Shown piece by piece: positions 1 to 64,000 of a stretch of DNA of 64,000 nt. The stretch's first letter is position 1. Each line of letters starts with the position of its first letter. The DNA lies in NCBI GenBank assembly GCA_001771575.1, contig MEUD01000001.1:1303277-1367276 (forward strand). The letters are read 5' to 3'. The stretch comes from a candidate division WOR-1 bacterium RIFOXYB2_FULL_45_9. GTDB lineage: Bacteria > Margulisbacteria > WOR-1 > O2-12-FULL-45-9 > XYB2-FULL-48-7. A program made the translations under genes and the position numbers. A model generated the notes under the pieces. It searched no databases. It was given only the letters and a program-made list of their open reading frames with translations, and had not been told where the DNA came from.

Positions 1-831
1 CTTGTGGCTGTCCGGCTGGATCCGCCCGGCGATCGTTTTACGGATGGCGTTCGGCTGTTCGTGGATCTCTTTAAGCATGAAATGGGCGTAGCCCCCTTTT
101 TCCGCCGATTCCGGGTCCCAGGAGATCAGGTCGATCTCTTTAGCGATCTCTTTACCTTTCAGGTCAAAGACCTTGACCCCGCCCGGGGTCATTACGGCCA
201 ATTCACCGTTCTCCAGATAAATGACCCGGCTGGTATATTTAAGCATGGCCGGGATGTCGGAGGAGAGAAAGAGTTCGTTCTCTCCCAGGCCGATGATGAG
301 CGGACTGCCGGAGCGGGCGACGACGATCTTTTTTGGGTCGGACTTGGAAATGACCGCCATGGCGTAAGTGCCGCGGACCGTTTCGATCGTTTTGCGGACG
401 GCGGACAGAAGATCCCCCTGATAATTTTCTTCGATCAGGTGGGCCAGGACCTCGGTGTCGGTTGAGGAGAGGAAGCGATGGCCCCGGCCGCTAAGCTGGA
501 TTTTTAGCTCCTGGTAATTTTCGATGATCCCGTTATGAACGACCGCCAGCTCTGATTTGCAGTCTTGATGGGGGTGAGAATTCTCGTCGGATGGCTGGCC
601 GTGGGTCGCCCACCTAGTGTGGCCGATGCCGATCTTTCCGGTCAGCGGCTTTTGGGCCAGCTTGTCTTCAAGAAAAGATATTTTGCCGACGCATTTGCTG
701 AGCTGGATCTTCCCGCCTTTGATGGTCGCGACGCCGGCGGAATCGTAACCGCGGTATTCAAGCTTTTTCAATCCTTCGATCAGGAAGGGGAGGGCCTCTT
801 TACGACCGATGTAGCCAAAAATTCCGCACAT
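1..831 (-). CDS. glmS: Glutamine--fructose-6-phosphate aminotransferase (GlmS), N-terminal part, truncated by window start
   Basis: Minus-strand translation from ATG at 829-831 reads MCGIFGYIGRKEALPFLIEGLKKLEYRGYDSAGVA...GKIGIGHTRWATHGQPSDENSHPH, the class II glutamine amidotransferase signature. Missing from the ORF track because it is open at the edge. Confidence 0.95.
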   Translation of the reverse strand, partial: MCGIFGYIGRKEALPFLIEGLKKLEYRGYDSAGVATIKGGKIQLSKCVGKISFLEDKLAQKPLTGKIGIGHTRWATHGQPSDENSHPHQDCKSELAVVHNGIIENYQELKIQLSGRGHRFLSSTDTEVLAHLIEENYQGDLLSAVRKTIETVRGTYAMAVISKSDPKKIVVARSGSPLIIGLGENELFLSSDIPAMLKYTSRVIYLENGELAVMTPGGVKVFDLKGKEIAKEIDLISWDPESAEKGGYAHFMLKEIHEQPNAIRKTIAGRIQPDSHK

Positions 832-857
832 AACCCTATACCTTTCCAGCCGATCAG

Positions 858-2201
858 CTATTGATGCTGGTTTAAGATCGCTTCAACTTCTTTTTTGGCC
901 AGTTTTAACTGCTGTTTGATCCTGGCCGGGTCATAGTTATTGTCCGAGGTTGCCTGGTCCCACATTATTCCTAAGCGTCTGGTCAGGATCGGCTCCAGCA
1001 GACCCCAGGCGGGGATCGCCGGGTAGGTTTTGCCGTAGAAGACCGCTTCTTTAAAGACCTTAAGCTTTGGATCATTGGAAAAGAACGGGTCCTTGAAAGC
1101 TTCGACCCTGGCCGGGAGAAAGCCGGTGACCTTGGCGTATTCCACCTGCGGCTTTAGCGAGGTCAGGTATTGGATGACCTTAAGGGCGTCCGCTTTGTTC
1201 TTTCCCTGATTAAAGACCGCCAGAGAAGAGCCGCCGACAAAGGTTATGCGCCCTTTGGGTCCTTTCGGGTAGCCAATGACGGAAAAGTTCTTGGCGGCGG
1301 GCGATCCTTGGGCCCCGCCTTCGGATGCGGGGCGGGTCAAGGTCTTTACCTCGTAGGGACCGTCAAAATACATGGCACAGGCGCCGCTGTTAAAATTGGC
1401 GCTGACCTGCGCGGTGTTGAGCTCAAGGTAAGAGATAGGGACATACCCTTCTTTGACCAGGTTCATGTAGTAGGAGATCCCCTGGGCCGCGGCGTCGGAA
1501 TCAAGGACACAGGTCTTCCGGTCGGCGGAAAGGAAATCGCCGCCGGCCATCCAGATCCAGGGAGCGAGCGAATGAATGACGTTCCAGTCGTTTTTACCAG
1601 AGATCCCCAGCGGGGCCATTGGCTGGTCGTCAAAGACCAGGTCGGCTTCGTAGAGCTTCTTTAAGCCATTTTTAAAGCTGTCCCAAGTTTGAAGATCTCC
1701 CGGTTTGACCCCCGCTTTTTTAAAGGCGTCGGTCCTGACAAACAGGGCTCGGGCGTCGACAAACCAGGGAATAGCGTTGACCTGGCCGGACTTTTCGATC
1801 CCAACAGTTTGCCAAGCGACGGGAACAAAAGCTTTAGATCCCCCAAACGAGGAGATTGCTTCCCTGGAGAATGTTTCCAGCGCCCCCATCTTGGCGATGG
1901 CGGAGGTCCAGGTTGAACCAAGCTGTACCATGTCGGGAACATCCCCGGAGGTCGCGGCGGTGGTGATCTTGCTCCAGGCCGCTCCCCAATCGACCGAAGT
2001 TATCTTGACCCTGATGCCGGTCTTTTTTTCGAACGGGACCAGCAGGGTCTCAATATCGGCGACCGGGCTCAAAGAGTTCGGCATGACCCAAAATTCGACA
2101 ACCCGCTCACTGCTGGAGGTTGTGTTTGATGGGGCGCAGCTTAAACTAAGAGAGCCGACGAAAACGAGAGCTAACAAGAGAAACGTAACGCGAAGTTTCA
2201 T
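858..2201 (-). CDS. Extracellular solute-binding lipoprotein, family 1 (sugar ABC transporter type)
   Basis: Signal peptide with lipobox (SLSLSC); VVEFWVMPN...FEKKTGIRVKI...AVFNQGKNKADALKVIQYLTS typical of family 1 SBPs. Confidence 0.88.
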   Translation of the reverse strand: MKLRVTFLLLALVFVGSLSLSCAPSNTTSSSERVVEFWVMPNSLSPVADIETLLVPFEKKTGIRVKITSVDWGAAWSKITTAATSGDVPDMVQLGSTWTSAIAKMGALETFSREAISSFGGSKAFVPVAWQTVGIEKSGQVNAIPWFVDARALFVRTDAFKKAGVKPGDLQTWDSFKNGLKKLYEADLVFDDQPMAPLGISGKNDWNVIHSLAPWIWMAGGDFLSADRKTCVLDSDAAAQGISYYMNLVKEGYVPISYLELNTAQVSANFNSGACAMYFDGPYEVKTLTRPASEGGAQGSPAAKNFSVIGYPKGPKGRITFVGGSSLAVFNQGKNKADALKVIQYLTSLKPQVEYAKVTGFLPARVEAFKDPFFSNDPKLKVFKEAVFYGKTYPAIPAWGLLEPILTRRLGIMWDQATSDNNYDPARIKQQLKLAKKEVEAILNQHQ

Positions 2202-2247
2202 TGTTTACCCCTTTCTGTAATAGAGAATCCAAGCGGAATAACAGTTC

Positions 2248-2276
2248 ATTGTACAGGAATAGACCGTTAAATTCAA
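2248..2276 (-). promoter_or_regulatory. Sigma70-type promoter for the SBP gene
   Basis: Minus strand TTGAAT-N17-TACAAT, about 45 nt upstream of the SBP start; SD GAAAGGGG follows. Confidence 0.6.
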
Positions 2277-2401
2277 CGAGCCGCCAAATATCTTTCGGAG
2301 GATGGCCCGGTTAATTTCAGTTTGAGTGAAATTATCCGCTGAACTTGCCGATATATATATGGAAGCGAAGACATACCTTTTCACTTCTGTCGAGATAAAA
2401 G

Positions 2402-2426
2402 AGGGCCAGCCTGTTGGCCCTTTTTT
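2402..2426 (+). terminator. Rho-independent terminator (possibly bidirectional)
   Basis: AGGGCCA-GCCTGT-TGGCCCT followed by TTTTT; preceded by AAAA. Confidence 0.75.
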
Positions 2427-2452
2427 ATTGCCCGCGTGTTACAATGAATTAT

Positions 2453-3484
2453 ATGGAAGATTTAAGAAGTAAAAACTTTGAAGAGATAGTGGAAATCGGC
2501 AATAAGTTCGGGCTGGCCCCGTTCAAGGCGCGCGAGCTGTACCGCTCGATTCATGGCAAAGGGAAAGAGAGCCTTTCCGAGATCACCACTCTTCAGCTGG
2601 GTGAACGGTCAAAGCTGGCAAAGCAATTTGAGATCGAGACCCCCAAGCCGCTCCAGATCAAAAAGGGGAACAGGACGATCAAGGCCGCCTTCGAACTGAA
2701 GGATGGCAAAATAGTTGAAGCGGTGTTGATGGAATACGAAGAAGAGCGAAAGACCGTTTGCGTCTCTTCCCAGGCGGGATGTCCGATCGGCTGTTTATTT
2801 TGCGCTACCGGCCGGGGGGGCTTTCGCCGGAACCTGACCCCGGGCGAGATCGTTTCACAGGTCTACTTTTTTGCCAAAATGCACCAGATAACAAACCTCG
2901 TTTTTATGGGGATGGGAGAACCCTTTCTTAACTACAATAATGTGCTGTCTGCCGCTAAAAATCTAAACAACGACCTTGGTCTCAACATTGCCGCCCGCAA
3001 GATCGTTCTTTCGACAATTGGTATACCGGCCGGGATCAATCGCCTGGCCAGGGAACCAGGACAATATCGTCTCGCCTGGTCGCTGGTCTCTCCTTTTGAC
3101 CGCGACCGCCGCCAGCTCGTTCCTTACCGCAGTCTTCCTTCGATTCCCAACGTTGTGGAGGCGATCGGCGATTATCAGGCAAAGACCAACCGGCGGATAA
3201 CCATTGAATACGTCGTCTTGAGGGGAATAAATGATCGGATGAAAGACATCAAAGAGATCATCGCGATCAGCCGGCACCTTGACTGCCATATCAATTTAAT
3301 CCCCTACAATGAAACGATCCCCGGTAAATTTGAGAACGGAAACATTGAAAAGATGTACTCCGAGTTGAGGAATGTACATTTAAAGGTGACCGTGAGGCAG
3401 AGCTTGGGAGGGGATGTCCAGGGGGCTTGCGGGCAATTATCGGCTAAGCTTTGCGGAACAGAGTCCCGACCGCCGCGCCGTTAG
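2453..3484 (+). CDS. rlmN: 23S rRNA (adenine2503-C2)-methyltransferase RlmN
   Basis: Radical SAM CxxxCxxC (CPIGCLFCATG), VFMGMGEPFLNY, SLGGDVQGACGQL. Start chosen at ATG 2453 (MEDLRSKNFEEI) rather than 2414, which lies before the terminator. Confidence 0.93.
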   Translation: MEDLRSKNFEEIVEIGNKFGLAPFKARELYRSIHGKGKESLSEITTLQLGERSKLAKQFEIETPKPLQIKKGNRTIKAAFELKDGKIVEAVLMEYEEERKTVCVSSQAGCPIGCLFCATGRGGFRRNLTPGEIVSQVYFFAKMHQITNLVFMGMGEPFLNYNNVLSAAKNLNNDLGLNIAARKIVLSTIGIPAGINRLAREPGQYRLAWSLVSPFDRDRRQLVPYRSLPSIPNVVEAIGDYQAKTNRRITIEYVVLRGINDRMKDIKEIIAISRHLDCHINLIPYNETIPGKFENGNIEKMYSELRNVHLKVTVRQSLGGDVQGACGQLSAKLCGTESRPPRR

Positions 3485-4211
3485 CCGCTTGTTTTAAAGC
3501 GTTGATTTTTCGTCCGCTGATGATTGCCATCTCTATCCCGGATTTTAAGCAGATCGCGGCCGCTTGCAGTTTAGTGATCATTCCGCCGGTCCCGACCAGG
3601 GTCTTGGGACTGCCGGCCGCCATTTTTACCTCGGCGGTCAGCTTGTTGATTTCCGGGACGATTACCGAACCCCCCTGCTTATCTTTCATGTAAAAACCAG
3701 CCACATCGGTTAACAGACAAAGCAGGTCGGCCCCGATCATCCTTGCTGTTAGGGCGGCCAAATTGTCATTGTCGCCAAATTTAATTTCATCGATCGAGAC
3801 GGTGTCGTTCTCGTTAACGATCGGGACGACATTTTCCGCCAGCAATGTTTGCAGACAATGGCGGGAGTTTTGGTATCTTTTCCGGTCAACGATGGCGTCC
3901 CGGGTCAGCAGGATCTGGGCCACGGTAATGCCATGTTTTTCAAAGGCTTTTTCGTACTGCCGCATAAGACGGGATTGGCCGACGGCCGCGGCCGCTTGTT
4001 TTTCCGGAATGGACTTTGGCTTGCCCAAATTTAGTTTTTCCAGGCCGGCCACAATCGCGCCGGAAGTCACGATCACCGCCTTTTTGCCTTGTTTAAGGAG
4101 CGAGGCGGTTTCCGAGACGATCCGTTTTAGGTTGCGGTGGTCAAGCTTGCCTTCGGGTGTGGTGAGAGTGCTGGAGCCGATCTTGATAACTATCAGATCG
4201 TAGGTGGCCAT
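3444..4211 (-). CDS. proB: Glutamate 5-kinase (short form without PUA domain)
   Basis: VIKIGSSTLTTPEGKLD...VIVTSGAIVAGLEKL...NENDTVSIDEIKFGDNDNLAALTA; 255 aa. Confidence 0.92.
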   Translation of the reverse strand: MATYDLIVIKIGSSTLTTPEGKLDHRNLKRIVSETASLLKQGKKAVIVTSGAIVAGLEKLNLGKPKSIPEKQAAAAVGQSRLMRQYEKAFEKHGITVAQILLTRDAIVDRKRYQNSRHCLQTLLAENVVPIVNENDTVSIDEIKFGDNDNLAALTARMIGADLLCLLTDVAGFYMKDKQGGSVIVPEINKLTAEVKMAAGSPKTLVGTGGMITKLQAAAICLKSGIEMAIISGRKINALKQAANGAAVGTLFRKA

Positions 4212-4457
4212 TTAGGCTTGAGGGACGATGCTGACCCTCTTGCCGGATTCAAAAACGACTTTGCCGGTGACCTTGGCGAAGAGGGTGAAGTCGGAGCCGA
4301 TGCCGACGTTGGTTCCCGGATAGAATCTGCTACCATGCTGGCGGACAATGATGCTCCCGGCGGAAATGATCTGACTGCCAAAGGATTTTATCCCAAGGCG
4401 CTGGCCTTTAGAATCTCTGCCGTTCCTGGACGCGCCGCCCGCTTTCTTATGCGCCAT
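4212..4457 (-). CDS. rpmA: 50S ribosomal protein L27
   Basis: [52 protein letters not shown]; start trimmed from the listed ORF. Confidence 0.97.
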
Positions 4458-4758
4458 GTTTGATCTCCTCGACTTGTATTCTGGTGAAAGGCTGTCTGTG
4501 CCCGATGGTCCGGTGGTAGTTGGTCTTCCGTTTATACTTGAAAGTGGTGACCTTATCGTCCTTGCCGGTCCCAATGACTTTGGCCAATACCTCCGCCCCT
4601 TTAACGTGCGGGGTTCCGATGGCTACTTTATCCCCATCGACGACCAGCAAGACCTCTTTGAAGGTGACCTGGTTCTGGTTATCGATCAGTTCGATTTCCA
4701 TAATATCGCCTTGGGTCACCTTATATTGTTTGCCACCAGTTTGAATTACAGCGTACAT
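4447..4758 (-). CDS. rplU: 50S ribosomal protein L21
   Basis: [18 protein letters not shown]...[26 protein letters not shown]. Confidence 0.97.
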
Positions 4759-4767
4759 AACCTTGTT

Positions 4768-4797
4768 ATTATAGCAGATTCGCCCCGATCACCGCAA
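4768..4797 (-). promoter_or_regulatory. Promoter for rplU-rpmA-proB, inside the 3' end of the upstream gene
   Basis: Minus strand TTGCGG-N18-TATAAT, 9 nt before the rplU ATG. Confidence 0.6.
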
Positions 4798-5065
4798 GTC
4801 CCTTTGGGAGCTGGTGGTTCAGGCGGGCCATAACCTCACTGGGGGAGAGTGGGAGGGCTAATAAAAGTTCGGCCGTTTCTCCGGAAGAGGTCGCGCCGAC
4901 TTTAAGGGCCTGGCCCCAGGAAATTTTCATCCGGGGATTAAAGCCTTGCGAATAAGCGATTGGGATCTCCGCCCGGCGGATCGCCCGGCCGAAGGCCCTG
5001 ATCAAATCGCGATGCGAGATGAACTTTACTTCTTCGCCTTTTATGTATTTAATTTGTACTCGCAA
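4769..5065 (-). CDS. TIGR03936/DUF2344 radical-SAM-linked protein
   Basis: MRVQIKYIKGEEVKFISHRDLIRAFGRAIRRAEIPIAYSQGFNPRMKISWGQAL is characteristic of the family. Confidence 0.85.
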   Translation of the reverse strand: MRVQIKYIKGEEVKFISHRDLIRAFGRAIRRAEIPIAYSQGFNPRMKISWGQALKVGATSSGETAELLLALPLSPSEVMARLNHQLPKGLAVIGANLL

Positions 5066-6698
5066 TTAACTGCTCCTTGGATACCCCGGAGTCGATATAA
5101 TCCCAGGGAAGGGGTTCGTCTTTGCTTCGCTGGCGCAGGTAGTCGGTTGGGTCGATCCCGCAGTCGGCAAAGGCTTTGAGCCAGCGGTCAAAATCAAAAA
5201 ATTCCGACCAGGCGTCGAGCCGCGCTCCCAGCTCCCACGCCTTTTCGATGACCGGCAGGAGCCTGGCGTCCCCCCGGGAAAAGACCCCTTCCAAAAACGA
5301 CGCTTCCGCCTGGTGCCAGCGGACGTCTATGAACTTTTGGCGAATGCTTTCCTTAATTAAACGCTGTTTTTGCAGGGTTTCATTGATCGTGATCTGCCTC
5401 TCCCACTGGAAAGGGGTATGCGGCTTAGGGATAAAAGTTGATAAATTGACCGTGACCCTGACCCGGCGGGTATGACAGCGGCCTACTTCAAAGATCTTGC
5501 GGGCGAGCTGGCCGATCTCCAGCAGATCTTCTTCGGTTTCGGTCGGCAGGCCGATCATAAAGTAGAGCTTGACCGCTTCGATCCCGCTCGCGAAGACCGC
5601 CTGGACGCTTTCCATGATATTTTCCTCGGTCATTTTTTTGCCGATATAATCGCGCAGGCGCTGGCTTCCCGTTTCCGGGGCGATAGTGATACTGCTGGAG
5701 CGGACCCGGGCGACTTCGTGGGCTAATTTTACGGAAAAGGAATTGGTCCGCATCGACGGCAAAGCGATGTTTACCCTTCGTTTTTCGTTCCTGGTCGCCA
5801 GTTCTTTGGCCAGCTCCTCGATCTTGCTGTGATCACTGCTGGAAAGGGAGATCAGGGAGAGCTCTTCGTAGCCGGTCTTCTTAACGATCTCTTCAGCCTG
5901 ATCGATCAATGTTTCAAGTTTCTTTTCCCGGACCGGGCGGGTGGTCCATCCCGCCTGGCAGAATTTGCATCCCCATTTACACCCCCGCATAATCTCGATC
6001 ACCGCGCGGTCGTGGACCGGTTCGGTAAATGGGATGATCGGCTGGGTTGGGTAGGGGACTGAAGAAAGGTCCTTGATATGGCGCTTTGTTACCGTAACAC
6101 TATGTCCTGGAACAAAGACTCCTTCGATCTTGGAGAGCGCCTCGAGTTTTTCTTTGCGGGTGGTCTGCTTAGCCGCTTCAATTATTTCCACGATCGCTTC
6201 TTCCGCTTCGCCGATGACGATGAAGTCAAAGAGGTCGATGACCGGTTCCGGGTTGAACAGGCTTGGCCCGCCGGCAAAGATCAGCGGATCGGTCTCTTCC
6301 CGTTCGGTCCGATGGAGCGGGATCCGGCCAAGTTTGAGCATATTAACGACATTGGTGTAGTTCAGCTCGTAACCGAGGCTAAACCCGATCAGGTTGAATT
6401 CATTGAGCGGTTTCCAGGATTCCAGAGTAAAGAGCGGCAATCTGTTGGCTGTTAAAGCCGCTTCCATGTCTCCCCAGGGAGCGAATACCCGTTCAGCGAT
6501 GACGTCGGCCCTGGCATTAAGAATATGATAGAGGATCTGGACCGCCAGGTTAGACATTCCTATCTCGTAGAGGTCAGGGTAAGCGATGGCAACTTTCAGC
6601 TGGTCATGCCATTCTTTGTGAACGGCGTTGATCTCGTTGCCGATATAACGGGATGGCCTCAAAACTGTGGGGAGAATGGCTTCAATTAATTCGCGCAT
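5049..6698 (-). CDS. B12-binding-like radical SAM protein (TIGR03960 type)
   Basis: IEIMRGCKWGCKFCQAGWTTRPVREK (CxxxCxxC), adjacent and overlapping the DUF2344 partner. Confidence 0.88.
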   Translation of the reverse strand: MRELIEAILPTVLRPSRYIGNEINAVHKEWHDQLKVAIAYPDLYEIGMSNLAVQILYHILNARADVIAERVFAPWGDMEAALTANRLPLFTLESWKPLNEFNLIGFSLGYELNYTNVVNMLKLGRIPLHRTEREETDPLIFAGGPSLFNPEPVIDLFDFIVIGEAEEAIVEIIEAAKQTTRKEKLEALSKIEGVFVPGHSVTVTKRHIKDLSSVPYPTQPIIPFTEPVHDRAVIEIMRGCKWGCKFCQAGWTTRPVREKKLETLIDQAEEIVKKTGYEELSLISLSSSDHSKIEELAKELATRNEKRRVNIALPSMRTNSFSVKLAHEVARVRSSSITIAPETGSQRLRDYIGKKMTEENIMESVQAVFASGIEAVKLYFMIGLPTETEEDLLEIGQLARKIFEVGRCHTRRVRVTVNLSTFIPKPHTPFQWERQITINETLQKQRLIKESIRQKFIDVRWHQAEASFLEGVFSRGDARLLPVIEKAWELGARLDAWSEFFDFDRWLKAFADCGIDPTDYLRQRSKDEPLPWDYIDSGVSKEQLIASTN

Positions 6699-8975
6699 CT
6701 ACTTAACCACGAGGTTTAGCATCTTGCCGGGGACGTAGATGACTTTGACGACCTGTTTCCCCTTGGTAAAAGAAGCGACTTTCTCGCTCTTGTCGGCGGC
6801 CGCCTTGACCACCGCTTCGGTCGCGTCGGCCGGGACAACGATCGCATCACGGAGTTTGCCGTTGACCTGGATCGGGATCGTCTTTTCGCTCTCTTTGACC
6901 AGTTCCGGGTCAAATTTCAGCCAAGGTTCACGGTGGATCGATTCTTTGTTCCCCAACTGCCGCCAGAGTTCCTCGGTCAGATGGGGGGCGAATGGAGAGA
7001 GGAGGAGGAGCAAGGCTTTTATCCCTTCCTGAGTCGAGCCGAGTTCGTACATTGTATTGGTTAATTCCATTAATTTAGCGATCGCCGTATTAAAAGAGAA
7101 ACGGTCGATATCTTCCGTTACCCCTTTAATTGTTTGGTGAGTTTTTTTGCTGACCTGCGGGTTAGTAGCGCCTATTTCTTTTTCAGTGATCAACCGCCAG
7201 ACCCGTCCGAGGAAACGATAACTTCCTTCAACTCCGGCATCCGACCATTCGAGCTCTTTTTCAGGCGGTGAGGCGAAGAGGATGAAAAGCCGGGCGGTAT
7301 CGGCGCCGTATTTTTCCACGATGTAGTCGGGGTCGACAACGTTGCCTTTGGATTTACTCATCTTGGCGCCGTCTTTGACGACCATCCCCTGGGTCAGGAG
7401 GTTGGTGAACGGCTCGTCGGTCGGCGCCCAGCCGGCGTCGAATAAAACCTTGGTGAAGAAGCGGGAATAGAGGAGGTGGAGGATGGCGTGTTCAATGCCG
7501 CCGATATATTGGTCAACGGGAAGCCAGCGTTTGGCTTTTTCTTTGCTGAACGGTTCCTGGCTGTTACGCGGATCGCTGTAGCGGAGGTAGTACCAGGAGG
7601 AGCAGTTGAAAGTGTCGAGCGTATCGGTCTCGCGCCGGCCCGGCCCGCCGCATTTCGGGCAGTTAGCTTCCAGAAATGATTTGGATTGAGTCAGGGGGGA
7701 GGCCCCTTCGCCGGTAAATTTTACGTCCATCGGAAGTTTGACCGGCAATTCACTTTCCGGAACAGGGACAGTGCCGCATTTATCGCAATAAATAACGGGA
7801 ATTGGCGCGCCCCAGTAACGCTGACGGGAGACCAGCCAGTCGCGGAGCTTGAAGTTTATCTTTTTAGCTCCAATATCCCCGGTATAAGGTTCTGCCTCTT
7901 TAATGGGCAAGTTGTGGGCTTTAGCAAAGTCATGATCTCTTTGGTCATGTGCTGGGACCGCCATGACCGCACCGGTGCCGTACCCCATCAGGACGTAATC
8001 GGCAAGCCAGACCGGGACCTGTTCCCCGGTCGCTGGATTGATGGCGTAGCCCCCGGTAAAAACCCCGTCTTTGCCGGTCGAAACCGCCCGTTCATGGGTG
8101 CTTTCGTGTTTAACCTTTTCGATGTAGTCGCGGACCGGTTTTTCCTGCGTCGTCCCTTTAGCTAATTCCAGCGCCAGCGGATGTTCCGGCGCCAGGACCA
8201 TGTAAGTGACACCAAACAAAGTATCAGGCCTGGTAGTATAAATTGTTAGCTGTTTGTTGTTGGTTGGAAGTTGGAAGTTAATTTCGACCCCTTCACTTTT
8301 CCCAATCCAATTCCTCTGCATTATCTTGACCGGTTCCGGCCAGCCGGTCAGTTTTTCCAAGTCGGCAAGGAGGCGGTCGGCGTAGGCGGTGATCTTAAAG
8401 AACCATTGTTCCAAGTCGCGTTGTTCAACGGTTGAATCACAGCGCCAGCATTTATCTTCTTTGACCACCTGTTCGTTGGCAAGGACCGTATCGCACTTTG
8501 GACACCAATTAACGATCGCTTTTTTTCGGTAGGCGAGCCCTTTCTGATACATTAAGAGGAAGATCCATTGGGTCCATTTGTAATATTCCTCACTGCTGGT
8601 GTTAACTTCCCGCTCCCAGTCATAGCTAATACCCAGTTTTTTGAGCTGGACGGTCATTCGCTCTATGCATTTCTCGGTCCAGGGCTTAGGGTGGGTTTGG
8701 TGTTTGATGGCGGCGTTTTCTGCCGGCATGCCAAAAGCGTCCCAGCCGATCGGGTGAAGGACGGCAAAGCCATTCATCCGCTTGAAGCGAGCGATAATAT
8801 CGCCGATGGCGTAGTTGCGGACGTGTCCCATGTGCAGGTTCCCCGAAGGGTAGGGGAACATGACCAGATCGTAAAACTTAGGCTTATCGGTCCCTTCCGG
8901 GGTTTGGTAAAGCTTGGCTTTGGTCCATTCCTCCTGCCATTTAGGTTCAAGTCGCGATGGTAAATATTCGCTCAT
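6699..8975 (-). CDS. leuS: Leucyl-tRNA synthetase
   Basis: [21 protein letters not shown] (HIGH), [12 protein letters not shown] (KMSKS), editing domain TTRPDTLFG. Confidence 0.97.
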
Positions 8976-9017
8976 GACCTTAATTTTACCATATATTGGC
9001 AGGTTAGGAGGAGAAAT

Positions 9018-9773
9018 CTATTGAACAGTTTCTATCACTATGTATGGAGTTCCCATCCCGCTTTCTAATCCTTCATAGCGGAGAAAGTCGTGGGGCTTCT
9101 CTTTGGTGAACCAGAAATATGTTTTTGGTACGAAAGCGCCGAAAATATTCAAGGCTCCAAGGTCCGGGATCATCTGGATCTTGTGGGCGGCGATCTCTTT
9201 GCCGTTGATCGCGACCGGCTCTTCGCCAATGTACTTAATGGTCATCGGGTAGATCTTTGGCTCGTTGGTTAAAAGATGAAAACTAAACTCTCTTTTTTCA
9301 TCGAACGGATAATTGGCCAGGGCGAGGCCAAGAAGTTCTTTGTCGATCAGATCGTTTGACGTATTTAGGGCGGTGTCCTTATTGTTGACGCGGAAAAGGG
9401 CCTTCTTGCCCTCCGGGTCATAGGATTTTTCGATAACTTGCAGGATTTTTCCTTCGGGCGATTTATAGACTAATTTTGCCTGATAGGGGCGGGCGGTTGT
9501 TCCGTTGTAATAATAGTAAGCGCGCGAACTCCAGTTTTTATTCTCCCCGCCGTATATTCCGGAGCCGTCTTCGGTAATATAGACAAAGTCCTTCCCCTTA
9601 TCGGTAAGCCTGGCTACTTTGATGGTCGAGCTCCAGAGCTGTTTGCCGCTGGCTTTGTCTCTTGCCCGGTTCTTTTTCGTTTCCAGAAGGAGGTTTTTGT
9701 ATTCAAAGAGCTCCGCTTTTGCCGCGACCGACAGCAACAGGAAGAGAATTAATAGAGCGGATAGCTTTTTCAC
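9018..9773 (-). CDS. Exported protein of unknown function (DUF3108-like)
   Basis: N-terminal signal peptide [20 protein letters not shown]; no motif I can name confidently. Confidence 0.6.
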   Translation of the reverse strand: MKKLSALLILFLLLSVAAKAELFEYKNLLLETKKNRARDKASGKQLWSSTIKVARLTDKGKDFVYITEDGSGIYGGENKNWSSRAYYYYNGTTARPYQAKLVYKSPEGKILQVIEKSYDPEGKKALFRVNNKDTALNTSNDLIDKELLGLALANYPFDEKREFSFHLLTNEPKIYPMTIKYIGEEPVAINGKEIAAHKIQMIPDLGALNIFGAFVPKTYFWFTKEKPHDFLRYEGLESGMGTPYIVIETVQ

Positions 9774-12622
9774 GCTTCGCTTTTTTTCGGCCGGCCCCGT
9801 TTTGGTGCGTCGGTCCTCAAGGTTTCCTTGGGTTTTTCAACGACCCCCTCCCCTTTTTCAAAGAAGATCTTCTCGTCTTTAACGTCCGCTTTCACGACAT
9901 CTCCTTCCTTGAATTTGCCGGCGATCAGCTCGTTGGAGAGCGGGTTTTCCAGCAGGTGCTGAACGGCGCGGCGGAGGGGTCTGGCGCCATACTTTGGATC
10001 GAAGCCGTCTTTGATAACCCGTTCTTTGACCGCTTCGGTGATCTCCAGTTTTAATCCCCGGTTGATGACCTGTTTCTGCATATCGGCGATCAGAATCCCG
10101 GCGATCTGCTTGAGCTCCTCTTCGGTCAGCGGGTGGAAGACGATGATCTCGTCGACCCGGTTGAGGAACTCCGGCCGGAACTCTTTTTTCATGTCCCCCA
10201 TGACGGTATCGCGCATTTTTTCGTAAGAAGCTTCCCGGTCTTCGCGTGGCAGAAAGCCGATCGCCCCCTGGGAAACGATCTCTTTCTGTCCGATATTGGA
10301 GGTCATGATGATAACGGTGTTTTTAAAATCAACCACATGCCCCTTGGAATCGGTCAGCCGGCCGTCGTCTAAAATCTGCAGGAGGACGTTGAAGACATCA
10401 GGGTGGGCCTTTTCGATCTCATCAAAGAGGATAACTGAATAAGGCTTGCGGCGGACCGCTTCGGTCAGGGTTCCTCCTTCATCGTAGCCGACGTATCCGG
10501 GAGGAGCGCCGATCAGCCGGGAGACGGTATGTTTTTCCATGTATTCGGACATGTCGACCCGGGTGAGTGCGTCTTGCGTGCCGAAGAGAAATTCCGCCAA
10601 ACGCCGGGCGACCTCGGTTTTTCCGACCCCGGTCGGACCGGCAAAGATAAAGGAGCCGACCGGTCTCTGGGGAGGCTTAAGGCCTGCCCGACCCCGGCGG
10701 ATTGCCTGGGAGATGGCGACAACTGCTTCGTCCTGGCCAATGATCCGCTTGTGAAGTTCGGCTTCCATTTGGATCAACTTTTCAGTTTCGGCGGCGGTCA
10801 GTTTAATGACCGGGATTCCCGTCCAGTCGGAAACGATGCTGGCGATATCGTCTTCGGTCACGGTCGCTTCAGAGCCGTGTTCCTGTTTCCATTTGGCGGT
10901 CAGTTCTTTGGCTTGTTTTTCCAGTGCGCCGATCTTATCGCGTGTGGCGGCGGCTTTTTCATATTGTTGGGTGGTCAGGGCAGATTCTTTTTCCCTTTTG
11001 AGCTCTTCCAGCTGTTTTTGGACTTTCTTTAATTCCGGCGAACTGGTGAAGATCTGGAGCCGGACCTTGGCGGCCGCTTCGTCCATGACGTCGATCGCCT
11101 TGTCCGGCAGGAAACGGTCGGAAATATAGCGGTCGGCCAGGGTGGCGGCGGCGACCAGGGCGGCGTCCGGGAGCTTGACCTGGTGGTGCTGTTCGTAGCG
11201 TTCCCGCAGTCCCTGCAGGATCTTGATCGTCAGGTCGACCGACGGTTCGCTGACCAGGACCGGCTGGAAGCGGCGTTCCAGGGCCGGGTCTTTTTCAATG
11301 TTTTTCCGGTATTCGGTGACGGTGGTCGCGCCGATGACTTGCAGTTCCCCCCTGGCAAGGGCTGGCTTAAGCATGTTGCCGGCATCGATCGCCCCTTCGG
11401 CGCCGCCGGCGCCAACCAGGGTGTGAAGCTCGTCAATAAAGAGGATAACCTGCCGTTTTTTGGCGAGAATTTCGTCCAGGACCTTTTTGACCCGGGACTC
11501 GAATTCACCGCGATATTTGGTTCCGGCTACCATTCCGCCAAGGTCGAGGGAGATAACGGTCTTGTCACGCAGGATGTCGGGAACTTCTCCTTTAACGATC
11601 CGTTCCGCCAAACCTTCAACGATCGCGGTCTTGCCGACCCCTGGGTCTCCAAGGAGGGCTGGGTTATTTTTTGTCCGCCGGGAGAGGATCCGGATAATCC
11701 TTTCGATCTCTTTTTCACGCCCAACTACCGGATCAAGCTCGCCTTTTTTCGCCATGGCGGTCAGGTCGCGGCCAAAGGTGGTCAGGGCCGGTTTAGCTGG
11801 CCTAGGAGGGGCGCCGATCCCAAGACCTGGGAAGTTAAGCATTCCTTCCGGTCCGGCGCCGCCAAACGCTTCTCCCGAGCCTTCCATTCCGCCCTCATCT
11901 CCAAAACCGGCTTCCTCGTCCTCTTCATTTTCATTGAATGGACCCTGCTTGCCATGGGATTTTTCCGCTTCTGCGACGATCTCTTTGGCGACCTTATCGA
12001 AAGTGACTTTTCTCTTGTGGAGCGACTGGGCGGCGATGCTTTCACCTTCCCGGACAATGCCGAGAAGGAAATGTTCTTCGCCGACATAATTAAATCCTAA
12101 TTCGCGGGCCGCCTGGTAAGCGAGGTCGAGCGTTTTCTTGGCGCGCGGCGAGAGGACGAGTTTTTTAGGCGAGCCTTCACCCCGGCCGATCAGCGATTCG
12201 AGGTCGGAAAAGAGATTGACCATGTCTACTCCCAGTTTTTGCAGGACCTTGGAAGCCAGCCCTTCGGCTTTGATCAGCGCCAGGAGGAGGTGCTCGGTCC
12301 GGACATGGTCGTGGCCAAGTCGCTGGGCCTCTTCGGTGGCGAGCTGGAGCGCCCGGTTGGCTGAATCGGCAAAATATTCAAAAAATCGCTCCGTTGGACG
12401 GCGCTTTAAAAGCGAAGCGAAGATGTCGGGGAACTCAAAAAAGCCGGGGATCTCCGGGAAGCCGAAGTCTCCCATGTCGCCAAGGTTTCCCCCTCCCATG
12501 GTTGGGAGGAGACCTTCTTGAGCGGCGCATTCACTGCAGAGATGATAGGTCGCTTTCTTATTGTTGACTATTTTTGTGATATGGACGGTTGCCGGCCGAA
12601 CCTTGCATTTTTGGCATAACAT
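9770..12622 (-). CDS. clpC: ClpC/ClpA-family AAA+ chaperone with an N-terminal McsA-like zinc-finger extension
   Basis: Clp N domain, two Walker A motifs ([31 protein letters not shown]), UVR-like middle region. N-terminal [37 protein letters not shown] precedes the Clp N repeat. Confidence 0.93.
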
Positions 12623-12694
12623 ATTATTTATTCCTTTCGATTTGATCTGTTAACGTCTGATTTGATTATAAATGATACCGAAACCAACCGCAAC

Positions 12695-12991
12695 TTAAGG
12701 TAGCAATTCGTCGAACATTTTATCGATCTCAATATTGAAACTCTCGGCAACGGTAAATAAAGCTTTGACCCCGGACAGTGTCAAGTTCATCTCATCGATC
12801 AAATTAGCGATCTTGCGGACCAGGGCCAGGTCGTTTTGGGAATATAGCCGGTAGTTCTTGGGGGTCCGCTTTGGGTTGATCAGTCCCTCCTCTTCGTAGA
12901 TCCGCAGGGTCCGTGGGTGACAGCCGATCAGTTCCGCGGCGACGTGGATCGTGTAGACCGGCTTTTCGCTGTCGTGTAGCCAACGGTGCAA
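12695..12991 (-). CDS. MerR/HspR-like transcriptional regulator (TTG start)
   Basis: YTIHVAAELIGCHPRTLRIYEEEGLINPKRTPKNYRLYSQNDLALVRKI; AGGAGG SD 7 nt before TTG. Confidence 0.88.
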   Translation of the reverse strand: MHRWLHDSEKPVYTIHVAAELIGCHPRTLRIYEEEGLINPKRTPKNYRLYSQNDLALVRKIANLIDEMNLTLSGVKALFTVAESFNIEIDKMFDELLP

Positions 12992-13029
12992 GGATTTACC
13001 TCCTTAAGAGAAACAATATCATAGGAAAT

Positions 13030-13058
13030 AGTATAAACCTTAGTACAAACGATGTCAA
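13030..13058 (-). promoter_or_regulatory. Sigma70 promoter of the merR-clpC operon
   Basis: Minus strand TTGACA-N17-TATACT. Confidence 0.75.
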
Positions 13059-13104
13059 AGTATTGGTGTTACTGTTGGCTTTAACCGCGGAATTCATTCT
13101 GCGG

Positions 13105-13134
13105 TTAGAATAAGTATTATGGTTAAGGTATAAT
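13105..13134 (+). promoter_or_regulatory. Promoter of dus
   Basis: TTAGAA-N18-TATAAT ending 6 nt before the dus ATG; -10 framed by TGGTTA...TAACCA. Confidence 0.55.
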
Positions 13135-13140
13135 TAACCA

Positions 13141-14100
13141 ATGCCACAAATAGGTTCGCTAAATATAGAGAAAACCATTCTAGCCCCCCTGGCTGGCTGT
13201 TCTGATCTGCCATTTAGGCTGATCTGCCGGGAGCAGGGGGCCAAGCTCGCTTTCTATGAAATGGTTGACTGTAATTCGCTCCTTCATCATTCCCGCAAAA
13301 CAGGGGAACTTTTGCAAACTAACGAACGGGACCAACCGCTAGCCGCCCAGCTTATTGGCGGCGATGCCGCTGACATGGCTAAAGCGGCAAAAATACTCTT
13401 GGAGATGATCTCCCCCCCATTTCTTGATATCAATGCCGCCTGTCCGGTAAAAAAGATGATGAAAAAGGGGTCAGGAGCCAATCTTTTGCGCGAACCGCTA
13501 ACCTTGTATAGCATCGTCAGGAAGGTTGCCGCCGCAGTTGATATTCCGGTAACGGTCAAACTGCGGATCGGTTATGATAAAAGGGACCACAAACGGATCG
13601 CGGCGATCGCCAGGAACTGCCAGAAGAACGGAGCGGCGGCAATCTTTGTCCATGGCCGGACAAAAAGCCAGCTTTATTCAGGCGACATTGATTACGGCGC
13701 GATCAAAGTGATTAAGGAAACGGTCTCGGTCCCGGTTTTTGGCTCGGGCAACGTTTTTTCTCCAGAGTTGGCCGAAAAAATGCTGGCCGAGACCGGTTGT
13801 GACGGGGTAATGGTCGCTCGGGGGGCTTTTGGCAATCCCTGGCTGTTCGCCAATATCGAACGCCGTCTCTTAGGCCAGCCGATCAACGAGCCGACTTTGG
13901 CCGAGCGAAAAGAAGTATTAATAAGACATCTCAATTATATCCAGGAATATCGGGCAAAGAGCAACGTCATTGGCCTGATGCGCAAGGTCGCGATCTGGTA
14001 CCTTAAATCTTTTCCTAACGCGGCGACCGCGCGAAGCGCCGCTGTGGCAGCGAAAAGTTTCCCGGAATTACTGGAAACGATCGATCGGTATTTAGCATGA
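13141..14100 (+). CDS. dus: tRNA-dihydrouridine synthase
   Basis: LAPLAGCSDLPFRLICRE, DINAACPVKKMMKKGSGANLL, VFVHGRTKSQLYSG. Confidence 0.94.
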   Translation: MPQIGSLNIEKTILAPLAGCSDLPFRLICREQGAKLAFYEMVDCNSLLHHSRKTGELLQTNERDQPLAAQLIGGDAADMAKAAKILLEMISPPFLDINAACPVKKMMKKGSGANLLREPLTLYSIVRKVAAAVDIPVTVKLRIGYDKRDHKRIAAIARNCQKNGAAAIFVHGRTKSQLYSGDIDYGAIKVIKETVSVPVFGSGNVFSPELAEKMLAETGCDGVMVARGAFGNPWLFANIERRLLGQPINEPTLAERKEVLIRHLNYIQEYRAKSNVIGLMRKVAIWYLKSFPNAATARSAAVAAKSFPELLETIDRYLA

Positions 14101-15362
14101 ACGAAAGAATTTTAACTATTGGCCAATTAAACCAGGTTATCAAGATGTACCTCAAGGACCTTGCCCCCGAAGGGCTTTGGGTCAAAGGAGAGATCTTGGG
14201 TTACAAACTGGGAGACGGAGGACGGTACGCGACCTTTATTGTTTGCGAAAAAGAAGAGGGCTCAAATAAAGTGGTCGCTCAGGCGCAAGCAATGTGCTGG
14301 GGGACCGATCTGTCGACGATCAACGGCAAGCTTAGAACGATCGATCGGGGACTGGGCCTGAAAGATGGGATTATTGTTCAATTAAAATGCGTCGCCGACC
14401 TTTGGCCGCAGGCCGGCCGCTTTCAGTTGATCGTCAAAGACATTGAACCGAGCGTGACCTTGGGAGAGCTCCACCTTCTCCGCTTGAGGCTCTACCAGGA
14501 GCTGGCGGCCCTTGGCGTCCAGGACAAGAACAAGCAAATCCCGATTCCGCTCTGTCCGCTTAGGGTCGCGTTGATCACCGCGAAAGGATGCGCCGGATAT
14601 AACGATTTCATCCACGAATTGTGGGGCTCGCGTTATCCTTTCAAGGTCGATCTTTATAATTCAGCCGTTCAGGGAGAAGGGGTTGAGAAAGAAGTAGTTG
14701 GCGCGTTGAAGGTTGTTGCCCGCCGGGCGGCGGATTACGACGCGGTCGTGATCGTGCGCGGCGGCGGCGCGGTAACCGATTTGAAATGGTTTGATAATAA
14801 AGCGATCGGCCTGGCGATCGCCGGCTCTCCGCTTCCGATCCTGACCGGGATCGGCCATGAGATCAATCTTTCCCTGGCCGATATGGTCGCCAATGCTAAC
14901 TTCAAGACCCCGACCGCGGCGGCCGCCTTCCTGGTCGAAAAAGTTAGGGAGTATGAACTCGCGGTTGACGAGCTGGTCGAGGGGATCAACCAGTCGGCAA
15001 ATCTGATCTTGCGGGATAGCCGGGAGAGACTGCGTTCTTTGATCCGGGAGATCAATAGTGAAGCCAGGCAGTGCCATGTCGCGCAGAGTTTAGCGATCGA
15101 AAATCTTTTTCAAAACATTTCAAACGCCGCGCTTGAAGAGATCAAGCGGCAAGAGGCCGCGTTAAGTCACCTGGCGGAGAAGATCGCCATTTTTGAGCCG
15201 AAAAATACGCTGAAGCTCGGTTACAGCATTACCCGGGGAGAGGATGGCCGGGTTTTGCGGCGGCTTGACCAGGTCGGCGTTGGCGAACAAATATTGACCC
15301 AGCTGGTTGATGGAAAAATAGTCAGCAATGTCAGTTTAAAGGAGCGGGGAAATGGCAACTAA
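14097..15362 (+). CDS. xseA: Exodeoxyribonuclease VII large subunit
   Basis: OB-like N-terminus (LWVKGEILG), VVIVRGGGAVTDLKWFDN, GIGHEINLSLADMVA. Confidence 0.93.
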   Translation: MNERILTIGQLNQVIKMYLKDLAPEGLWVKGEILGYKLGDGGRYATFIVCEKEEGSNKVVAQAQAMCWGTDLSTINGKLRTIDRGLGLKDGIIVQLKCVADLWPQAGRFQLIVKDIEPSVTLGELHLLRLRLYQELAALGVQDKNKQIPIPLCPLRVALITAKGCAGYNDFIHELWGSRYPFKVDLYNSAVQGEGVEKEVVGALKVVARRAADYDAVVIVRGGGAVTDLKWFDNKAIGLAIAGSPLPILTGIGHEINLSLADMVANANFKTPTAAAAFLVEKVREYELAVDELVEGINQSANLILRDSRERLRSLIREINSEARQCHVAQSLAIENLFQNISNAALEEIKRQEAALSHLAEKIAIFEPKNTLKLGYSITRGEDGRVLRRLDQVGVGEQILTQLVDGKIVSNVSLKERGNGN

Positions 15363-15561
15363 AAAAGCGAAATACCAAAAATCGTTCGAGAGCCTGGAAA
15401 TGATCTATGCCGATCTGCGGGAAGGAAAGATCGGGGTTGACGACCTGGAGGAGAGCCTTAAAGAAGCCCTGGTCCATCTTCAGGCCTGCAAGGAGATCTT
15501 GAAGAAACAGGGAAATAAGGTTGCTGATCTTACGAAAGAAATTGAGCAGGCCGGTCAATAG
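15352..15561 (+). CDS. xseB: Exodeoxyribonuclease VII small subunit
   Basis: KYQKSFESLEMIYADLREGKIGVDDLEESLKEALVHLQACKEILK; overlaps xseA end. Confidence 0.9.
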   Translation: MATKKAKYQKSFESLEMIYADLREGKIGVDDLEESLKEALVHLQACKEILKKQGNKVADLTKEIEQAGQ

Positions 15562-15567
15562 TTTTCC

Positions 15568-15596
15568 TTGAATCTCGACTTAAGGTGACCTATAAT
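15568..15596 (+). promoter_or_regulatory. Promoter of trpBA
   Basis: TTGAAT-N17-TATAAT, 10 nt before ATG 15607. Confidence 0.65.
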
Positions 15597-15606
15597 GACG
15601 TGCGAG

Positions 15607-16791
15607 ATGACCACATATAATTTCAGTGAATTACCGGACAATTCAGGGCACTTTGGCCGCTTTGGCGGCAGGTTTGCCCCGGAAACCCTGATGGCCCCGC
15701 TGGAAGAAGTTGCCCGCGCTTATCAAGTCGCTAGGCAAGACCCTGAATTCAATAAAGAAGTTGATTTCTACCTTGAGAGTTATGTCGGCCGGCCGACCCC
15801 GCTATATTTCGCGGAACGGCTCTCCGACGAGCTCGGCGGCCCAAAGATCTATCTCAAGAGGGAAGACCTTTGCCACACCGGCGCCCATAAGATCAACAAT
15901 ACCATTGGCCAGCTCATTCTGGCGAAACGGATGGGAAAGAAGCGGATCATCGCCGAGACCGGCGCCGGACAGCATGGTGTAGCAACTGCGACCGCGGCCG
16001 CTCTTTTTAAGATGGATTGTATTGTTTATATGGGTGAGGAAGATATCAGGCGGCAATCGCTTAATGTTTTTCGGATGGAACTGCTTGGCGCAAAGGTCGT
16101 TCCGGTCAAGACCGGGAGTAAAACCCTAAAAGACGCGGTCAACGAGGCTTTCCGTGATTGGATGGCACACCCTAATGACACGTTTTATTGTCTTGGGTCG
16201 TGTGTCGGTCCTCACCCGTATCCCCTGATGGTCCGTAATTTTCAATCGGTCATTGGACGGGAGGCAAAAGGCCAGCACTTCGCGCTCGAGAAAAAAGAAC
16301 CGGATTATTTGATCGCCTGCGTGGGTGGCGGGTCAAACTCGATCGGGCTTTTTCATCCGTTTCTGGATGAAACTAGTGTAAAGATCGTTGGCGTTGAAGC
16401 GGCCGGTGCGGCCCCATTGGTGAAGGGAAGAGTGGGAGTTTTGCAGGGGGCGATGACCTATGTTTTGCAGAATAAGACCGGACAGATCGAGACGACCCAT
16501 TCAATTTCGGCCGGGCTCGATTATTCAGGCGTAGGCCCGGAACACAGCTTATTAAAAGAGGCCGGCCGGGTCGAATACGTCACGATCAACGACAAAGAAG
16601 CCCTGGAAGGTTTTAGATTGCTTTCTCGGACCGAAGGGATCATTCCCGCTCTTGAGTCTTCGCACGCGATCGCTTATCTTTCCAAGATCGCTCCTAAGCT
16701 TGATCGCGGCCAAACGGTTATTATCGGGCTCTCTGGCCGGGGAGACAAAGACGTGGAACAGATCCGTGCCATGAGGCGAAAAAATGCTTAA
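15607..16791 (+). CDS. trpB: Tryptophan synthase beta subunit
   Basis: [45 protein letters not shown]; start moved from 15595, which overlaps the -10. Confidence 0.96.
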
Positions 16792-17530
16792 ACGGGCTTT
16801 TGCTCAAAAAGCGTTGATCGCCTATATCACCGCTGGTGATCCAAGCCTGGCGGCGACCGAAAAGCTGGTCTATGCCCTGGAAAAAGCCGGGGCCGACATT
16901 ATTGAATTAGGCATTCCTTTTTCAGATCCATTGGCTGATGGGCCGATTATTCAAGCGTCGCACCAGCGCGCCCTAAAGAATGGCGTCGCTCTGCCGGACG
17001 TTTTTAAGCTGGTCGGCAAGCTTCGCCGGCGGACAAGCGTTCCGATCTGTTTTATGCTGTCTTACAATCTTGTCCTGCAGTATGGTTTGGAGAGATTTTA
17101 CGCCGAATGCCGCCGGTCCGGGGTGAATGGCGCAATAGTTCCCGACCTGCCGCCCGAAGAAATGAAAATATCCGATGATCAGGTCGGATCGATTTTTCTG
17201 GTCGCGCCGACCAGCACCGATGGGCGGATCAAACTTGCGACTGAAAAAGCTACCGGCTTTATTTACCTGGTTTCGGTTGCCGGAGTGACCGGGCAGCGCC
17301 GGGAACTCTCCGGCGACCTTGGGGAATTAGTTGCCAGGATCAAGCATCAGACCGAATTGCCGGTGGCGATCGGCTTTGGGATCTCATCGCCGAAGCAGGC
17401 GGCCGAAGCGGCCCGGGTCGCCGATGGGGTGATCGTCGGCTCGGCGATCGTTGACCTGATCGGCAGGAAAAAATCAGCGGCCGCCGTCAAACTGATCGCC
17501 GCGATGCGCAAGGCGCTTGATGCTCTCTAG
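16784..17530 (+). CDS. trpA: Tryptophan synthase alpha subunit
   Basis: [38 protein letters not shown]. Confidence 0.95.
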
Positions 17531-18059
17531 GGCTATTTACCGCTTTCGGCAGTTTTGGAACGCCGTTTTCTCCCAATACTGCAAAAACGACGAAAAGTTC
17601 GCGGCCCTTTATTTGCGTCCCCAGGAACTAGCCATATTTAACCAGCTTCCGGGCTTTGAAAAGAAGCATTCGGTCGTGGTCGCTCGCAAAATGCTGGCGA
17701 TGTCCCGGCTTCATCTTGATCTGGATCCGAGCAAAATGGCCCGGGTTGGCCTGCTCCATGACATTGGCAAGGTCTTAGAGAGGAACAACGTGGCTACGAA
17801 AGCGGTACTGGTCTGTCTCCGTTTTTTTCTGCCGGGAGCGTACGAGTATTTGGCCGAAAAAGGGCGGACCAATCGGCTTTTTCGGAAGATATATCTCTAT
17901 AAGTATCACGGAGAATTAGGGGCGGAGATGCTGGAAAAGATCGGTGTTTCCGGAGATATCTTGACCGCCGTTAAAAAGCATGACCCGAAAAACGAGCCTC
18001 CTGCGGGAGACGATCCTTTGGAGTTGGCCCTTCTTAAGCGGGCGGATAGTTCACTGTAA
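17517..18059 (+). CDS. HD-domain phosphohydrolase
   Basis: [13 protein letters not shown] ... [12 protein letters not shown] ... VKKHDP. Confidence 0.78.
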
Positions 18060-18375
18060 CGGTTGTTGAAATCCCGCCCCGAACGCTGAATTTCCCGATA
18101 ATCTTGGCCGAGCGTGGACGGCAGGCGACGACAAAATCATCAAGTATTTTATTAACCACATGCTCATGAAATGTTCCGACGTTCCGATAAGAGACAAAAT
18201 ACATCTTCAGCGATTTTAACTCCACTAATTTCTTCCCCGGAACATAGTCGATCAGGATCGTGGCAAAATCCGGCAGGCCGGTCTTTGGACAAACGCAGGT
18301 GAACTCTGGGAACTCGATGTTGATCGTGTATTCCCGGTCGGGATATTGATTGTCGACGACTTCGATCAGCGCCAT
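18034..18375 (-). CDS. queF: NADPH-dependent 7-cyano-7-deazaguanine reductase (preQ1 synthase), QueF type I
   Basis: [51 protein letters not shown]. Confidence 0.93.
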
Positions 18376-19151
18376 TGGTTGATCTCGTCGCGGAGCTTTT
18401 TGGCTTCTATACGCGGATCGGCCGCGTAGAGGATGCTGCGCGATGAGTTGATCACGGCGCGCAAGCCCTGTTTATTGATCCCATATTTGACCGCCGCCGC
18501 CAAGTCCCCATCCTGGGCGCCAACCCCGGGGATCAGGAGCGGCATGTCGCCGGCGATCTCTCTGATCTCTTTAAGCTCCTCCGGCTTGGTCGCGCCGACC
18601 ACTAGCCCGCAATTGCCAAAATGGTCCCATTCTTTAACGTGGCGGGCGACCGATTTGTACAATGGCTCTCCGGACCCGCTCTTTTGAAAATCCCTGAAAC
18701 CGGCGTTTGAGGTCAAACAGAGGATAAAGACCCCTTTTTCCCGGTATTCGATAAATGGTTGGACCGAGTCGTATCCCATATATGGGTTGACTGTGACCGC
18801 GTCGGACTTAAATGCCTGAAAGGCGGCTTTGGCGTACGCCGCTGATGAATGGCCAACGTCCCCTCGCTTGGCGTCCAGGATGACCGGCAGGCCTTGTTCG
18901 TGGATATAGTCGATCGTCCTCATTAATGAGCTGATCCCCGGCAGGCCGTACATCTCGTAAAACGCGGAGTTGGGTTTATAAGCGCAAACCAGGTCCCGCG
19001 TCGCGTCAATGATGTTTTTGTTGAAAAGAAAAAATGGGTCTTCGGATTTGATCAGATCGGCAGGCAGTTTATTGAGGTCAACGTCAAGGCCGACGCAAAG
19101 GAGGCTGTTGTTTTTTTTTGCCGCCTCGTCTAGGTGGTCGACAAACTTCAT
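18366..19151 (-). CDS. pyrF: Orotidine 5'-phosphate decarboxylase (PyrF type 2)
   Basis: [49 protein letters not shown]. Confidence 0.94.
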
Positions 19152-20623
19152 GTCGGGATTTCTTCAGAACCGCCTTCCACTGCTTCTTCCAAGCCTTCTC
19201 TCTCGGCCCTGGCCCGTTCTTTTTCGGCGATCATGTCGCCGATCGTTACCTTTTTGTCTTCTACTGCGGAGGTTTGGACTTCCTTAAGCGTTTGGCGCTC
19301 GCGTTCAACCTGGACCTGTTTGATCGATAGGCCGATCCGCTGTTCGTCCGGAATGACCCGGAGGATCTTGGCGTCGACGACATCGCCGATCTTGAGCGGT
19401 GTTCCGTCAGGATGTTTGGCCTCTTCCGGGGTGGCGGTCGGTTCTTTGGAGAGTTCAGAAATGTGGATCAAGCCTTCCAGCCCGTGTCCAAGTTCGACGA
19501 AGGCGCCAAATTTGGCGAAGCGGAGAATTTTGACCTTGACGATCTGGCCGGCCTTGAAGTGTTCGGCGGCGCTGGCCCAGGGATCGGGCTGGAGCTGGCG
19601 CAGTCCAAGCGCGATCTTTTTGGCGACTTTATCGACGCCCAGGACGAAGACTTCCAGCTCTTCGCCGAGCTTAACGACCTCCGATGGATGTTTTACCCGT
19701 TTCCAGGAGAGCTCCGAGAGGTGGACCAGCCCTTCGATGCCGCCCAGATCGACGAAAGCGCCGAAATTCTTGAGGCTGACGACCTTTCCTTTTTTGACCT
19801 GGCCGACCTCTAGTTCGCTTAGTAGTTTGTCGTAATCGGCTTTTTCCTTGTCACCGGCGGCCAGGCGATGGGAAAGAATGATCTTTCCCTGGCGGCGGTT
19901 GACCTCAATGACCTTGAGCGGGACCTTTTTGCCGACGAAAGAGTCAAAAGTTTCTTCCGCCCGCTTGCTGACCTGGGAAGCGGGGACAAAGCCACGCAAG
20001 CCGTCGCAGTCAACGACCAGGCCACCCTTTAGGGCTTGCAGGACCTTTCCTTCAAGCAGGGTCTTGTTGTGAAAGGCGCTCATCGCGGTTTTCCAGTGTC
20101 GTTCATTGTCGGCGCGAGCCTTGGAGAGAATTACGTATCCCTCTTTACTTTCCAGTTTTTCAATAAATACTTCGATGATCTCTCCGACCTTGACGACCTC
20201 ATTAACAGAGGCGTAAGGATGTTCCGACAGTTCGCCGGGGAGGATCAAGCCGTCTGATTTGTACTTGATGTCGACCAGGACGCCGGTCTGGTCAACTTTG
20301 ACCACTTTGCCTCGAACGATGTCGCCGGCTTTATACTCGTTGAAAGTCGCGTCGTAGCTGTTGGCCGGCGCGGCCGGTTTGGCCGAAACTGGCTGCGCGA
20401 TTGGCGCGGCCAAAGGCTGGGGCTGGGTCGGGATCGGCTTAGGGGTGGGAGAGCTGAAAGTGGTCGCTTTGTATTCTTCTTTGATCTGGGTCTTTTCTTT
20501 GTTTTCAGCCGGAGCGGATATTTTGCTTTCGGCCAGGGTTTGGCGGATCAATTCTTCTACTTCAGATAGCGCCGCGTCCCCTTTGCCGCTGCTTATTTCG
20601 GTCCCTTTTAATTCATTGTCCAT
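19148..20623 (-). CDS. rpsA: 30S ribosomal protein S1-like with four S1 repeats
   Basis: Four S1 motifs including [32 protein letters not shown] and [31 protein letters not shown]. Confidence 0.9.
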
Positions 20624-20701
20624 AATATATTTAGAATAACATAAATGGGAGGGGGGGTCAACAGCACTCCCCCGGCTGGCATGGTTTTCCCCCGTTTTTT
20701 C

Positions 20702-20729
20702 TTGACAAATCGGTAATTCACTCTAAAAT
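20702..20729 (+). promoter_or_regulatory. Promoter of speH-speB
   Basis: TTGACA-N16-TAAAAT. Confidence 0.65.
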
Positions 20730-20762
20730 ATAAGTGGTTCCGGGGAAAAAGGGGCAAAAACG

Positions 20763-21167
20763 GTGGAAATATTCAGCTTCGGCTCGCATTTAATCGTTGA
20801 TTGTTATGGTTGCGCCAAAGAAAAGTTGGAGGATGTCCTTTTTATCCACGATGTCCTTGACGCCCTTCCGGAAAAGATCGGCCTGACCAGGATCTCTGAT
20901 CCCCATGTTTTTCGGTCGACCGCCGGTGGGGAGGAAATGACGGGAGTCTCCGGGGTTGTCTTGGTCGCGGAATCGCATATTTCAATCCATACTTTTCCCG
21001 AGACCAGCCATGTTTTTATCGATATTTTTTCCCACATTGATTTTAACACCGAGTACGCCTCCCAATATTTATCCGAAGTTTTCCAGTCAAGCCGGCACGA
21101 AGTTGCCCGCACCAGCCATGGGATCGAATATCAGCCTCCCCGCGAGCGGGCGCTGGCGATCCACTGA
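20763..21167 (+). CDS. speH: S-adenosylmethionine decarboxylase proenzyme
   Basis: GSHLIVDCYGCAKEKLED and autocleavage motif AESHISIHTFPE; GTG start. Confidence 0.93.
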   Translation: MEIFSFGSHLIVDCYGCAKEKLEDVLFIHDVLDALPEKIGLTRISDPHVFRSTAGGEEMTGVSGVVLVAESHISIHTFPETSHVFIDIFSHIDFNTEYASQYLSEVFQSSRHEVARTSHGIEYQPPRERALAIH

Positions 21168-21170
21168 CGC

Positions 21171-21977
21171 GTGAGATTTCTTGAGACCGAGGCGGAGCGC
21201 GATTATTCCCGGGCGAAATATGTGGTTCTTCCTTGTCCTCATGAGGCGACAACCTCTTACGGGAAAGGGACAAAAAACGGACCGATGGCTATTCTCCGCG
21301 CTTCCCGGCAGTTAGAAACATTTGACGAAGAAAAACAGACCGAGACATATCTAACCAGCCCAATATTTACTGCCAACCCGGTAGCGGCTTCTGATCTTCC
21401 AAAAAAGATCGTTTCCTTGCTTATGGATGGCAAAGTACCGGTGGTTTTAGGTGGAGAACACTCGCTGACCCCTTTTGCCGTCAGCGCTTTTATCGAGCGG
21501 TATCGAGACTTGTCGGTCCTTTCTCTTGACGCCCACGCTGATCTGCGCGATAGCTACCGGGGGAGCAAGCATAGCCATGCTTGCGCCATTCGTCGGGTTT
21601 TAGAGATTGCTCCGGTCGTTCAGGCTGGAGTGAGAAGTATTTCTAAAGAAGAATGGGATTTTGCCAGGGAGAGCGGTCAGCTTAATAAGATCCATTGGGC
21701 GGGAAAGATCCCGGAAAAGATGATTTCCCAATTAAGCAACGATGTTTATGTCACGATCGATGTCGATGTTTTTGACCCTGGGGTCATCCGGGCGACTGGG
21801 ACCCCGGAGCCGGGCGGGTTGGCCTGGCGGGAAATGATCGATATTTTGACCCAATTAAGCAAAAAAAAGAACATTGTCGGGTTTGACGTAGTAGAGCTCT
21901 CGCCAATAAAAGACGACCCCGCCTCCGATTTTACCGCGGCCAAGCTTGTTTATAAACTGATCGGCCTGATCTCCTAA
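21171..21977 (+). CDS. speB: Agmatinase (ureohydrolase)
   Basis: GGEHSLTPFAV, LSLDAHADLRDSY, VYVTIDVDVFDPGVIRATGTPEPGG; GTG start. Confidence 0.93.
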   Translation: MRFLETEAERDYSRAKYVVLPCPHEATTSYGKGTKNGPMAILRASRQLETFDEEKQTETYLTSPIFTANPVAASDLPKKIVSLLMDGKVPVVLGGEHSLTPFAVSAFIERYRDLSVLSLDAHADLRDSYRGSKHSHACAIRRVLEIAPVVQAGVRSISKEEWDFARESGQLNKIHWAGKIPEKMISQLSNDVYVTIDVDVFDPGVIRATGTPEPGGLAWREMIDILTQLSKKKNIVGFDVVELSPIKDDPASDFTAAKLVYKLIGLIS

Positions 21978-22033
21978 TCGCTCATATCTGAAATTTCCCG
22001 GCTATTCACTCGAGATAGCATGGGAGGGCTAAC

Positions 22034-23365
22034 ATGACTTCAGCGGTTCGTTTTCGGAATCATTCAAGGCTGTTCATAAATACGGCAAAACATCGCCCCA
22101 ACCATAGGCTACTCGAGGCCCAACGAAAAACAGTCTGGCAGTCGATCGGGATCAGGTCATCGGACCAACTATTCAATCTTTTGCCGGTCGCTTCTCATAT
22201 TATTGACGCGAAGGGAACTATCTTGGAAGTTAATCGCCGTTGGCTTGATTGTCTGGGATATAGTCGGGACGAAGTTCTTGGCCGACCGATCACCGATTTT
22301 ATTCCGGTTGATCAGCGTCCCGAAGCCAGAGAGCGTTTTCAGGTAAAGCTGAACGGGGGGAAGGTCCAAAATATCGCGACCAGGACCTTTATGCGAAAAG
22401 ATGGCCGCCAGTTCAATGCGATTTCAATCGATACGATCCTTCATCTGAACGGTGGAGGAGCTAAGGTTGCTCTGACGGCAGTGATCGACCTTAGCGACTA
22501 TAAAAGGAGCGTTTCACGTTACCTGGAGGAAAAAACATTTCGCGGTCTCGCCTCCGGGGTCGCCCATCGGCTAAATAACAGTTCTCCGCTGATAAAAATG
22601 GCCCTAGGTCTGCTGGAAAGATCCATTAAGGACGAGGGGCAATTAAGCAGGATCAAAGATATCCAAAAGGTTTTTAATAATTTTGAAAGATTAGTCCGAG
22701 AGATGCTCCTTTACGTGAAGCTTTCTTCGGGCGACTATCCTCGGTCTGAATTCAATATTGAAGACGCGATCGGGCAAGCTCTTGATAACTGCCAGCGCTA
22801 TTATGAAGAAAAAGGGGTGAACGTGGCGGTGGTCCGTGCCTTTAAAGCCGATCATCCCGTTTACGCCAGCCAGGACCTGATGGTTATCGCGATTCAAAAT
22901 ATTGTCGATAACGCTTATGAGGCGATCACGCAAAAAACCGAATTCCTGGCCGCCGCGGAAGAGAGCGACTATTTAAAAAACAACCTGGGCTTCCCCATCC
23001 CTGAAAGCTGGTCCGGTCAGATCATAATAATGGTTGAAGAGCGATCGATCAATGAGCGTGTCCCGGTTAGAGAAGGGGATCTTGAGCCCGGGAATTATTT
23101 AGTGGTTTCAATTATTGATAACGGGATCGGAATAAAAACGCGGGATGGCCAGGGTCATATGAGACTGCACAATTTAAGCGATATCTTCGAGCCATTCTTT
23201 TCGGAACGCGATCCGGCGGAGAAGAATGGTCTCGGCCTTTCCTGGGTATTAAGCGCCCTGGGCCAGCTTGGCGGCGAGGTAAGCGTAGAGAGCGAATGGG
23301 GAAGCGGCTCAACCATCAAATTATATCTACCTCTCCCTCAAACTAATGGCAAAACCGATCACTAG
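22034..23365 (+). CDS. PAS-domain sensor histidine kinase, orphan, atypical H-box
   Basis: PAS (AKGTILEVNRRWLDCLGYSRDEVLGRPI), H-box-like GVAHRLNNSSPLIKMAL, HATPase (VDNAYEAI; DNGIGIKT; NGLGLSWV). Confidence 0.85.
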   Translation: MTSAVRFRNHSRLFINTAKHRPNHRLLEAQRKTVWQSIGIRSSDQLFNLLPVASHIIDAKGTILEVNRRWLDCLGYSRDEVLGRPITDFIPVDQRPEARERFQVKLNGGKVQNIATRTFMRKDGRQFNAISIDTILHLNGGGAKVALTAVIDLSDYKRSVSRYLEEKTFRGLASGVAHRLNNSSPLIKMALGLLERSIKDEGQLSRIKDIQKVFNNFERLVREMLLYVKLSSGDYPRSEFNIEDAIGQALDNCQRYYEEKGVNVAVVRAFKADHPVYASQDLMVIAIQNIVDNAYEAITQKTEFLAAAEESDYLKNNLGFPIPESWSGQIIIMVEERSINERVPVREGDLEPGNYLVVSIIDNGIGIKTRDGQGHMRLHNLSDIFEPFFSERDPAEKNGLGLSWVLSALGQLGGEVSVESEWGSGSTIKLYLPLPQTNGKTDH

Positions 23366-24287
23366 TCAATCTATCAATTACTTCAGCCATTTCTCGCGGC
23401 ATGGGGGCGGTGAATTCCACCCGTTTTCCACTGCCGGGATGATCGAAACTTAATTTATACGCGTGCAGGAGCTGGCCTCTGACCTGAAATTCTTCTTTTT
23501 TTCTCCCATAGACCGGGTCTCCGACGATCGGATGTCCGATATGGCTTAAGTGGACCCTGATCTGGTGGGTTCGGCCGGTCAGGATCTTGACCTCGAGCAG
23601 TGAATAATTTCCCAAAATGTCCATGACCCGGTAGCGGCTTACTGCGGGGCGAGAACGATGGCTTCCCGCCGCGTCCAGGACCGCCATTTTTTGTCGATTG
23701 ACCGGATGGCGCCCGATATTGGCTTCGATCGTCCCCTCTTTTTCGGCCGGCGCCCCATGGACCAGCGCGAGATAAGTTTTTTCTATCGTCCGCTCTTTGA
23801 TCTGTTTGACCAGGGAGCGATAAGCTGGGTCGGTTTTGGCGGCGACGATCACGCCGGTCGTCTCTTTGTCCAGACGATGGACGATCCCGGGACGCAGGGG
23901 GGCGCCGAGAGAGGCGAGCCGGCCGCAATGGTTAAGCAGGGCATTGACCAGTGTTCCCTCATAATTTCCGGGAGCGGGGTGGATGACCAGCCCTTTTGGT
24001 TTATTTATGACAATTATCTCGTCATCCTCATGAATAATATCCAACGGAATTTCCTCGGGCTTGGCCGATGGAGCCTGGGGAGCGGGGATTTCGACGGTGA
24101 TCTGATCGGCGATCTTGATCTTGGCGCTAGCCTTGGTTTGTTCCCCGTTTAGGCGAACCAAACCCTGATCGATCAGCTCTTTGATCCGTGACCGGGAGAG
24201 AGGAAGGCTTGGGATGCCGGCCAGAAACTGGTCAAGCCGCATCCGTGCCGCGCTGGCTGGTACAACCAGGTCATGCCGATCGGTCAT
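23343..24287 (-). CDS. rluD: Pseudouridine synthase RluA/RluD family
   Basis: S4 domain followed by RPGIVHRLDKETTGVIVAAKTD; LTGRTHQIRVHLSHIGHPIVGDPVYG. Confidence 0.93.
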   Translation of the reverse strand: MTDRHDLVVPASAARMRLDQFLAGIPSLPLSRSRIKELIDQGLVRLNGEQTKASAKIKIADQITVEIPAPQAPSAKPEEIPLDIIHEDDEIIVINKPKGLVIHPAPGNYEGTLVNALLNHCGRLASLGAPLRPGIVHRLDKETTGVIVAAKTDPAYRSLVKQIKERTIEKTYLALVHGAPAEKEGTIEANIGRHPVNRQKMAVLDAAGSHRSRPAVSRYRVMDILGNYSLLEVKILTGRTHQIRVHLSHIGHPIVGDPVYGRKKEEFQVRGQLLHAYKLSFDHPGSGKRVEFTAPMPREMAEVIDRLTSDRFCH

Positions 24288-25035
24288 GGTTGCTGTAATA
24301 CCATAGATAAAAACAACTGAAGGCGATGACCGGGATGACGATCCACTGCGAAGGTGTCAGGCCGGCCCAATGGATCGGGCTATAACGGAGAAATTCAACG
24401 CTGAAACGATAGAGAGAATATAATATCAAGCCGGTGAAAAAGACCTGGCCGGGGAATTTTTTTCGATAGTAGAGAAAGAGCAAAAAAGCGAAGGCGAGCA
24501 ATATAAGGGCCGAGGAGTAAAGTTGGGTGGGATGAAGATGCTGGTCGGGGAAATAACTCCCAGCCAGGCAATCGCTCGGGAAAACAAGCCCCCAGGGGCG
24601 ATCGGTTGGCAGGCCGAAACAACAGCCGTTGAGGAAGCAGCCAAGGCGTCCGATCGCGTAACCAAGCGCTGTTCCCGGAGTGATGGCGTCAAAGAGCCGC
24701 CGCAAAGGGACCTGTTTGGCGCTGGCAAAATAGACGACGGCGGCCAGCGCGAAGATCAACCCGCCTAAAAAGACCATCCCGCCGCGCTGGATCATGATGA
24801 TCTCCAGCAGGTTTCCCCGGTAAAAGTTCCATTGGCCGACGACGTAGAAAAATCGGGCCCCGACGATCGCGGCGATGATCACGTAAAGCGCAAGGTCGAT
24901 TATCGTTTCGCTTTTTATCCCGGCCTGTTTGGCCAGGCGGAGCGAGACGCCGATCCCGGCCAAAAAACCGAGGGCGACCATGAAACCGTATGAATAAATG
25001 GAAAAGGAACCTAATTTTATTAAGATCGGGTGCAT
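24271..25035 (-). CDS. lgt: Prolipoprotein diacylglyceryl transferase
   Basis: IQRGGMVFLGGL, GYAIGRLGCFLNGCCFG, HPTQLYSS. Confidence 0.94.
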   Translation of the reverse strand: MHPILIKLGSFSIYSYGFMVALGFLAGIGVSLRLAKQAGIKSETIIDLALYVIIAAIVGARFFYVVGQWNFYRGNLLEIIMIQRGGMVFLGGLIFALAAVVYFASAKQVPLRRLFDAITPGTALGYAIGRLGCFLNGCCFGLPTDRPWGLVFPSDCLAGSYFPDQHLHPTQLYSSALILLAFAFLLFLYYRKKFPGQVFFTGLILYSLYRFSVEFLRYSPIHWAGLTPSQWIVIPVIAFSCFYLWYYSNHDRSA

Positions 25036-25036
25036 A

Positions 25037-25474
25037 TCAAGCCTCCTTTTTTTGGGCCAGGATCGCCAGGATAATCAGCGCAACCCCAAGATTGATCATG
25101 ATGTCGGCCAGGTTGAAGACCGGCCAAACTTTAAAATCGAGATAATCGATAACGTAGTGACGGAAGAGCCGGTCGAAAAGGTTGCCGGCACTGCCGCCAA
25201 GCATCAGAGCGAGCCCGGATTGAGCGAGCTTTTCTTTGGCCGGTAACAGGTGATGAAAATAGACCATCAAAACGACGGCGAGCAGTCCGATCGCGGTCAG
25301 GAAGGGCGAACTCCCGGTAAAAAGGGAAAAAGCCGCTCCGGTGTTTCGGACGTAAGTTAAATAAAAGAAAGGTTCAATAACCGGGATCGACTGTCCCAGT
25401 TGAAGCGAGCCAACCAGTCGCTTGATCGCCTGATCGGCGAAGCAGACAGCCGCGGCCAGAATATAAAACCACAT
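25037..25474 (-). CDS. lspA: Signal peptidase II
   Basis: VRNTGAAFSLF, LMLGGSAGNLFDRLFRHYVIDYLDF; start trimmed to MWFYILAAAV. Confidence 0.93.
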   Translation of the reverse strand: MWFYILAAAVCFADQAIKRLVGSLQLGQSIPVIEPFFYLTYVRNTGAAFSLFTGSSPFLTAIGLLAVVLMVYFHHLLPAKEKLAQSGLALMLGGSAGNLFDRLFRHYVIDYLDFKVWPVFNLADIMINLGVALIILAILAQKKEA

Positions 25475-25475
25475 G

Positions 25476-25747
25476 TTAACGGACGCGGAGAGGCTGTTTG
25501 GAATAAGCGTCAATTAAAGTGCCGATTTGCTGGAAGTAATGACCGACAACCGGGAAATTGACCAGTTGGGCGATGACGATCGTTAGCACATAGATACTTA
25601 ATCCCAGGACAATGGTGGTCCCCAGAGCAAAGCCGACCCCTTGAGCGATCCCGTTCACGAACGTAAAAAGGACGTATCGCCAGGGCTCATGCTTGTCACG
25701 CCTGATCTTTTCGATCGCTTCGAAAAGACGTTCCTCGTTTTGGTTCA

Positions 25748-25748
<1 letters not shown>
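25476..25748 (-). CDS. DUF5665-like small membrane protein
   Basis: 90 aa, NGIAQGVGFALGTTIVLGLSIYVLTIV; recalled family resemblance. Confidence 0.65.
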
Positions 25749-27037
<1,289 letters not shown>

Positions 27038-27087
27038 TTAATTATAACACAAGAACCGACATTGAGCGGGCCGCTTAATAATAAAAA

Positions 27088-27117
27088 TTGCTTGAAATAT
27101 TAAACTTAATGTATAGA
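27088..27117 (+). promoter_or_regulatory. Promoter of the following unknown gene
   Basis: TTGCTT-N18-TATAGA, 9 nt before ATG 27127. Confidence 0.45.
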
Positions 27118-27126
27118 AAATATAAC

Positions 27127-28224
27127 ATGAAGATTATGGATGTGCCTAATTTATTGCGTTATTGCCGGGTCCGGGTCCGCACCGCTGATTTACTGCCAAG
27201 AAGTGGGAAGTTGAAGTTGAGCAACGAGGCGCGGCAAGAGTTGTTGGGCCGCCGCAGAGGTATCGACCTTTGTTATTTGTATCATTTGTTTAAAGGGGGA
27301 AGTCCCGCCGCCGTTCCGCCAGTTGCCGGGAGTGAATACCGTTGGGGAGAACTGCCGGTCATCATGAAAGAGAGCGGGGCGGAGAAGATTTCCGCGATCA
27401 GCGTGGAAAGAAGCGGCGGCAAAGCGCTTGATAACCGGGTCTCCTTGAGCGAAGTTTTTGCCGCGACTGATATAAGTATTCCAAAGTCGGTGGAGATTAC
27501 AGCCGAGAAACTGGTGGAATTGTACCGGGGACTGGAAGGGAGCGGCATTCGCGGACGAAACAGCCGTCGAGTCTTAATTGACAGTTTAGACCTTGAAGGA
27601 CGCCGATCCTTATATGGATCGCTGAAACCGACCGAAGCGATTTCGCTATTTTACGAACTGGTGGATAGAGGTGGCAAGACCGAATTGTACCGGGAGATCT
27701 CCAGAGAAGGGCGGGCGCAGTTATTTGGCCAAATGAAGGAAGCTCAAGAGAGGGAGCGGCTGGTCCGCCCTCTTAGCGACGATGATCTGCTGGGCCTGTA
27801 TGGTTCGCTGGAAAAGATGAAAAAATATACGCTGTTCATTGCCGGTGACGACCGCCAGCGGCTGGTTTTATTCCGGCGCCTGGCCCCCGCTGGACGCCGT
27901 GGCCTGGTCGCCAATTTGGTTGAAAAATTCCGTCGCGATAAATTCTTTGCCGCTTTATCAGACAGTGAGCGGCGGCTTTTTATTGAAATGATGCCGCTTG
28001 AGGGTCTGCGCCATTTTGCGATTGATTTGCAAAAAATCGAGCCGGAAATTTACCGGGAAGTCGCCCTGCCGCGGATTACCGGTGTTGAGACTTCAAGCAA
28101 CGCGATGGAGGCGGTCCGGCCGATCAGAATTGAAACTTATCCTAACGGAAACCTGATGGTGGTGAGTGTTCCTGACGGACCGTCGAATGTAGTTAGAATC
28201 ATTGAGCGGGACCATTTGAACTAA
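27127..28224 (+). CDS. Protein of unknown function with short helical repeats
   Basis: Long ORF with codon bias similar to neighbours; recurring LxxLYxxL / GRxxLFxxL / RRLFIEM units. Start taken as MKIMDVPNLLRYC. Confidence 0.75.
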   Translation: MKIMDVPNLLRYCRVRVRTADLLPRSGKLKLSNEARQELLGRRRGIDLCYLYHLFKGGSPAAVPPVAGSEYRWGELPVIMKESGAEKISAISVERSGGKALDNRVSLSEVFAATDISIPKSVEITAEKLVELYRGLEGSGIRGRNSRRVLIDSLDLEGRRSLYGSLKPTEAISLFYELVDRGGKTELYREISREGRAQLFGQMKEAQERERLVRPLSDDDLLGLYGSLEKMKKYTLFIAGDDRQRLVLFRRLAPAGRRGLVANLVEKFRRDKFFAALSDSERRLFIEMMPLEGLRHFAIDLQKIEPEIYREVALPRITGVETSSNAMEAVRPIRIETYPNGNLMVVSVPDGPSNVVRIIERDHLN

Positions 28225-31003
28225 CGACTGCCGCGCAGCGCTCGCAAAGTGCGGGGTGTTCCTTATTTTGGCCGACGCTCTCTAGCACCAGCCAGCAGCG
28301 CTCGCATTTTGTTCCGGGAGCGCGGGTCACTTTCGGTTCCCCTTCCCCTTCGGTCAGAATAACTTTGGAAACGATAAAGGCTTGCGGCAAAAATGCGGCT
28401 GATGATCGCAGGACGGCCAGCTCTTCTCCGGTGGCAAAATATTCGACCTGGGCTTCGATCGAACTCCCGATCTCCTTGGCGCTCCTGACCGCTTCGATCT
28501 GGCGATAGGCTTTTTCCCGGGCGGCAAAAATGATCTCCCATTTGCCGGCCAGTTTTTCATCAAGATAGGCACTGTTGACTTTCGGCATGTCTGATAAAAA
28601 AATACTACATTCATTCGTCATTAAAAACTTATTTATATTTTCTGCCGTAAAAGAGAGGATCGGGGCCATCAGCCGGACCAGCGATCGCAGGATCTCGTTC
28701 ATGGCAAACTGGGCCGAGCGCCGCTCAGCGGAACCCTTGGCTCCGCAATAAAGCCGGTCTTTTGACAGATCGAGATAAAACGCCGACAGGTCGTTGACGC
28801 AGAAGTCGTAGAGCGAGTGATAGATCAAGTGGAGCTCGTATTCATCGTAAGCTTGAGTGACTTTTTCGATCAATCGATGAAGGCGAAGCAGGATCCAGCG
28901 GTCGATCTCCAAGAGGGACTGGGAACTGGGGGCTGGGGACTGGGAATTAAAATCATTTAGGTTGCTCATCAGGAAGCGGCAGGTGTTGCGGATCTTAAGA
29001 TAGGCTTCCTGAACTTGTTTAAGGATGTTTTCTGACGCGGCCATGTCGTTGCGGAAGTCAGTTGACGCGACCCAGAGGCGGAGCACATCGGCCCCGTAGC
29101 GCTTGACCACGTCCTGCGGATCAATAACGTTTCCCTGGGACTTGCTCATCTTTTTCCCTCTATCATCAATGGTGAACCCGTGGGTCAGGACTGATTTGAA
29201 CGGCGCCCGACCCTTGTAGCCAACGCCCAGCAGAAGCGAAGATTGGAACCATCCCCGGTGCTGATCCGATCCTTCAAGATAAAGATCGGCCGGCCACACG
29301 TGGCCGGGGATCGTTTCCAGGACCGCCGCGTGGGACGATCCGGACTCGAACCAGACGTCAAGGATGTCGGTCTCTTTTGTAAAGTTGGTCCCGCCGCAAT
29401 CCGGGCATTTGGTCCCCGGCGGCAGGATCTCCTTAGCCTCTTTGGCAAACCAGCCTCCCGTTCCTTCCTTGAGAAAAAGCTCGCGGGCCGCCTGGTTGAA
29501 CACCCCGGTCATCTGGGGTTTGCGGCATTTTTCGCAGTAGAAGACCGGGATCGGCACTCCCCAGGCTCTCTGCCGGGAGATGCACCAATCCGGTCGCCCC
29601 GCGACCATCCCTCTGATCCGGTTTTCCCCCCAGGCGGGGTACCATTTGGTCTGTCCAATCGCTTTTAGGGCTTCCTGACGCAGTTCGCGATGGTCAATTG
29701 AGACAAACCATTGTTCGGTCGCCCTAAAAATGACCGGGCTTTTACAGCGCCAGCAGTGCGGATAGGAGTGTTTAATAAATTCAAGTTTCAACAGGGTGCC
29801 GTCCTCTTTCATTTTTTCGGTGATCAATCTGTTGGCTTTGTCGTAATGAACGTTGATCAGCCATTCCGGGGCGGTGGAGTCAAAATACCCACGCGGATCG
29901 ACCGGCATAACGATCGGGAGCTTATATTTTAAACCGACCTGATAATCTTCCGCTCCGTGGCCGGGGGCAATGTGGACCAGTCCGGTCCCCTGCTCCAGGG
30001 TGACCAGTTCTCCTAAAACTACCGGGACCTGACGGTCGATAAAAGGATGCTGGCAAAGGATCCCTTCCAGGTTTTTTCCATGGGTCCTCTCGATGATCTT
30101 GTGTTCTTTTATTTCCAGCTTGTTTAAAAAGCTCTCCAGCAGTCCTTCGGCTACGACGTAAATTTCCTCATGTAAACCGCGATGTTCAATCGCAGGTTTA
30201 CAGGCTTTAACAAAAACATATTCCAGGTCGGGATGGGCGCAAATGGCGACGTTGGCCGGCAGGGTCCAGGGGGTGGTGGTCCAGATGACAAAATTTACCG
30301 GTCCGGTTAGTTTGGCCAGAGGGGAATTGGCGTTAAGCGCCAGTGATTTGTTATCGACGACTTTAAAGGTGACAAAGATAGATGGCGAACGGTCGTCTTC
30401 ATATTCAATTTCTGCTTCGGCCAGCGCGGTCGTGTCATTGGGGCACCAATGAATAGGCTTAAGCCCACGGTAGACATAACCTTTTTCCGCCAGAATACCA
30501 AAAAGAGCGGCGATCTTTTCCTCGTAGGAGTGATTGATCGTTAAATACGGGTTGTTCCAATCGGCAAAGACGCCGAGCTTTTTGAATTCTCCTCTTTGCA
30601 GATCGACATATTTTAAAGCGTAATCGCGGCATTTCCCCCTGAATTCGGAGATCGACATCTCTTTCCGGTTTTCGCCGATCTCTTTGAGCAGTTGGGTTTC
30701 GATCGGAAGGCCGTGGCAATCCCAACCCGGTACAAATGGGGAATGGAACCCCATCATCGATTTGTATTTAACGACTATGTCTTTAAGTATTTTGTTAAGC
30801 GCATGGCCTAAATGGATATCCCCATTTGGATATGGGGGGCCATCATGTAGAATGAATGGCTTGTTTTTGGCGTTCTTGTCTTGGATTTGCGAGTAAACGC
30901 TTTGACCGTCCCAATATGAGAGCATCTCCTCTTCGATCTTTCCCAGGTTTGCTCTGATCGGGAAGTCAGTTTGCGGCAGGTTGAGAGTTTTTTTGTATTC
31001 CAT
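28199..31003 (-). CDS. ileS: Isoleucyl-tRNA synthetase
   Basis: HDGPPYPNGDIHLGHALNKILKD, KMSKSQGNVIDPQDV, C-terminal zinc site CERCWLVLES...CERC. Confidence 0.97.
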   Translation of the reverse strand: MEYKKTLNLPQTDFPIRANLGKIEEEMLSYWDGQSVYSQIQDKNAKNKPFILHDGPPYPNGDIHLGHALNKILKDIVVKYKSMMGFHSPFVPGWDCHGLPIETQLLKEIGENRKEMSISEFRGKCRDYALKYVDLQRGEFKKLGVFADWNNPYLTINHSYEEKIAALFGILAEKGYVYRGLKPIHWCPNDTTALAEAEIEYEDDRSPSIFVTFKVVDNKSLALNANSPLAKLTGPVNFVIWTTTPWTLPANVAICAHPDLEYVFVKACKPAIEHRGLHEEIYVVAEGLLESFLNKLEIKEHKIIERTHGKNLEGILCQHPFIDRQVPVVLGELVTLEQGTGLVHIAPGHGAEDYQVGLKYKLPIVMPVDPRGYFDSTAPEWLINVHYDKANRLITEKMKEDGTLLKLEFIKHSYPHCWRCKSPVIFRATEQWFVSIDHRELRQEALKAIGQTKWYPAWGENRIRGMVAGRPDWCISRQRAWGVPIPVFYCEKCRKPQMTGVFNQAARELFLKEGTGGWFAKEAKEILPPGTKCPDCGGTNFTKETDILDVWFESGSSHAAVLETIPGHVWPADLYLEGSDQHRGWFQSSLLLGVGYKGRAPFKSVLTHGFTIDDRGKKMSKSQGNVIDPQDVVKRYGADVLRLWVASTDFRNDMAASENILKQVQEAYLKIRNTCRFLMSNLNDFNSQSPAPSSQSLLEIDRWILLRLHRLIEKVTQAYDEYELHLIYHSLYDFCVNDLSAFYLDLSKDRLYCGAKGSAERRSAQFAMNEILRSLVRLMAPILSFTAENINKFLMTNECSIFLSDMPKVNSAYLDEKLAGKWEIIFAAREKAYRQIEAVRSAKEIGSSIEAQVEYFATGEELAVLRSSAAFLPQAFIVSKVILTEGEGEPKVTRAPGTKCERCWLVLESVGQNKEHPALCERCAAVVSSNGPAQ

Positions 31004-31009
31004 GATCAA

Positions 31010-31038
31010 ATTTTATCATTTTCTGCCGGTAAAAACAA
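31010..31038 (-). promoter_or_regulatory. Promoter of ileS (extended -10)
   Basis: Minus strand TTGTTT-N17-TAAAAT preceded by TGA (TGn), 6 nt before ATG. Confidence 0.6.
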
Positions 31039-31047
31039 CGAAGGTCG

Positions 31048-32997
31048 TTAAGTGGCGGGTAGAGTAACGGTAACCGTGGTCCCGTCTCCCTCGGAGCTGT
31101 TAATCTGGATCGTTCCTCCCTGTTCTTCCAGGATCTTCTTTGTGATGGGAAGGCCAAGACCGGTCCCCGCCTCTTTGGTGGTGAAGAAGGGGTCGAAAAT
31201 CCTCTTTAAGGTTTTCGGCGGGATTCCGGGGCCGGTATCCTTGATGACGATACTGTTGGAGCCGGAACCCTGAACAAGGGAAAGAGCGACTGTTCCGCCG
31301 CTGGGGCCGATCGCTTGCAGAGCGTTGGCGATAATATTCATAAAGACCTGAACGATCCTGTTTTTGTCGGCCATTACCGCGATGGCCTTTCCTTCCGCGT
31401 ACTCTTTGACGATCTTGACGCTGTTTTTTTTGATCTCATGGCCAAGGATGGCGATCACTTTTTCCAGGACAGGGGCGAGCTCGACCGGTTCCGGATTAAG
31501 GTTTTGCATTTTTGAGTAATCGGAAAGCCCGTCGAGGATCAATTTGATCCGTTCGACCTCCGCGGGGAGGATTTTGATCACGCTTTCTTTGAATTCCGGG
31601 TCGTCCCAGCGCTTGTCCATGGCGTGAACAACGGTGTAAAGAAAGGTAAAAGGGTTTTTTAGTTCATGGGCGATCCCGGCGGTGGCGGTCCCAAGGGCGG
31701 CCAGTTTTTCCGCCTGAACGCAATAAGCCTGGTTCCGTTTGAGCTCTTCAAAAATAAAGGCGTATTCAATGTTCATGGTGATCTGGTGGGCGAGCGTGGT
31801 CAGGAACTCGATGTCTTCCCGGGAAAAATCGTCCTGATGGAACTTCTCCCCCAGGTTAATCGTTGATAACAGCATGGTTTTATTGAAATAGCCGCTTTCC
31901 GAAATACTTGGAATAATTAGGATGGCTTTTAATTTATTCATTTCATCGATGATCGCTTGCAGTCTTAGCCGCTCGGCCGGGTGGTCTTTCCCTCTGACCT
32001 TAAGGAGAGCTTTGACCTCGTCGAGGACGATCTCCCGTTTGCGGGCCAGGAGTTCTTCGATGAGCGGAGAATCGGAGGCGATCTCGACGCCGAGGGTCTC
32101 TGCCGCCTCCCTTTCTCCCGCCCGAACCAGATACGCTTGTTTGTCCCGGTCCAGGACCATGGTCGAAGCAGCCGAAAGATAAAGCTCTTTGGTCAGCAGG
32201 TAAGGGACAAGGCGGCAAAAGCGGTCGAGGTCGACCTCCGGCTTGGCCAGCGCGGAGATGTATTTATTGATGATCTGCTGATAATTGGTCCGCCGCCGGT
32301 TATGGCTGAAGCGGAAGGTGAGCGGAACATCGATCGCTTTGACCCTGATGGTCGCGTAAACGACTATGGCGACAAAGAGCAGGACTGCCAGATAACCGAT
32401 CGGATAGCGAGGCTCTCCCATTATTTTAAATTGGTCGATAAATCCGAGCAGGCTGGCGCAAAACGCGAGCAGAAGAAGGAGAGATTGACGGGCCAGAAGC
32501 GGTCGTAGCTGTTTCATGGATTGGCTGTAGCTCGAGAAAAGAAGGATGAGCCCAAGCGTCGAGAGTGCAAAGAAATAATATGAAAAGAATAGATACGCGT
32601 TCCCGGCGACCGGATAGAAGCCCCAGAAATAAAGTACAACATCTTGAAAGATCTGCCCGGTGACAAGTCCAACTGCCGCCGCGAAAGTGCTGGCGGCATA
32701 TAGAGAGGTGAAGAGCCAGCCGGGAAGGCGAAAGTTGACATGAGTCGCGACGAATTGAAATGAGAAGGCCGGAAGAAAAGCGATCCCGATAAAACCGAGT
32801 CGCCCAAAAAGCAGGGCGAGATTTCTTTCCGGTGTTAAATACATTAAGCCAAAACAGATCAGCCACCAGGCGGCGCCCAAAGAAAAAAACGAGAGGGGGG
32901 CGATAAGTTTGGAGCGGGGATTGCTGGAGAGGATCAGCAAGCCGAAAAAACCGGCCGCGATGCCGACGGCTAGAGGAGGCAGGGCGTATAAGTTCAT
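31048..32997 (-). CDS. Multi-TM sensor histidine kinase with GAF-like domain
   Basis: N-terminal hydrophobic segments; AGIAHELKNPFTFLYT H-box; IANALQAIGPSGG; DTGPGIPPKTLKRIFDPFFTTKEAGTGLGLPITKKI. Confidence 0.9.
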   Translation of the reverse strand: MNLYALPPLAVGIAAGFFGLLILSSNPRSKLIAPLSFFSLGAAWWLICFGLMYLTPERNLALLFGRLGFIGIAFLPAFSFQFVATHVNFRLPGWLFTSLYAASTFAAAVGLVTGQIFQDVVLYFWGFYPVAGNAYLFFSYYFFALSTLGLILLFSSYSQSMKQLRPLLARQSLLLLLAFCASLLGFIDQFKIMGEPRYPIGYLAVLLFVAIVVYATIRVKAIDVPLTFRFSHNRRRTNYQQIINKYISALAKPEVDLDRFCRLVPYLLTKELYLSAASTMVLDRDKQAYLVRAGEREAAETLGVEIASDSPLIEELLARKREIVLDEVKALLKVRGKDHPAERLRLQAIIDEMNKLKAILIIPSISESGYFNKTMLLSTINLGEKFHQDDFSREDIEFLTTLAHQITMNIEYAFIFEELKRNQAYCVQAEKLAALGTATAGIAHELKNPFTFLYTVVHAMDKRWDDPEFKESVIKILPAEVERIKLILDGLSDYSKMQNLNPEPVELAPVLEKVIAILGHEIKKNSVKIVKEYAEGKAIAVMADKNRIVQVFMNIIANALQAIGPSGGTVALSLVQGSGSNSIVIKDTGPGIPPKTLKRIFDPFFTTKEAGTGLGLPITKKILEEQGGTIQINSSEGDGTTVTVTLPAT

Positions 32998-33063
32998 ATT
33001 TCTCCTTTAGGCATTCTCCGAGTAGATTATCCCACAATTGGCGAAAAGTCGCCAGTGTTTTTG

Positions 33064-33092
33064 TTGTGAAATGGCGGGAAGAAGTTTATAAT
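33064..33092 (+). promoter_or_regulatory. Promoter of the LolA-like gene
   Basis: TTGTGA-N17-TATAAT, followed by SD AGGAG. Confidence 0.7.
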
Positions 33093-33122
33093 TGAATCAA
33101 TTGTTTCATACAGGAGCTTAGC

Positions 33123-33872
33123 ATGAAAAAAATTATTACCTTGCTGTTTCTTGTGACCATGGCCGCTTCGATGGTTTTTGCCGATTCCATGGCTTCCGTC
33201 GATCTGATCGTAAAAAAGGTCCAGCTTAATCAGGACCGGATCAATGACATGTACGCTGAAACCACGACCTTGATCAGCTCAAACCTCTCTCTGCCGGGAT
33301 CGGAAAAGAGTGAACCTCAAAAAATGACACAGCAAGGGAAGATTTGGACAAAGGGGAAAGAAAAATCAAAGGTTGAGATGCTCTCTCCGGTTAAACAGAT
33401 CACCGTTACCAATGGCGATAAGATGATGGTAGTAAATCCAGAGACCGGTCAGAAGGTGGTCCAGGACCTCAAAAAACTCCGGGAACAAAGCGGGCTTCCC
33501 GGCTCGTCCCAGCAGATGGACCTGGAGAAAGCGAAACAGTATTTTGAATTTACCGTTGCCAATCAGGGGGTCCCGGGAAAGGCGATCTACGTTATTTCCG
33601 GATCTCCCAAGAAGGAGAACAAGTTCCTTTCCCGGATGGAGCTCTATATCGACGGCCAGCGCTGGATCGCGACCAAGATCTTAATGTATGGGAGCAAAGG
33701 GGAACTTGTCAGCCAGTCGGACATTGAGTACGCGATAGTGGGTGGGGTTTGGGTACCCAAGAAGAATGTTTCATTCGTGAGCACGCCGGCCGGCCGGATG
33801 GACGTTGAAATGACCTTTGACAATATCAAGGTGAATCGCGGGATAAGCGATTCGGTCTTTAAAGTCGAATAG
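33123..33872 (+). CDS. LolA-like outer-membrane lipoprotein-sorting protein
   Basis: Signal peptide; QGKIWTKGKEKSKVEMLSPVKQITVTNGDKMMVVNPETGQ; KKENKFLSRMELYIDGQRWIATKI. Confidence 0.72.
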   Translation: MKKIITLLFLVTMAASMVFADSMASVDLIVKKVQLNQDRINDMYAETTTLISSNLSLPGSEKSEPQKMTQQGKIWTKGKEKSKVEMLSPVKQITVTNGDKMMVVNPETGQKVVQDLKKLREQSGLPGSSQQMDLEKAKQYFEFTVANQGVPGKAIYVISGSPKKENKFLSRMELYIDGQRWIATKILMYGSKGELVSQSDIEYAIVGGVWVPKKNVSFVSTPAGRMDVEMTFDNIKVNRGISDSVFKVE

Positions 33873-33881
33873 TTATTCGAC
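33864..33881. repeat. Perfect inverted repeat spanning two convergent stop codons
   Basis: GTCGAATA-GT-TATTCGAC. Confidence 0.85.
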
Positions 33882-34733
33882 CAGGATTTTAACGAACTCT
33901 TCTATCTCTTCTCGCCCATGGATCGGGACCCCTTGGGCTAACTCGCAAATATGCAGGCCAACTAATTCAGCTTCTCGCATAAGGCGGGCTATTGCCAGCA
34001 GAGATTCTCCCCGCAAAGTGACATCGGTATCAAACGAGACAAAAAGCGGCTTGCCCGCCAGGTCAAGCCCTTCAAGCGACTGGCGAAGGCTTACTCCAGA
34101 GTTTTTTAATAATGAATATTCAGCGAAATCCCGGAGCCTTCGGTCATTTCGTAGCTCACCCGCGTTTATCGCGGGATTGGAGATCATGACTTTAGCCGCC
34201 GCCTGGCGCTTAAACTCTGACACTTCATCGATCACCTGATAGTAAAAAAGCGGACCGGCCGCGGCGCATTTGCGTTCATTGGCAAAAGTCTCGGCTTTTA
34301 ATTGCTGTCCGGAACCGATAATGTGGAGATTGGCTGGTTTAACATAGTTGAGATATATACCGAATGCCCAAAATCCCCAATTAGTATATGACGGGTCGAT
34401 CCCGTCCAGATGCTCATCAAGGGAGATAACGGTGATCTCATTTTCCGAATAGGCTTCAGCCAGTGCCCGATAAAATGGAAGGGAAAAGAGATGCTGGTCG
34501 GTCACTAGCAGGGGAAGCGTTCCTTTGGTCTCGTTTAAACACGCGACGAAAAAGTTCTTATGCCGGCGAAAATCGGCAACACTATTACTTAATCTTGCGG
34601 GTGGAGAAAGATGAGCGAGGTCAGGGAGTTGGGCCGGGGCCTTGCCGGGAAAATTGACCCGGTGGGTCATGGTGACCGGTTGATTAAAAGAGTTTTGAGC
34701 GATCAAACTGATTGGTCGTTGAATGATTGCCAT
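33873..34733 (-). CDS. Divergent ureohydrolase (arginase/agmatinase)-fold protein, function unknown
   Basis: Ordered motifs LLVTDQHLFSLPF, VISLDEHLDG and LFVSFDTDV match GGEHS.TPF, SLDAHAD and TIDVDV of the agmatinase in this window. Confidence 0.6.
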   Translation of the reverse strand: MAIIQRPISLIAQNSFNQPVTMTHRVNFPGKAPAQLPDLAHLSPPARLSNSVADFRRHKNFFVACLNETKGTLPLLVTDQHLFSLPFYRALAEAYSENEITVISLDEHLDGIDPSYTNWGFWAFGIYLNYVKPANLHIIGSGQQLKAETFANERKCAAAGPLFYYQVIDEVSEFKRQAAAKVMISNPAINAGELRNDRRLRDFAEYSLLKNSGVSLRQSLEGLDLAGKPLFVSFDTDVTLRGESLLAIARLMREAELVGLHICELAQGVPIHGREEIEEFVKILVE

Positions 34734-34790
34734 GCGACTTTATCGGTCATATGAAGCTGATAATTTCATTAAAACCTCTCTTTCCCATGC

Positions 34791-34820
34791 TTGACTTTGT
34801 TGCTTTTGGCGGGGTATAGT
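34791..34820 (+). promoter_or_regulatory. Promoter of the M23 peptidase-bactofilin operon
   Basis: TTGACT-N18-TATAGT. Confidence 0.65.
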
Positions 34821-34836
34821 TTAAACAGGTGTAATA

Positions 34837-35757
34837 GTGGCAACCCAAAAAAAGAAAAAACATTTCACTTTTATGATCGTGCCGCACGACGCGCAGGGTC
34901 AGCCGATCAGCTTCAAAGTCCCAGCCAGCTGGCTTTACGCCGGGGTTTTTACCCTGGTATTTTGTTTGCTGTTGGTCGGCTCGTCAATAGTGTACTCCAC
35001 CCTGATTTCGCGCCGATTGATTGGCTACAGCCAGGCGATCGCCCAGAACCAGAAGCAAGAGGCCCGGCTCTCCGCGTTCTCCCAAAAAACGGCGCAACTA
35101 TTGGGAGCGATCGACCAGTTAGTTTCGGAAGAGAACAATCTTCGCCAGATGCTTGGCCTGAAGAGCTGGAAAAACCAGGCGCGCCTTCCTTTTGATCTTA
35201 AGTCATCTCCGGAAGCGAAAGACAAGATATCCCTTGAGCTTGGCCGGGCGGCGATCAAGCTTTCTGAAAGAAGGGAGAGCCTCGACGAACTTAAGTCTTG
35301 GGTAAAAAGAATTCAGGAACGGCTGGCGGACACCCCGACCTCCTGGCCTATCCATGGTAGAATAACTTCCGGGTTTGGTTATCGATCTTATCCCTGGCGG
35401 GGAACGCACAAAGGGGTTGATATCCAGGCCCAATATGGAGCGCCGATCAGGGCGACCGCGGACGGCGTTGTCGCCAGCGCCGGTTGGATCAGGGGTTACG
35501 GAAAAACGGTGGTGCTTTCGCATCAGCATGGATTATCGACCATATACGGCCACTGTTCCAGGTTTAACGTCGCGCCGGGCCAGAAGGTTGCCAGAGGGCA
35601 GGTGGTCGGCTTTGTCGGTTTGACCGGCTGGACGACCGGCGCGCACCTGCATTACGAAGTTCGCAAGTTTGAAACAGCGCAAAATCCGATGGCCTATTTG
35701 GATATGAACGTACTATCCGCCAGTCGGATGTGGAGGGGAAAAAATGGGAGTATTTAA
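34837..35757 (+). CDS. M23-family peptidase, membrane-anchored
   Basis: TM segment, coiled coil, ITSGFGYRSYPWRGTHKGVDIQAQYGAPIRATADGVV ... HLHYEVR; GTG start. Confidence 0.92.
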   Translation: MATQKKKKHFTFMIVPHDAQGQPISFKVPASWLYAGVFTLVFCLLLVGSSIVYSTLISRRLIGYSQAIAQNQKQEARLSAFSQKTAQLLGAIDQLVSEENNLRQMLGLKSWKNQARLPFDLKSSPEAKDKISLELGRAAIKLSERRESLDELKSWVKRIQERLADTPTSWPIHGRITSGFGYRSYPWRGTHKGVDIQAQYGAPIRATADGVVASAGWIRGYGKTVVLSHQHGLSTIYGHCSRFNVAPGQKVARGQVVGFVGLTGWTTGAHLHYEVRKFETAQNPMAYLDMNVLSASRMWRGKNGSI

Positions 35758-36181
35758 CGGTTCCGGTAAAAAAGCGCCGCTCTTTGAAGGGGTCAATTCA
35801 ATTTTAGGGGAACATTCCACGTTCAAAGGGGAAATTGTTACCGGCGGATCGATCAGTGTTAATGGTTTTTTTGAAGGGAAGATCAAAGCTGACGGCGAGG
35901 TCATGGTTCTTCCCAGCGGCGTTGTTTCAGGGGAAATATTCGGCGGTTCGATCGTTGTTTCCGGAAAAGTTGAAGGGAATGTCAAGGCGGCCGGAAACCT
36001 GGAGATAACCAAGACCGGACGGGTGCGCGGCGAACTTTGCGGTGAACGGATCATTATTGAAGAAGGGGCGGCCTACCACGGTCGCGTGACTGTTAACCCG
36101 GGGGCCAAGGAAGAGGGCTTTAGCGAAGCGATAGCCGAGAACATCGCCGAAAATCGTAAAACGCCGATCTTTTCCAATTAA
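35744..36181 (+). CDS. Bactofilin (polymer-forming cytoskeletal protein)
   Basis: GSISVNGFFEGKIKADGEVMVLPSGVVSGEIFGGSIVVSGKVEGNVKAAGNLEITKTGRVRGEL beta-helical repeats. Confidence 0.92.
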   Translation: MGVFNGSGKKAPLFEGVNSILGEHSTFKGEIVTGGSISVNGFFEGKIKADGEVMVLPSGVVSGEIFGGSIVVSGKVEGNVKAAGNLEITKTGRVRGELCGERIIIEEGAAYHGRVTVNPGAKEEGFSEAIAENIAENRKTPIFSN

Positions 36182-36886
36182 ATGGCCGGGATCCTGTATG
36201 TGGTCGCAACGCCGATCGGAAATTTGGAAGACCTAACTTATCGGGCCAAGCGGATCCTTTCGGAGGTTTGCTTGATCGCGGCCGAAGACACCAGGCAATC
36301 AAAGATACTCCTCAATCATTACGAGATTAAGACCCCTTTGACCTCTTATCATAGGTTCAACATCATGTCCAAATCCGCCTACCTGTTGGAAAAGCTCAAA
36401 GCGGGGGTTGATCTCGCGCTGGTGACAGATTCCGGCACCCCTTTAGTTTCTGACCCAGGCTATGAGCTGGTTAAAGCGGCGGCGGAGCAAGGAATTATCA
36501 TTGTTCCAATCCCCGGGGCTTCGGCCGCGATCGCCGCATTGTCGGCGGCCGGACTGCCGACCGACCGTTTCGCCTTTGAAGGGTTTCTTCCCAAGCGGCC
36601 GGGGAAGAAGCGAAAAGTGCTTGAAGCGTTGAAAAATGAAGCACGGACGATTATAATCTACGAATCGCCTTTTCGCCTGCTCAAGACCCTGCGGGAGATC
36701 CTCTCCTCCATGGGTGACCGGCAAGTCGCCGTCTGCCGCGAGCTGACCAAAAAGTTCGAAGAGATCAAGCGGGGGCGGGCATCCGAAGTGCTGGCCCATT
36801 TTGAGGCCAAAGCGATCAAGGGTGAAATTGTGATCGTTGTCGAAGGAGAAAGGGAAGAAAAGGAGGTGCCGGAGGTCGATTATTAA
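36182..36886 (+). CDS. rsmI: 16S rRNA (cytidine1402-2'-O)-methyltransferase RsmI
   Basis: LYVVATPIGNLEDLTYRAKRIL...AAEDTRQSKILL...LVTDSGTPLVSDPGYELV. Confidence 0.95.
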   Translation: MAGILYVVATPIGNLEDLTYRAKRILSEVCLIAAEDTRQSKILLNHYEIKTPLTSYHRFNIMSKSAYLLEKLKAGVDLALVTDSGTPLVSDPGYELVKAAAEQGIIIVPIPGASAAIAALSAAGLPTDRFAFEGFLPKRPGKKRKVLEALKNEARTIIIYESPFRLLKTLREILSSMGDRQVAVCRELTKKFEEIKRGRASEVLAHFEAKAIKGEIVIVVEGEREEKEVPEVDY

Positions 36887-36927
36887 TCTGTTTTTTGGAT
36901 TTCTCAACGGGAGAGAGCTAGCTATTA

Positions 36928-36946
36928 AGTAGGTTCCATTCCTACT
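36928..36946 (+). repeat. Hairpin in leader of TonB-dependent receptor gene
   Basis: AGTAGG-TTCCATT-CCTACT. Confidence 0.6.
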
Positions 36947-36977
36947 CCGAAAAACTGAATTAGGGTTTTCCCGAGAA

Positions 36978-37009
36978 CTCTATACTTCAAAATTTATGGA
37001 GGTATAGAG
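36978..37009 (+). promoter_or_regulatory. Perfect 8-bp-arm hairpin enclosing the SD of the TonB-dependent receptor gene
   Basis: CTCTATAC-N16(containing TGGAG)-GTATAGAG immediately upstream of ATG 37012. Confidence 0.65.
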
Positions 37010-37011
37010 AA

Positions 37012-38820
37012 ATGTTTAGAATTATCGCGATTTTACTGTTATGTTGCTGTCTTGCCTTCCCTTTGTTTGCCGCCGATATCCCGACTTTTTACGGTCAGGA
37101 AGTCCTGGTTACCGGCTCTCGCTTGCCTCAATCGATCGGTCTCTCTCCTTGGAACGCCACGATCATTAATCGATTACAGCTTAAGGAATGTTCTAATGTA
37201 GGAGAAGCGGTCAGAAATGTTTCCGGTCTTGACGTTATCTCTTATGGCTATCTTGGTTCGGTCGGCTCAGCCCGCCTCCGCGGAGCGAACGCTTCCCAGG
37301 TCCTGATCTTGATCGATGGCCGTCGGATGAATTCCCCCACGCTCGGCTCCTTTGACCTGGGGGACATTTTGACCTCAAACGTGGAACGAGTGGAGATTGT
37401 TCGCTCGCCACTTTCCGCCCTGTATGGTTCGGACGCGATTTCCGGCGTGATCAATATTATCACCAAAAAACCTCAAGACGAGAGGGCGGTTTCCATTATT
37501 AACGGCTCGTACGGGACCTGGCAATACGGAGTCCGGCTGGGTGGAGGAAATTATCTTTTGACCGCCGATTATATCCAGTCGGAAGGTTTCAGGAAAAACA
37601 GCGCTTACCTTGCCAGGAACGTTTATGGGAAATTTATCCTGCCGCTCGGCTTTGCCGATCTCGTTGTTGACGGGAGTATTTATGACGCGCGCAAGGGGAT
37701 CCCAGGCGTCCCGACGTCGGAGGGGGATCCGGCTTCCGCCACGGAACCAAACGACCGGCAGGCCGATCGCAACTTGAGCGCCTCCGCCGCTTTAACCAAC
37801 GAAAATTTTACCTTGCGTGCCTATGCCAACTCGCTTGATCAAAAGATCGACCCTTATATTTTTGGGTTTTCTTACAATAAAGGGTGGCGCAATGGCCTGG
37901 ACTGGCAGCAAAACATTGACCTGGGAATCGGGAAAACATTGTATGGGTTCGAGCTTATTGGGGACAGGGGAGAATCGACCCTGGCCGGGGCGCATACGGT
38001 CAGCAACTATGCCGCTTTTGTTCAAGACGAGTTTTCCTTAGGGAGGATCGCTTTTTCTCTCTCCTTGCGGGGGGACAAACACAGTACCGCCGGGACATCG
38101 GTCAATCCGCGACTCGGTTTAACGTACCAGCTTGGCCGCAACCTGGCCCTCAAACTTTCAGCCGGAAGCGCGTTCCGCGCGCCGACTTTGAACGAGCTAT
38201 ACTGGAATGACCCGGCCTGGGGAATGTTCGGCAATGCTTCACTAAAACCGGAAAGATCAACTTCGTACAATATCGCGCTGGAGAGGAACATCGGCGACCG
38301 GCAGATCGTTAGAGCGAGCTATTACCAGGCCAATATTACCGATATGATCCTCTGGTCGTATGATCCGGCGACTTTTCAGACGCTGGCGACCAACATCGGA
38401 GAAGTATATTCGAGCGGGGTCGAATTTGACCTGGAGCAGAACATAGCCTCCGGAAAAGGGTGGGCCAATTATACCTATCAGCAGGTGATCGACAAGAAGG
38501 TCGCGGTCGATAAGCAGGTCCCCTATACTCCGCGCTCAAAATACAATGTTGGACTGATCATGGGGAGCGGAACTTTGCTTGTCAGGCACGTTGGAGGACG
38601 CTTTGCCGATTCTCAAAACACGATCGAGCTTCCGGCATACACGGTCGTTGATCTCCGCCTGGCCCGTCCGCTTTTTGGGGCCGAAGCGACGTTCGCGGTC
38701 AACAACGTTTTTGACGAGCAATATAGCGAAGCTTTTGGCCTTGATCCCAACACTTACGCGATGCGCAAATACCCCATGCCGAGGCGTAATTATTCGCTGG
38801 GCGTGAAATGGGTCTTTTAG
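37012..38820 (+). CDS. TonB-dependent outer-membrane receptor (BtuB-like)
   Basis: Plug domain YGYLGSVGSARLRGANASQVLILIDGRRMNSPTLGSFDLGDILTSNVERVEIVRSPLSALYGSDAISGVINIITKK; C-terminal aromatic Phe. Confidence 0.92.
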   Translation: MFRIIAILLLCCCLAFPLFAADIPTFYGQEVLVTGSRLPQSIGLSPWNATIINRLQLKECSNVGEAVRNVSGLDVISYGYLGSVGSARLRGANASQVLILIDGRRMNSPTLGSFDLGDILTSNVERVEIVRSPLSALYGSDAISGVINIITKKPQDERAVSIINGSYGTWQYGVRLGGGNYLLTADYIQSEGFRKNSAYLARNVYGKFILPLGFADLVVDGSIYDARKGIPGVPTSEGDPASATEPNDRQADRNLSASAALTNENFTLRAYANSLDQKIDPYIFGFSYNKGWRNGLDWQQNIDLGIGKTLYGFELIGDRGESTLAGAHTVSNYAAFVQDEFSLGRIAFSLSLRGDKHSTAGTSVNPRLGLTYQLGRNLALKLSAGSAFRAPTLNELYWNDPAWGMFGNASLKPERSTSYNIALERNIGDRQIVRASYYQANITDMILWSYDPATFQTLATNIGEVYSSGVEFDLEQNIASGKGWANYTYQQVIDKKVAVDKQVPYTPRSKYNVGLIMGSGTLLVRHVGGRFADSQNTIELPAYTVVDLRLARPLFGAEATFAVNNVFDEQYSEAFGLDPNTYAMRKYPMPRRNYSLGVKWVF

Positions 38821-38849
38821 TCTGTTATAATAACCATGGAGGAAACAAA

Positions 38850-39353
38850 ATGAAAGAATTAACTATGGCGAGAGCGGCGATGTTTTTGGGATTGGGAATG
38901 GCGGCGGCCGCGACCATTTTTGTCATGAGGGCTAATTTGTCCGCGGATCGCGTGTATCCGGTTTTTGCCGGAGAAGAGGTCCGGGTCGCGCGCCAAGCTA
39001 TCGTTAAAGCGGCGCCGGTCGTGGCGGCAAAAACCGCGGCGATGCAACCGGCGATGCAGCCGATCAGGGCTGTCCCCCTGCCGATAATACCGCCGTCGGT
39101 GACCAGGCAGGTCGCCCCGGTCTATCCCCAGACTGCGTTGGAAAACAGTTTGGAAGGGGCGGTCCTTCTTTCGGTGTATATCGGAGATAACGGCCAGCCG
39201 TGGAAAGTAGAAGTCAAAAATTCTTCCGGCAACAGCGCCTTCGACCTGGCGGCGACCACCGCCCTTTGGCAATGGCGTTTTAACCCGGCCAGCCAGGGGA
39301 GCTCGGCGCTCGCCAGCTGGTTCGAAGTCCCGGTGAAATTCGCTCTGGAATAA
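38850..39353 (+). CDS. TonB-family energy transducer
   Basis: N-terminal TM, VAPVYPQTALENSLEGAVLLSVYIGDNGQPWKVEVKNSSGNSAFDLAATTALWQWRFNPA. Confidence 0.82.
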   Translation: MKELTMARAAMFLGLGMAAAATIFVMRANLSADRVYPVFAGEEVRVARQAIVKAAPVVAAKTAAMQPAMQPIRAVPLPIIPPSVTRQVAPVYPQTALENSLEGAVLLSVYIGDNGQPWKVEVKNSSGNSAFDLAATTALWQWRFNPASQGSSALASWFEVPVKFALE

Positions 39354-39366
39354 AAGGAAATATTGG

Positions 39367-39585
39367 ATGGCTATTGAGTCGTTGGGACGGATGTTGATCT
39401 ATATTGGGATAATTGTAGTCCTGATCGGCGGGTTCCTTGTTCTGTCGGCAAAAGTTCCCTGGATCGGCAGACTGCCGGGGGATATTGTTTATCGGCGGGA
39501 AAATACAACGGTCCTGGTACCGATCACGACCATGATCCTGGCGAGCATTGTCCTGACCATTATACTCAATATTATCCGAAGGTAA
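39367..39585 (+). CDS. DUF2905 small membrane protein
   Basis: MLIYIGIIVVLIGGFLVLSAKVPWIGRLPGDIVYRRENTTVLVPITTMIL. Confidence 0.85.
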   Translation: MAIESLGRMLIYIGIIVVLIGGFLVLSAKVPWIGRLPGDIVYRRENTTVLVPITTMILASIVLTIILNIIRR

Positions 39586-39595
39586 ATTAAGGAAT

Positions 39596-39671
39596 CGGGG
39601 CGTGGCCCAGCTTGGTCTAAGGCGCTACCTTGGGGTGGTAGAGATCGTGGGTTCAAATCCCGCCGCCCCGA
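39596..39671 (+). tRNA. tRNA-Pro (anticodon GGG)
   Basis: CGGGGCG...CGCCCCGA acceptor, anticodon arm CTACC-TTGGGGT-GGTAG, T arm GTGGG-TTCAAAT-CCCGC; no encoded CCA. Confidence 0.95.
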
Positions 39672-39682
39672 TTTTTAAAATT

Positions 39683-40006
39683 ATGAAAAAAGTCATATTA
39701 TTTTTACTGGTCCTTTCCTTTTCTTTTGGCGCTTCTGGGCTTATGAGCTGCCAGATGGAGAGCAAGTGCTGTTGTTCGGGCGAAGAGAGTTGCTGGGTAA
39801 CGCCTCAACAGGTAGACGCCGTTTCCTCGGCCAATAAACTCTTTGATTTTTTAGCCCTAGCCCTTTTTCCAACCAGTGCGGCGGTCCAAGAGATCGTTAA
39901 CTATTCCCCGATCATTGTTTGCCGGCATTTTAAGGTTGTTTCCCCTCATTTGATAAGTAAAATAGCCCATCCTTCGACCGCCCCGCCTTTAACTATTGGC
40001 GCTTAG
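39683..40006 (+). CDS. Small exported Cys-containing protein, unknown
   Basis: MKKVILFLLVLSFSFGASGLMSCQMESKCCCSGEESCW...; true start inside the listed ORF, which begins within the tRNA. Confidence 0.6.
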   Translation: MKKVILFLLVLSFSFGASGLMSCQMESKCCCSGEESCWVTPQQVDAVSSANKLFDFLALALFPTSAAVQEIVNYSPIIVCRHFKVVSPHLISKIAHPSTAPPLTIGA

Positions 40007-40032
40007 ATAAACCAATATTAAAGGAGATAATC

Positions 40033-40263
40033 ATGAAAAAATTATTAGTTTTATTTCTTGGAATAATTCTGCTCGCTTCAATGGCCCTGGCTGAATGCGG
40101 AAGAAGCTGTCAGCCAAAACATTGCAATTCCATTTGCGCTAAATCGCCTTGTTCCATCAAGTGCAAAAATCTTTGTGTAAAAGATATTTGCGGGAAGACA
40201 AGGGATTGCGGTAAATGTGGCTGCCCGATTGAATGCCAAAAGGGGGCCGTGAAAATAAAGTAG
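40033..40263 (+). CDS. Small secreted cysteine-rich protein
   Basis: SD AAAGGAG, signal peptide, mature part ECGRSCQPKHCNSICAKSPCSIKCKNLCVKDICGKTRDCGKCGCPIECQKGA (12 Cys). Confidence 0.72.
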   Translation: MKKLLVLFLGIILLASMALAECGRSCQPKHCNSICAKSPCSIKCKNLCVKDICGKTRDCGKCGCPIECQKGAVKIK

Positions 40264-40283
40264 AGCTGAGTTGCATGTAAGGC

Positions 40284-40315
40284 GGCAGGGTCGCTCGCGA
40301 CCCTGCCCCTTTTTA
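40284..40315 (+). terminator. Rho-independent terminator
   Basis: GGCAGGGTCGC/GCGACCCTGCC stem followed by CCTTTTT. Confidence 0.9.
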
Positions 40316-40324
40316 TTATTTATT

Positions 40325-41356
40325 ATGAGAACAGCTGAATTTGACTATAATTTGCCCGAAGAGCTGATCGCTCAAGCGCCGGCCGCCGATCGGGACCACT
40401 CCCGGCTGATGGTCCTTGACCGGAAAGCGGGTACGATCGACCACCGGGTCTTTTACGAAATACTCGATTATTTCCAACCGGGGGACCTCTTGGTCCTTAA
40501 CAATACCAAAGTGATGCCTGCTAACTTGAGTGGCAGGAAAGAAGATGGCGGGAATATGATCGAGGTTCTATTGAGTAAAGAATTGGCTGGAAGCGACAAG
40601 CCGCGTTTCGAATGCCTGGTCAAACCGGGGAAAAAACTGAAGGTTGGCGACCGGGTTGTTTTCGGCGAGAATGAAGTTGTTGGCACCGTCCTGGAAAAGA
40701 CGGTTAGCGGCGAACAGATCCTTGAATTTAGCGGTGACCTTTGGGGTTATATGCGGAAAGCCGGGGAACTTCCGCTTCCGCCGTACGTCAAAGCGAACCG
40801 CCGCTCCGCCGAGTTGCGGGAACGTTACCAGACAGTCTTTGCCGAGAAGGAGGGGGCTTCCGCCGCCCCAACCGCCGGGCTCCACTTTACCCCGGAGCTC
40901 CTTGCCAATATCGAAGGGCGTGGCGTGAAGATCGCTTACGTTACGCTCCACACCGGATTGGCGACCTTTAAACCGATCTACGCGGAAAATATTGAAGACC
41001 ATCACATGTATTCAGAGACTTTTGAGGTCCCAGCCGAGACGATGTCTATGTTAGGTATGGCTAAAAGAGTGGTCGCGGTCGGGACGACCGCAATTCGGAC
41101 CCTGGAGACGATTGCCGACCAGGTTAAGGCGGGAAATAGAGAGGGGACCAAGGGAGAGACCGCATTATTTATTTATCCCGGTTATCAATTTAAGCTGGTT
41201 GACGCGATCATTACCAATTTTCATTTCCCCCGGACATCGCTTATCGCGCTGGTTGCCGCTTTTGCCGGGCAGGCGTTCACCCTTAATGCCTATGAAGCTG
41301 CGGTCCGAGAAAAATACCGCTTTTATTCGTTCGGCGACGCGATGCTCATCTTGTGA
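40325..41356 (+). CDS. queA: S-adenosylmethionine:tRNA ribosyltransferase-isomerase
   Basis: FDYNLPEELIAQAPAADRDHSRLMVLDR; EKEGASAAPTAGLHFTPELL; YVTLHTGLATFKPI. Start after the terminator. Confidence 0.95.
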   Translation: MRTAEFDYNLPEELIAQAPAADRDHSRLMVLDRKAGTIDHRVFYEILDYFQPGDLLVLNNTKVMPANLSGRKEDGGNMIEVLLSKELAGSDKPRFECLVKPGKKLKVGDRVVFGENEVVGTVLEKTVSGEQILEFSGDLWGYMRKAGELPLPPYVKANRRSAELRERYQTVFAEKEGASAAPTAGLHFTPELLANIEGRGVKIAYVTLHTGLATFKPIYAENIEDHHMYSETFEVPAETMSMLGMAKRVVAVGTTAIRTLETIADQVKAGNREGTKGETALFIYPGYQFKLVDAIITNFHFPRTSLIALVAAFAGQAFTLNAYEAAVREKYRFYSFGDAMLIL

Positions 41357-41402
41357 TTGCAATAGTAGTGATATAATTTAGTTAATTAAGGAAGGTGTAG
41401 GT

Positions 41403-42371
41403 GTGAAAATCGGAAAAGTATGGGGACTTTTATTGATTGCGATTGTTTTAGTCGGTTTTCAGTTTAAGGCTGATGCTGAAAAGAAGAAAATTGTCCCGGC
41501 CGGAGGACGTAATCAGTTACAAGGATTTGAGGGGAGGATGGGGCAATGGCTAGCCAATGGAACGTCGAAATTCAAAGTGATTAGTTTTAGCTATCCAGCG
41601 ACTGGGCCGAACGGCGAAAAGGCCAACAAAGGGAAAAAGTATGTAGAGATAGAAGTAGAAGTGGTTAATAATCAGAAAAACAATGGTATATATGGTGGAA
41701 CACGCACATTAAATTTAGTAGACAAAGATGGTCAAATATTTGACAGGGTTTATAGTGTTCCGATTGATGATTGGCGCAGACGGGCCGCACCAAAGCGCTT
41801 GAAACCAGGGGAGAATGTTAAATTGTCTTATTTAGCTATTGTTCCCGAAAAGTATTTTCCCGTCAGGTTGGTGTTTGTCCCAGGGGTAGATGTGCCGGTT
41901 TATCGGGTTCGTTTAACAGATGAAGTTAATCTGATTGCCTCAGAAGACCAGACCGAGCTTCAGGGCCGAGAGGGGAAAATCAATGAATGGCTTTTTAATG
42001 GGACTACAAAATTTAAGGTGTATAGCGTAAGCTATCATGATGGCGATCCGCTTGGCCACAAAGCCCCGGTCGGCCGGAAATGGGTGGCGATTGAAATTGA
42101 GATAAAGAACGCGCATAAGAAAACCATGGCGTTTGGCGGGTCATATAAAGTTGTTACCTTGTTTGATCAAAATGGAACGACGTATGATGATTTTTACCAC
42201 GCTAAAAAAGATGATTGGAGCAGACATGAAGGGACAACCCGGCTTCTCCCAGCAGCCGGATTGAAAGCCTGGTATGTTGGAACGATTGATAAAAATTATC
42301 TACCGGTTAAACTGACTTTTCTTCCAGAACCTAAAGCTACGCTCTTTGAAGTCGACTTAAAGACGGAATGA
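41403..42371 (+). CDS. Exported two-repeat protein (DUF4352-like domains), copy 1
   Basis: Signal peptide; two homologous halves LQGFEGRMGQWLANGTSKFKVISFSYP... and LQGREGKINEWLFNGTTKFKVYSVSYH...; GTG start, SD AAGGAAGG. Confidence 0.75.
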   Translation: MKIGKVWGLLLIAIVLVGFQFKADAEKKKIVPAGGRNQLQGFEGRMGQWLANGTSKFKVISFSYPATGPNGEKANKGKKYVEIEVEVVNNQKNNGIYGGTRTLNLVDKDGQIFDRVYSVPIDDWRRRAAPKRLKPGENVKLSYLAIVPEKYFPVRLVFVPGVDVPVYRVRLTDEVNLIASEDQTELQGREGKINEWLFNGTTKFKVYSVSYHDGDPLGHKAPVGRKWVAIEIEIKNAHKKTMAFGGSYKVVTLFDQNGTTYDDFYHAKKDDWSRHEGTTRLLPAAGLKAWYVGTIDKNYLPVKLTFLPEPKATLFEVDLKTE

Positions 42372-42407
42372 GGCTCAATGCTTAGAATTGAAAAGGAAGG
42401 TGTAGGT

Positions 42408-43379
42408 ATGAAAATCGGAAAAGTATGGGGACTCTTGTTGATTGCTGTTGTTTTAGTTGGTTTCCAGTTCAATGCCGAAGCTGAAAAGAAGAAAATTGTT
42501 CCGGCCGGAGGGCGCAATCAACTGCAGGGATTACAGGGGAAAGTCGGAGAATGGCTGGCCAACGGAACGTCGAAATTCAAAGTGATCAGTTTTGAATATC
42601 CGGAGGCCGGACCGAATGGAGAAAAAGCCGGCAGTGGGAAAAAATATATCGCGATCGAAGTGGAGCTGGTCAATAATCAAAAATTCACAACCTCTTATGG
42701 CGGGCCAAATGGCTCATTAAATCTGGTAGATAAAGATGAGCAATTGTTCACAACGGTTTATAATGTTCAAAAAGAAGATTGGAGAAAAAGAGAGCCTTCC
42801 AAACGATTGCTGCCGGGGGCCAGTTTAAAGGTGTTTTATCTCGCCATTGTCCCCCAGGAATATTTTCCGGTCAGATTGGTTTATGTTCCAGGGACAAAAG
42901 TCCCGGTTTATCGGATAAATTTAACGGATGAGGCAACGCCGATCGCGTCGGAAAGCCAAACCAAGCTTCAAGGCCGTGAGGGGAAAATCAATGAATGGCT
43001 TTTTAATGGTACGACAAAATTTAAAGTTTATAGCGTCAGTTATCCGGAAACCGATCCGCTTGGCGCAAAAGCCCCGACCGGACGAAAATGGGTTTTGGTT
43101 GAAGTGGAAATACGAAACGCTCATAAGTACACAAGCTCATTTGGCGGACCGAACTGTGTTTTGACCCTGATCGATCAAAAGGGGGAGGCGTTTGACAAGG
43201 TTTATCACGTAAAAAAAGCCGATTGGCGAAAACGTGAGGGGCCGACCAGGCTTATTCCCGCCGCTGGGCTTAAGGCCTGGTACGCTAGCGCGATCAATGA
43301 TGATTATTTGCCGATCAAAATGACCTTCTTGACGGAACCGAAGGTCCCGCTTTTTGAGGTCGACTTGCAAACGAAATGA
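42408..43379 (+). CDS. Exported two-repeat protein, tandem paralogue (copy 2)
   Basis: Near-identical N-terminus to copy 1 (MKIGKVWGLLLIA[IV]VLVGFQF) and the same two-repeat layout. Confidence 0.78.
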   Translation: MKIGKVWGLLLIAVVLVGFQFNAEAEKKKIVPAGGRNQLQGLQGKVGEWLANGTSKFKVISFEYPEAGPNGEKAGSGKKYIAIEVELVNNQKFTTSYGGPNGSLNLVDKDEQLFTTVYNVQKEDWRKREPSKRLLPGASLKVFYLAIVPQEYFPVRLVYVPGTKVPVYRINLTDEATPIASESQTKLQGREGKINEWLFNGTTKFKVYSVSYPETDPLGAKAPTGRKWVLVEVEIRNAHKYTSSFGGPNCVLTLIDQKGEAFDKVYHVKKADWRKREGPTRLIPAAGLKAWYASAINDDYLPIKMTFLTEPKVPLFEVDLQTK

Positions 43380-44455
43380 AATTCGAGATAATCAAGCGAT
43401 CAAGCAAGTCTAAAGCCAGAGTGGGGAAGCTCTATACGCCGCACGGGGTTATCGATACCCCTATGTTTCAGCCGGTTGGGACGCTGGGGACGGTCAAGAC
43501 AATGACCTTTCGCGACCTCAATGAGTTGGAGGCCCAGATCATTCTTTCCAATACTTATCATTTGTACTTGCGCCCGGGGATCGAATTGATCAAAGCGGCT
43601 GGCGGCCTTCATAAGTTCATGCACTGGGACAAGCCGATCCTGACCGATTCGGGCGGTTTTCAGGTCTTTTCCCTGGCCCACATGAGGACCGTGACCGATG
43701 ATGGGGTTGAGTTCACCTCCCACCTTGATGGGACCAAGCATTTCCTGACCCCGGAAAAGGTGGTTGACATTCAGACCGCTTTTGGCTCGGACATCATGAT
43801 GCCGCTTGATGAATGCGTCGCTTATCCCTGCGGCAAACAGGAAGCGGAAGCGGCTTTGGTTAGAACGACCAGTTGGGCGAAGCAGGCTTATAAGTATTGG
43901 CAAAATAAAAAACAAACGGAAAAATGCCCGACCCTGTTTGGGATCGCTCAAGGCTCCACCTATAAAGATTTACGGAAGATCTCGGCTGAACAGATCGCCG
44001 AGATCGGCTTTCCAGGCTACGGGATCGGCGGATTATCGGTTGGCGAACCGCAGAACGAGATGTTCGAGATGCTCGATATTGTCACCGACATTCTCCAGCC
44101 CGACCGTCCCCGGCATTTATTGGGTGTAGGGTATGCTCCTGACATCTTAGGCGGGATTAAGCTGGGGGCCGACCTCTTTGACTGCGTCATTCCGACCCGG
44201 CTTGCCCGGCACGGTTCTTTTTTGACCCTTGAAGGGAAGACCAGTATCCGTTTGGCCGAGTTTGAGAAGGACTTTTCGCCGATCGATCCGGAATGCGACT
44301 GTTTCGCCTGCCGTAACTTCTCGAAGGCCTATATTCGCCATCTCTTCTGGGCCCGGGAGATCACCGCGATGTACCTCTTGACGATCCACAACCTCCGCTT
44401 TTTTATGCGTTTGATGGAGAAGACCCGAAAGGATATTTTAGAAGATCGTCTGTAA
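43376..44455 (+). CDS. tgt: Queuine tRNA-ribosyltransferase
   Basis: TPMFQPVGTLGTVKTMT, LTDSGGFQVFSLA, GIGGLSVGEP, zinc ligands CDCFAC. Confidence 0.96.
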   Translation: MKFEIIKRSSKSKARVGKLYTPHGVIDTPMFQPVGTLGTVKTMTFRDLNELEAQIILSNTYHLYLRPGIELIKAAGGLHKFMHWDKPILTDSGGFQVFSLAHMRTVTDDGVEFTSHLDGTKHFLTPEKVVDIQTAFGSDIMMPLDECVAYPCGKQEAEAALVRTTSWAKQAYKYWQNKKQTEKCPTLFGIAQGSTYKDLRKISAEQIAEIGFPGYGIGGLSVGEPQNEMFEMLDIVTDILQPDRPRHLLGVGYAPDILGGIKLGADLFDCVIPTRLARHGSFLTLEGKTSIRLAEFEKDFSPIDPECDCFACRNFSKAYIRHLFWAREITAMYLLTIHNLRFFMRLMEKTRKDILEDRL

Positions 44456-44456
44456 A

Positions 44457-44533
44457 TGGTGGGCAGTGCTGGACTCGAACCAGCGACCTCCTCGGTGTAA
44501 GCGAGGCATTCTAACCAGCTGAACTAACTGCCC
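44457..44533 (-). tRNA. tRNA-Val (anticodon UAC), CCA encoded
   Basis: Anticodon arm CCTCG-CTTACAC-CGAGG, T arm GCTGG-TTCGAGT-CCAGC. Confidence 0.95.
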
Positions 44534-44537
44534 GGAA

Positions 44538-44612
44538 TGGTGGGCGCGAGAGGTATCGAACCTCTGACTTCCTGCGTGTGAAGCAGGCGTTCTACCACTG
44601 AACTACGCGCCC
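44538..44612 (-). tRNA. tRNA-Val (anticodon CAC), CCA encoded
   Basis: Acceptor GGGCGCG/CGCGCCC; anticodon arm CCTGC-TTCACAC-GCAGG. Confidence 0.93.
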
Positions 44613-44634
44613 CTAAAGGGAAATCGGCTCTTCT

Positions 44635-44663
44635 ATGGTAGCATGCCTTGACGCCTCCAGCAA
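44635..44663 (-). promoter_or_regulatory. Promoter of the tRNA-Val pair
   Basis: Minus strand TTGCTG-N17-TACCAT. Confidence 0.5.
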
Positions 44664-44676
44664 GCTGGGGTAGACT
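44648..44676 (+). promoter_or_regulatory. Promoter of the tRNA-Ile2 gene, overlapping the divergent promoter
   Basis: TTGACG-N17-TAGACT. Confidence 0.6.
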
Positions 44677-44692
44677 GATTATCAGACGAGAA

Positions 44693-44765
44693 GGGCCCTT
44701 AGCTCAATGGTTAGAGCAATCGACTCATAATCGATTGGTTATAGGTTCGAGTCCTATAGGGCCCA
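44693..44765 (+). tRNA. tRNA-Ile2 type (anticodon CAU, expected lysidine modification)
   Basis: GGGCCCTTAGCTCAATGGTTAGAGCAATCGACTCATAATCGATTGGTTATAGG closely resembles bacterial tRNA-Ile(k2CAU) in the D arm and anticodon arm, not elongator Met. Confidence 0.88.
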
Positions 44766-44787
44766 TTTTTTAAGGAGGCTGTTTTAT

Positions 44788-44952
44788 ATGGTTGAAAAAG
44801 CGAAAAGCATCGATGAATTATTGGCGCAAATCGACGAATTTGAGAAAACGATCCGCGGGTTGGGTGAAAATGTCGCAAAGTTAAAGCAAAAGCTCCTGGA
44901 AAACAAGTCTAAATACGGGCCCGATATCTCGGCATGGCCAAAAGAAGCCTAA
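44788..44952 (+). CDS. 54-aa small coiled-coil-like protein
   Basis: SD AAGGAGG; MVEKAKSIDELLAQIDEFEKTIRGLGENVAKLKQKLLENKSKYGPDISAWPKEA*; below the ORF-track length cut-off. Confidence 0.6.
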   Translation: MVEKAKSIDELLAQIDEFEKTIRGLGENVAKLKQKLLENKSKYGPDISAWPKEA

Positions 44953-45422
44953 CAGTCGCCTTGGCGGCGGCGCTGGTCTTCTCGCTAGCCTGGCCGCTGG
45001 CGGCCAAAACGGCCGCGCCAGCCGCGTATCCTTCTCTCAAGGTCCTGGTCACCACTTACTATACCCACAATTGGAGCGAATTCGGCCGCTACAAAAAGGT
45101 CTCCACAGGGGGGCGCCGCCTTGGCCATTACGTTGCCCTAAACTTTCTTCCCGGCGGGAGCATTATTACGATCCCCCGGCTTTTTGGCCGCCAGCAGTTT
45201 GAGGTCGCCGATACTTTTGGCGGACGGGGTTGGGATTATTTTAAAGGGAAGCGCTATTGGAAGATCGATATTTTGCGCGACGCTGGGGAATTTTACGAGG
45301 ACATCGATTCTCCAGTCGACCTCTATATCGTTAAATATAACAAGCGGGGGGAATTTAAGAACCGGGAGGTCAAACGAAACGCCCTGCTGATCTATAAACG
45401 CTTTGAGAAGCAACTGAGATGA
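44934..45422 (+). CDS. 3D-domain (double-psi beta-barrel-like) exported protein
   Basis: Signal peptide; LKVLVTTYYTHNW...IITIPRLFGRQQFEVADTFGGRGWDYFKGKRYWKIDI...SPVDLYI. Confidence 0.65.
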   Translation: MAKRSLTVALAAALVFSLAWPLAAKTAAPAAYPSLKVLVTTYYTHNWSEFGRYKKVSTGGRRLGHYVALNFLPGGSIITIPRLFGRQQFEVADTFGGRGWDYFKGKRYWKIDILRDAGEFYEDIDSPVDLYIVKYNKRGEFKNREVKRNALLIYKRFEKQLR

Positions 45423-45426
45423 TAGA

Positions 45427-46320
45427 ATGAAAACTTATAGCCGCGAATTATTTAACCGCGCAATTAATTGCGCGGTTATAATTGGGTTGTTATTTGTCTT
45501 TTCCGGTTGTTCCCCCAAAGTAGTCGAAGTAAAAACAGTTTCCCCGGTCAAAATATCGGCCGGCGAACATATCTTTACGAAATTCCCGGTCTTAGAATAC
45601 CACCTGATCCGCCGGCCAGAGGCCCGCTGGTCGCGGACCCCGGAGAATTTTTGGCGCGACCTGGAGTGGCTTAGGGCCAACGGATATTATCCTTTTAACC
45701 TGCGCGATATTTTGGCTGGTTTTCCCGGCCTGCCGGAAGGGAAGGTCCCGGTCGTCCTGACCTTTGACGATTCGTCGTCGAGCCAGTTCCGTTATTTGCG
45801 GAGCGGCGAAGTTGATCCGGAGTGCGCGGTCGGGATAATTAAAAGATTTAACGCGAAATACCCTGACTGGCCTGCGCGCGGGACGTTTTTCATCCTGGTC
45901 CAAACCAACAATCCCGATCGGAATATCTTCGGCCAGCCGGAAAACCCCGATTATAAGGCCGGGAAACTTCGCCAGCTGGAAGAGTGGGGGATGGAGGTCG
46001 CTTCTCATACATATAGCCATGACCGGTTATCGGACATCTCAACCCGCGAAGCGGCCTATTCGCTTGCCAGATCAAGCCGGACCTTGAGCGGGATCATTAG
46101 CCGCGAGGTTGTCAGCCTGGCCCTGCCGATGGGGTTATATCCAAAAGACGAATCGGTTTTTACGGGGAGCTATCAAAAAATAAGCTATGATTTTAAACTG
46201 GCGGCGGAAGTTGCCGGCGGCCTTCAACCGGCGCCGTGGGAAAAAAACTTTGATCCCCGTCATATCAGAAGGATACAGACCATCGCTTCAGAGTGGAAAA
46301 AATTCTTTGGCCGAGAGTAG
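45427..46320 (+). CDS. Polysaccharide deacetylase-family lipoprotein
   Basis: VLTFDDSSSSQF (NodB motif 1), MEVASHTYSHDRLSD (motif 2), lipobox VFSGCS. Confidence 0.88.
   Translation: MKTYSRELFNRAINCAVIIGLLFVFSGCSPKVVEVKTVSPVKISAGEHIFTKFPVLEYHLIRRPEARWSRTPENFWRDLEWLRANGYYPFNLRDILAGFPGLPEGKVPVVLTFDDSSSSQFRYLRSGEVDPECAVGIIKRFNAKYPDWPARGTFFILVQTNNPDRNIFGQPENPDYKAGKLRQLEEWGMEVASHTYSHDRLSDISTREAAYSLARSSRTLSGIISREVVSLALPMGLYPKDESVFTGSYQKISYDFKLAAEVAGGLQPAPWEKNFDPRHIRRIQTIASEWKKFFGRE
45453..45478. repeat. 26-bp perfect palindrome inside the deacetylase signal-peptide coding region
   Basis: TAACCGCGCAATT/AATTGCGCGGTTA. Confidence 0.9.
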
Positions 46321-46322
46321 CG

Positions 46323-47387
<1,065 letters not shown>

Positions 47388-47420
47388 GCGATCCCCTCCA
47401 ATTTATTATCGGAACCGTTT

Positions 47421-49181
47421 CTATGAAATTTCAGCCTTTAACGCCGAGATTAGTTCGGACGCTTTGGCGGTGTCGCCGCTTGCTTCAGCCTGCCGCAATT
47501 CACTTTTTATCGCGTTGACCCGCTCCTTGAGATGCTCCCCCTTGAGCGACTCAATGCAGTCGCCCAGGATCTCTTCCGGATTGGCCGGCGACTCGCCAAG
47601 CAGGGCGGTGGTCAGGAAGCGCTTTGCCCCTTCGTCCTCGATCAGGCTAAGTAATTTATGCTCCGGGGCTTCCTCGCCGCTAAGATCGGCGCCGTAAAGC
47701 AGAGCGGCGATCTGCCTGGCTTCGATGGTGATGAAGCGGTCGAGCGGCAGTTCCGCTTTTAATTTTTCTCTGGCTTCGCTGTTTTGCGCCGCCAGCGCCA
47801 ACAGGTGCTTTTCGGCCGCGATTATCCTGGACGGCGGCTTCTCCACCGTTCGGCGCAAATCCCTGGCCGCCGGGTTATTGTAAAACTTTAGTTTCCTGGC
47901 CTCCGCCAAGACCTGTTCGTCGGTCGTTTTCAGGGCGGCGGCGGCGAGCTTGGCGTACTCTTTTTGGGCGAACTGGTCGGTTTCCCTGGAAAGGAGCTGG
48001 CCGATCTCTTTGAGCGCCCGTCCTCTTCCTTCGATCTCCTTGAGGTTATGGCGGCCTAGGGTCCGCTTGATCTTGAATTCAAGATAGGGGAGCGATTCGG
48101 TCAGAGCTTTTTTCAGTGCTTCGGGCCCCTGCTTCTGAACAAGTTCGTCCGGGTCCTTGGCTCCGCTAAATTGGGCGACCCTAACTATTAATCCGGCTGA
48201 AATTATCAGTTCGGCCGATTTTTCGGCGGCCGATTCCCCGGCCGGATCAGCGTCGTAGGCCAATACTACTGTATCGGCAAAGCGGGCCAGCAACTTGCAT
48301 TGGCCGATTGTCAGCGCGGTACCAAGCGGAGCGACGACATTGTGGATCCCGGCCTGAAATGTGGAGATCAGGTCGACGTTCCCTTCCACCAGGACGGCGG
48401 TCTTGGCCGCTTTGATCGCTTCTTTGGTGACGTTAAGTCCAAAAACCGCTTCCCCTTTGTGAAAAACGGGGGTGTCGGGCGAGTTGAGGTATTTGGGCTC
48501 TTTTCCGTCGAGAGAGCGGCCGCTGAAGCCCAAGACCCGGCCCCTGGTGTCCATGATCGGGAATTGCAGGCGGCTCCGGAACCGGTCAAAGTAGCTCCCT
48601 TTCTCGTTCTCCCGTTCCAGTACCAGACCGGCTTGCTCCATTAGCTTCGGGTCGGCTCCCCGGGAGAGAAGGTAACGATAAAGATTGTCCCAGCCGTCGG
48701 GGACGCAGCCCAGACCAAAGCGGGCGGCGACCTCTTCGCTGATCCCCCGCTGTTTCATGTAGTCGCTGGCGGTTTGGCCTTCCGGTCCCTGTAAGGATTT
48801 TTGATAATAGCGTTCCGCCAGCTGGAGAAGATCATAGAGCTGGTCGCGCAGGCTTTTTCCCGAGCCGGCCGGCCCGGCCCCTTCGACCTCGATCCCCAGC
48901 TTTTCGCCGAGCTCGCGGACCGCTTCGGCAAAGCCGAGGTTGTCGATCTGCATGATGAAATCAAAAATGTTCCCGCCGGCCCCGCAGCCAAAGCAGTGGA
49001 ACAATTGCTTTTCTTCGGAGACGGTGAACGAGGGGGTCTTTTCGGAATGAAAGGGACAAAGTCCCAGGTGGCTCCGTCCCCGCTTGCGGAGCGGGACATA
49101 TTCAGAAATAACTTTGACGATGTCCGATTTTTTTCTGATCTCTTCGATCGTTTGGGCGGGGATCAAACAGTCTGCCTCCAT
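47421..49181 (-). CDS. dnaG: DNA primase
   Basis: YVPLRKRGRSHLGLCPFHSEKTPSFTVSEEKQLFHCFGCGAGGNIFDF, Toprim VLVEGNVDLIS. Confidence 0.96.
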   Translation of the reverse strand: MEADCLIPAQTIEEIRKKSDIVKVISEYVPLRKRGRSHLGLCPFHSEKTPSFTVSEEKQLFHCFGCGAGGNIFDFIMQIDNLGFAEAVRELGEKLGIEVEGAGPAGSGKSLRDQLYDLLQLAERYYQKSLQGPEGQTASDYMKQRGISEEVAARFGLGCVPDGWDNLYRYLLSRGADPKLMEQAGLVLERENEKGSYFDRFRSRLQFPIMDTRGRVLGFSGRSLDGKEPKYLNSPDTPVFHKGEAVFGLNVTKEAIKAAKTAVLVEGNVDLISTFQAGIHNVVAPLGTALTIGQCKLLARFADTVVLAYDADPAGESAAEKSAELIISAGLIVRVAQFSGAKDPDELVQKQGPEALKKALTESLPYLEFKIKRTLGRHNLKEIEGRGRALKEIGQLLSRETDQFAQKEYAKLAAAALKTTDEQVLAEARKLKFYNNPAARDLRRTVEKPPSRIIAAEKHLLALAAQNSEAREKLKAELPLDRFITIEARQIAALLYGADLSGEEAPEHKLLSLIEDEGAKRFLTTALLGESPANPEEILGDCIESLKGEHLKERVNAIKSELRQAEASGDTAKASELISALKAEIS

Positions 49182-50158
49182 TCATCGGGGACAAAAAGTT
49201 CCTGGAACTTGTTGATGGCGTAGCGGTCGGTCATGCCGGCGATAAAATCGACGGTGTGCTGCAGCTGGTCTTTTTCCTTGAGCCCTTTTTGGAATTGTAG
49301 GCTGTAATGATAGTAGCGGAACAGGCGCTGGAGGAGTTCCGGCACTTTTTTCTCTTCGCGTTTAGCGGTCGGATTAGTGTAGACGTTCTTGTACATGAAG
49401 TCGTAGAGGCCGTCCATGGCGCTCTGGATGTCGGAGCTCATCCTGATGACCGGTTTATGCCGGCTGTGCCGGACTATGTCGGTCACGATCCTGTCTAAAA
49501 TGTTTTTCCCCAGGGCCCGCATGTGTTTGCGGGGGAGCTGTTTTTCTTTCAGCACGCCGCTGGAGATCGCGTCTTCAATATCGTGTCGCAGGTAGGCGAT
49601 CCGGTCGGCCAGGCGGACGATGCATCCTTCCAGGGTTGCCGGCCAGGGATCGTCGGGGGTATGATTGCGGATCCCGTCGAGAACTTCCCAGGTCAGATTG
49701 AGCCCGGCCCCGTCCCGCTCCAGGTATTCCACCACTCTTAAGCTTTGCTCGTTGTGATAAAAGCGCCGGCCGTAGTGTTTGAGAATGTCGTCAAGGACGT
49801 ATTCGCCGGCGTGGCCGAAAGGGGTGTGTCCCAGGTCGTGTCCCAGAGAGATCGCTTCAGCCAGGTCTTCGTTGAGGCACAGAGCCCTGGCGATTGTCCG
49901 GGCGATCTGGGAGACTTCCAGGGTGTGGGTCAGCCGGGTCCTAAAGTGGTCTTCGACCGGGGAAATAAAGACCTGGGTCTTATGTTTTAAGCGGCGGAAC
50001 GCTTTGGAGTGGATGATCCGGTCGCGGTCCCGCTGAAACGCGGTCCTTAAGGGGCACTCTTTCTCGGCTTTTTTCCGTCCTTTGGAGCCGGCGGAAAAAG
50101 CAGCGTGGGGCGAGAGAAATTGCTTCTCCCGCCCCTCGATTTCTTCGCGAATTAGCAG
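49163..50158 (-). CDS. dgt: dGTPase-like HD phosphohydrolase, apparently CTG-initiated
   Basis: Open frame upstream of the listed 49163..49735 ORF encodes LLIREEIEGREKQFLSPHAAFSAGSKGRKKAEKECPLRTAFQRDRDRIIHSKAFRRLKHKTQVFISPVEDHFRTRLTHTLEVSQIARTIARAL...HDLGHTPFGHAGE. CTG at 50156-50158 follows AGGAG. Confidence 0.9.
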   Translation of the reverse strand: MLIREEIEGREKQFLSPHAAFSAGSKGRKKAEKECPLRTAFQRDRDRIIHSKAFRRLKHKTQVFISPVEDHFRTRLTHTLEVSQIARTIARALCLNEDLAEAISLGHDLGHTPFGHAGEYVLDDILKHYGRRFYHNEQSLRVVEYLERDGAGLNLTWEVLDGIRNHTPDDPWPATLEGCIVRLADRIAYLRHDIEDAISSGVLKEKQLPRKHMRALGKNILDRIVTDIVRHSRHKPVIRMSSDIQSAMDGLYDFMYKNVYTNPTAKREEKKVPELLQRLFRYYHYSLQFQKGLKEKDQLQHTVDFIAGMTDRYAINKFQELFVPDEWRQTV

Positions 50159-50171
50159 TTTAGCTCAACTC

Positions 50172-52871
50172 CTATTTTTTGGCTTTCAAAACTGCTTGAG
50201 CCGCCGCGAGCCGAGCGATCGGCACGCGGTATGGAGAACAACTGACGTAATTGAGCCCGACCTTGTGGCAGAACTCGATCGACGACGGATCGCCGCCGTG
50301 TTCGCCGCAGATCCCGAGCTTGAGGTCCTTTTTGGTGGAGCGCCCTTTTTGCGCTGCCATGGCAACGAGTTGACCGACCCCTTCCTGATCCAACGCCTGG
50401 AACGGATCGTCTTTGTAGATTCCCATTTCGACGTAGGTCGGCAGGAACTTGCCGGCGTCGTCGCGGGAGAGCCCCATGGTCATTTGGGTCAGATCGTTGG
50501 TCCCGAAGGAGAAAAACTCCGCTTCTTCGGCGATCTTGTCGGCGACCAGCGCGGCGCGCGGGACCTCGATCATCGTGCCGACCATGTAGTCGATCTTCAC
50601 GCCGAACTTGGCGATCGTCTCTTTGGCGACCTTGTGAATGATCGCGGTCTGGTTCTTGAGCTCGGCGACGGACCCGACGAGCGGGACCATGATCTCCGGC
50701 TTAACGACGACCCCTTTTTTCTTCAGTTCGCAGGCCGCTTCAATGATCGCCTGGGCCTGCATTTCAGTGATCTCCGGGTAGATGATCCCAAGGCGGCAGC
50801 CGCGGTGGCCGAGCATCGGGTTGAATTCATGGAGCGAATCGACTTTCTTCTGGACGTGTTCCAGAGAAACGCCCATTTCATTCGCCATTTCCTGCTGCTG
50901 CGCCGTTTCGTGCGGCACGAATTCGTGGAGCGGCGGATCGAGGAGGCGGATGGTGACCGGTAGTCCTTTCATCGCTTCAAATATTCCGATGAAGTCCCCT
51001 TTCTGCATCGGCAGAAGTTTGGCCAGCGCTTTTTTTCGATCATCCAGATCGTCGGCCAGGATCATTTCGCGGACCGCTTTAATTCTGTCACCTTCAAAGA
51101 ACATGTGCTCGGTCCGGCAGAGTCCGATCCCTTCGGCGCCGAAGTCGCGGGCAACCTGCGCGTCTTTCGGGGTGTCTGCGTTGGTCCGGATCCCGAGTTT
51201 CCTGACCTTGTCGGCCCAGGCCAGGACCTTGCCGAAATTACCGGAGAGCTGTGGGATGCTGGTCGGGACTTTTCCCTTCATGACTTCGCCGGTACTGCCG
51301 TCGATCGAGACCCAGTCCCCTTCTTTAATGACGATCCCTTTGGCGGTAAATTGTTTGGTCTTGTAATTGATGTCGAGATCGCCGCACCCGGCGACGCAGC
51401 ATTTACCCATGCCGCGGGCGACGACCGCCGCGTGCGAGGTCATCCCGCCCCGGGCGGTCAGGATCCCTTCCGCGACGTTCATCCCGCCGATATCTTCCGG
51501 CGAGGTTTCGATCCTGACGAGGATAACTTTCTTCCCGTCCTTGACCCACTCTTCTGCTTCGTCAGCGTGGAAGACCGCTTGGCCGGTTGCCGCTCCTGGA
51601 GAAGCGGGGAGCCCTTTTGCGATCACTTCTTTTTTAGCTTTCGGGTCAAAAGTCGGGTGGAGGAGCTGGTCGAGCTGGGACGGAGAGATCCGCAGGAGGG
51701 CGGTGTTGCTGTCGATCAGCTTTTCGGCGACCATGTCGCAGGCGATCTGGAGGGCGGCGGCGGCGGTCCGTTTGCCGTTCCGGGTCTGGAGCATCCAGAG
51801 CTTCCCTTTTTGAATGGTGAACTCAATGTCCTGCATGTCGCGATAATGCTTTTCAAGTTTCTTGTAGGTCGCTTCTAGGGTCTTGTAAGCGACCGGCATG
51901 ACTTCTTCCAGGGTCTTCTGGTCGGCGGAAGACTTGGTGGAGTTGTTGACCGGTTGCGGGGTCCTGATCCCGGCGACGACATCTTCCCCTTGGGCGTTGA
52001 TCAGGTATTCGCCGTAGAACTTGTGTTCGCCGGTCGATGGGTTGCGGGTGAAAGCGACGCCGGTGCCGGAGTCGTTCCCCATGTTGCCGAAGACCATGGC
52101 CTGGACGCTAACGGCGGTTCCCCAGTCGTGCGGGACTTTGTTGATCTGCCGGTACTTGATCGCTCTCTCACCCATCCAGGAACCGAAAACGGCTTCAACG
52201 GCGCCCCAGAGCTGGGTCCACGGATCTTCCGGAAAATCCATTCCTTTCCGTTTTTTAATTGCCGCTTTGAAGCGTTTCACTAATTCTTTGAGGTCATCGA
52301 CTTTGAGGTCAACGTCGAGCTTGATCCCTTTTTCTTTTTTTACTTCGTCCATGATCTCTTCGAACGGATCGATGTCGGTCTTGGTCTGTGGTTTGAGGCC
52401 CAAAACGACGTCGCCGTACATCTGGACGAAGCGGCGATAGGCGTCCCAGGCGAAACGTTCATTGCCAGACTGTTTGGCCAGGCCGACGACCGTTTTGTCG
52501 TTAAGCCCGAGGTTAAGGACGGTGTCCATCATCCCCGGCATGGAGACGCGGGCGCCGGAGCGGACGGAAACGAGGAGCGGATTGGTCTCGCTCCCAAACT
52601 CAGCACCGGTTCCCATTGTTTTTTCAATATGCTTCATGCTTTCGCGGATCTGGGCATCCAGCGCTTTTGGATATTTCCGGTTCAATTTGTAATAAACCGT
52701 GCACATCTCCGTGGTGATGGTGAAGCCGGGAGGGACCGGGATGCCGATGTTGGTCATCTCCGCCAGGTTGGCCCCTTTACCCCCCAACAAATTTTTCATT
52801 TCCGACTTGCCGTCTGCCTTTTTTCCTCCGAAACGATACACGTACTTAATCTCTTTCTTACCCTTAGCCAT
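50172..52871 (-). CDS. ppdK: Pyruvate, phosphate dikinase
   Basis: [60 protein letters not shown]. Confidence 0.97.
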
Positions 52872-52915
52872 TGTACTTTTACCCCTTTCTTTTATTAACT
52901 AAACAACATAAAAAA

Positions 52916-52988
52916 TGGAGCCGAGGGGGATCGAACCCCTGACCTCTTGACTGCCAGTCAAGCGTTCTCCCAGCTGAACTACGGCCCC
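52916..52988 (-). tRNA. tRNA-Gly (anticodon GCC)
   Basis: Anticodon arm CTTGA-CTGCCAG-TCAAG, T arm AGGGG-TTCGATC-CCCCT; no encoded CCA. Confidence 0.93.
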
Positions 52989-53089
52989 ACGTACCCGCCT
53001 GCGGCGGGAAAAAATCTAAATACTAACGGGACACGGGAAAAGGATCGCGAACCGTTGCTAATTATACACCAAAAGAGCCGGGTTGGGAA

Positions 53090-53443
53090 TCAATAATGGT
53101 AAATTATCGCTTCTCTGCCCCAGAGCTCTTCTAAATTGTAGTATTCCCGCTCAACGACGCCCAAAATATGGACGACGATCGAGCCCAGGTCGAGGATAAG
53201 CCAGCCGGAGCCGTGGACCCCTTGCCAGCGAAAACCTTTGATCCCCGCTTTGCGGAGCTGGTCGTCTATCTCTCCGCTGATCGCTTTGAGCTGGGGCTCG
53301 CTTTCGCCGCCGCAGATGATCAGGAAGTCGAGCAGGTTTGAGGTTTTTCTGACGTCTAAAACCTTGACGTCGATAGCCAACTTGTTTTCCGCCGCTTTGG
53401 CGATCAGTTCAATGATCTTTTCTTCACTTGGCCGGTTGGTCAT
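53090..53443 (-). CDS. rsfS: Ribosomal silencing factor RsfS
   Basis: KAAENKLAIDVKVLDVRKTSNLLDFLIICGGES...WLILDLGSIVVHILGVVEREYYNLEELWG. Confidence 0.93.
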   Translation of the reverse strand: MTNRPSEEKIIELIAKAAENKLAIDVKVLDVRKTSNLLDFLIICGGESEPQLKAISGEIDDQLRKAGIKGFRWQGVHGSGWLILDLGSIVVHILGVVEREYYNLEELWGREAIIYHY

Positions 53444-54354
53444 GGCTGACTCGTTTCGGTCGCGCCGACCGACAGGTAGCGGTTGACCATGGAAGGGAGA
53501 GAATCCGTGTCCGGTTTGTAGTAATAGATCCCGTCGACAATGAGACTGCCGCCAAGCAGGGTGGTCATGGCGATCTGGCCTGATTCCTGGGCCCCCCGGA
53601 CCGTGAGTGAAAGTCCCAGGACCTGGCGGGAATTCAGGTTGGTCTCGATACAGCTAAGCAGGGAAAAGAAAACGTCGGCACTTTGCAGGATATGCTCGCG
53701 CCGCATGAGCTGCTGGCCGACGGTTTTAATAAAATCTTGCTGTCGCTCTATCCTGGCGAAATCGCTGTCGGTATGGCGGAAGCGGAGGTACCCCATGACC
53801 TGACTGCCGTTAAGTATTTGGGGTCCGGGTTGGAGGTCGATGCGCAGGTCGTCGGCGTAATCGACGTAATACATCCGCTTCGGCACGTTGACCTTGACCC
53901 CGCCGATCTTATCGATCAGCTCTTCCAGTCCGGACAGGTCGACGACAACGTAGTATGGGATATCGATCTTCAGCAATTCGGCGACTGTCTGCCGCGAGAG
54001 CTCGATCCCGCCGTAAGCGAAGGCGTGGTTGACCTTGTCGAGCCCGCGGCCCGGGATCGTGACCAGGGTGTCGCGTGGGATCGAAACCAGGCCGACCTTC
54101 TTGGTGTCAGGGTCGATGTTGACGACCATGATCGTGTCGGAGCGGTGGGAATAGCCTTTATCGACCCCGAGGACAAGGATGTTGGACCTGGGGAAGATGG
54201 GCGAGGTGGGGGCCAGGCTTAAAAAAACTTCGAGCAGGGCGAGCCGGGAAGCGATCCCGATGACGAAGCCGGCGATCATCCCAAAAAAGATCAGGAAGAT
54301 CGCAAGGACGACGAACGCTTTGAAACCCCGTTTCTTAATTTCTTTTTTTTCCAT
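53440..54354 (-). CDS. LytR-CpsA-Psr (LCP) family transferase
   Basis: NILVLGVDKGYSHRSDTIMVVNIDPDTKKVGLVSIPRDTLVTIPG...KVNHAFAYGG. Confidence 0.92.
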   Translation of the reverse strand: MEKKEIKKRGFKAFVVLAIFLIFFGMIAGFVIGIASRLALLEVFLSLAPTSPIFPRSNILVLGVDKGYSHRSDTIMVVNIDPDTKKVGLVSIPRDTLVTIPGRGLDKVNHAFAYGGIELSRQTVAELLKIDIPYYVVVDLSGLEELIDKIGGVKVNVPKRMYYVDYADDLRIDLQPGPQILNGSQVMGYLRFRHTDSDFARIERQQDFIKTVGQQLMRREHILQSADVFFSLLSCIETNLNSRQVLGLSLTVRGAQESGQIAMTTLLGGSLIVDGIYYYKPDTDSLPSMVNRYLSVGATETSQP

Positions 54355-54916
54355 GTTTAAGTAATAAATAATTCCTGGTCTCGACTGTTGCCGGATGGAA
54401 GGGGAGCCCCAGTTTCAGGAAATATGCGATCGAATTTTCGGCAAAAGCGATGATCGCTCGGTCCAGATCGGTAAAAGCGAGCTTCCTGATCCGGTCGATC
54501 CCGGAAAATTCCCGCCCGATCTCAACGTGATCGGCCAAGTAGATGATCTTTTCCAGTCGGCTCATCCCCGGCCGGCCGGTGGTGTGGTTCTCTATGGCGG
54601 TCAGGATCTCTTGATCTTTGACCCCAAACTCGTCTTTGGCCAGATGGCGGCCGATCTCGCCGTGAAACAACTTCGGCTCGAACATTCTGACCGGGTCGAG
54701 TTCCAGCCCAAGTATTTTAGCTGTCTTGAGGAGCCCCGTCCGGTCCAGGCGCCGGGCGCAATCGTGAAGGAGAGCGGCCGCTCCGGCCTTTGTCCTGCTT
54801 ACCCGATATTTGCTGGCTAGCGCAAGAGCGATCTTTTCTACCCGGAGGGTGTGGTCAAATCGTTCTTGATCGAGCGTTCCCTTAAGTTGAGCGATGATCT
54901 CTTCTCTTGATTTCAT
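54335..54916 (-). CDS. yqeK: YqeK-family HD phosphohydrolase
   Basis: DHTLRVEKIALALASKYRVSRTKAGAAALLHDCARRL...HGEIGRHLAKDEFGV...AIENHTTGRPGMSRLEKIIYLADHVE; start trimmed to MKSREE. Confidence 0.88.
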   Translation of the reverse strand: MKSREEIIAQLKGTLDQERFDHTLRVEKIALALASKYRVSRTKAGAAALLHDCARRLDRTGLLKTAKILGLELDPVRMFEPKLFHGEIGRHLAKDEFGVKDQEILTAIENHTTGRPGMSRLEKIIYLADHVEIGREFSGIDRIRKLAFTDLDRAIIAFAENSIAYFLKLGLPFHPATVETRNYLLLKHGKKRN

Positions 54917-54944
54917 GGAAAAAACAACAAAATTACGACTTTTA

Positions 54945-54973
54945 ATTATAACAATGTAGAAATAGCTTGTCAA
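54945..54973 (-). promoter_or_regulatory. Consensus sigma70 promoter of the yqeK-LCP-rsfS operon
   Basis: Minus strand TTGACA-N17-TATAAT (perfect hexamers). Confidence 0.8.
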
Positions 54974-54995
54974 CTTTGACGGCGATTGTTAGAAT
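54967..54995 (+). promoter_or_regulatory. Promoter of the glmU-like gene, sharing its -35 with the divergent promoter
   Basis: TTGTCA-N17-TAGAAT, 6 nt before ATG 55002. Confidence 0.7.
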
Positions 54996-55001
54996 AGTCT
55001 C

Positions 55002-55748
55002 ATGAACGATCTCGCGGTTGTGGTCTTAGCGGCCGGCAGGGGGGTCAGGATGCGATCCGATCTCCCCAAGGTTTTTCACCAGGTGTTAGGTGAGCCGATG
55101 CTGACCCATGTCTTAAAAACGGTCGGCCGGCTCGACCCGGCTAAAATTCTGGTGGTGGTCGGCCACCAACGGGAAATGCTGATGGACCATTATCGCGAGT
55201 GGCCGGTGGAATTCGTCGTTCAGGCCGAACAAAAAGGGACCGGCCACGCGGTCATGCAGGCTGGCCCCGGCCTAAAGGATTTTTTGGGAACGGTCCTGGT
55301 GGTGGCCGGGGACGTGCCGCTCCTTTCGGCGGAGACGATGCGCAAGCTTCTGGACTTTCACCGGAAAAACCGCGCCGCCGCGACCGACTTGACCGCGGAA
55401 CTGCCGGACGGAGGGAATTACGGCCGGATCGTCCGCCAGGCGGGAGGCGAGCTCCTTAAGATCGTCGAGAAAAAAGACGCCTCTCCGGAAGAGCTCGCTA
55501 TCCGGGAGATCAATACCGGAACTTTCGCTTTTGACAAAGAGGCGCTTTTTGCCGCCCTGACCGAAGTCAGGTCGGAGAATGTCCAGAAAGAATATTATTT
55601 GACCGACACGATCGAGATCCTCCGGCGCCAGGGGAAGAAAGTTTTTGCTTTCCAGACCAGCGACCCGGCGGAGACGCTGGGGGTAAACACCAGAGATGAG
55701 CTGGCGGAGATCGAAAAGCTCCTGCGCCAGCGAAGAGAAGTAGTTTGA
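55002..55748 (+). CDS. glmU: UDP-N-acetylglucosamine pyrophosphorylase (GlmU N-domain only)
   Basis: VVVLAAGRGVRMRSDLPKVFHQVLGEPMLTHVL; QKGTGHAVMQAGP; no C-terminal left-handed beta-helix. Confidence 0.88.
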   Translation: MNDLAVVVLAAGRGVRMRSDLPKVFHQVLGEPMLTHVLKTVGRLDPAKILVVVGHQREMLMDHYREWPVEFVVQAEQKGTGHAVMQAGPGLKDFLGTVLVVAGDVPLLSAETMRKLLDFHRKNRAAATDLTAELPDGGNYGRIVRQAGGELLKIVEKKDASPEELAIREINTGTFAFDKEALFAALTEVRSENVQKEYYLTDTIEILRRQGKKVFAFQTSDPAETLGVNTRDELAEIEKLLRQRREVV

Positions 55749-58300
55749 CCGTCCGTCCCCCCTTCTTTTTGTTCGGCGGTTTTGGGTCGCTCTTGCTGAT
55801 CCTGGCCCACAAGCTCGAATATCTTTTTCCTTTTTACGTCGGTTTGGCCGCTTTGGCGATGGGCTGGCTGGTCTGGGCCGCCGCGCCGGGGAAGCGGATC
55901 AACTCGACCTATTTATTTTTAACGCTGGCCCTCTACTCATTTGCCCTTTCTCTTTTTCTTTTTTCAACCGCCAGGTTTCCGTCCGAAGCGCTTTTTTGGT
56001 TAAGGGCGGGAGCGATCTTTGGGCTGGCGACATCGGTCGCTCTCTTTTATTTTGCCGTTCTTTTTCCCAAAGTGGAGAGCCGTCCCACCCTTGCCCAGCT
56101 TGCTCTTTGGGGGACCTGGGGAGGGCTCGCGCTGGGGATCTCATTTACCGGACTGCTTTTTGAAAAAGCGGTCATCACCCCGGATGGGAACGGTTTCAAC
56201 CTCGGATTAGGCTCGCCTATATATTTATTTTTTATTTTGACGACTGCCGGGGCCGCGATCCAGGTTTTGCGCCGCAAACAGCGGCTCTATTTCGGGGCGA
56301 GCCGGCTCCAGGTCGGCTACGTTATTCTCGGCGGTTTTTTGGCCTTGACCGTACCGCTCTTGTGTAACCTGGTCCTGCCGGTCCTGGGCTTTAACCAGCT
56401 TTTAGGCTACGGTCCGTTCTTTCTTCTGACCCTTTCCGCTTTTGGTTATTACGCGATCCTCAAGCACCGGTTGATGAGCCTGGAGATCGTTATTCGCCAG
56501 ATCACGGTCTATGCTTCGTCCGCCCTTCTCTCCGTCCTGCTTTTTTTGATCATCGTCTTGTTCGGGCAGGCTTATTTTGCCGGTCGCCCGGGGTTTGGCT
56601 TGCTGACCTTTTCCGCTTTTGATGCTCTGCTGATCGCCATAATTTACCAGCCCCTGGTTTCGATCGCCGGACGGGTCGCCGACCGGCTTTTTTTCCGGGG
56701 GCGCTACGATTACCGGAACACTATCCTCAAGATCAGCCGGGAGATTGCTTCGGTCATTAAGATCGAGGGATTGACCAAACTGATCGCCATGTCATTTGTC
56801 AAGACAATGGAGGTTTCGGAGATCTCCTTTCTCCTGCTCGACCGGGAACGGGAGCATTTCCGCTCGATCCCGATGTCGATCCCTCGATATAAAAGGATTG
56901 AGATCGACGTGGAAAGCCCGATCGTCTCCTGGTTGTCGATCATGCAGGACGTTTTGGTCCGGGACGAGATCGAGGACGAGATCGACCGCCAAACAGCCCA
57001 TACCGGCGGTGCTTTGGCCGGGACCTCGGACCTGGAAGAGGTGCGCGACGAGATGGACCGGCTCGGCATTCCGGTCTGGGTGCCGATCATCTCCAAAGAG
57101 CAGTTGATCGGGATTATCGCGCTGGGGGATAAGATCTCCGGCGACATCATGACGGCTGAAGACATTGGTTTACTGGGGACGCTGGCGAGCCAGACGGCGG
57201 TCGCGCTGGATAACGCCCGGCTTTACGCCCAGGTCGTCAACATGAAAGATTACAACGAAGAGATCCTCCAATCGATGGTCAGCGGAGTGATGACGGTCGA
57301 TCAAAAAGAGCGGATCGTGACCTTTAATGTGATGGCGGAAAAGATCACCGGCCGCAAGATCATTGAAGTGCTGGGGAAAAGCTGTGAGGAGATCTGGGGG
57401 GAGGATTCGCTCCTCAACCGGATCGTGACTCAGTCGTTCAAGGAGCATTGTTTTAACAACCACGAAGCGGTTCTCCCTTCGAGCGAGCGGGGGGCTGTGC
57501 CGGTCTCGATCGCTTCGACCCTCCTGCGCGACCACGACGGGAAAAAGATCGGCGTTCTGATCACTATCCTGGACCTGACCGAGATCAAACAGCTGGAGGA
57601 AAAGGTCCGCCGGGCCGACAAGCTGGCGGCGCTGGCGACGATGGGGGCGGGGATGGCCCACGAGATCAAGAACCCCCTCTCGTCGATGAAAGTCTTTGCC
57701 CAACTTCTTCCCACCCGTTTTAATGACCCCGAGTACCGGAAAAAGCTGGAAGAGATCTTGCCGCGGGAGATCGATCGGATCGACCGGATCGTCGAAAGCT
57801 TATTGAGCTTTGCCAGGGCGTCGGCGCTGACCTTTGCACCGGTAAAAATAGACGAACTCCTTGACGAAACGATTGCCGACTATAAGGAACAGGCGAAGAG
57901 TGCGAAGGTCAAGGTCGAGAAGAGCTACGCCTCTCTGCCGCCGATTGAAGTCGACCGGGGCCAGCTCTCGCAGGTCTTTTCCAACCTGGTACTTAATGCC
58001 CTTCAGGCGATGCCGGAGGGTGGGGCTTTGCGGGTGATGACGCTGGAAGGGGATCGGTTGGACGGAGAAATGAAAACGATCAAGGTCGTGGTCAGCGACA
58101 GCGGGCCCGGAATTTCCAAGGAGACGCAAAAGAGATTGTTTGATCCGTTCTACACGACCAAATACGGCGGGACCGGCCTGGGGCTGACCATTTCGCACAG
58201 CATCGTCGACGGCCATCGCGGCTTCATCGACCTGGAGAGCGAGATCGGCAAAGGGACCTCCTTTACGATCTCCCTCCCCGTTCGTCAACGTGGGGGGTAG
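55745..58300 (+). CDS. Multi-TM / GAF / PAS sensor histidine kinase (NtrB-like)
   Basis: GAF LLGTLASQTAVALDNARLYA; PAS; GAGMAHEIKNPLSSMKVFAQLLP; DSGPGISKETQKRLFDPFYTTKYGGTGLGLTIS. Confidence 0.92.
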   Translation: MTVRPPFFLFGGFGSLLLILAHKLEYLFPFYVGLAALAMGWLVWAAAPGKRINSTYLFLTLALYSFALSLFLFSTARFPSEALFWLRAGAIFGLATSVALFYFAVLFPKVESRPTLAQLALWGTWGGLALGISFTGLLFEKAVITPDGNGFNLGLGSPIYLFFILTTAGAAIQVLRRKQRLYFGASRLQVGYVILGGFLALTVPLLCNLVLPVLGFNQLLGYGPFFLLTLSAFGYYAILKHRLMSLEIVIRQITVYASSALLSVLLFLIIVLFGQAYFAGRPGFGLLTFSAFDALLIAIIYQPLVSIAGRVADRLFFRGRYDYRNTILKISREIASVIKIEGLTKLIAMSFVKTMEVSEISFLLLDREREHFRSIPMSIPRYKRIEIDVESPIVSWLSIMQDVLVRDEIEDEIDRQTAHTGGALAGTSDLEEVRDEMDRLGIPVWVPIISKEQLIGIIALGDKISGDIMTAEDIGLLGTLASQTAVALDNARLYAQVVNMKDYNEEILQSMVSGVMTVDQKERIVTFNVMAEKITGRKIIEVLGKSCEEIWGEDSLLNRIVTQSFKEHCFNNHEAVLPSSERGAVPVSIASTLLRDHDGKKIGVLITILDLTEIKQLEEKVRRADKLAALATMGAGMAHEIKNPLSSMKVFAQLLPTRFNDPEYRKKLEEILPREIDRIDRIVESLLSFARASALTFAPVKIDELLDETIADYKEQAKSAKVKVEKSYASLPPIEVDRGQLSQVFSNLVLNALQAMPEGGALRVMTLEGDRLDGEMKTIKVVVSDSGPGISKETQKRLFDPFYTTKYGGTGLGLTISHSIVDGHRGFIDLESEIGKGTSFTISLPVRQRGG

Positions 58301-58303
58301 GGG

Positions 58304-58332
58304 TTTACCTCTCCGTCAGGGACTGCTATACT
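58304..58332 (+). promoter_or_regulatory. Possible promoter of the response-regulator gene
   Basis: TTTACC-N17-TATACT, 7 nt before ATG 58340. Confidence 0.4.
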
Positions 58333-58339
58333 TTTGTTG

Positions 58340-59617
58340 ATGCTAAATAAGACCGCCATAGTACTGTTCTCTGATGATCATGAGCTTCCGCCGATCGTCC
58401 GGGAAGCGATGCGCGAGTGGGATGTACAGCTGGCCCCCGACCTTGAAACCGCCAGAGAACTGGTCCGGCTACAGCCGGCCGCGCTGGTCATTTTAGACAA
58501 CGACCTAAAAGCAATTGACGGTTTGACCGCCTTCCGGCAGTTGCGGCTTGTTGCCCCCGATCTAAAGGTCTTAATGCTCTCTTCGGCCAATGATATCCCT
58601 TTGGCGGTTTCGGCCGCCAAGCTTGGGGTTGCCGACTTCCTAAAAAAAACATTCGCCCTCTCCCAGCTCAAAGAAGCGATCGAAAGGCTCTCGGGCGGCA
58701 TTAGCAAGCCCTTTGTATCGCTCAGGACCGATTGGGGAAAAGGGGAAGGGCTAAAGAAGCTCTACGCGGAGATCCAGACGTTATCGTCAAATAATATTAT
58801 TTTGTTCGGAGAGACGGGGATAGATATCGGACCGGTCGCGGAGCTTATCCACCAAAACGGACGCCAGCGCTCGCGGCGGTTTGAGCGGATCGATCTTGCC
58901 TCGTTCAAGCGGGAAAACCTGGAAGCGTACTTTTGGACCTCGGTCCAGGAGTTGCTGGCGGCGCCGACCGCCGCCGCCCTGCAGGACGAAGACGAGCGGT
59001 GCGGGACATTGTACCTGGAAAACTTTGACCGTCTCGACCAGGGTTTTAAGAGTTCGATCCTGGAGTTTTTCAGGAAACGAAAAGAATCGCTTGATCAATC
59101 TACGGTAATCGTCATTGGGACAGAAGCCCAGGAACTGCTGGCCGCTCAATCGGCCGGGTACACGAAGCTGGTTATCCCCGCGCTAAGGGAGAGGAAAGGG
59201 GATTTTCCTTTTATCCTGGCCGCTTATCTTCAGAGGCTGGCGGTCGCCTGCGACAAAAACATTCTCGGGATATCTTCCGAAGCGATCAGTTTTCTTGCCG
59301 CGTATGACTTCCCCGGTAATTACCGTGAGCTGGAAGCGTTGGTCGAGAAGGCGGTCCTGAACTGCCGGGGAGAGGTCGTTTCCCTGGCCGACATTTCCGT
59401 CGATTACGAAACTTATAAAGAGATCTTTCTGAAGAAAGCTAGATTCGAAGGGTTGGTCTCTCTTGACGAGGTCCGGCGGGCGTTTGAGGCCGGGCTGTTC
59501 AATTTTCTGGCTCTCAAGAACGGCGATGACCTGGGGGGACTGGCGAGATATTTTGACCTTCCACGGACTGCGGTCGCCGACCGAATGAACGAACTAGCCG
59601 GTAATTCGCTTAATTAG
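58340..59617 (+). CDS. NtrC-family response regulator with degenerate AAA+ domain
   Basis: Receiver residues DD/D/S/K (FSDDHE, VILDNDL, MLSSAN, FLKKTF); C-terminal IPALRERKGDFPFILAAYLQR and FPGNYRELEALVEKAVL; Walker A GETGIDIG lacks GK. Confidence 0.85.
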   Translation: MLNKTAIVLFSDDHELPPIVREAMREWDVQLAPDLETARELVRLQPAALVILDNDLKAIDGLTAFRQLRLVAPDLKVLMLSSANDIPLAVSAAKLGVADFLKKTFALSQLKEAIERLSGGISKPFVSLRTDWGKGEGLKKLYAEIQTLSSNNIILFGETGIDIGPVAELIHQNGRQRSRRFERIDLASFKRENLEAYFWTSVQELLAAPTAAALQDEDERCGTLYLENFDRLDQGFKSSILEFFRKRKESLDQSTVIVIGTEAQELLAAQSAGYTKLVIPALRERKGDFPFILAAYLQRLAVACDKNILGISSEAISFLAAYDFPGNYRELEALVEKAVLNCRGEVVSLADISVDYETYKEIFLKKARFEGLVSLDEVRRAFEAGLFNFLALKNGDDLGGLARYFDLPRTAVADRMNELAGNSLN

Positions 59618-60931
59618 GTTTTCCGCTTTTTCTTTGGTGGGGGCTTCGGCCATGATCCTGATGATCGGCTCGGTGTTAGAAGCCCTAACATGGACCCAGG
59701 AGTCGTGAAAAACGACTTTGATCCCGTCTTTGGTGACCATCTCTTCTCCCGCGAAACTCTTTTTAACCTTTTCCAGCCACTCGTTGACCTCAAACTGACC
59801 GGCGCAGTCAACCTTGCTCTTGATCATGACGTACTGGGGGAGGCTTCTGGCGAGCTTGGATAAAGGTTGTCCGCTCTTGGCCATGTAATGGAGGATGAGG
59901 GCGATCCCGGCCAGGCTATCCCGGTTGTAGCCGACCTGCGGGAAAATGACCCCGCCGTTCCCTTCGCCGCCGATGATCGCTTCCTGCCTAATAATTTCTT
60001 CCACCACGTGGATCTCGCCGATCTTGGTCCTAACGACTTTGGCCCCGTAGCGCTTGGCGACGTCGTCGACGACCCGGCTGGTCGAGAGATTGGTGACAAT
60101 GGTATGTTTGCGCGCTTTCGCGTTGGGAGCAGCTTCGAGGATCGAAGCGGCGGCCAAGGCGAGGGTCAGTTCTTCGCCGATGGCGAAACCGCCGTCGGCG
60201 ACAATAGCGAGGCGGTCGGCGTCGGCGTCGACAACGAAACCGACATCGGTTTTTTTGGCCTGGACGTAAGAGGTGAGCTCGGTAATGTTTTCGGGAATCG
60301 GTTCCGGGTTGTGCGGGAAGGGGAGATGGACGTCGCAATTGATCGGCAGGACGATACAGCCTAATTTCTTTAAGAGCTCGACAAGGGCGACCGAGCCTGC
60401 GCCGTTACAACCGTCTAAGGCGACGCGGAACTTCTTTTTGCGGATCAGGTTGATGTCGACGACTTTAAGGACTTTTTTAATGTGAAGAGCGATTGCCTGG
60501 TCATTGGACTCGACTGTTTGCGGAGTGGCGACGCGGAACTTCTTTTTCTCGTAGAGGTCGATCAGCTTGGCCGCTTTTTTCTCGTTTAGGAACAACCCTT
60601 CCGGGGTCATGAACTTGATCCCGTTCCAGGGGAGGGGGTTATGGGAGGCGGTGACTACGATGCCGCCGTCGGCGCGCAGAAGCTTGGTCATAATCCCGAC
60701 CGTTGGGGTCGGGGCGATGCCGATATCTATTACTTTACAACCAGCCGAGAGAAGCCCGGCGTAGATGATCCCCTTTATGTATTCTGACGACGGCCGAGGA
60801 TCGATGCCTATAATGATCATTCCGCCGTTAGTGTAGGTCCCAAAGGCTTTGGCGAAGTCGAGGCAAAGCTCGGGGGTTAGTGAATCCGGGATCGTACCGC
60901 GGACGCCGGAGATCGAAATCTTTAGTGCCAT
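59594..60931 (-). CDS. glmM: Phosphoglucosamine mutase (GlmM/phosphohexomutase)
   Basis: MALKISISGVRGTIPDSLTPE, VVTASHNPLPWNGIKF, VVDADADRLAIV, GEGNGGVIFP. Confidence 0.87.
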   Translation of the reverse strand: MALKISISGVRGTIPDSLTPELCLDFAKAFGTYTNGGMIIIGIDPRPSSEYIKGIIYAGLLSAGCKVIDIGIAPTPTVGIMTKLLRADGGIVVTASHNPLPWNGIKFMTPEGLFLNEKKAAKLIDLYEKKKFRVATPQTVESNDQAIALHIKKVLKVVDINLIRKKKFRVALDGCNGAGSVALVELLKKLGCIVLPINCDVHLPFPHNPEPIPENITELTSYVQAKKTDVGFVVDADADRLAIVADGGFAIGEELTLALAAASILEAAPNAKARKHTIVTNLSTSRVVDDVAKRYGAKVVRTKIGEIHVVEEIIRQEAIIGGEGNGGVIFPQVGYNRDSLAGIALILHYMAKSGQPLSKLARSLPQYVMIKSKVDCAGQFEVNEWLEKVKKSFAGEEMVTKDGIKVVFHDSWVHVRASNTEPIIRIMAEAPTKEKAENLIKRITG

Positions 60932-60937
60932 ACCGGC

Positions 60938-60967
60938 ATTATAGCTTATGGGAGGGAAAGAGGGCAA
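60938..60967 (-). promoter_or_regulatory. Promoter of glmM
   Basis: Minus strand TTGCCC-N18-TATAAT, 6 nt before ATG. Confidence 0.55.
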
Positions 60968-61043
60968 ATGGGAAGAAAGGGTTGTAATCTTTAAAGAAAA
61001 GCGTATCATACTAATGGTTCAATAGTTATTGGAGGTAAAAATC

Positions 61044-61469
61044 ATGATTTACTTGATAAGCGCTGGTTTAATCTCCCTGGGTTTTGGTTTAATGCTGCTT
61101 CTTTACTCCCCCGTTTGTAAAATGGTCTGCCGGACTTGCGATCAGGTCGTTTTTGATCTAGACAAATTCACGGCGGGCTATCGGAATATTTTTGGCGGAC
61201 TGTTGATCCTGGTCACGATCATTATCGGCAGTGTCGCGGTCTTGACGCCGCAAACTCCCCAGCTTCATCTGTTTTGGGTCGTTTCTTTAGTTTTTGGACT
61301 GTTTTTCATCTTACTACCTAAGCAGTTGGCCAAGCTTTCTTTGGCGGCGAACCGGATGGTCTTTGACACCGAAAGTAGTGTTGCGGCTTATTGCCGGACA
61401 GTCGCTGTCGTTCTTCTTCTGGCGGGCGTCTACATATTGTATATCGCCTACGCTTTCGCGGGCCGCTAA
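61044..61469 (+). CDS. Small membrane protein, unknown
   Basis: Four hydrophobic segments; SD GGAGG at about 61032. Confidence 0.6.
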   Translation: MIYLISAGLISLGFGLMLLLYSPVCKMVCRTCDQVVFDLDKFTAGYRNIFGGLLILVTIIIGSVAVLTPQTPQLHLFWVVSLVFGLFFILLPKQLAKLSLAANRMVFDTESSVAAYCRTVAVVLLLAGVYILYIAYAFAGR

Positions 61470-61506
61470 TAAAAAAAGCTTACCGGGAAGCGGCTCGGAG
61501 ACCCAG

Positions 61507-61575
61507 GACGAGCGGGGCAGGACATTGTACCTGGAAAACCTTGAACATTTCGACCAGGGTTGTAAGAGCTCGATC
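61507..61575 (+). pseudogene. Duplicated fragment of the AAA+ Walker-B region of the 58340 regulator gene
   Basis: 69-nt ungapped match to 58991..59059 with 8 mismatches by hand; encodes DERGRTLYLENLEHFDQGCKSSI vs DERCGTLYLENFDRLDQGFKSSI. Confidence 0.8.
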
Positions 61576-61658
61576 AATGAGAAGAGAGAGCTGCAGCTTT
61601 ACCTAACGATTTCCACTTTGCTACCGAATACCACAAAAAACATGCTAAAATCCTAGCC

Positions 61659-62480
61659 ATGAACTATAAAAAACTGATCACTGTTTCATTTTTTTTATTC
61701 TTTTTGTTTGCCGGTTACTTTCTGGCTGGTTGCGGCAGAGTTCCCCTGACCGACAGGCAACAGCTATTGCTCGTCTCCGATGCCGATGTTGATGCTCTTG
61801 GGGCGCAGCAATACACTGAAGTTTTGGCCAAATCAAAGATCGTCACCGGGACCGTCGACCAGCAAAGGGTCGCCAGGGTCGGGAACCGGCTCTCTGCGGC
61901 GGTTGAAGATTTTGTCCGCAATAATGGGATCAGCTCTTCTGGGACCGGCTATAAGTGGGAGTTTGCCCTGATCGAAGATCCGACCGTCAACGCTTTCTGT
62001 CTTCCCGGCGGGAAGATCGCGGTTTATTCCGGCCTCCTCCCTGTGACTCGGAACGACGCGGGCTTGGCCGTCGTGATTTCCCACGAAATTGCCCATGCTT
62101 TGGCGAAACACAGCGCTGAACGGATCAGCCAGATCCTGCTGGTTCAATACGGCGGCGCGCAGTTGTCCGACGCCATCAAGAGCAACCCCGAAGAGACCAG
62201 GAATAATATTATGCTGGCGTTCGGTATCGGTGCGAACGTCGGCGTCCTCCTCCCCTATAGCCGGGTCCAGGAAAAGGAGGCCGACCGGATTGGCCTGGCT
62301 ATAATGGCTTACGCCGGTTATGACCCGAACGAAGCTTTAACGTTCTGGACCAGAATGGAGGATCTGTCGCCTTCAAGAACGCCGGAGATCCTTTCGACCC
62401 ATCCTCTTTCCACGACCAGGATCAGCGACATTAAGGCGGGAATACCAGAGGCGTTGAAGTATTATCGACCGGCGAAGTAG
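61659..62480 (+). CDS. M48-family metalloprotease lipoprotein
   Basis: Lipobox LAGC; VVISHEIAHALAKHSAE; EKEADRIGLAIMAYAGYDP. Confidence 0.92.
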   Translation: MNYKKLITVSFFLFFLFAGYFLAGCGRVPLTDRQQLLLVSDADVDALGAQQYTEVLAKSKIVTGTVDQQRVARVGNRLSAAVEDFVRNNGISSSGTGYKWEFALIEDPTVNAFCLPGGKIAVYSGLLPVTRNDAGLAVVISHEIAHALAKHSAERISQILLVQYGGAQLSDAIKSNPEETRNNIMLAFGIGANVGVLLPYSRVQEKEADRIGLAIMAYAGYDPNEALTFWTRMEDLSPSRTPEILSTHPLSTTRISDIKAGIPEALKYYRPAK

Positions 62481-62547
62481 GGAGAAAGCACAAAATACGA
62501 GGTTTCCAATCGTTGCAGTTTCCCAGGTTTTGTACTATCATAAAAAT

Positions 62548-63327
62548 ATGAGCGTAGTATTTGGCGCCATTATGCCGCATCCGCCGATAATTATTCCGGT
62601 GATCGGCAAAAACCGCTTAAAAGAAGCCGACAAAACCAGACGAGCCCTGGAGAGGATCTCGCAGACGATCAAAGAGAGAGACTTTGATACCATTGTTATC
62701 ATTACTCCCCACGGCCGGATCGGGCAGGCATCGGTTCCGGTTTACACCAGCCATGTTTTCGAGGGGAACTTTGCCGATTTTGGCTATCCCAAGCCTTCCA
62801 TTCTTTATAAAGGAGATCCGGCGCTCGGGCTGGCAGTCGTTAAAAATTCTCACTTAGCGTCGGCTCTGCCGGAGACGATCCTCGACCACGGAGTGATGGT
62901 CCCGCTCCATTATCCGACTGCCGCCGGGGTCAGTAAGCCGATCCTCCCGGTCGCGGTCGCCTTTATTCCGTTGGATAAACTATTTCAATTCGGTAAAACT
63001 TTGGCCGAGACCGCGAAAACGCTTGAACGAAAGATCCTGGTTGTCGCCTCCGCCGACATGTCCCACCGCTTGACTCCCGACGCGCCGTCCGGCTATTCCC
63101 CGAAAGGGAAGGAATTTGACGACAAACTTGTTTCGCTAGTCGAGAAATACGACGTTCAGGGGATCCTGAACTTTGATCCAGCCCTGGCAGACGAAGCGGG
63201 GCAGGACGCCCTTTGGTCAATCTCGGTCCTGCTCGGCGCCTTAGACGGCCAGCCGGTAAAGTCGGAGGTTCTGTCTTACGAAGGGCCATTTGGCGTCGGT
63301 TACATGGTGGCGGCGCTTCAACCATGA
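62548..63327 (+). CDS. AmmeMemoRadiSam system protein B / LigB-like class III extradiol dioxygenase-fold protein
   Basis: [41 protein letters not shown]. Confidence 0.82.
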
Positions 63328-63836
63328 CCGAGCATCCGCTGGTCGCTCTTGCCAGACTGACGATTGCCACTTACTTAAACGAGGGGAGAGTTATCCCCCC
63401 GCCGAAAGAGCCAACTCCGGAGATGCGTGCCAAAGCGGGTGTCTTTGTGTCACTGCACAGGTATAATGCTTTGCGCGGTTGTATCGGGACTTTTGTTCCG
63501 ACAACTGAAAATGTCGCTAAAGAAATAATTCAAAACGCCGTTTCCGCGTCGACCGATGATCCCCGTTTTCCTCCGATGACCGCTGAAGAACTAAATGACC
63601 TGGAAATTTCGGTCGATGTTCTTTCGGCGCCGGAACCAATCAAGTCGGTTGCCGATCTCGACGCTAAAAGATTCGGAGTGATCGTTAAAGCGGGGCCCAG
63701 GCGCGGCCTTCTGCTTCCCGACCTTGAAGGGGTCGACACGCCTGAACAACAAATTGAAATTTGCCGCCAAAAAGGCGGCATCGGCAAAAACGAACCTGCA
63801 GACCTTTTCAGATTCGAAGTTAAGAGGTATCATTAG
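63324..63836 (+). CDS. AMMECR1-domain protein (AmmeMemoRadiSam system protein A)
   Basis: [63 protein letters not shown]. Confidence 0.93.
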
Positions 63837-63888
63837 GGAAAGGGAGACGGTTGACGGGATAAGGGACGAGAAAAAAGAGGGAGAAAAA

Positions 63889-64000
63889 ATGATTAAAGTG
63901 GGGATTATTGGAGCGAGCGGTTATGCCGGGATGTCGGTCTTGCAGATCCTCCTGCGGCATCCGGAAGTGAAAGTTGAATGGCTGATGTCGAGCGAGCGGT
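63889..64000 (+). CDS. argC: N-acetyl-gamma-glutamyl-phosphate reductase, N-terminus, truncated by window end
   Basis: MIKVGIIGASGYAGMSVLQILLRHPEVKVEWLMSSER. Confidence 0.9.
   Translation, partial: MIKVGIIGASGYAGMSVLQILLRHPEVKVEWLMSSER

Follow-up and report, generated by a model that had tools for sequence, protein, structure and literature searches.

A 69-bp partial copy of a response-regulator gene in an intergenic gap of a candidate division WOR-1 genome

A 69-bp intergenic segment, with a small membrane-protein gene to its left and an M48 peptidase gene to its right, is very probably a non-functional, decaying partial duplicate of a response-regulator gene located upstream of it, and would have arisen in this lineage after the split from the congener G001. 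The features discussed here are listed in Table 1, with coordinates given as positions in the window, which is the whole 64,000-nucleotide stretch of DNA that was analysed.

Table 1. Location of the fragment, its parent gene and their neighbours in the window
Feature	Coordinates	Strand	Evidence
Response-regulator gene with degenerate sigma-54-activator AAA+ domain (parent gene)	58334..59617	+	Domain matches, orthologues
Parent segment within the regulator gene	58991..59059	+	No amino-acid difference from the G001 orthologue in this segment
Gene for a small membrane protein to the left of the fragment; conserved in G001	61029..61469	+	
Stretch lacking a syntenic counterpart in G001, containing the fragment and the M48 gene	61471..62513	.	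blastn against G001
Relic: diverged 69-bp partial copy of the regulator gene	61507..61575	+	61/69 identity, 7/8 changes nonsynonymous
M48 peptidase gene	61659..62480	+	Peptidase_M48 6.9e-36

The fragment and its parent gene

A repeat search bears out the match on which the preliminary description was built. The fragment and the regulator segment agree without gaps at 61 of 69 positions (88%), on one strand and in one coding frame, and a search of the whole 1.67-Mb genome assigns the pair an E value of 3e-19. The spacing of 2.4 kb first reported is near the length of the gap between the copies, but measured from start to start the distance is 2516 bp. The fragment is indeed intergenic, lying between the membrane-protein stop at 61469 and the M48 ATG at 61659. 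The genome is a single contig of 1,668,697 bp (completeness 98%, contamination 0.03%), and the search for additional copies, which had been left open at first, finds none beyond the pair; no third copy of the segment exists in the whole 1.67 Mb, for a total of two.

On the left side, similarity to the regulator gene possibly continues for about 17 bp (to 61490) with one gap under permissive scoring, an extension that is not significant (P = 0.07). On the right side there is no similarity beyond the fragment (P = 0.90), and elsewhere in the genome the flanks match nothing longer than 14-18 bp. A longer paralogue surrounding the fragment was considered and rejected, with the flanks aligning to the regulator gene at chance level only. 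The fragment covers 69 of the 1284 bp of the regulator gene, which is the partial homology of a gene-fragment pseudogene. With two genomic copies and no match in phages, plasmids or viral contigs (the last scanned with a single exact 20-mer as query), it does not have the character of a dispersed or mobile repeat, and a mobile origin was rejected as well.

The regulator is recognised by its domain matches (Response_reg, 4e-16; AAA_lid_14, 6e-17; Sigma54_activat, 2e-4) and by orthologues with 75% identity in G001 and 31-42% class-wide. When GTDB contigs were scanned for nearer relatives, the one return was a 38% orthologue from candidate division WOR-1. The copied piece had been named a Walker-B segment, which is correct by position but not by sequence; canonical sigma-54 activators read TLFLDE at Walker B, and the parent has the non-canonical TLYLEN there. 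The Walker A of the regulator reads GETGIDIG, with the lysine lost, and many orthologues have GERGIDK, in which the central glycine is replaced. Furthermore, the GAFTGA loop is absent on inspection by eye, the receiver domain is present, RpoN is encoded in the genome, and a gene for a GAF-PAS histidine kinase adjoins that of the regulator. The regulator is an activator that occurs class-wide and is probably ATPase-dead, and an activator of this appearance and distribution beside a GAF-PAS histidine kinase merits separate study.

Comparison with the congener and the pattern of change

The congener sample consists of one genome, G001. The gene order regulator, phosphomannomutase, membrane protein and Memo is common to both genomes, with two additional genes in G001 between the phosphomannomutase and membrane-protein genes that are not found in this genome. 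In G001, the Memo gene follows about 97 bp past the membrane-protein gene, and this syntenic gap contains neither the fragment nor an M48 gene. When the window is compared with G001 by blastn, the alignment stops at 61470 and restarts at 62513, with about 60 bp between these points in G001. Because G001 carries neither the fragment nor the M48 gene, the fragment stands at the left end of a stretch of ~1 kb found, among the genomes compared, in this one alone. The interval from the membrane-protein gene to Memo is, by this comparison, a site of lineage-specific gain and loss, and since there is a single congener, the absence of the fragment from G001 may be a loss. The fragment is not conserved as an ORF across 57 genomes, which returned only the regulator gene itself (from this genome and G001) and two weak matches of 22 and 34 bp.

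The M48 gene is also missing from the other 18 genomes compared from the family and order, G001 among them, and its nearest relatives (67% and 58%) occur in other families of the class. A gain in this genome takes fewer events than losses elsewhere, which suggests that the gene was gained here. Its GC3 of 0.65 equals that of the regulator gene (0.65), and its composition carries no foreign mark.

Across the 69 bp, the regulator genes of this genome and G001 differ at three sites, all of them silent, and the fragment has the state of its own genome at all three. Read with no close outgroup, three silent sites weakly suggest copying within this lineage, in agreement with the lack of the insert in G001. 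The fragment differs from its own regulator gene at eight sites, and G001 agrees with that gene in 8/8 cases; therefore all eight changes occurred on the branch of the fragment. The distance between fragment and parent is 0.126 (Poisson range 0.05-0.27), and the mean dS between this genome and G001 is 1.05 over six genes (about 1.1 for the regulator gene). As the distance of the fragment is far below the between-species dS, the copying is placed well after the split. If the fragment evolves at the synonymous rate, the age of the copy would be about a quarter (0.10-0.52) of the age of the split.

Seven of these eight changes are nonsynonymous, a proportion expected under neutrality (P = 0.49) and not under the dN/dS of 0.14 of the parent (P = 0.004). 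This is the relaxed selection, relative to the parent, of a gene-fragment pseudogene; moderate purifying selection (omega 0.3-0.5) would also fit (P = 0.05-0.18), eight substitutions being few. The changes break positions that are mostly conserved class-wide, converting CGT to GRT and F to C, and affect hydrophobic positions too.

Origin of the fragment and alternative explanations

A non-homologous event is the likely origin of the fragment, and two routes fit equally. In one, a short piece of the regulator gene would have been captured in the join as the ~1-kb stretch bearing the M48 gene was gained. In the other, a tandem duplication would have formed the junction 61506|58991, and the second copy would later have been deleted save for its first 69 bp. 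The direct orientation and downstream position of the fragment suit tandem duplication, and its location beside a lineage-specific gene suits capture. The origin of the fragment and the gain of the M48 gene may also be separate events. The preliminary description offered three options, of which the tandem-paralogue relic and the captured fragment are both compatible with the evidence, leaving the mimic peptide as the one that fares poorly. As a partial duplicate in decay, the fragment would not be expected to yield protein or to regulate anything.

The missing M48 gene in the other members of the family and order compared, which suggests a gain, could also mean that the fragment and the M48 gene came together from another species of the same genus instead of the fragment being copied locally. 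This is very unlikely, as the fragment has all three silent states of its own lineage, the peptide should be the same in any functional donor from the genus, and the nearest M48 gene, in G023, has different DNA upstream.

The position of the fragment upstream of the M48 gene, on the same strand, would also permit a cis-acting or RNA element, either in the leader of the M48 transcript or as an RNA acting by pairing with the regulator mRNA or by titrating its factors. The region 61470-61600 has a mildly stable predicted fold (z -1.95), and a weak promoter-like site lies inside the fragment on the minus strand. However, promoter-like sites occur at the shuffled rate (2 against 1.1 ± 1.0), with no excess of promoters or terminators beyond about 1.5 sd, and the fragment itself folds like its shuffles (z -1.08) into a structure that differs from the one predicted for the parent. 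In addition, a TGCTAAAAT box found by eye at 61640-61661, 8 bp ahead of the M48 ATG, suggests a leaderless M48 transcript, and with it the fragment would lie upstream of the M48 start. A structured RNA was rejected, with no Rfam match. An RNA role of this kind thus has a very low probability, and the broader proposal that a transcribed or translated fragment might tune the degenerate regulator nearby, by acting as an RNA decoy or a competing peptide, would be extremely improbable.

The frame of the fragment is open from 61465 to 61656 in the register of the parent, and belongs to a 120-aa ORF with a TTG start (61294-61656). An expressed peptide starting at TTG 61525, or at the start of this ORF, could in principle mimic part of the regulator and disturb its assembly. 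The open frame is weak evidence, however, because 72% of random segment copies with 8 substitutions stay open, as do 9% of shuffled flanks. The ORF from 61294 overlaps the conserved membrane-protein gene (probably translated from the internal ATG at 61044) out of frame, and the sole in-frame ATG, at 61642, lies five codons ahead of the stop. Together with the neutral-like changes, the broken C-G-T and the absence of the fragment from the sister species, this late ATG leaves the mimic peptide with almost no likelihood; a gene copy that stays open and in frame is no evidence of a peptide. An assembly or sequencing artefact, in what is presumably a metagenome assembly, can be given hardly any credence either, as a false join would produce an identical copy and not eight one-sided substitutions, and the site has G001 synteny on both sides within one contig of 98% completeness and 0.03% contamination.

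Other repeats in the genome and comparison with known kinds

Several other repeats were observed in this genome. A perfect 26-bp palindrome, TAACCGCGCAATTAATTGCGCGGTTA, lies at 45453-45478, with a variant at 13082-13107, and the genome has 17 sites at ≤2 mismatches (control pattern, 0). Both arms of the variants mostly change together (GCAC..GTGC, GGAA..TTCC), with pairing kept, and these sites form a dispersed palindrome family, perhaps of bidirectional terminators, REP-like elements or protein-binding sites. The 58-bp intergenic stretch at 2342-2399 has an inverted copy of 97% identity at genome position 1496443-1496500, and that copy overlaps a region with a weaker match at a third location (L090 3763-3809); the stretch has no Rfam match. 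Larger duplications are also found. The genes at 41403-42371 and 42378-43379 are tandem paralogues with 73% nucleotide identity and two repeated domains in each, and sit between queA-like and tgt-like genes (named by eye). At L099, near the contig end, 10055-11362 and 12987-14294 form a direct 1.3-kb duplication with 95% identity and internal repeats.

Among 96 intergenic gaps in a 464-kb sample of the genome, no other fragment of a nearby protein gene as strong as this one was recognised. The other intergenic matches inspected in this sample were tRNA genes, palindromes, an inverted pair and one 58-bp repeat, with a few short weak matches left unclassified. The fragment is thus uncommon in this genome, yet of a well-known kind. 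It offers a clean, datable case of rearrangement leaving behind a small piece of a gene in a compact genome, and is otherwise of minor importance.

Broken, non-functional gene fragments are a recognised class in prokaryotic genomes (PMC9336565). Like gene-fragment pseudogenes, the 69-bp segment is short and truncated relative to the neighbouring gene that it copies, has no proper start codon, shows neutral-like changes and is lineage-specific. Unlike typical members of the class, it is very short, both of its ends are internal to the gene, and its frame is open, as chance allows. Tandem duplication through illegitimate recombination is likewise documented in bacteria (PMC11111574). Similar to the remnant of such an event, the fragment is direct and lies 2.5 kb downstream, as would the start of a second 2516-bp unit. 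It differs from a full tandem duplication in that nothing else of the second copy is left, which gives it the same look as a short templated insertion.
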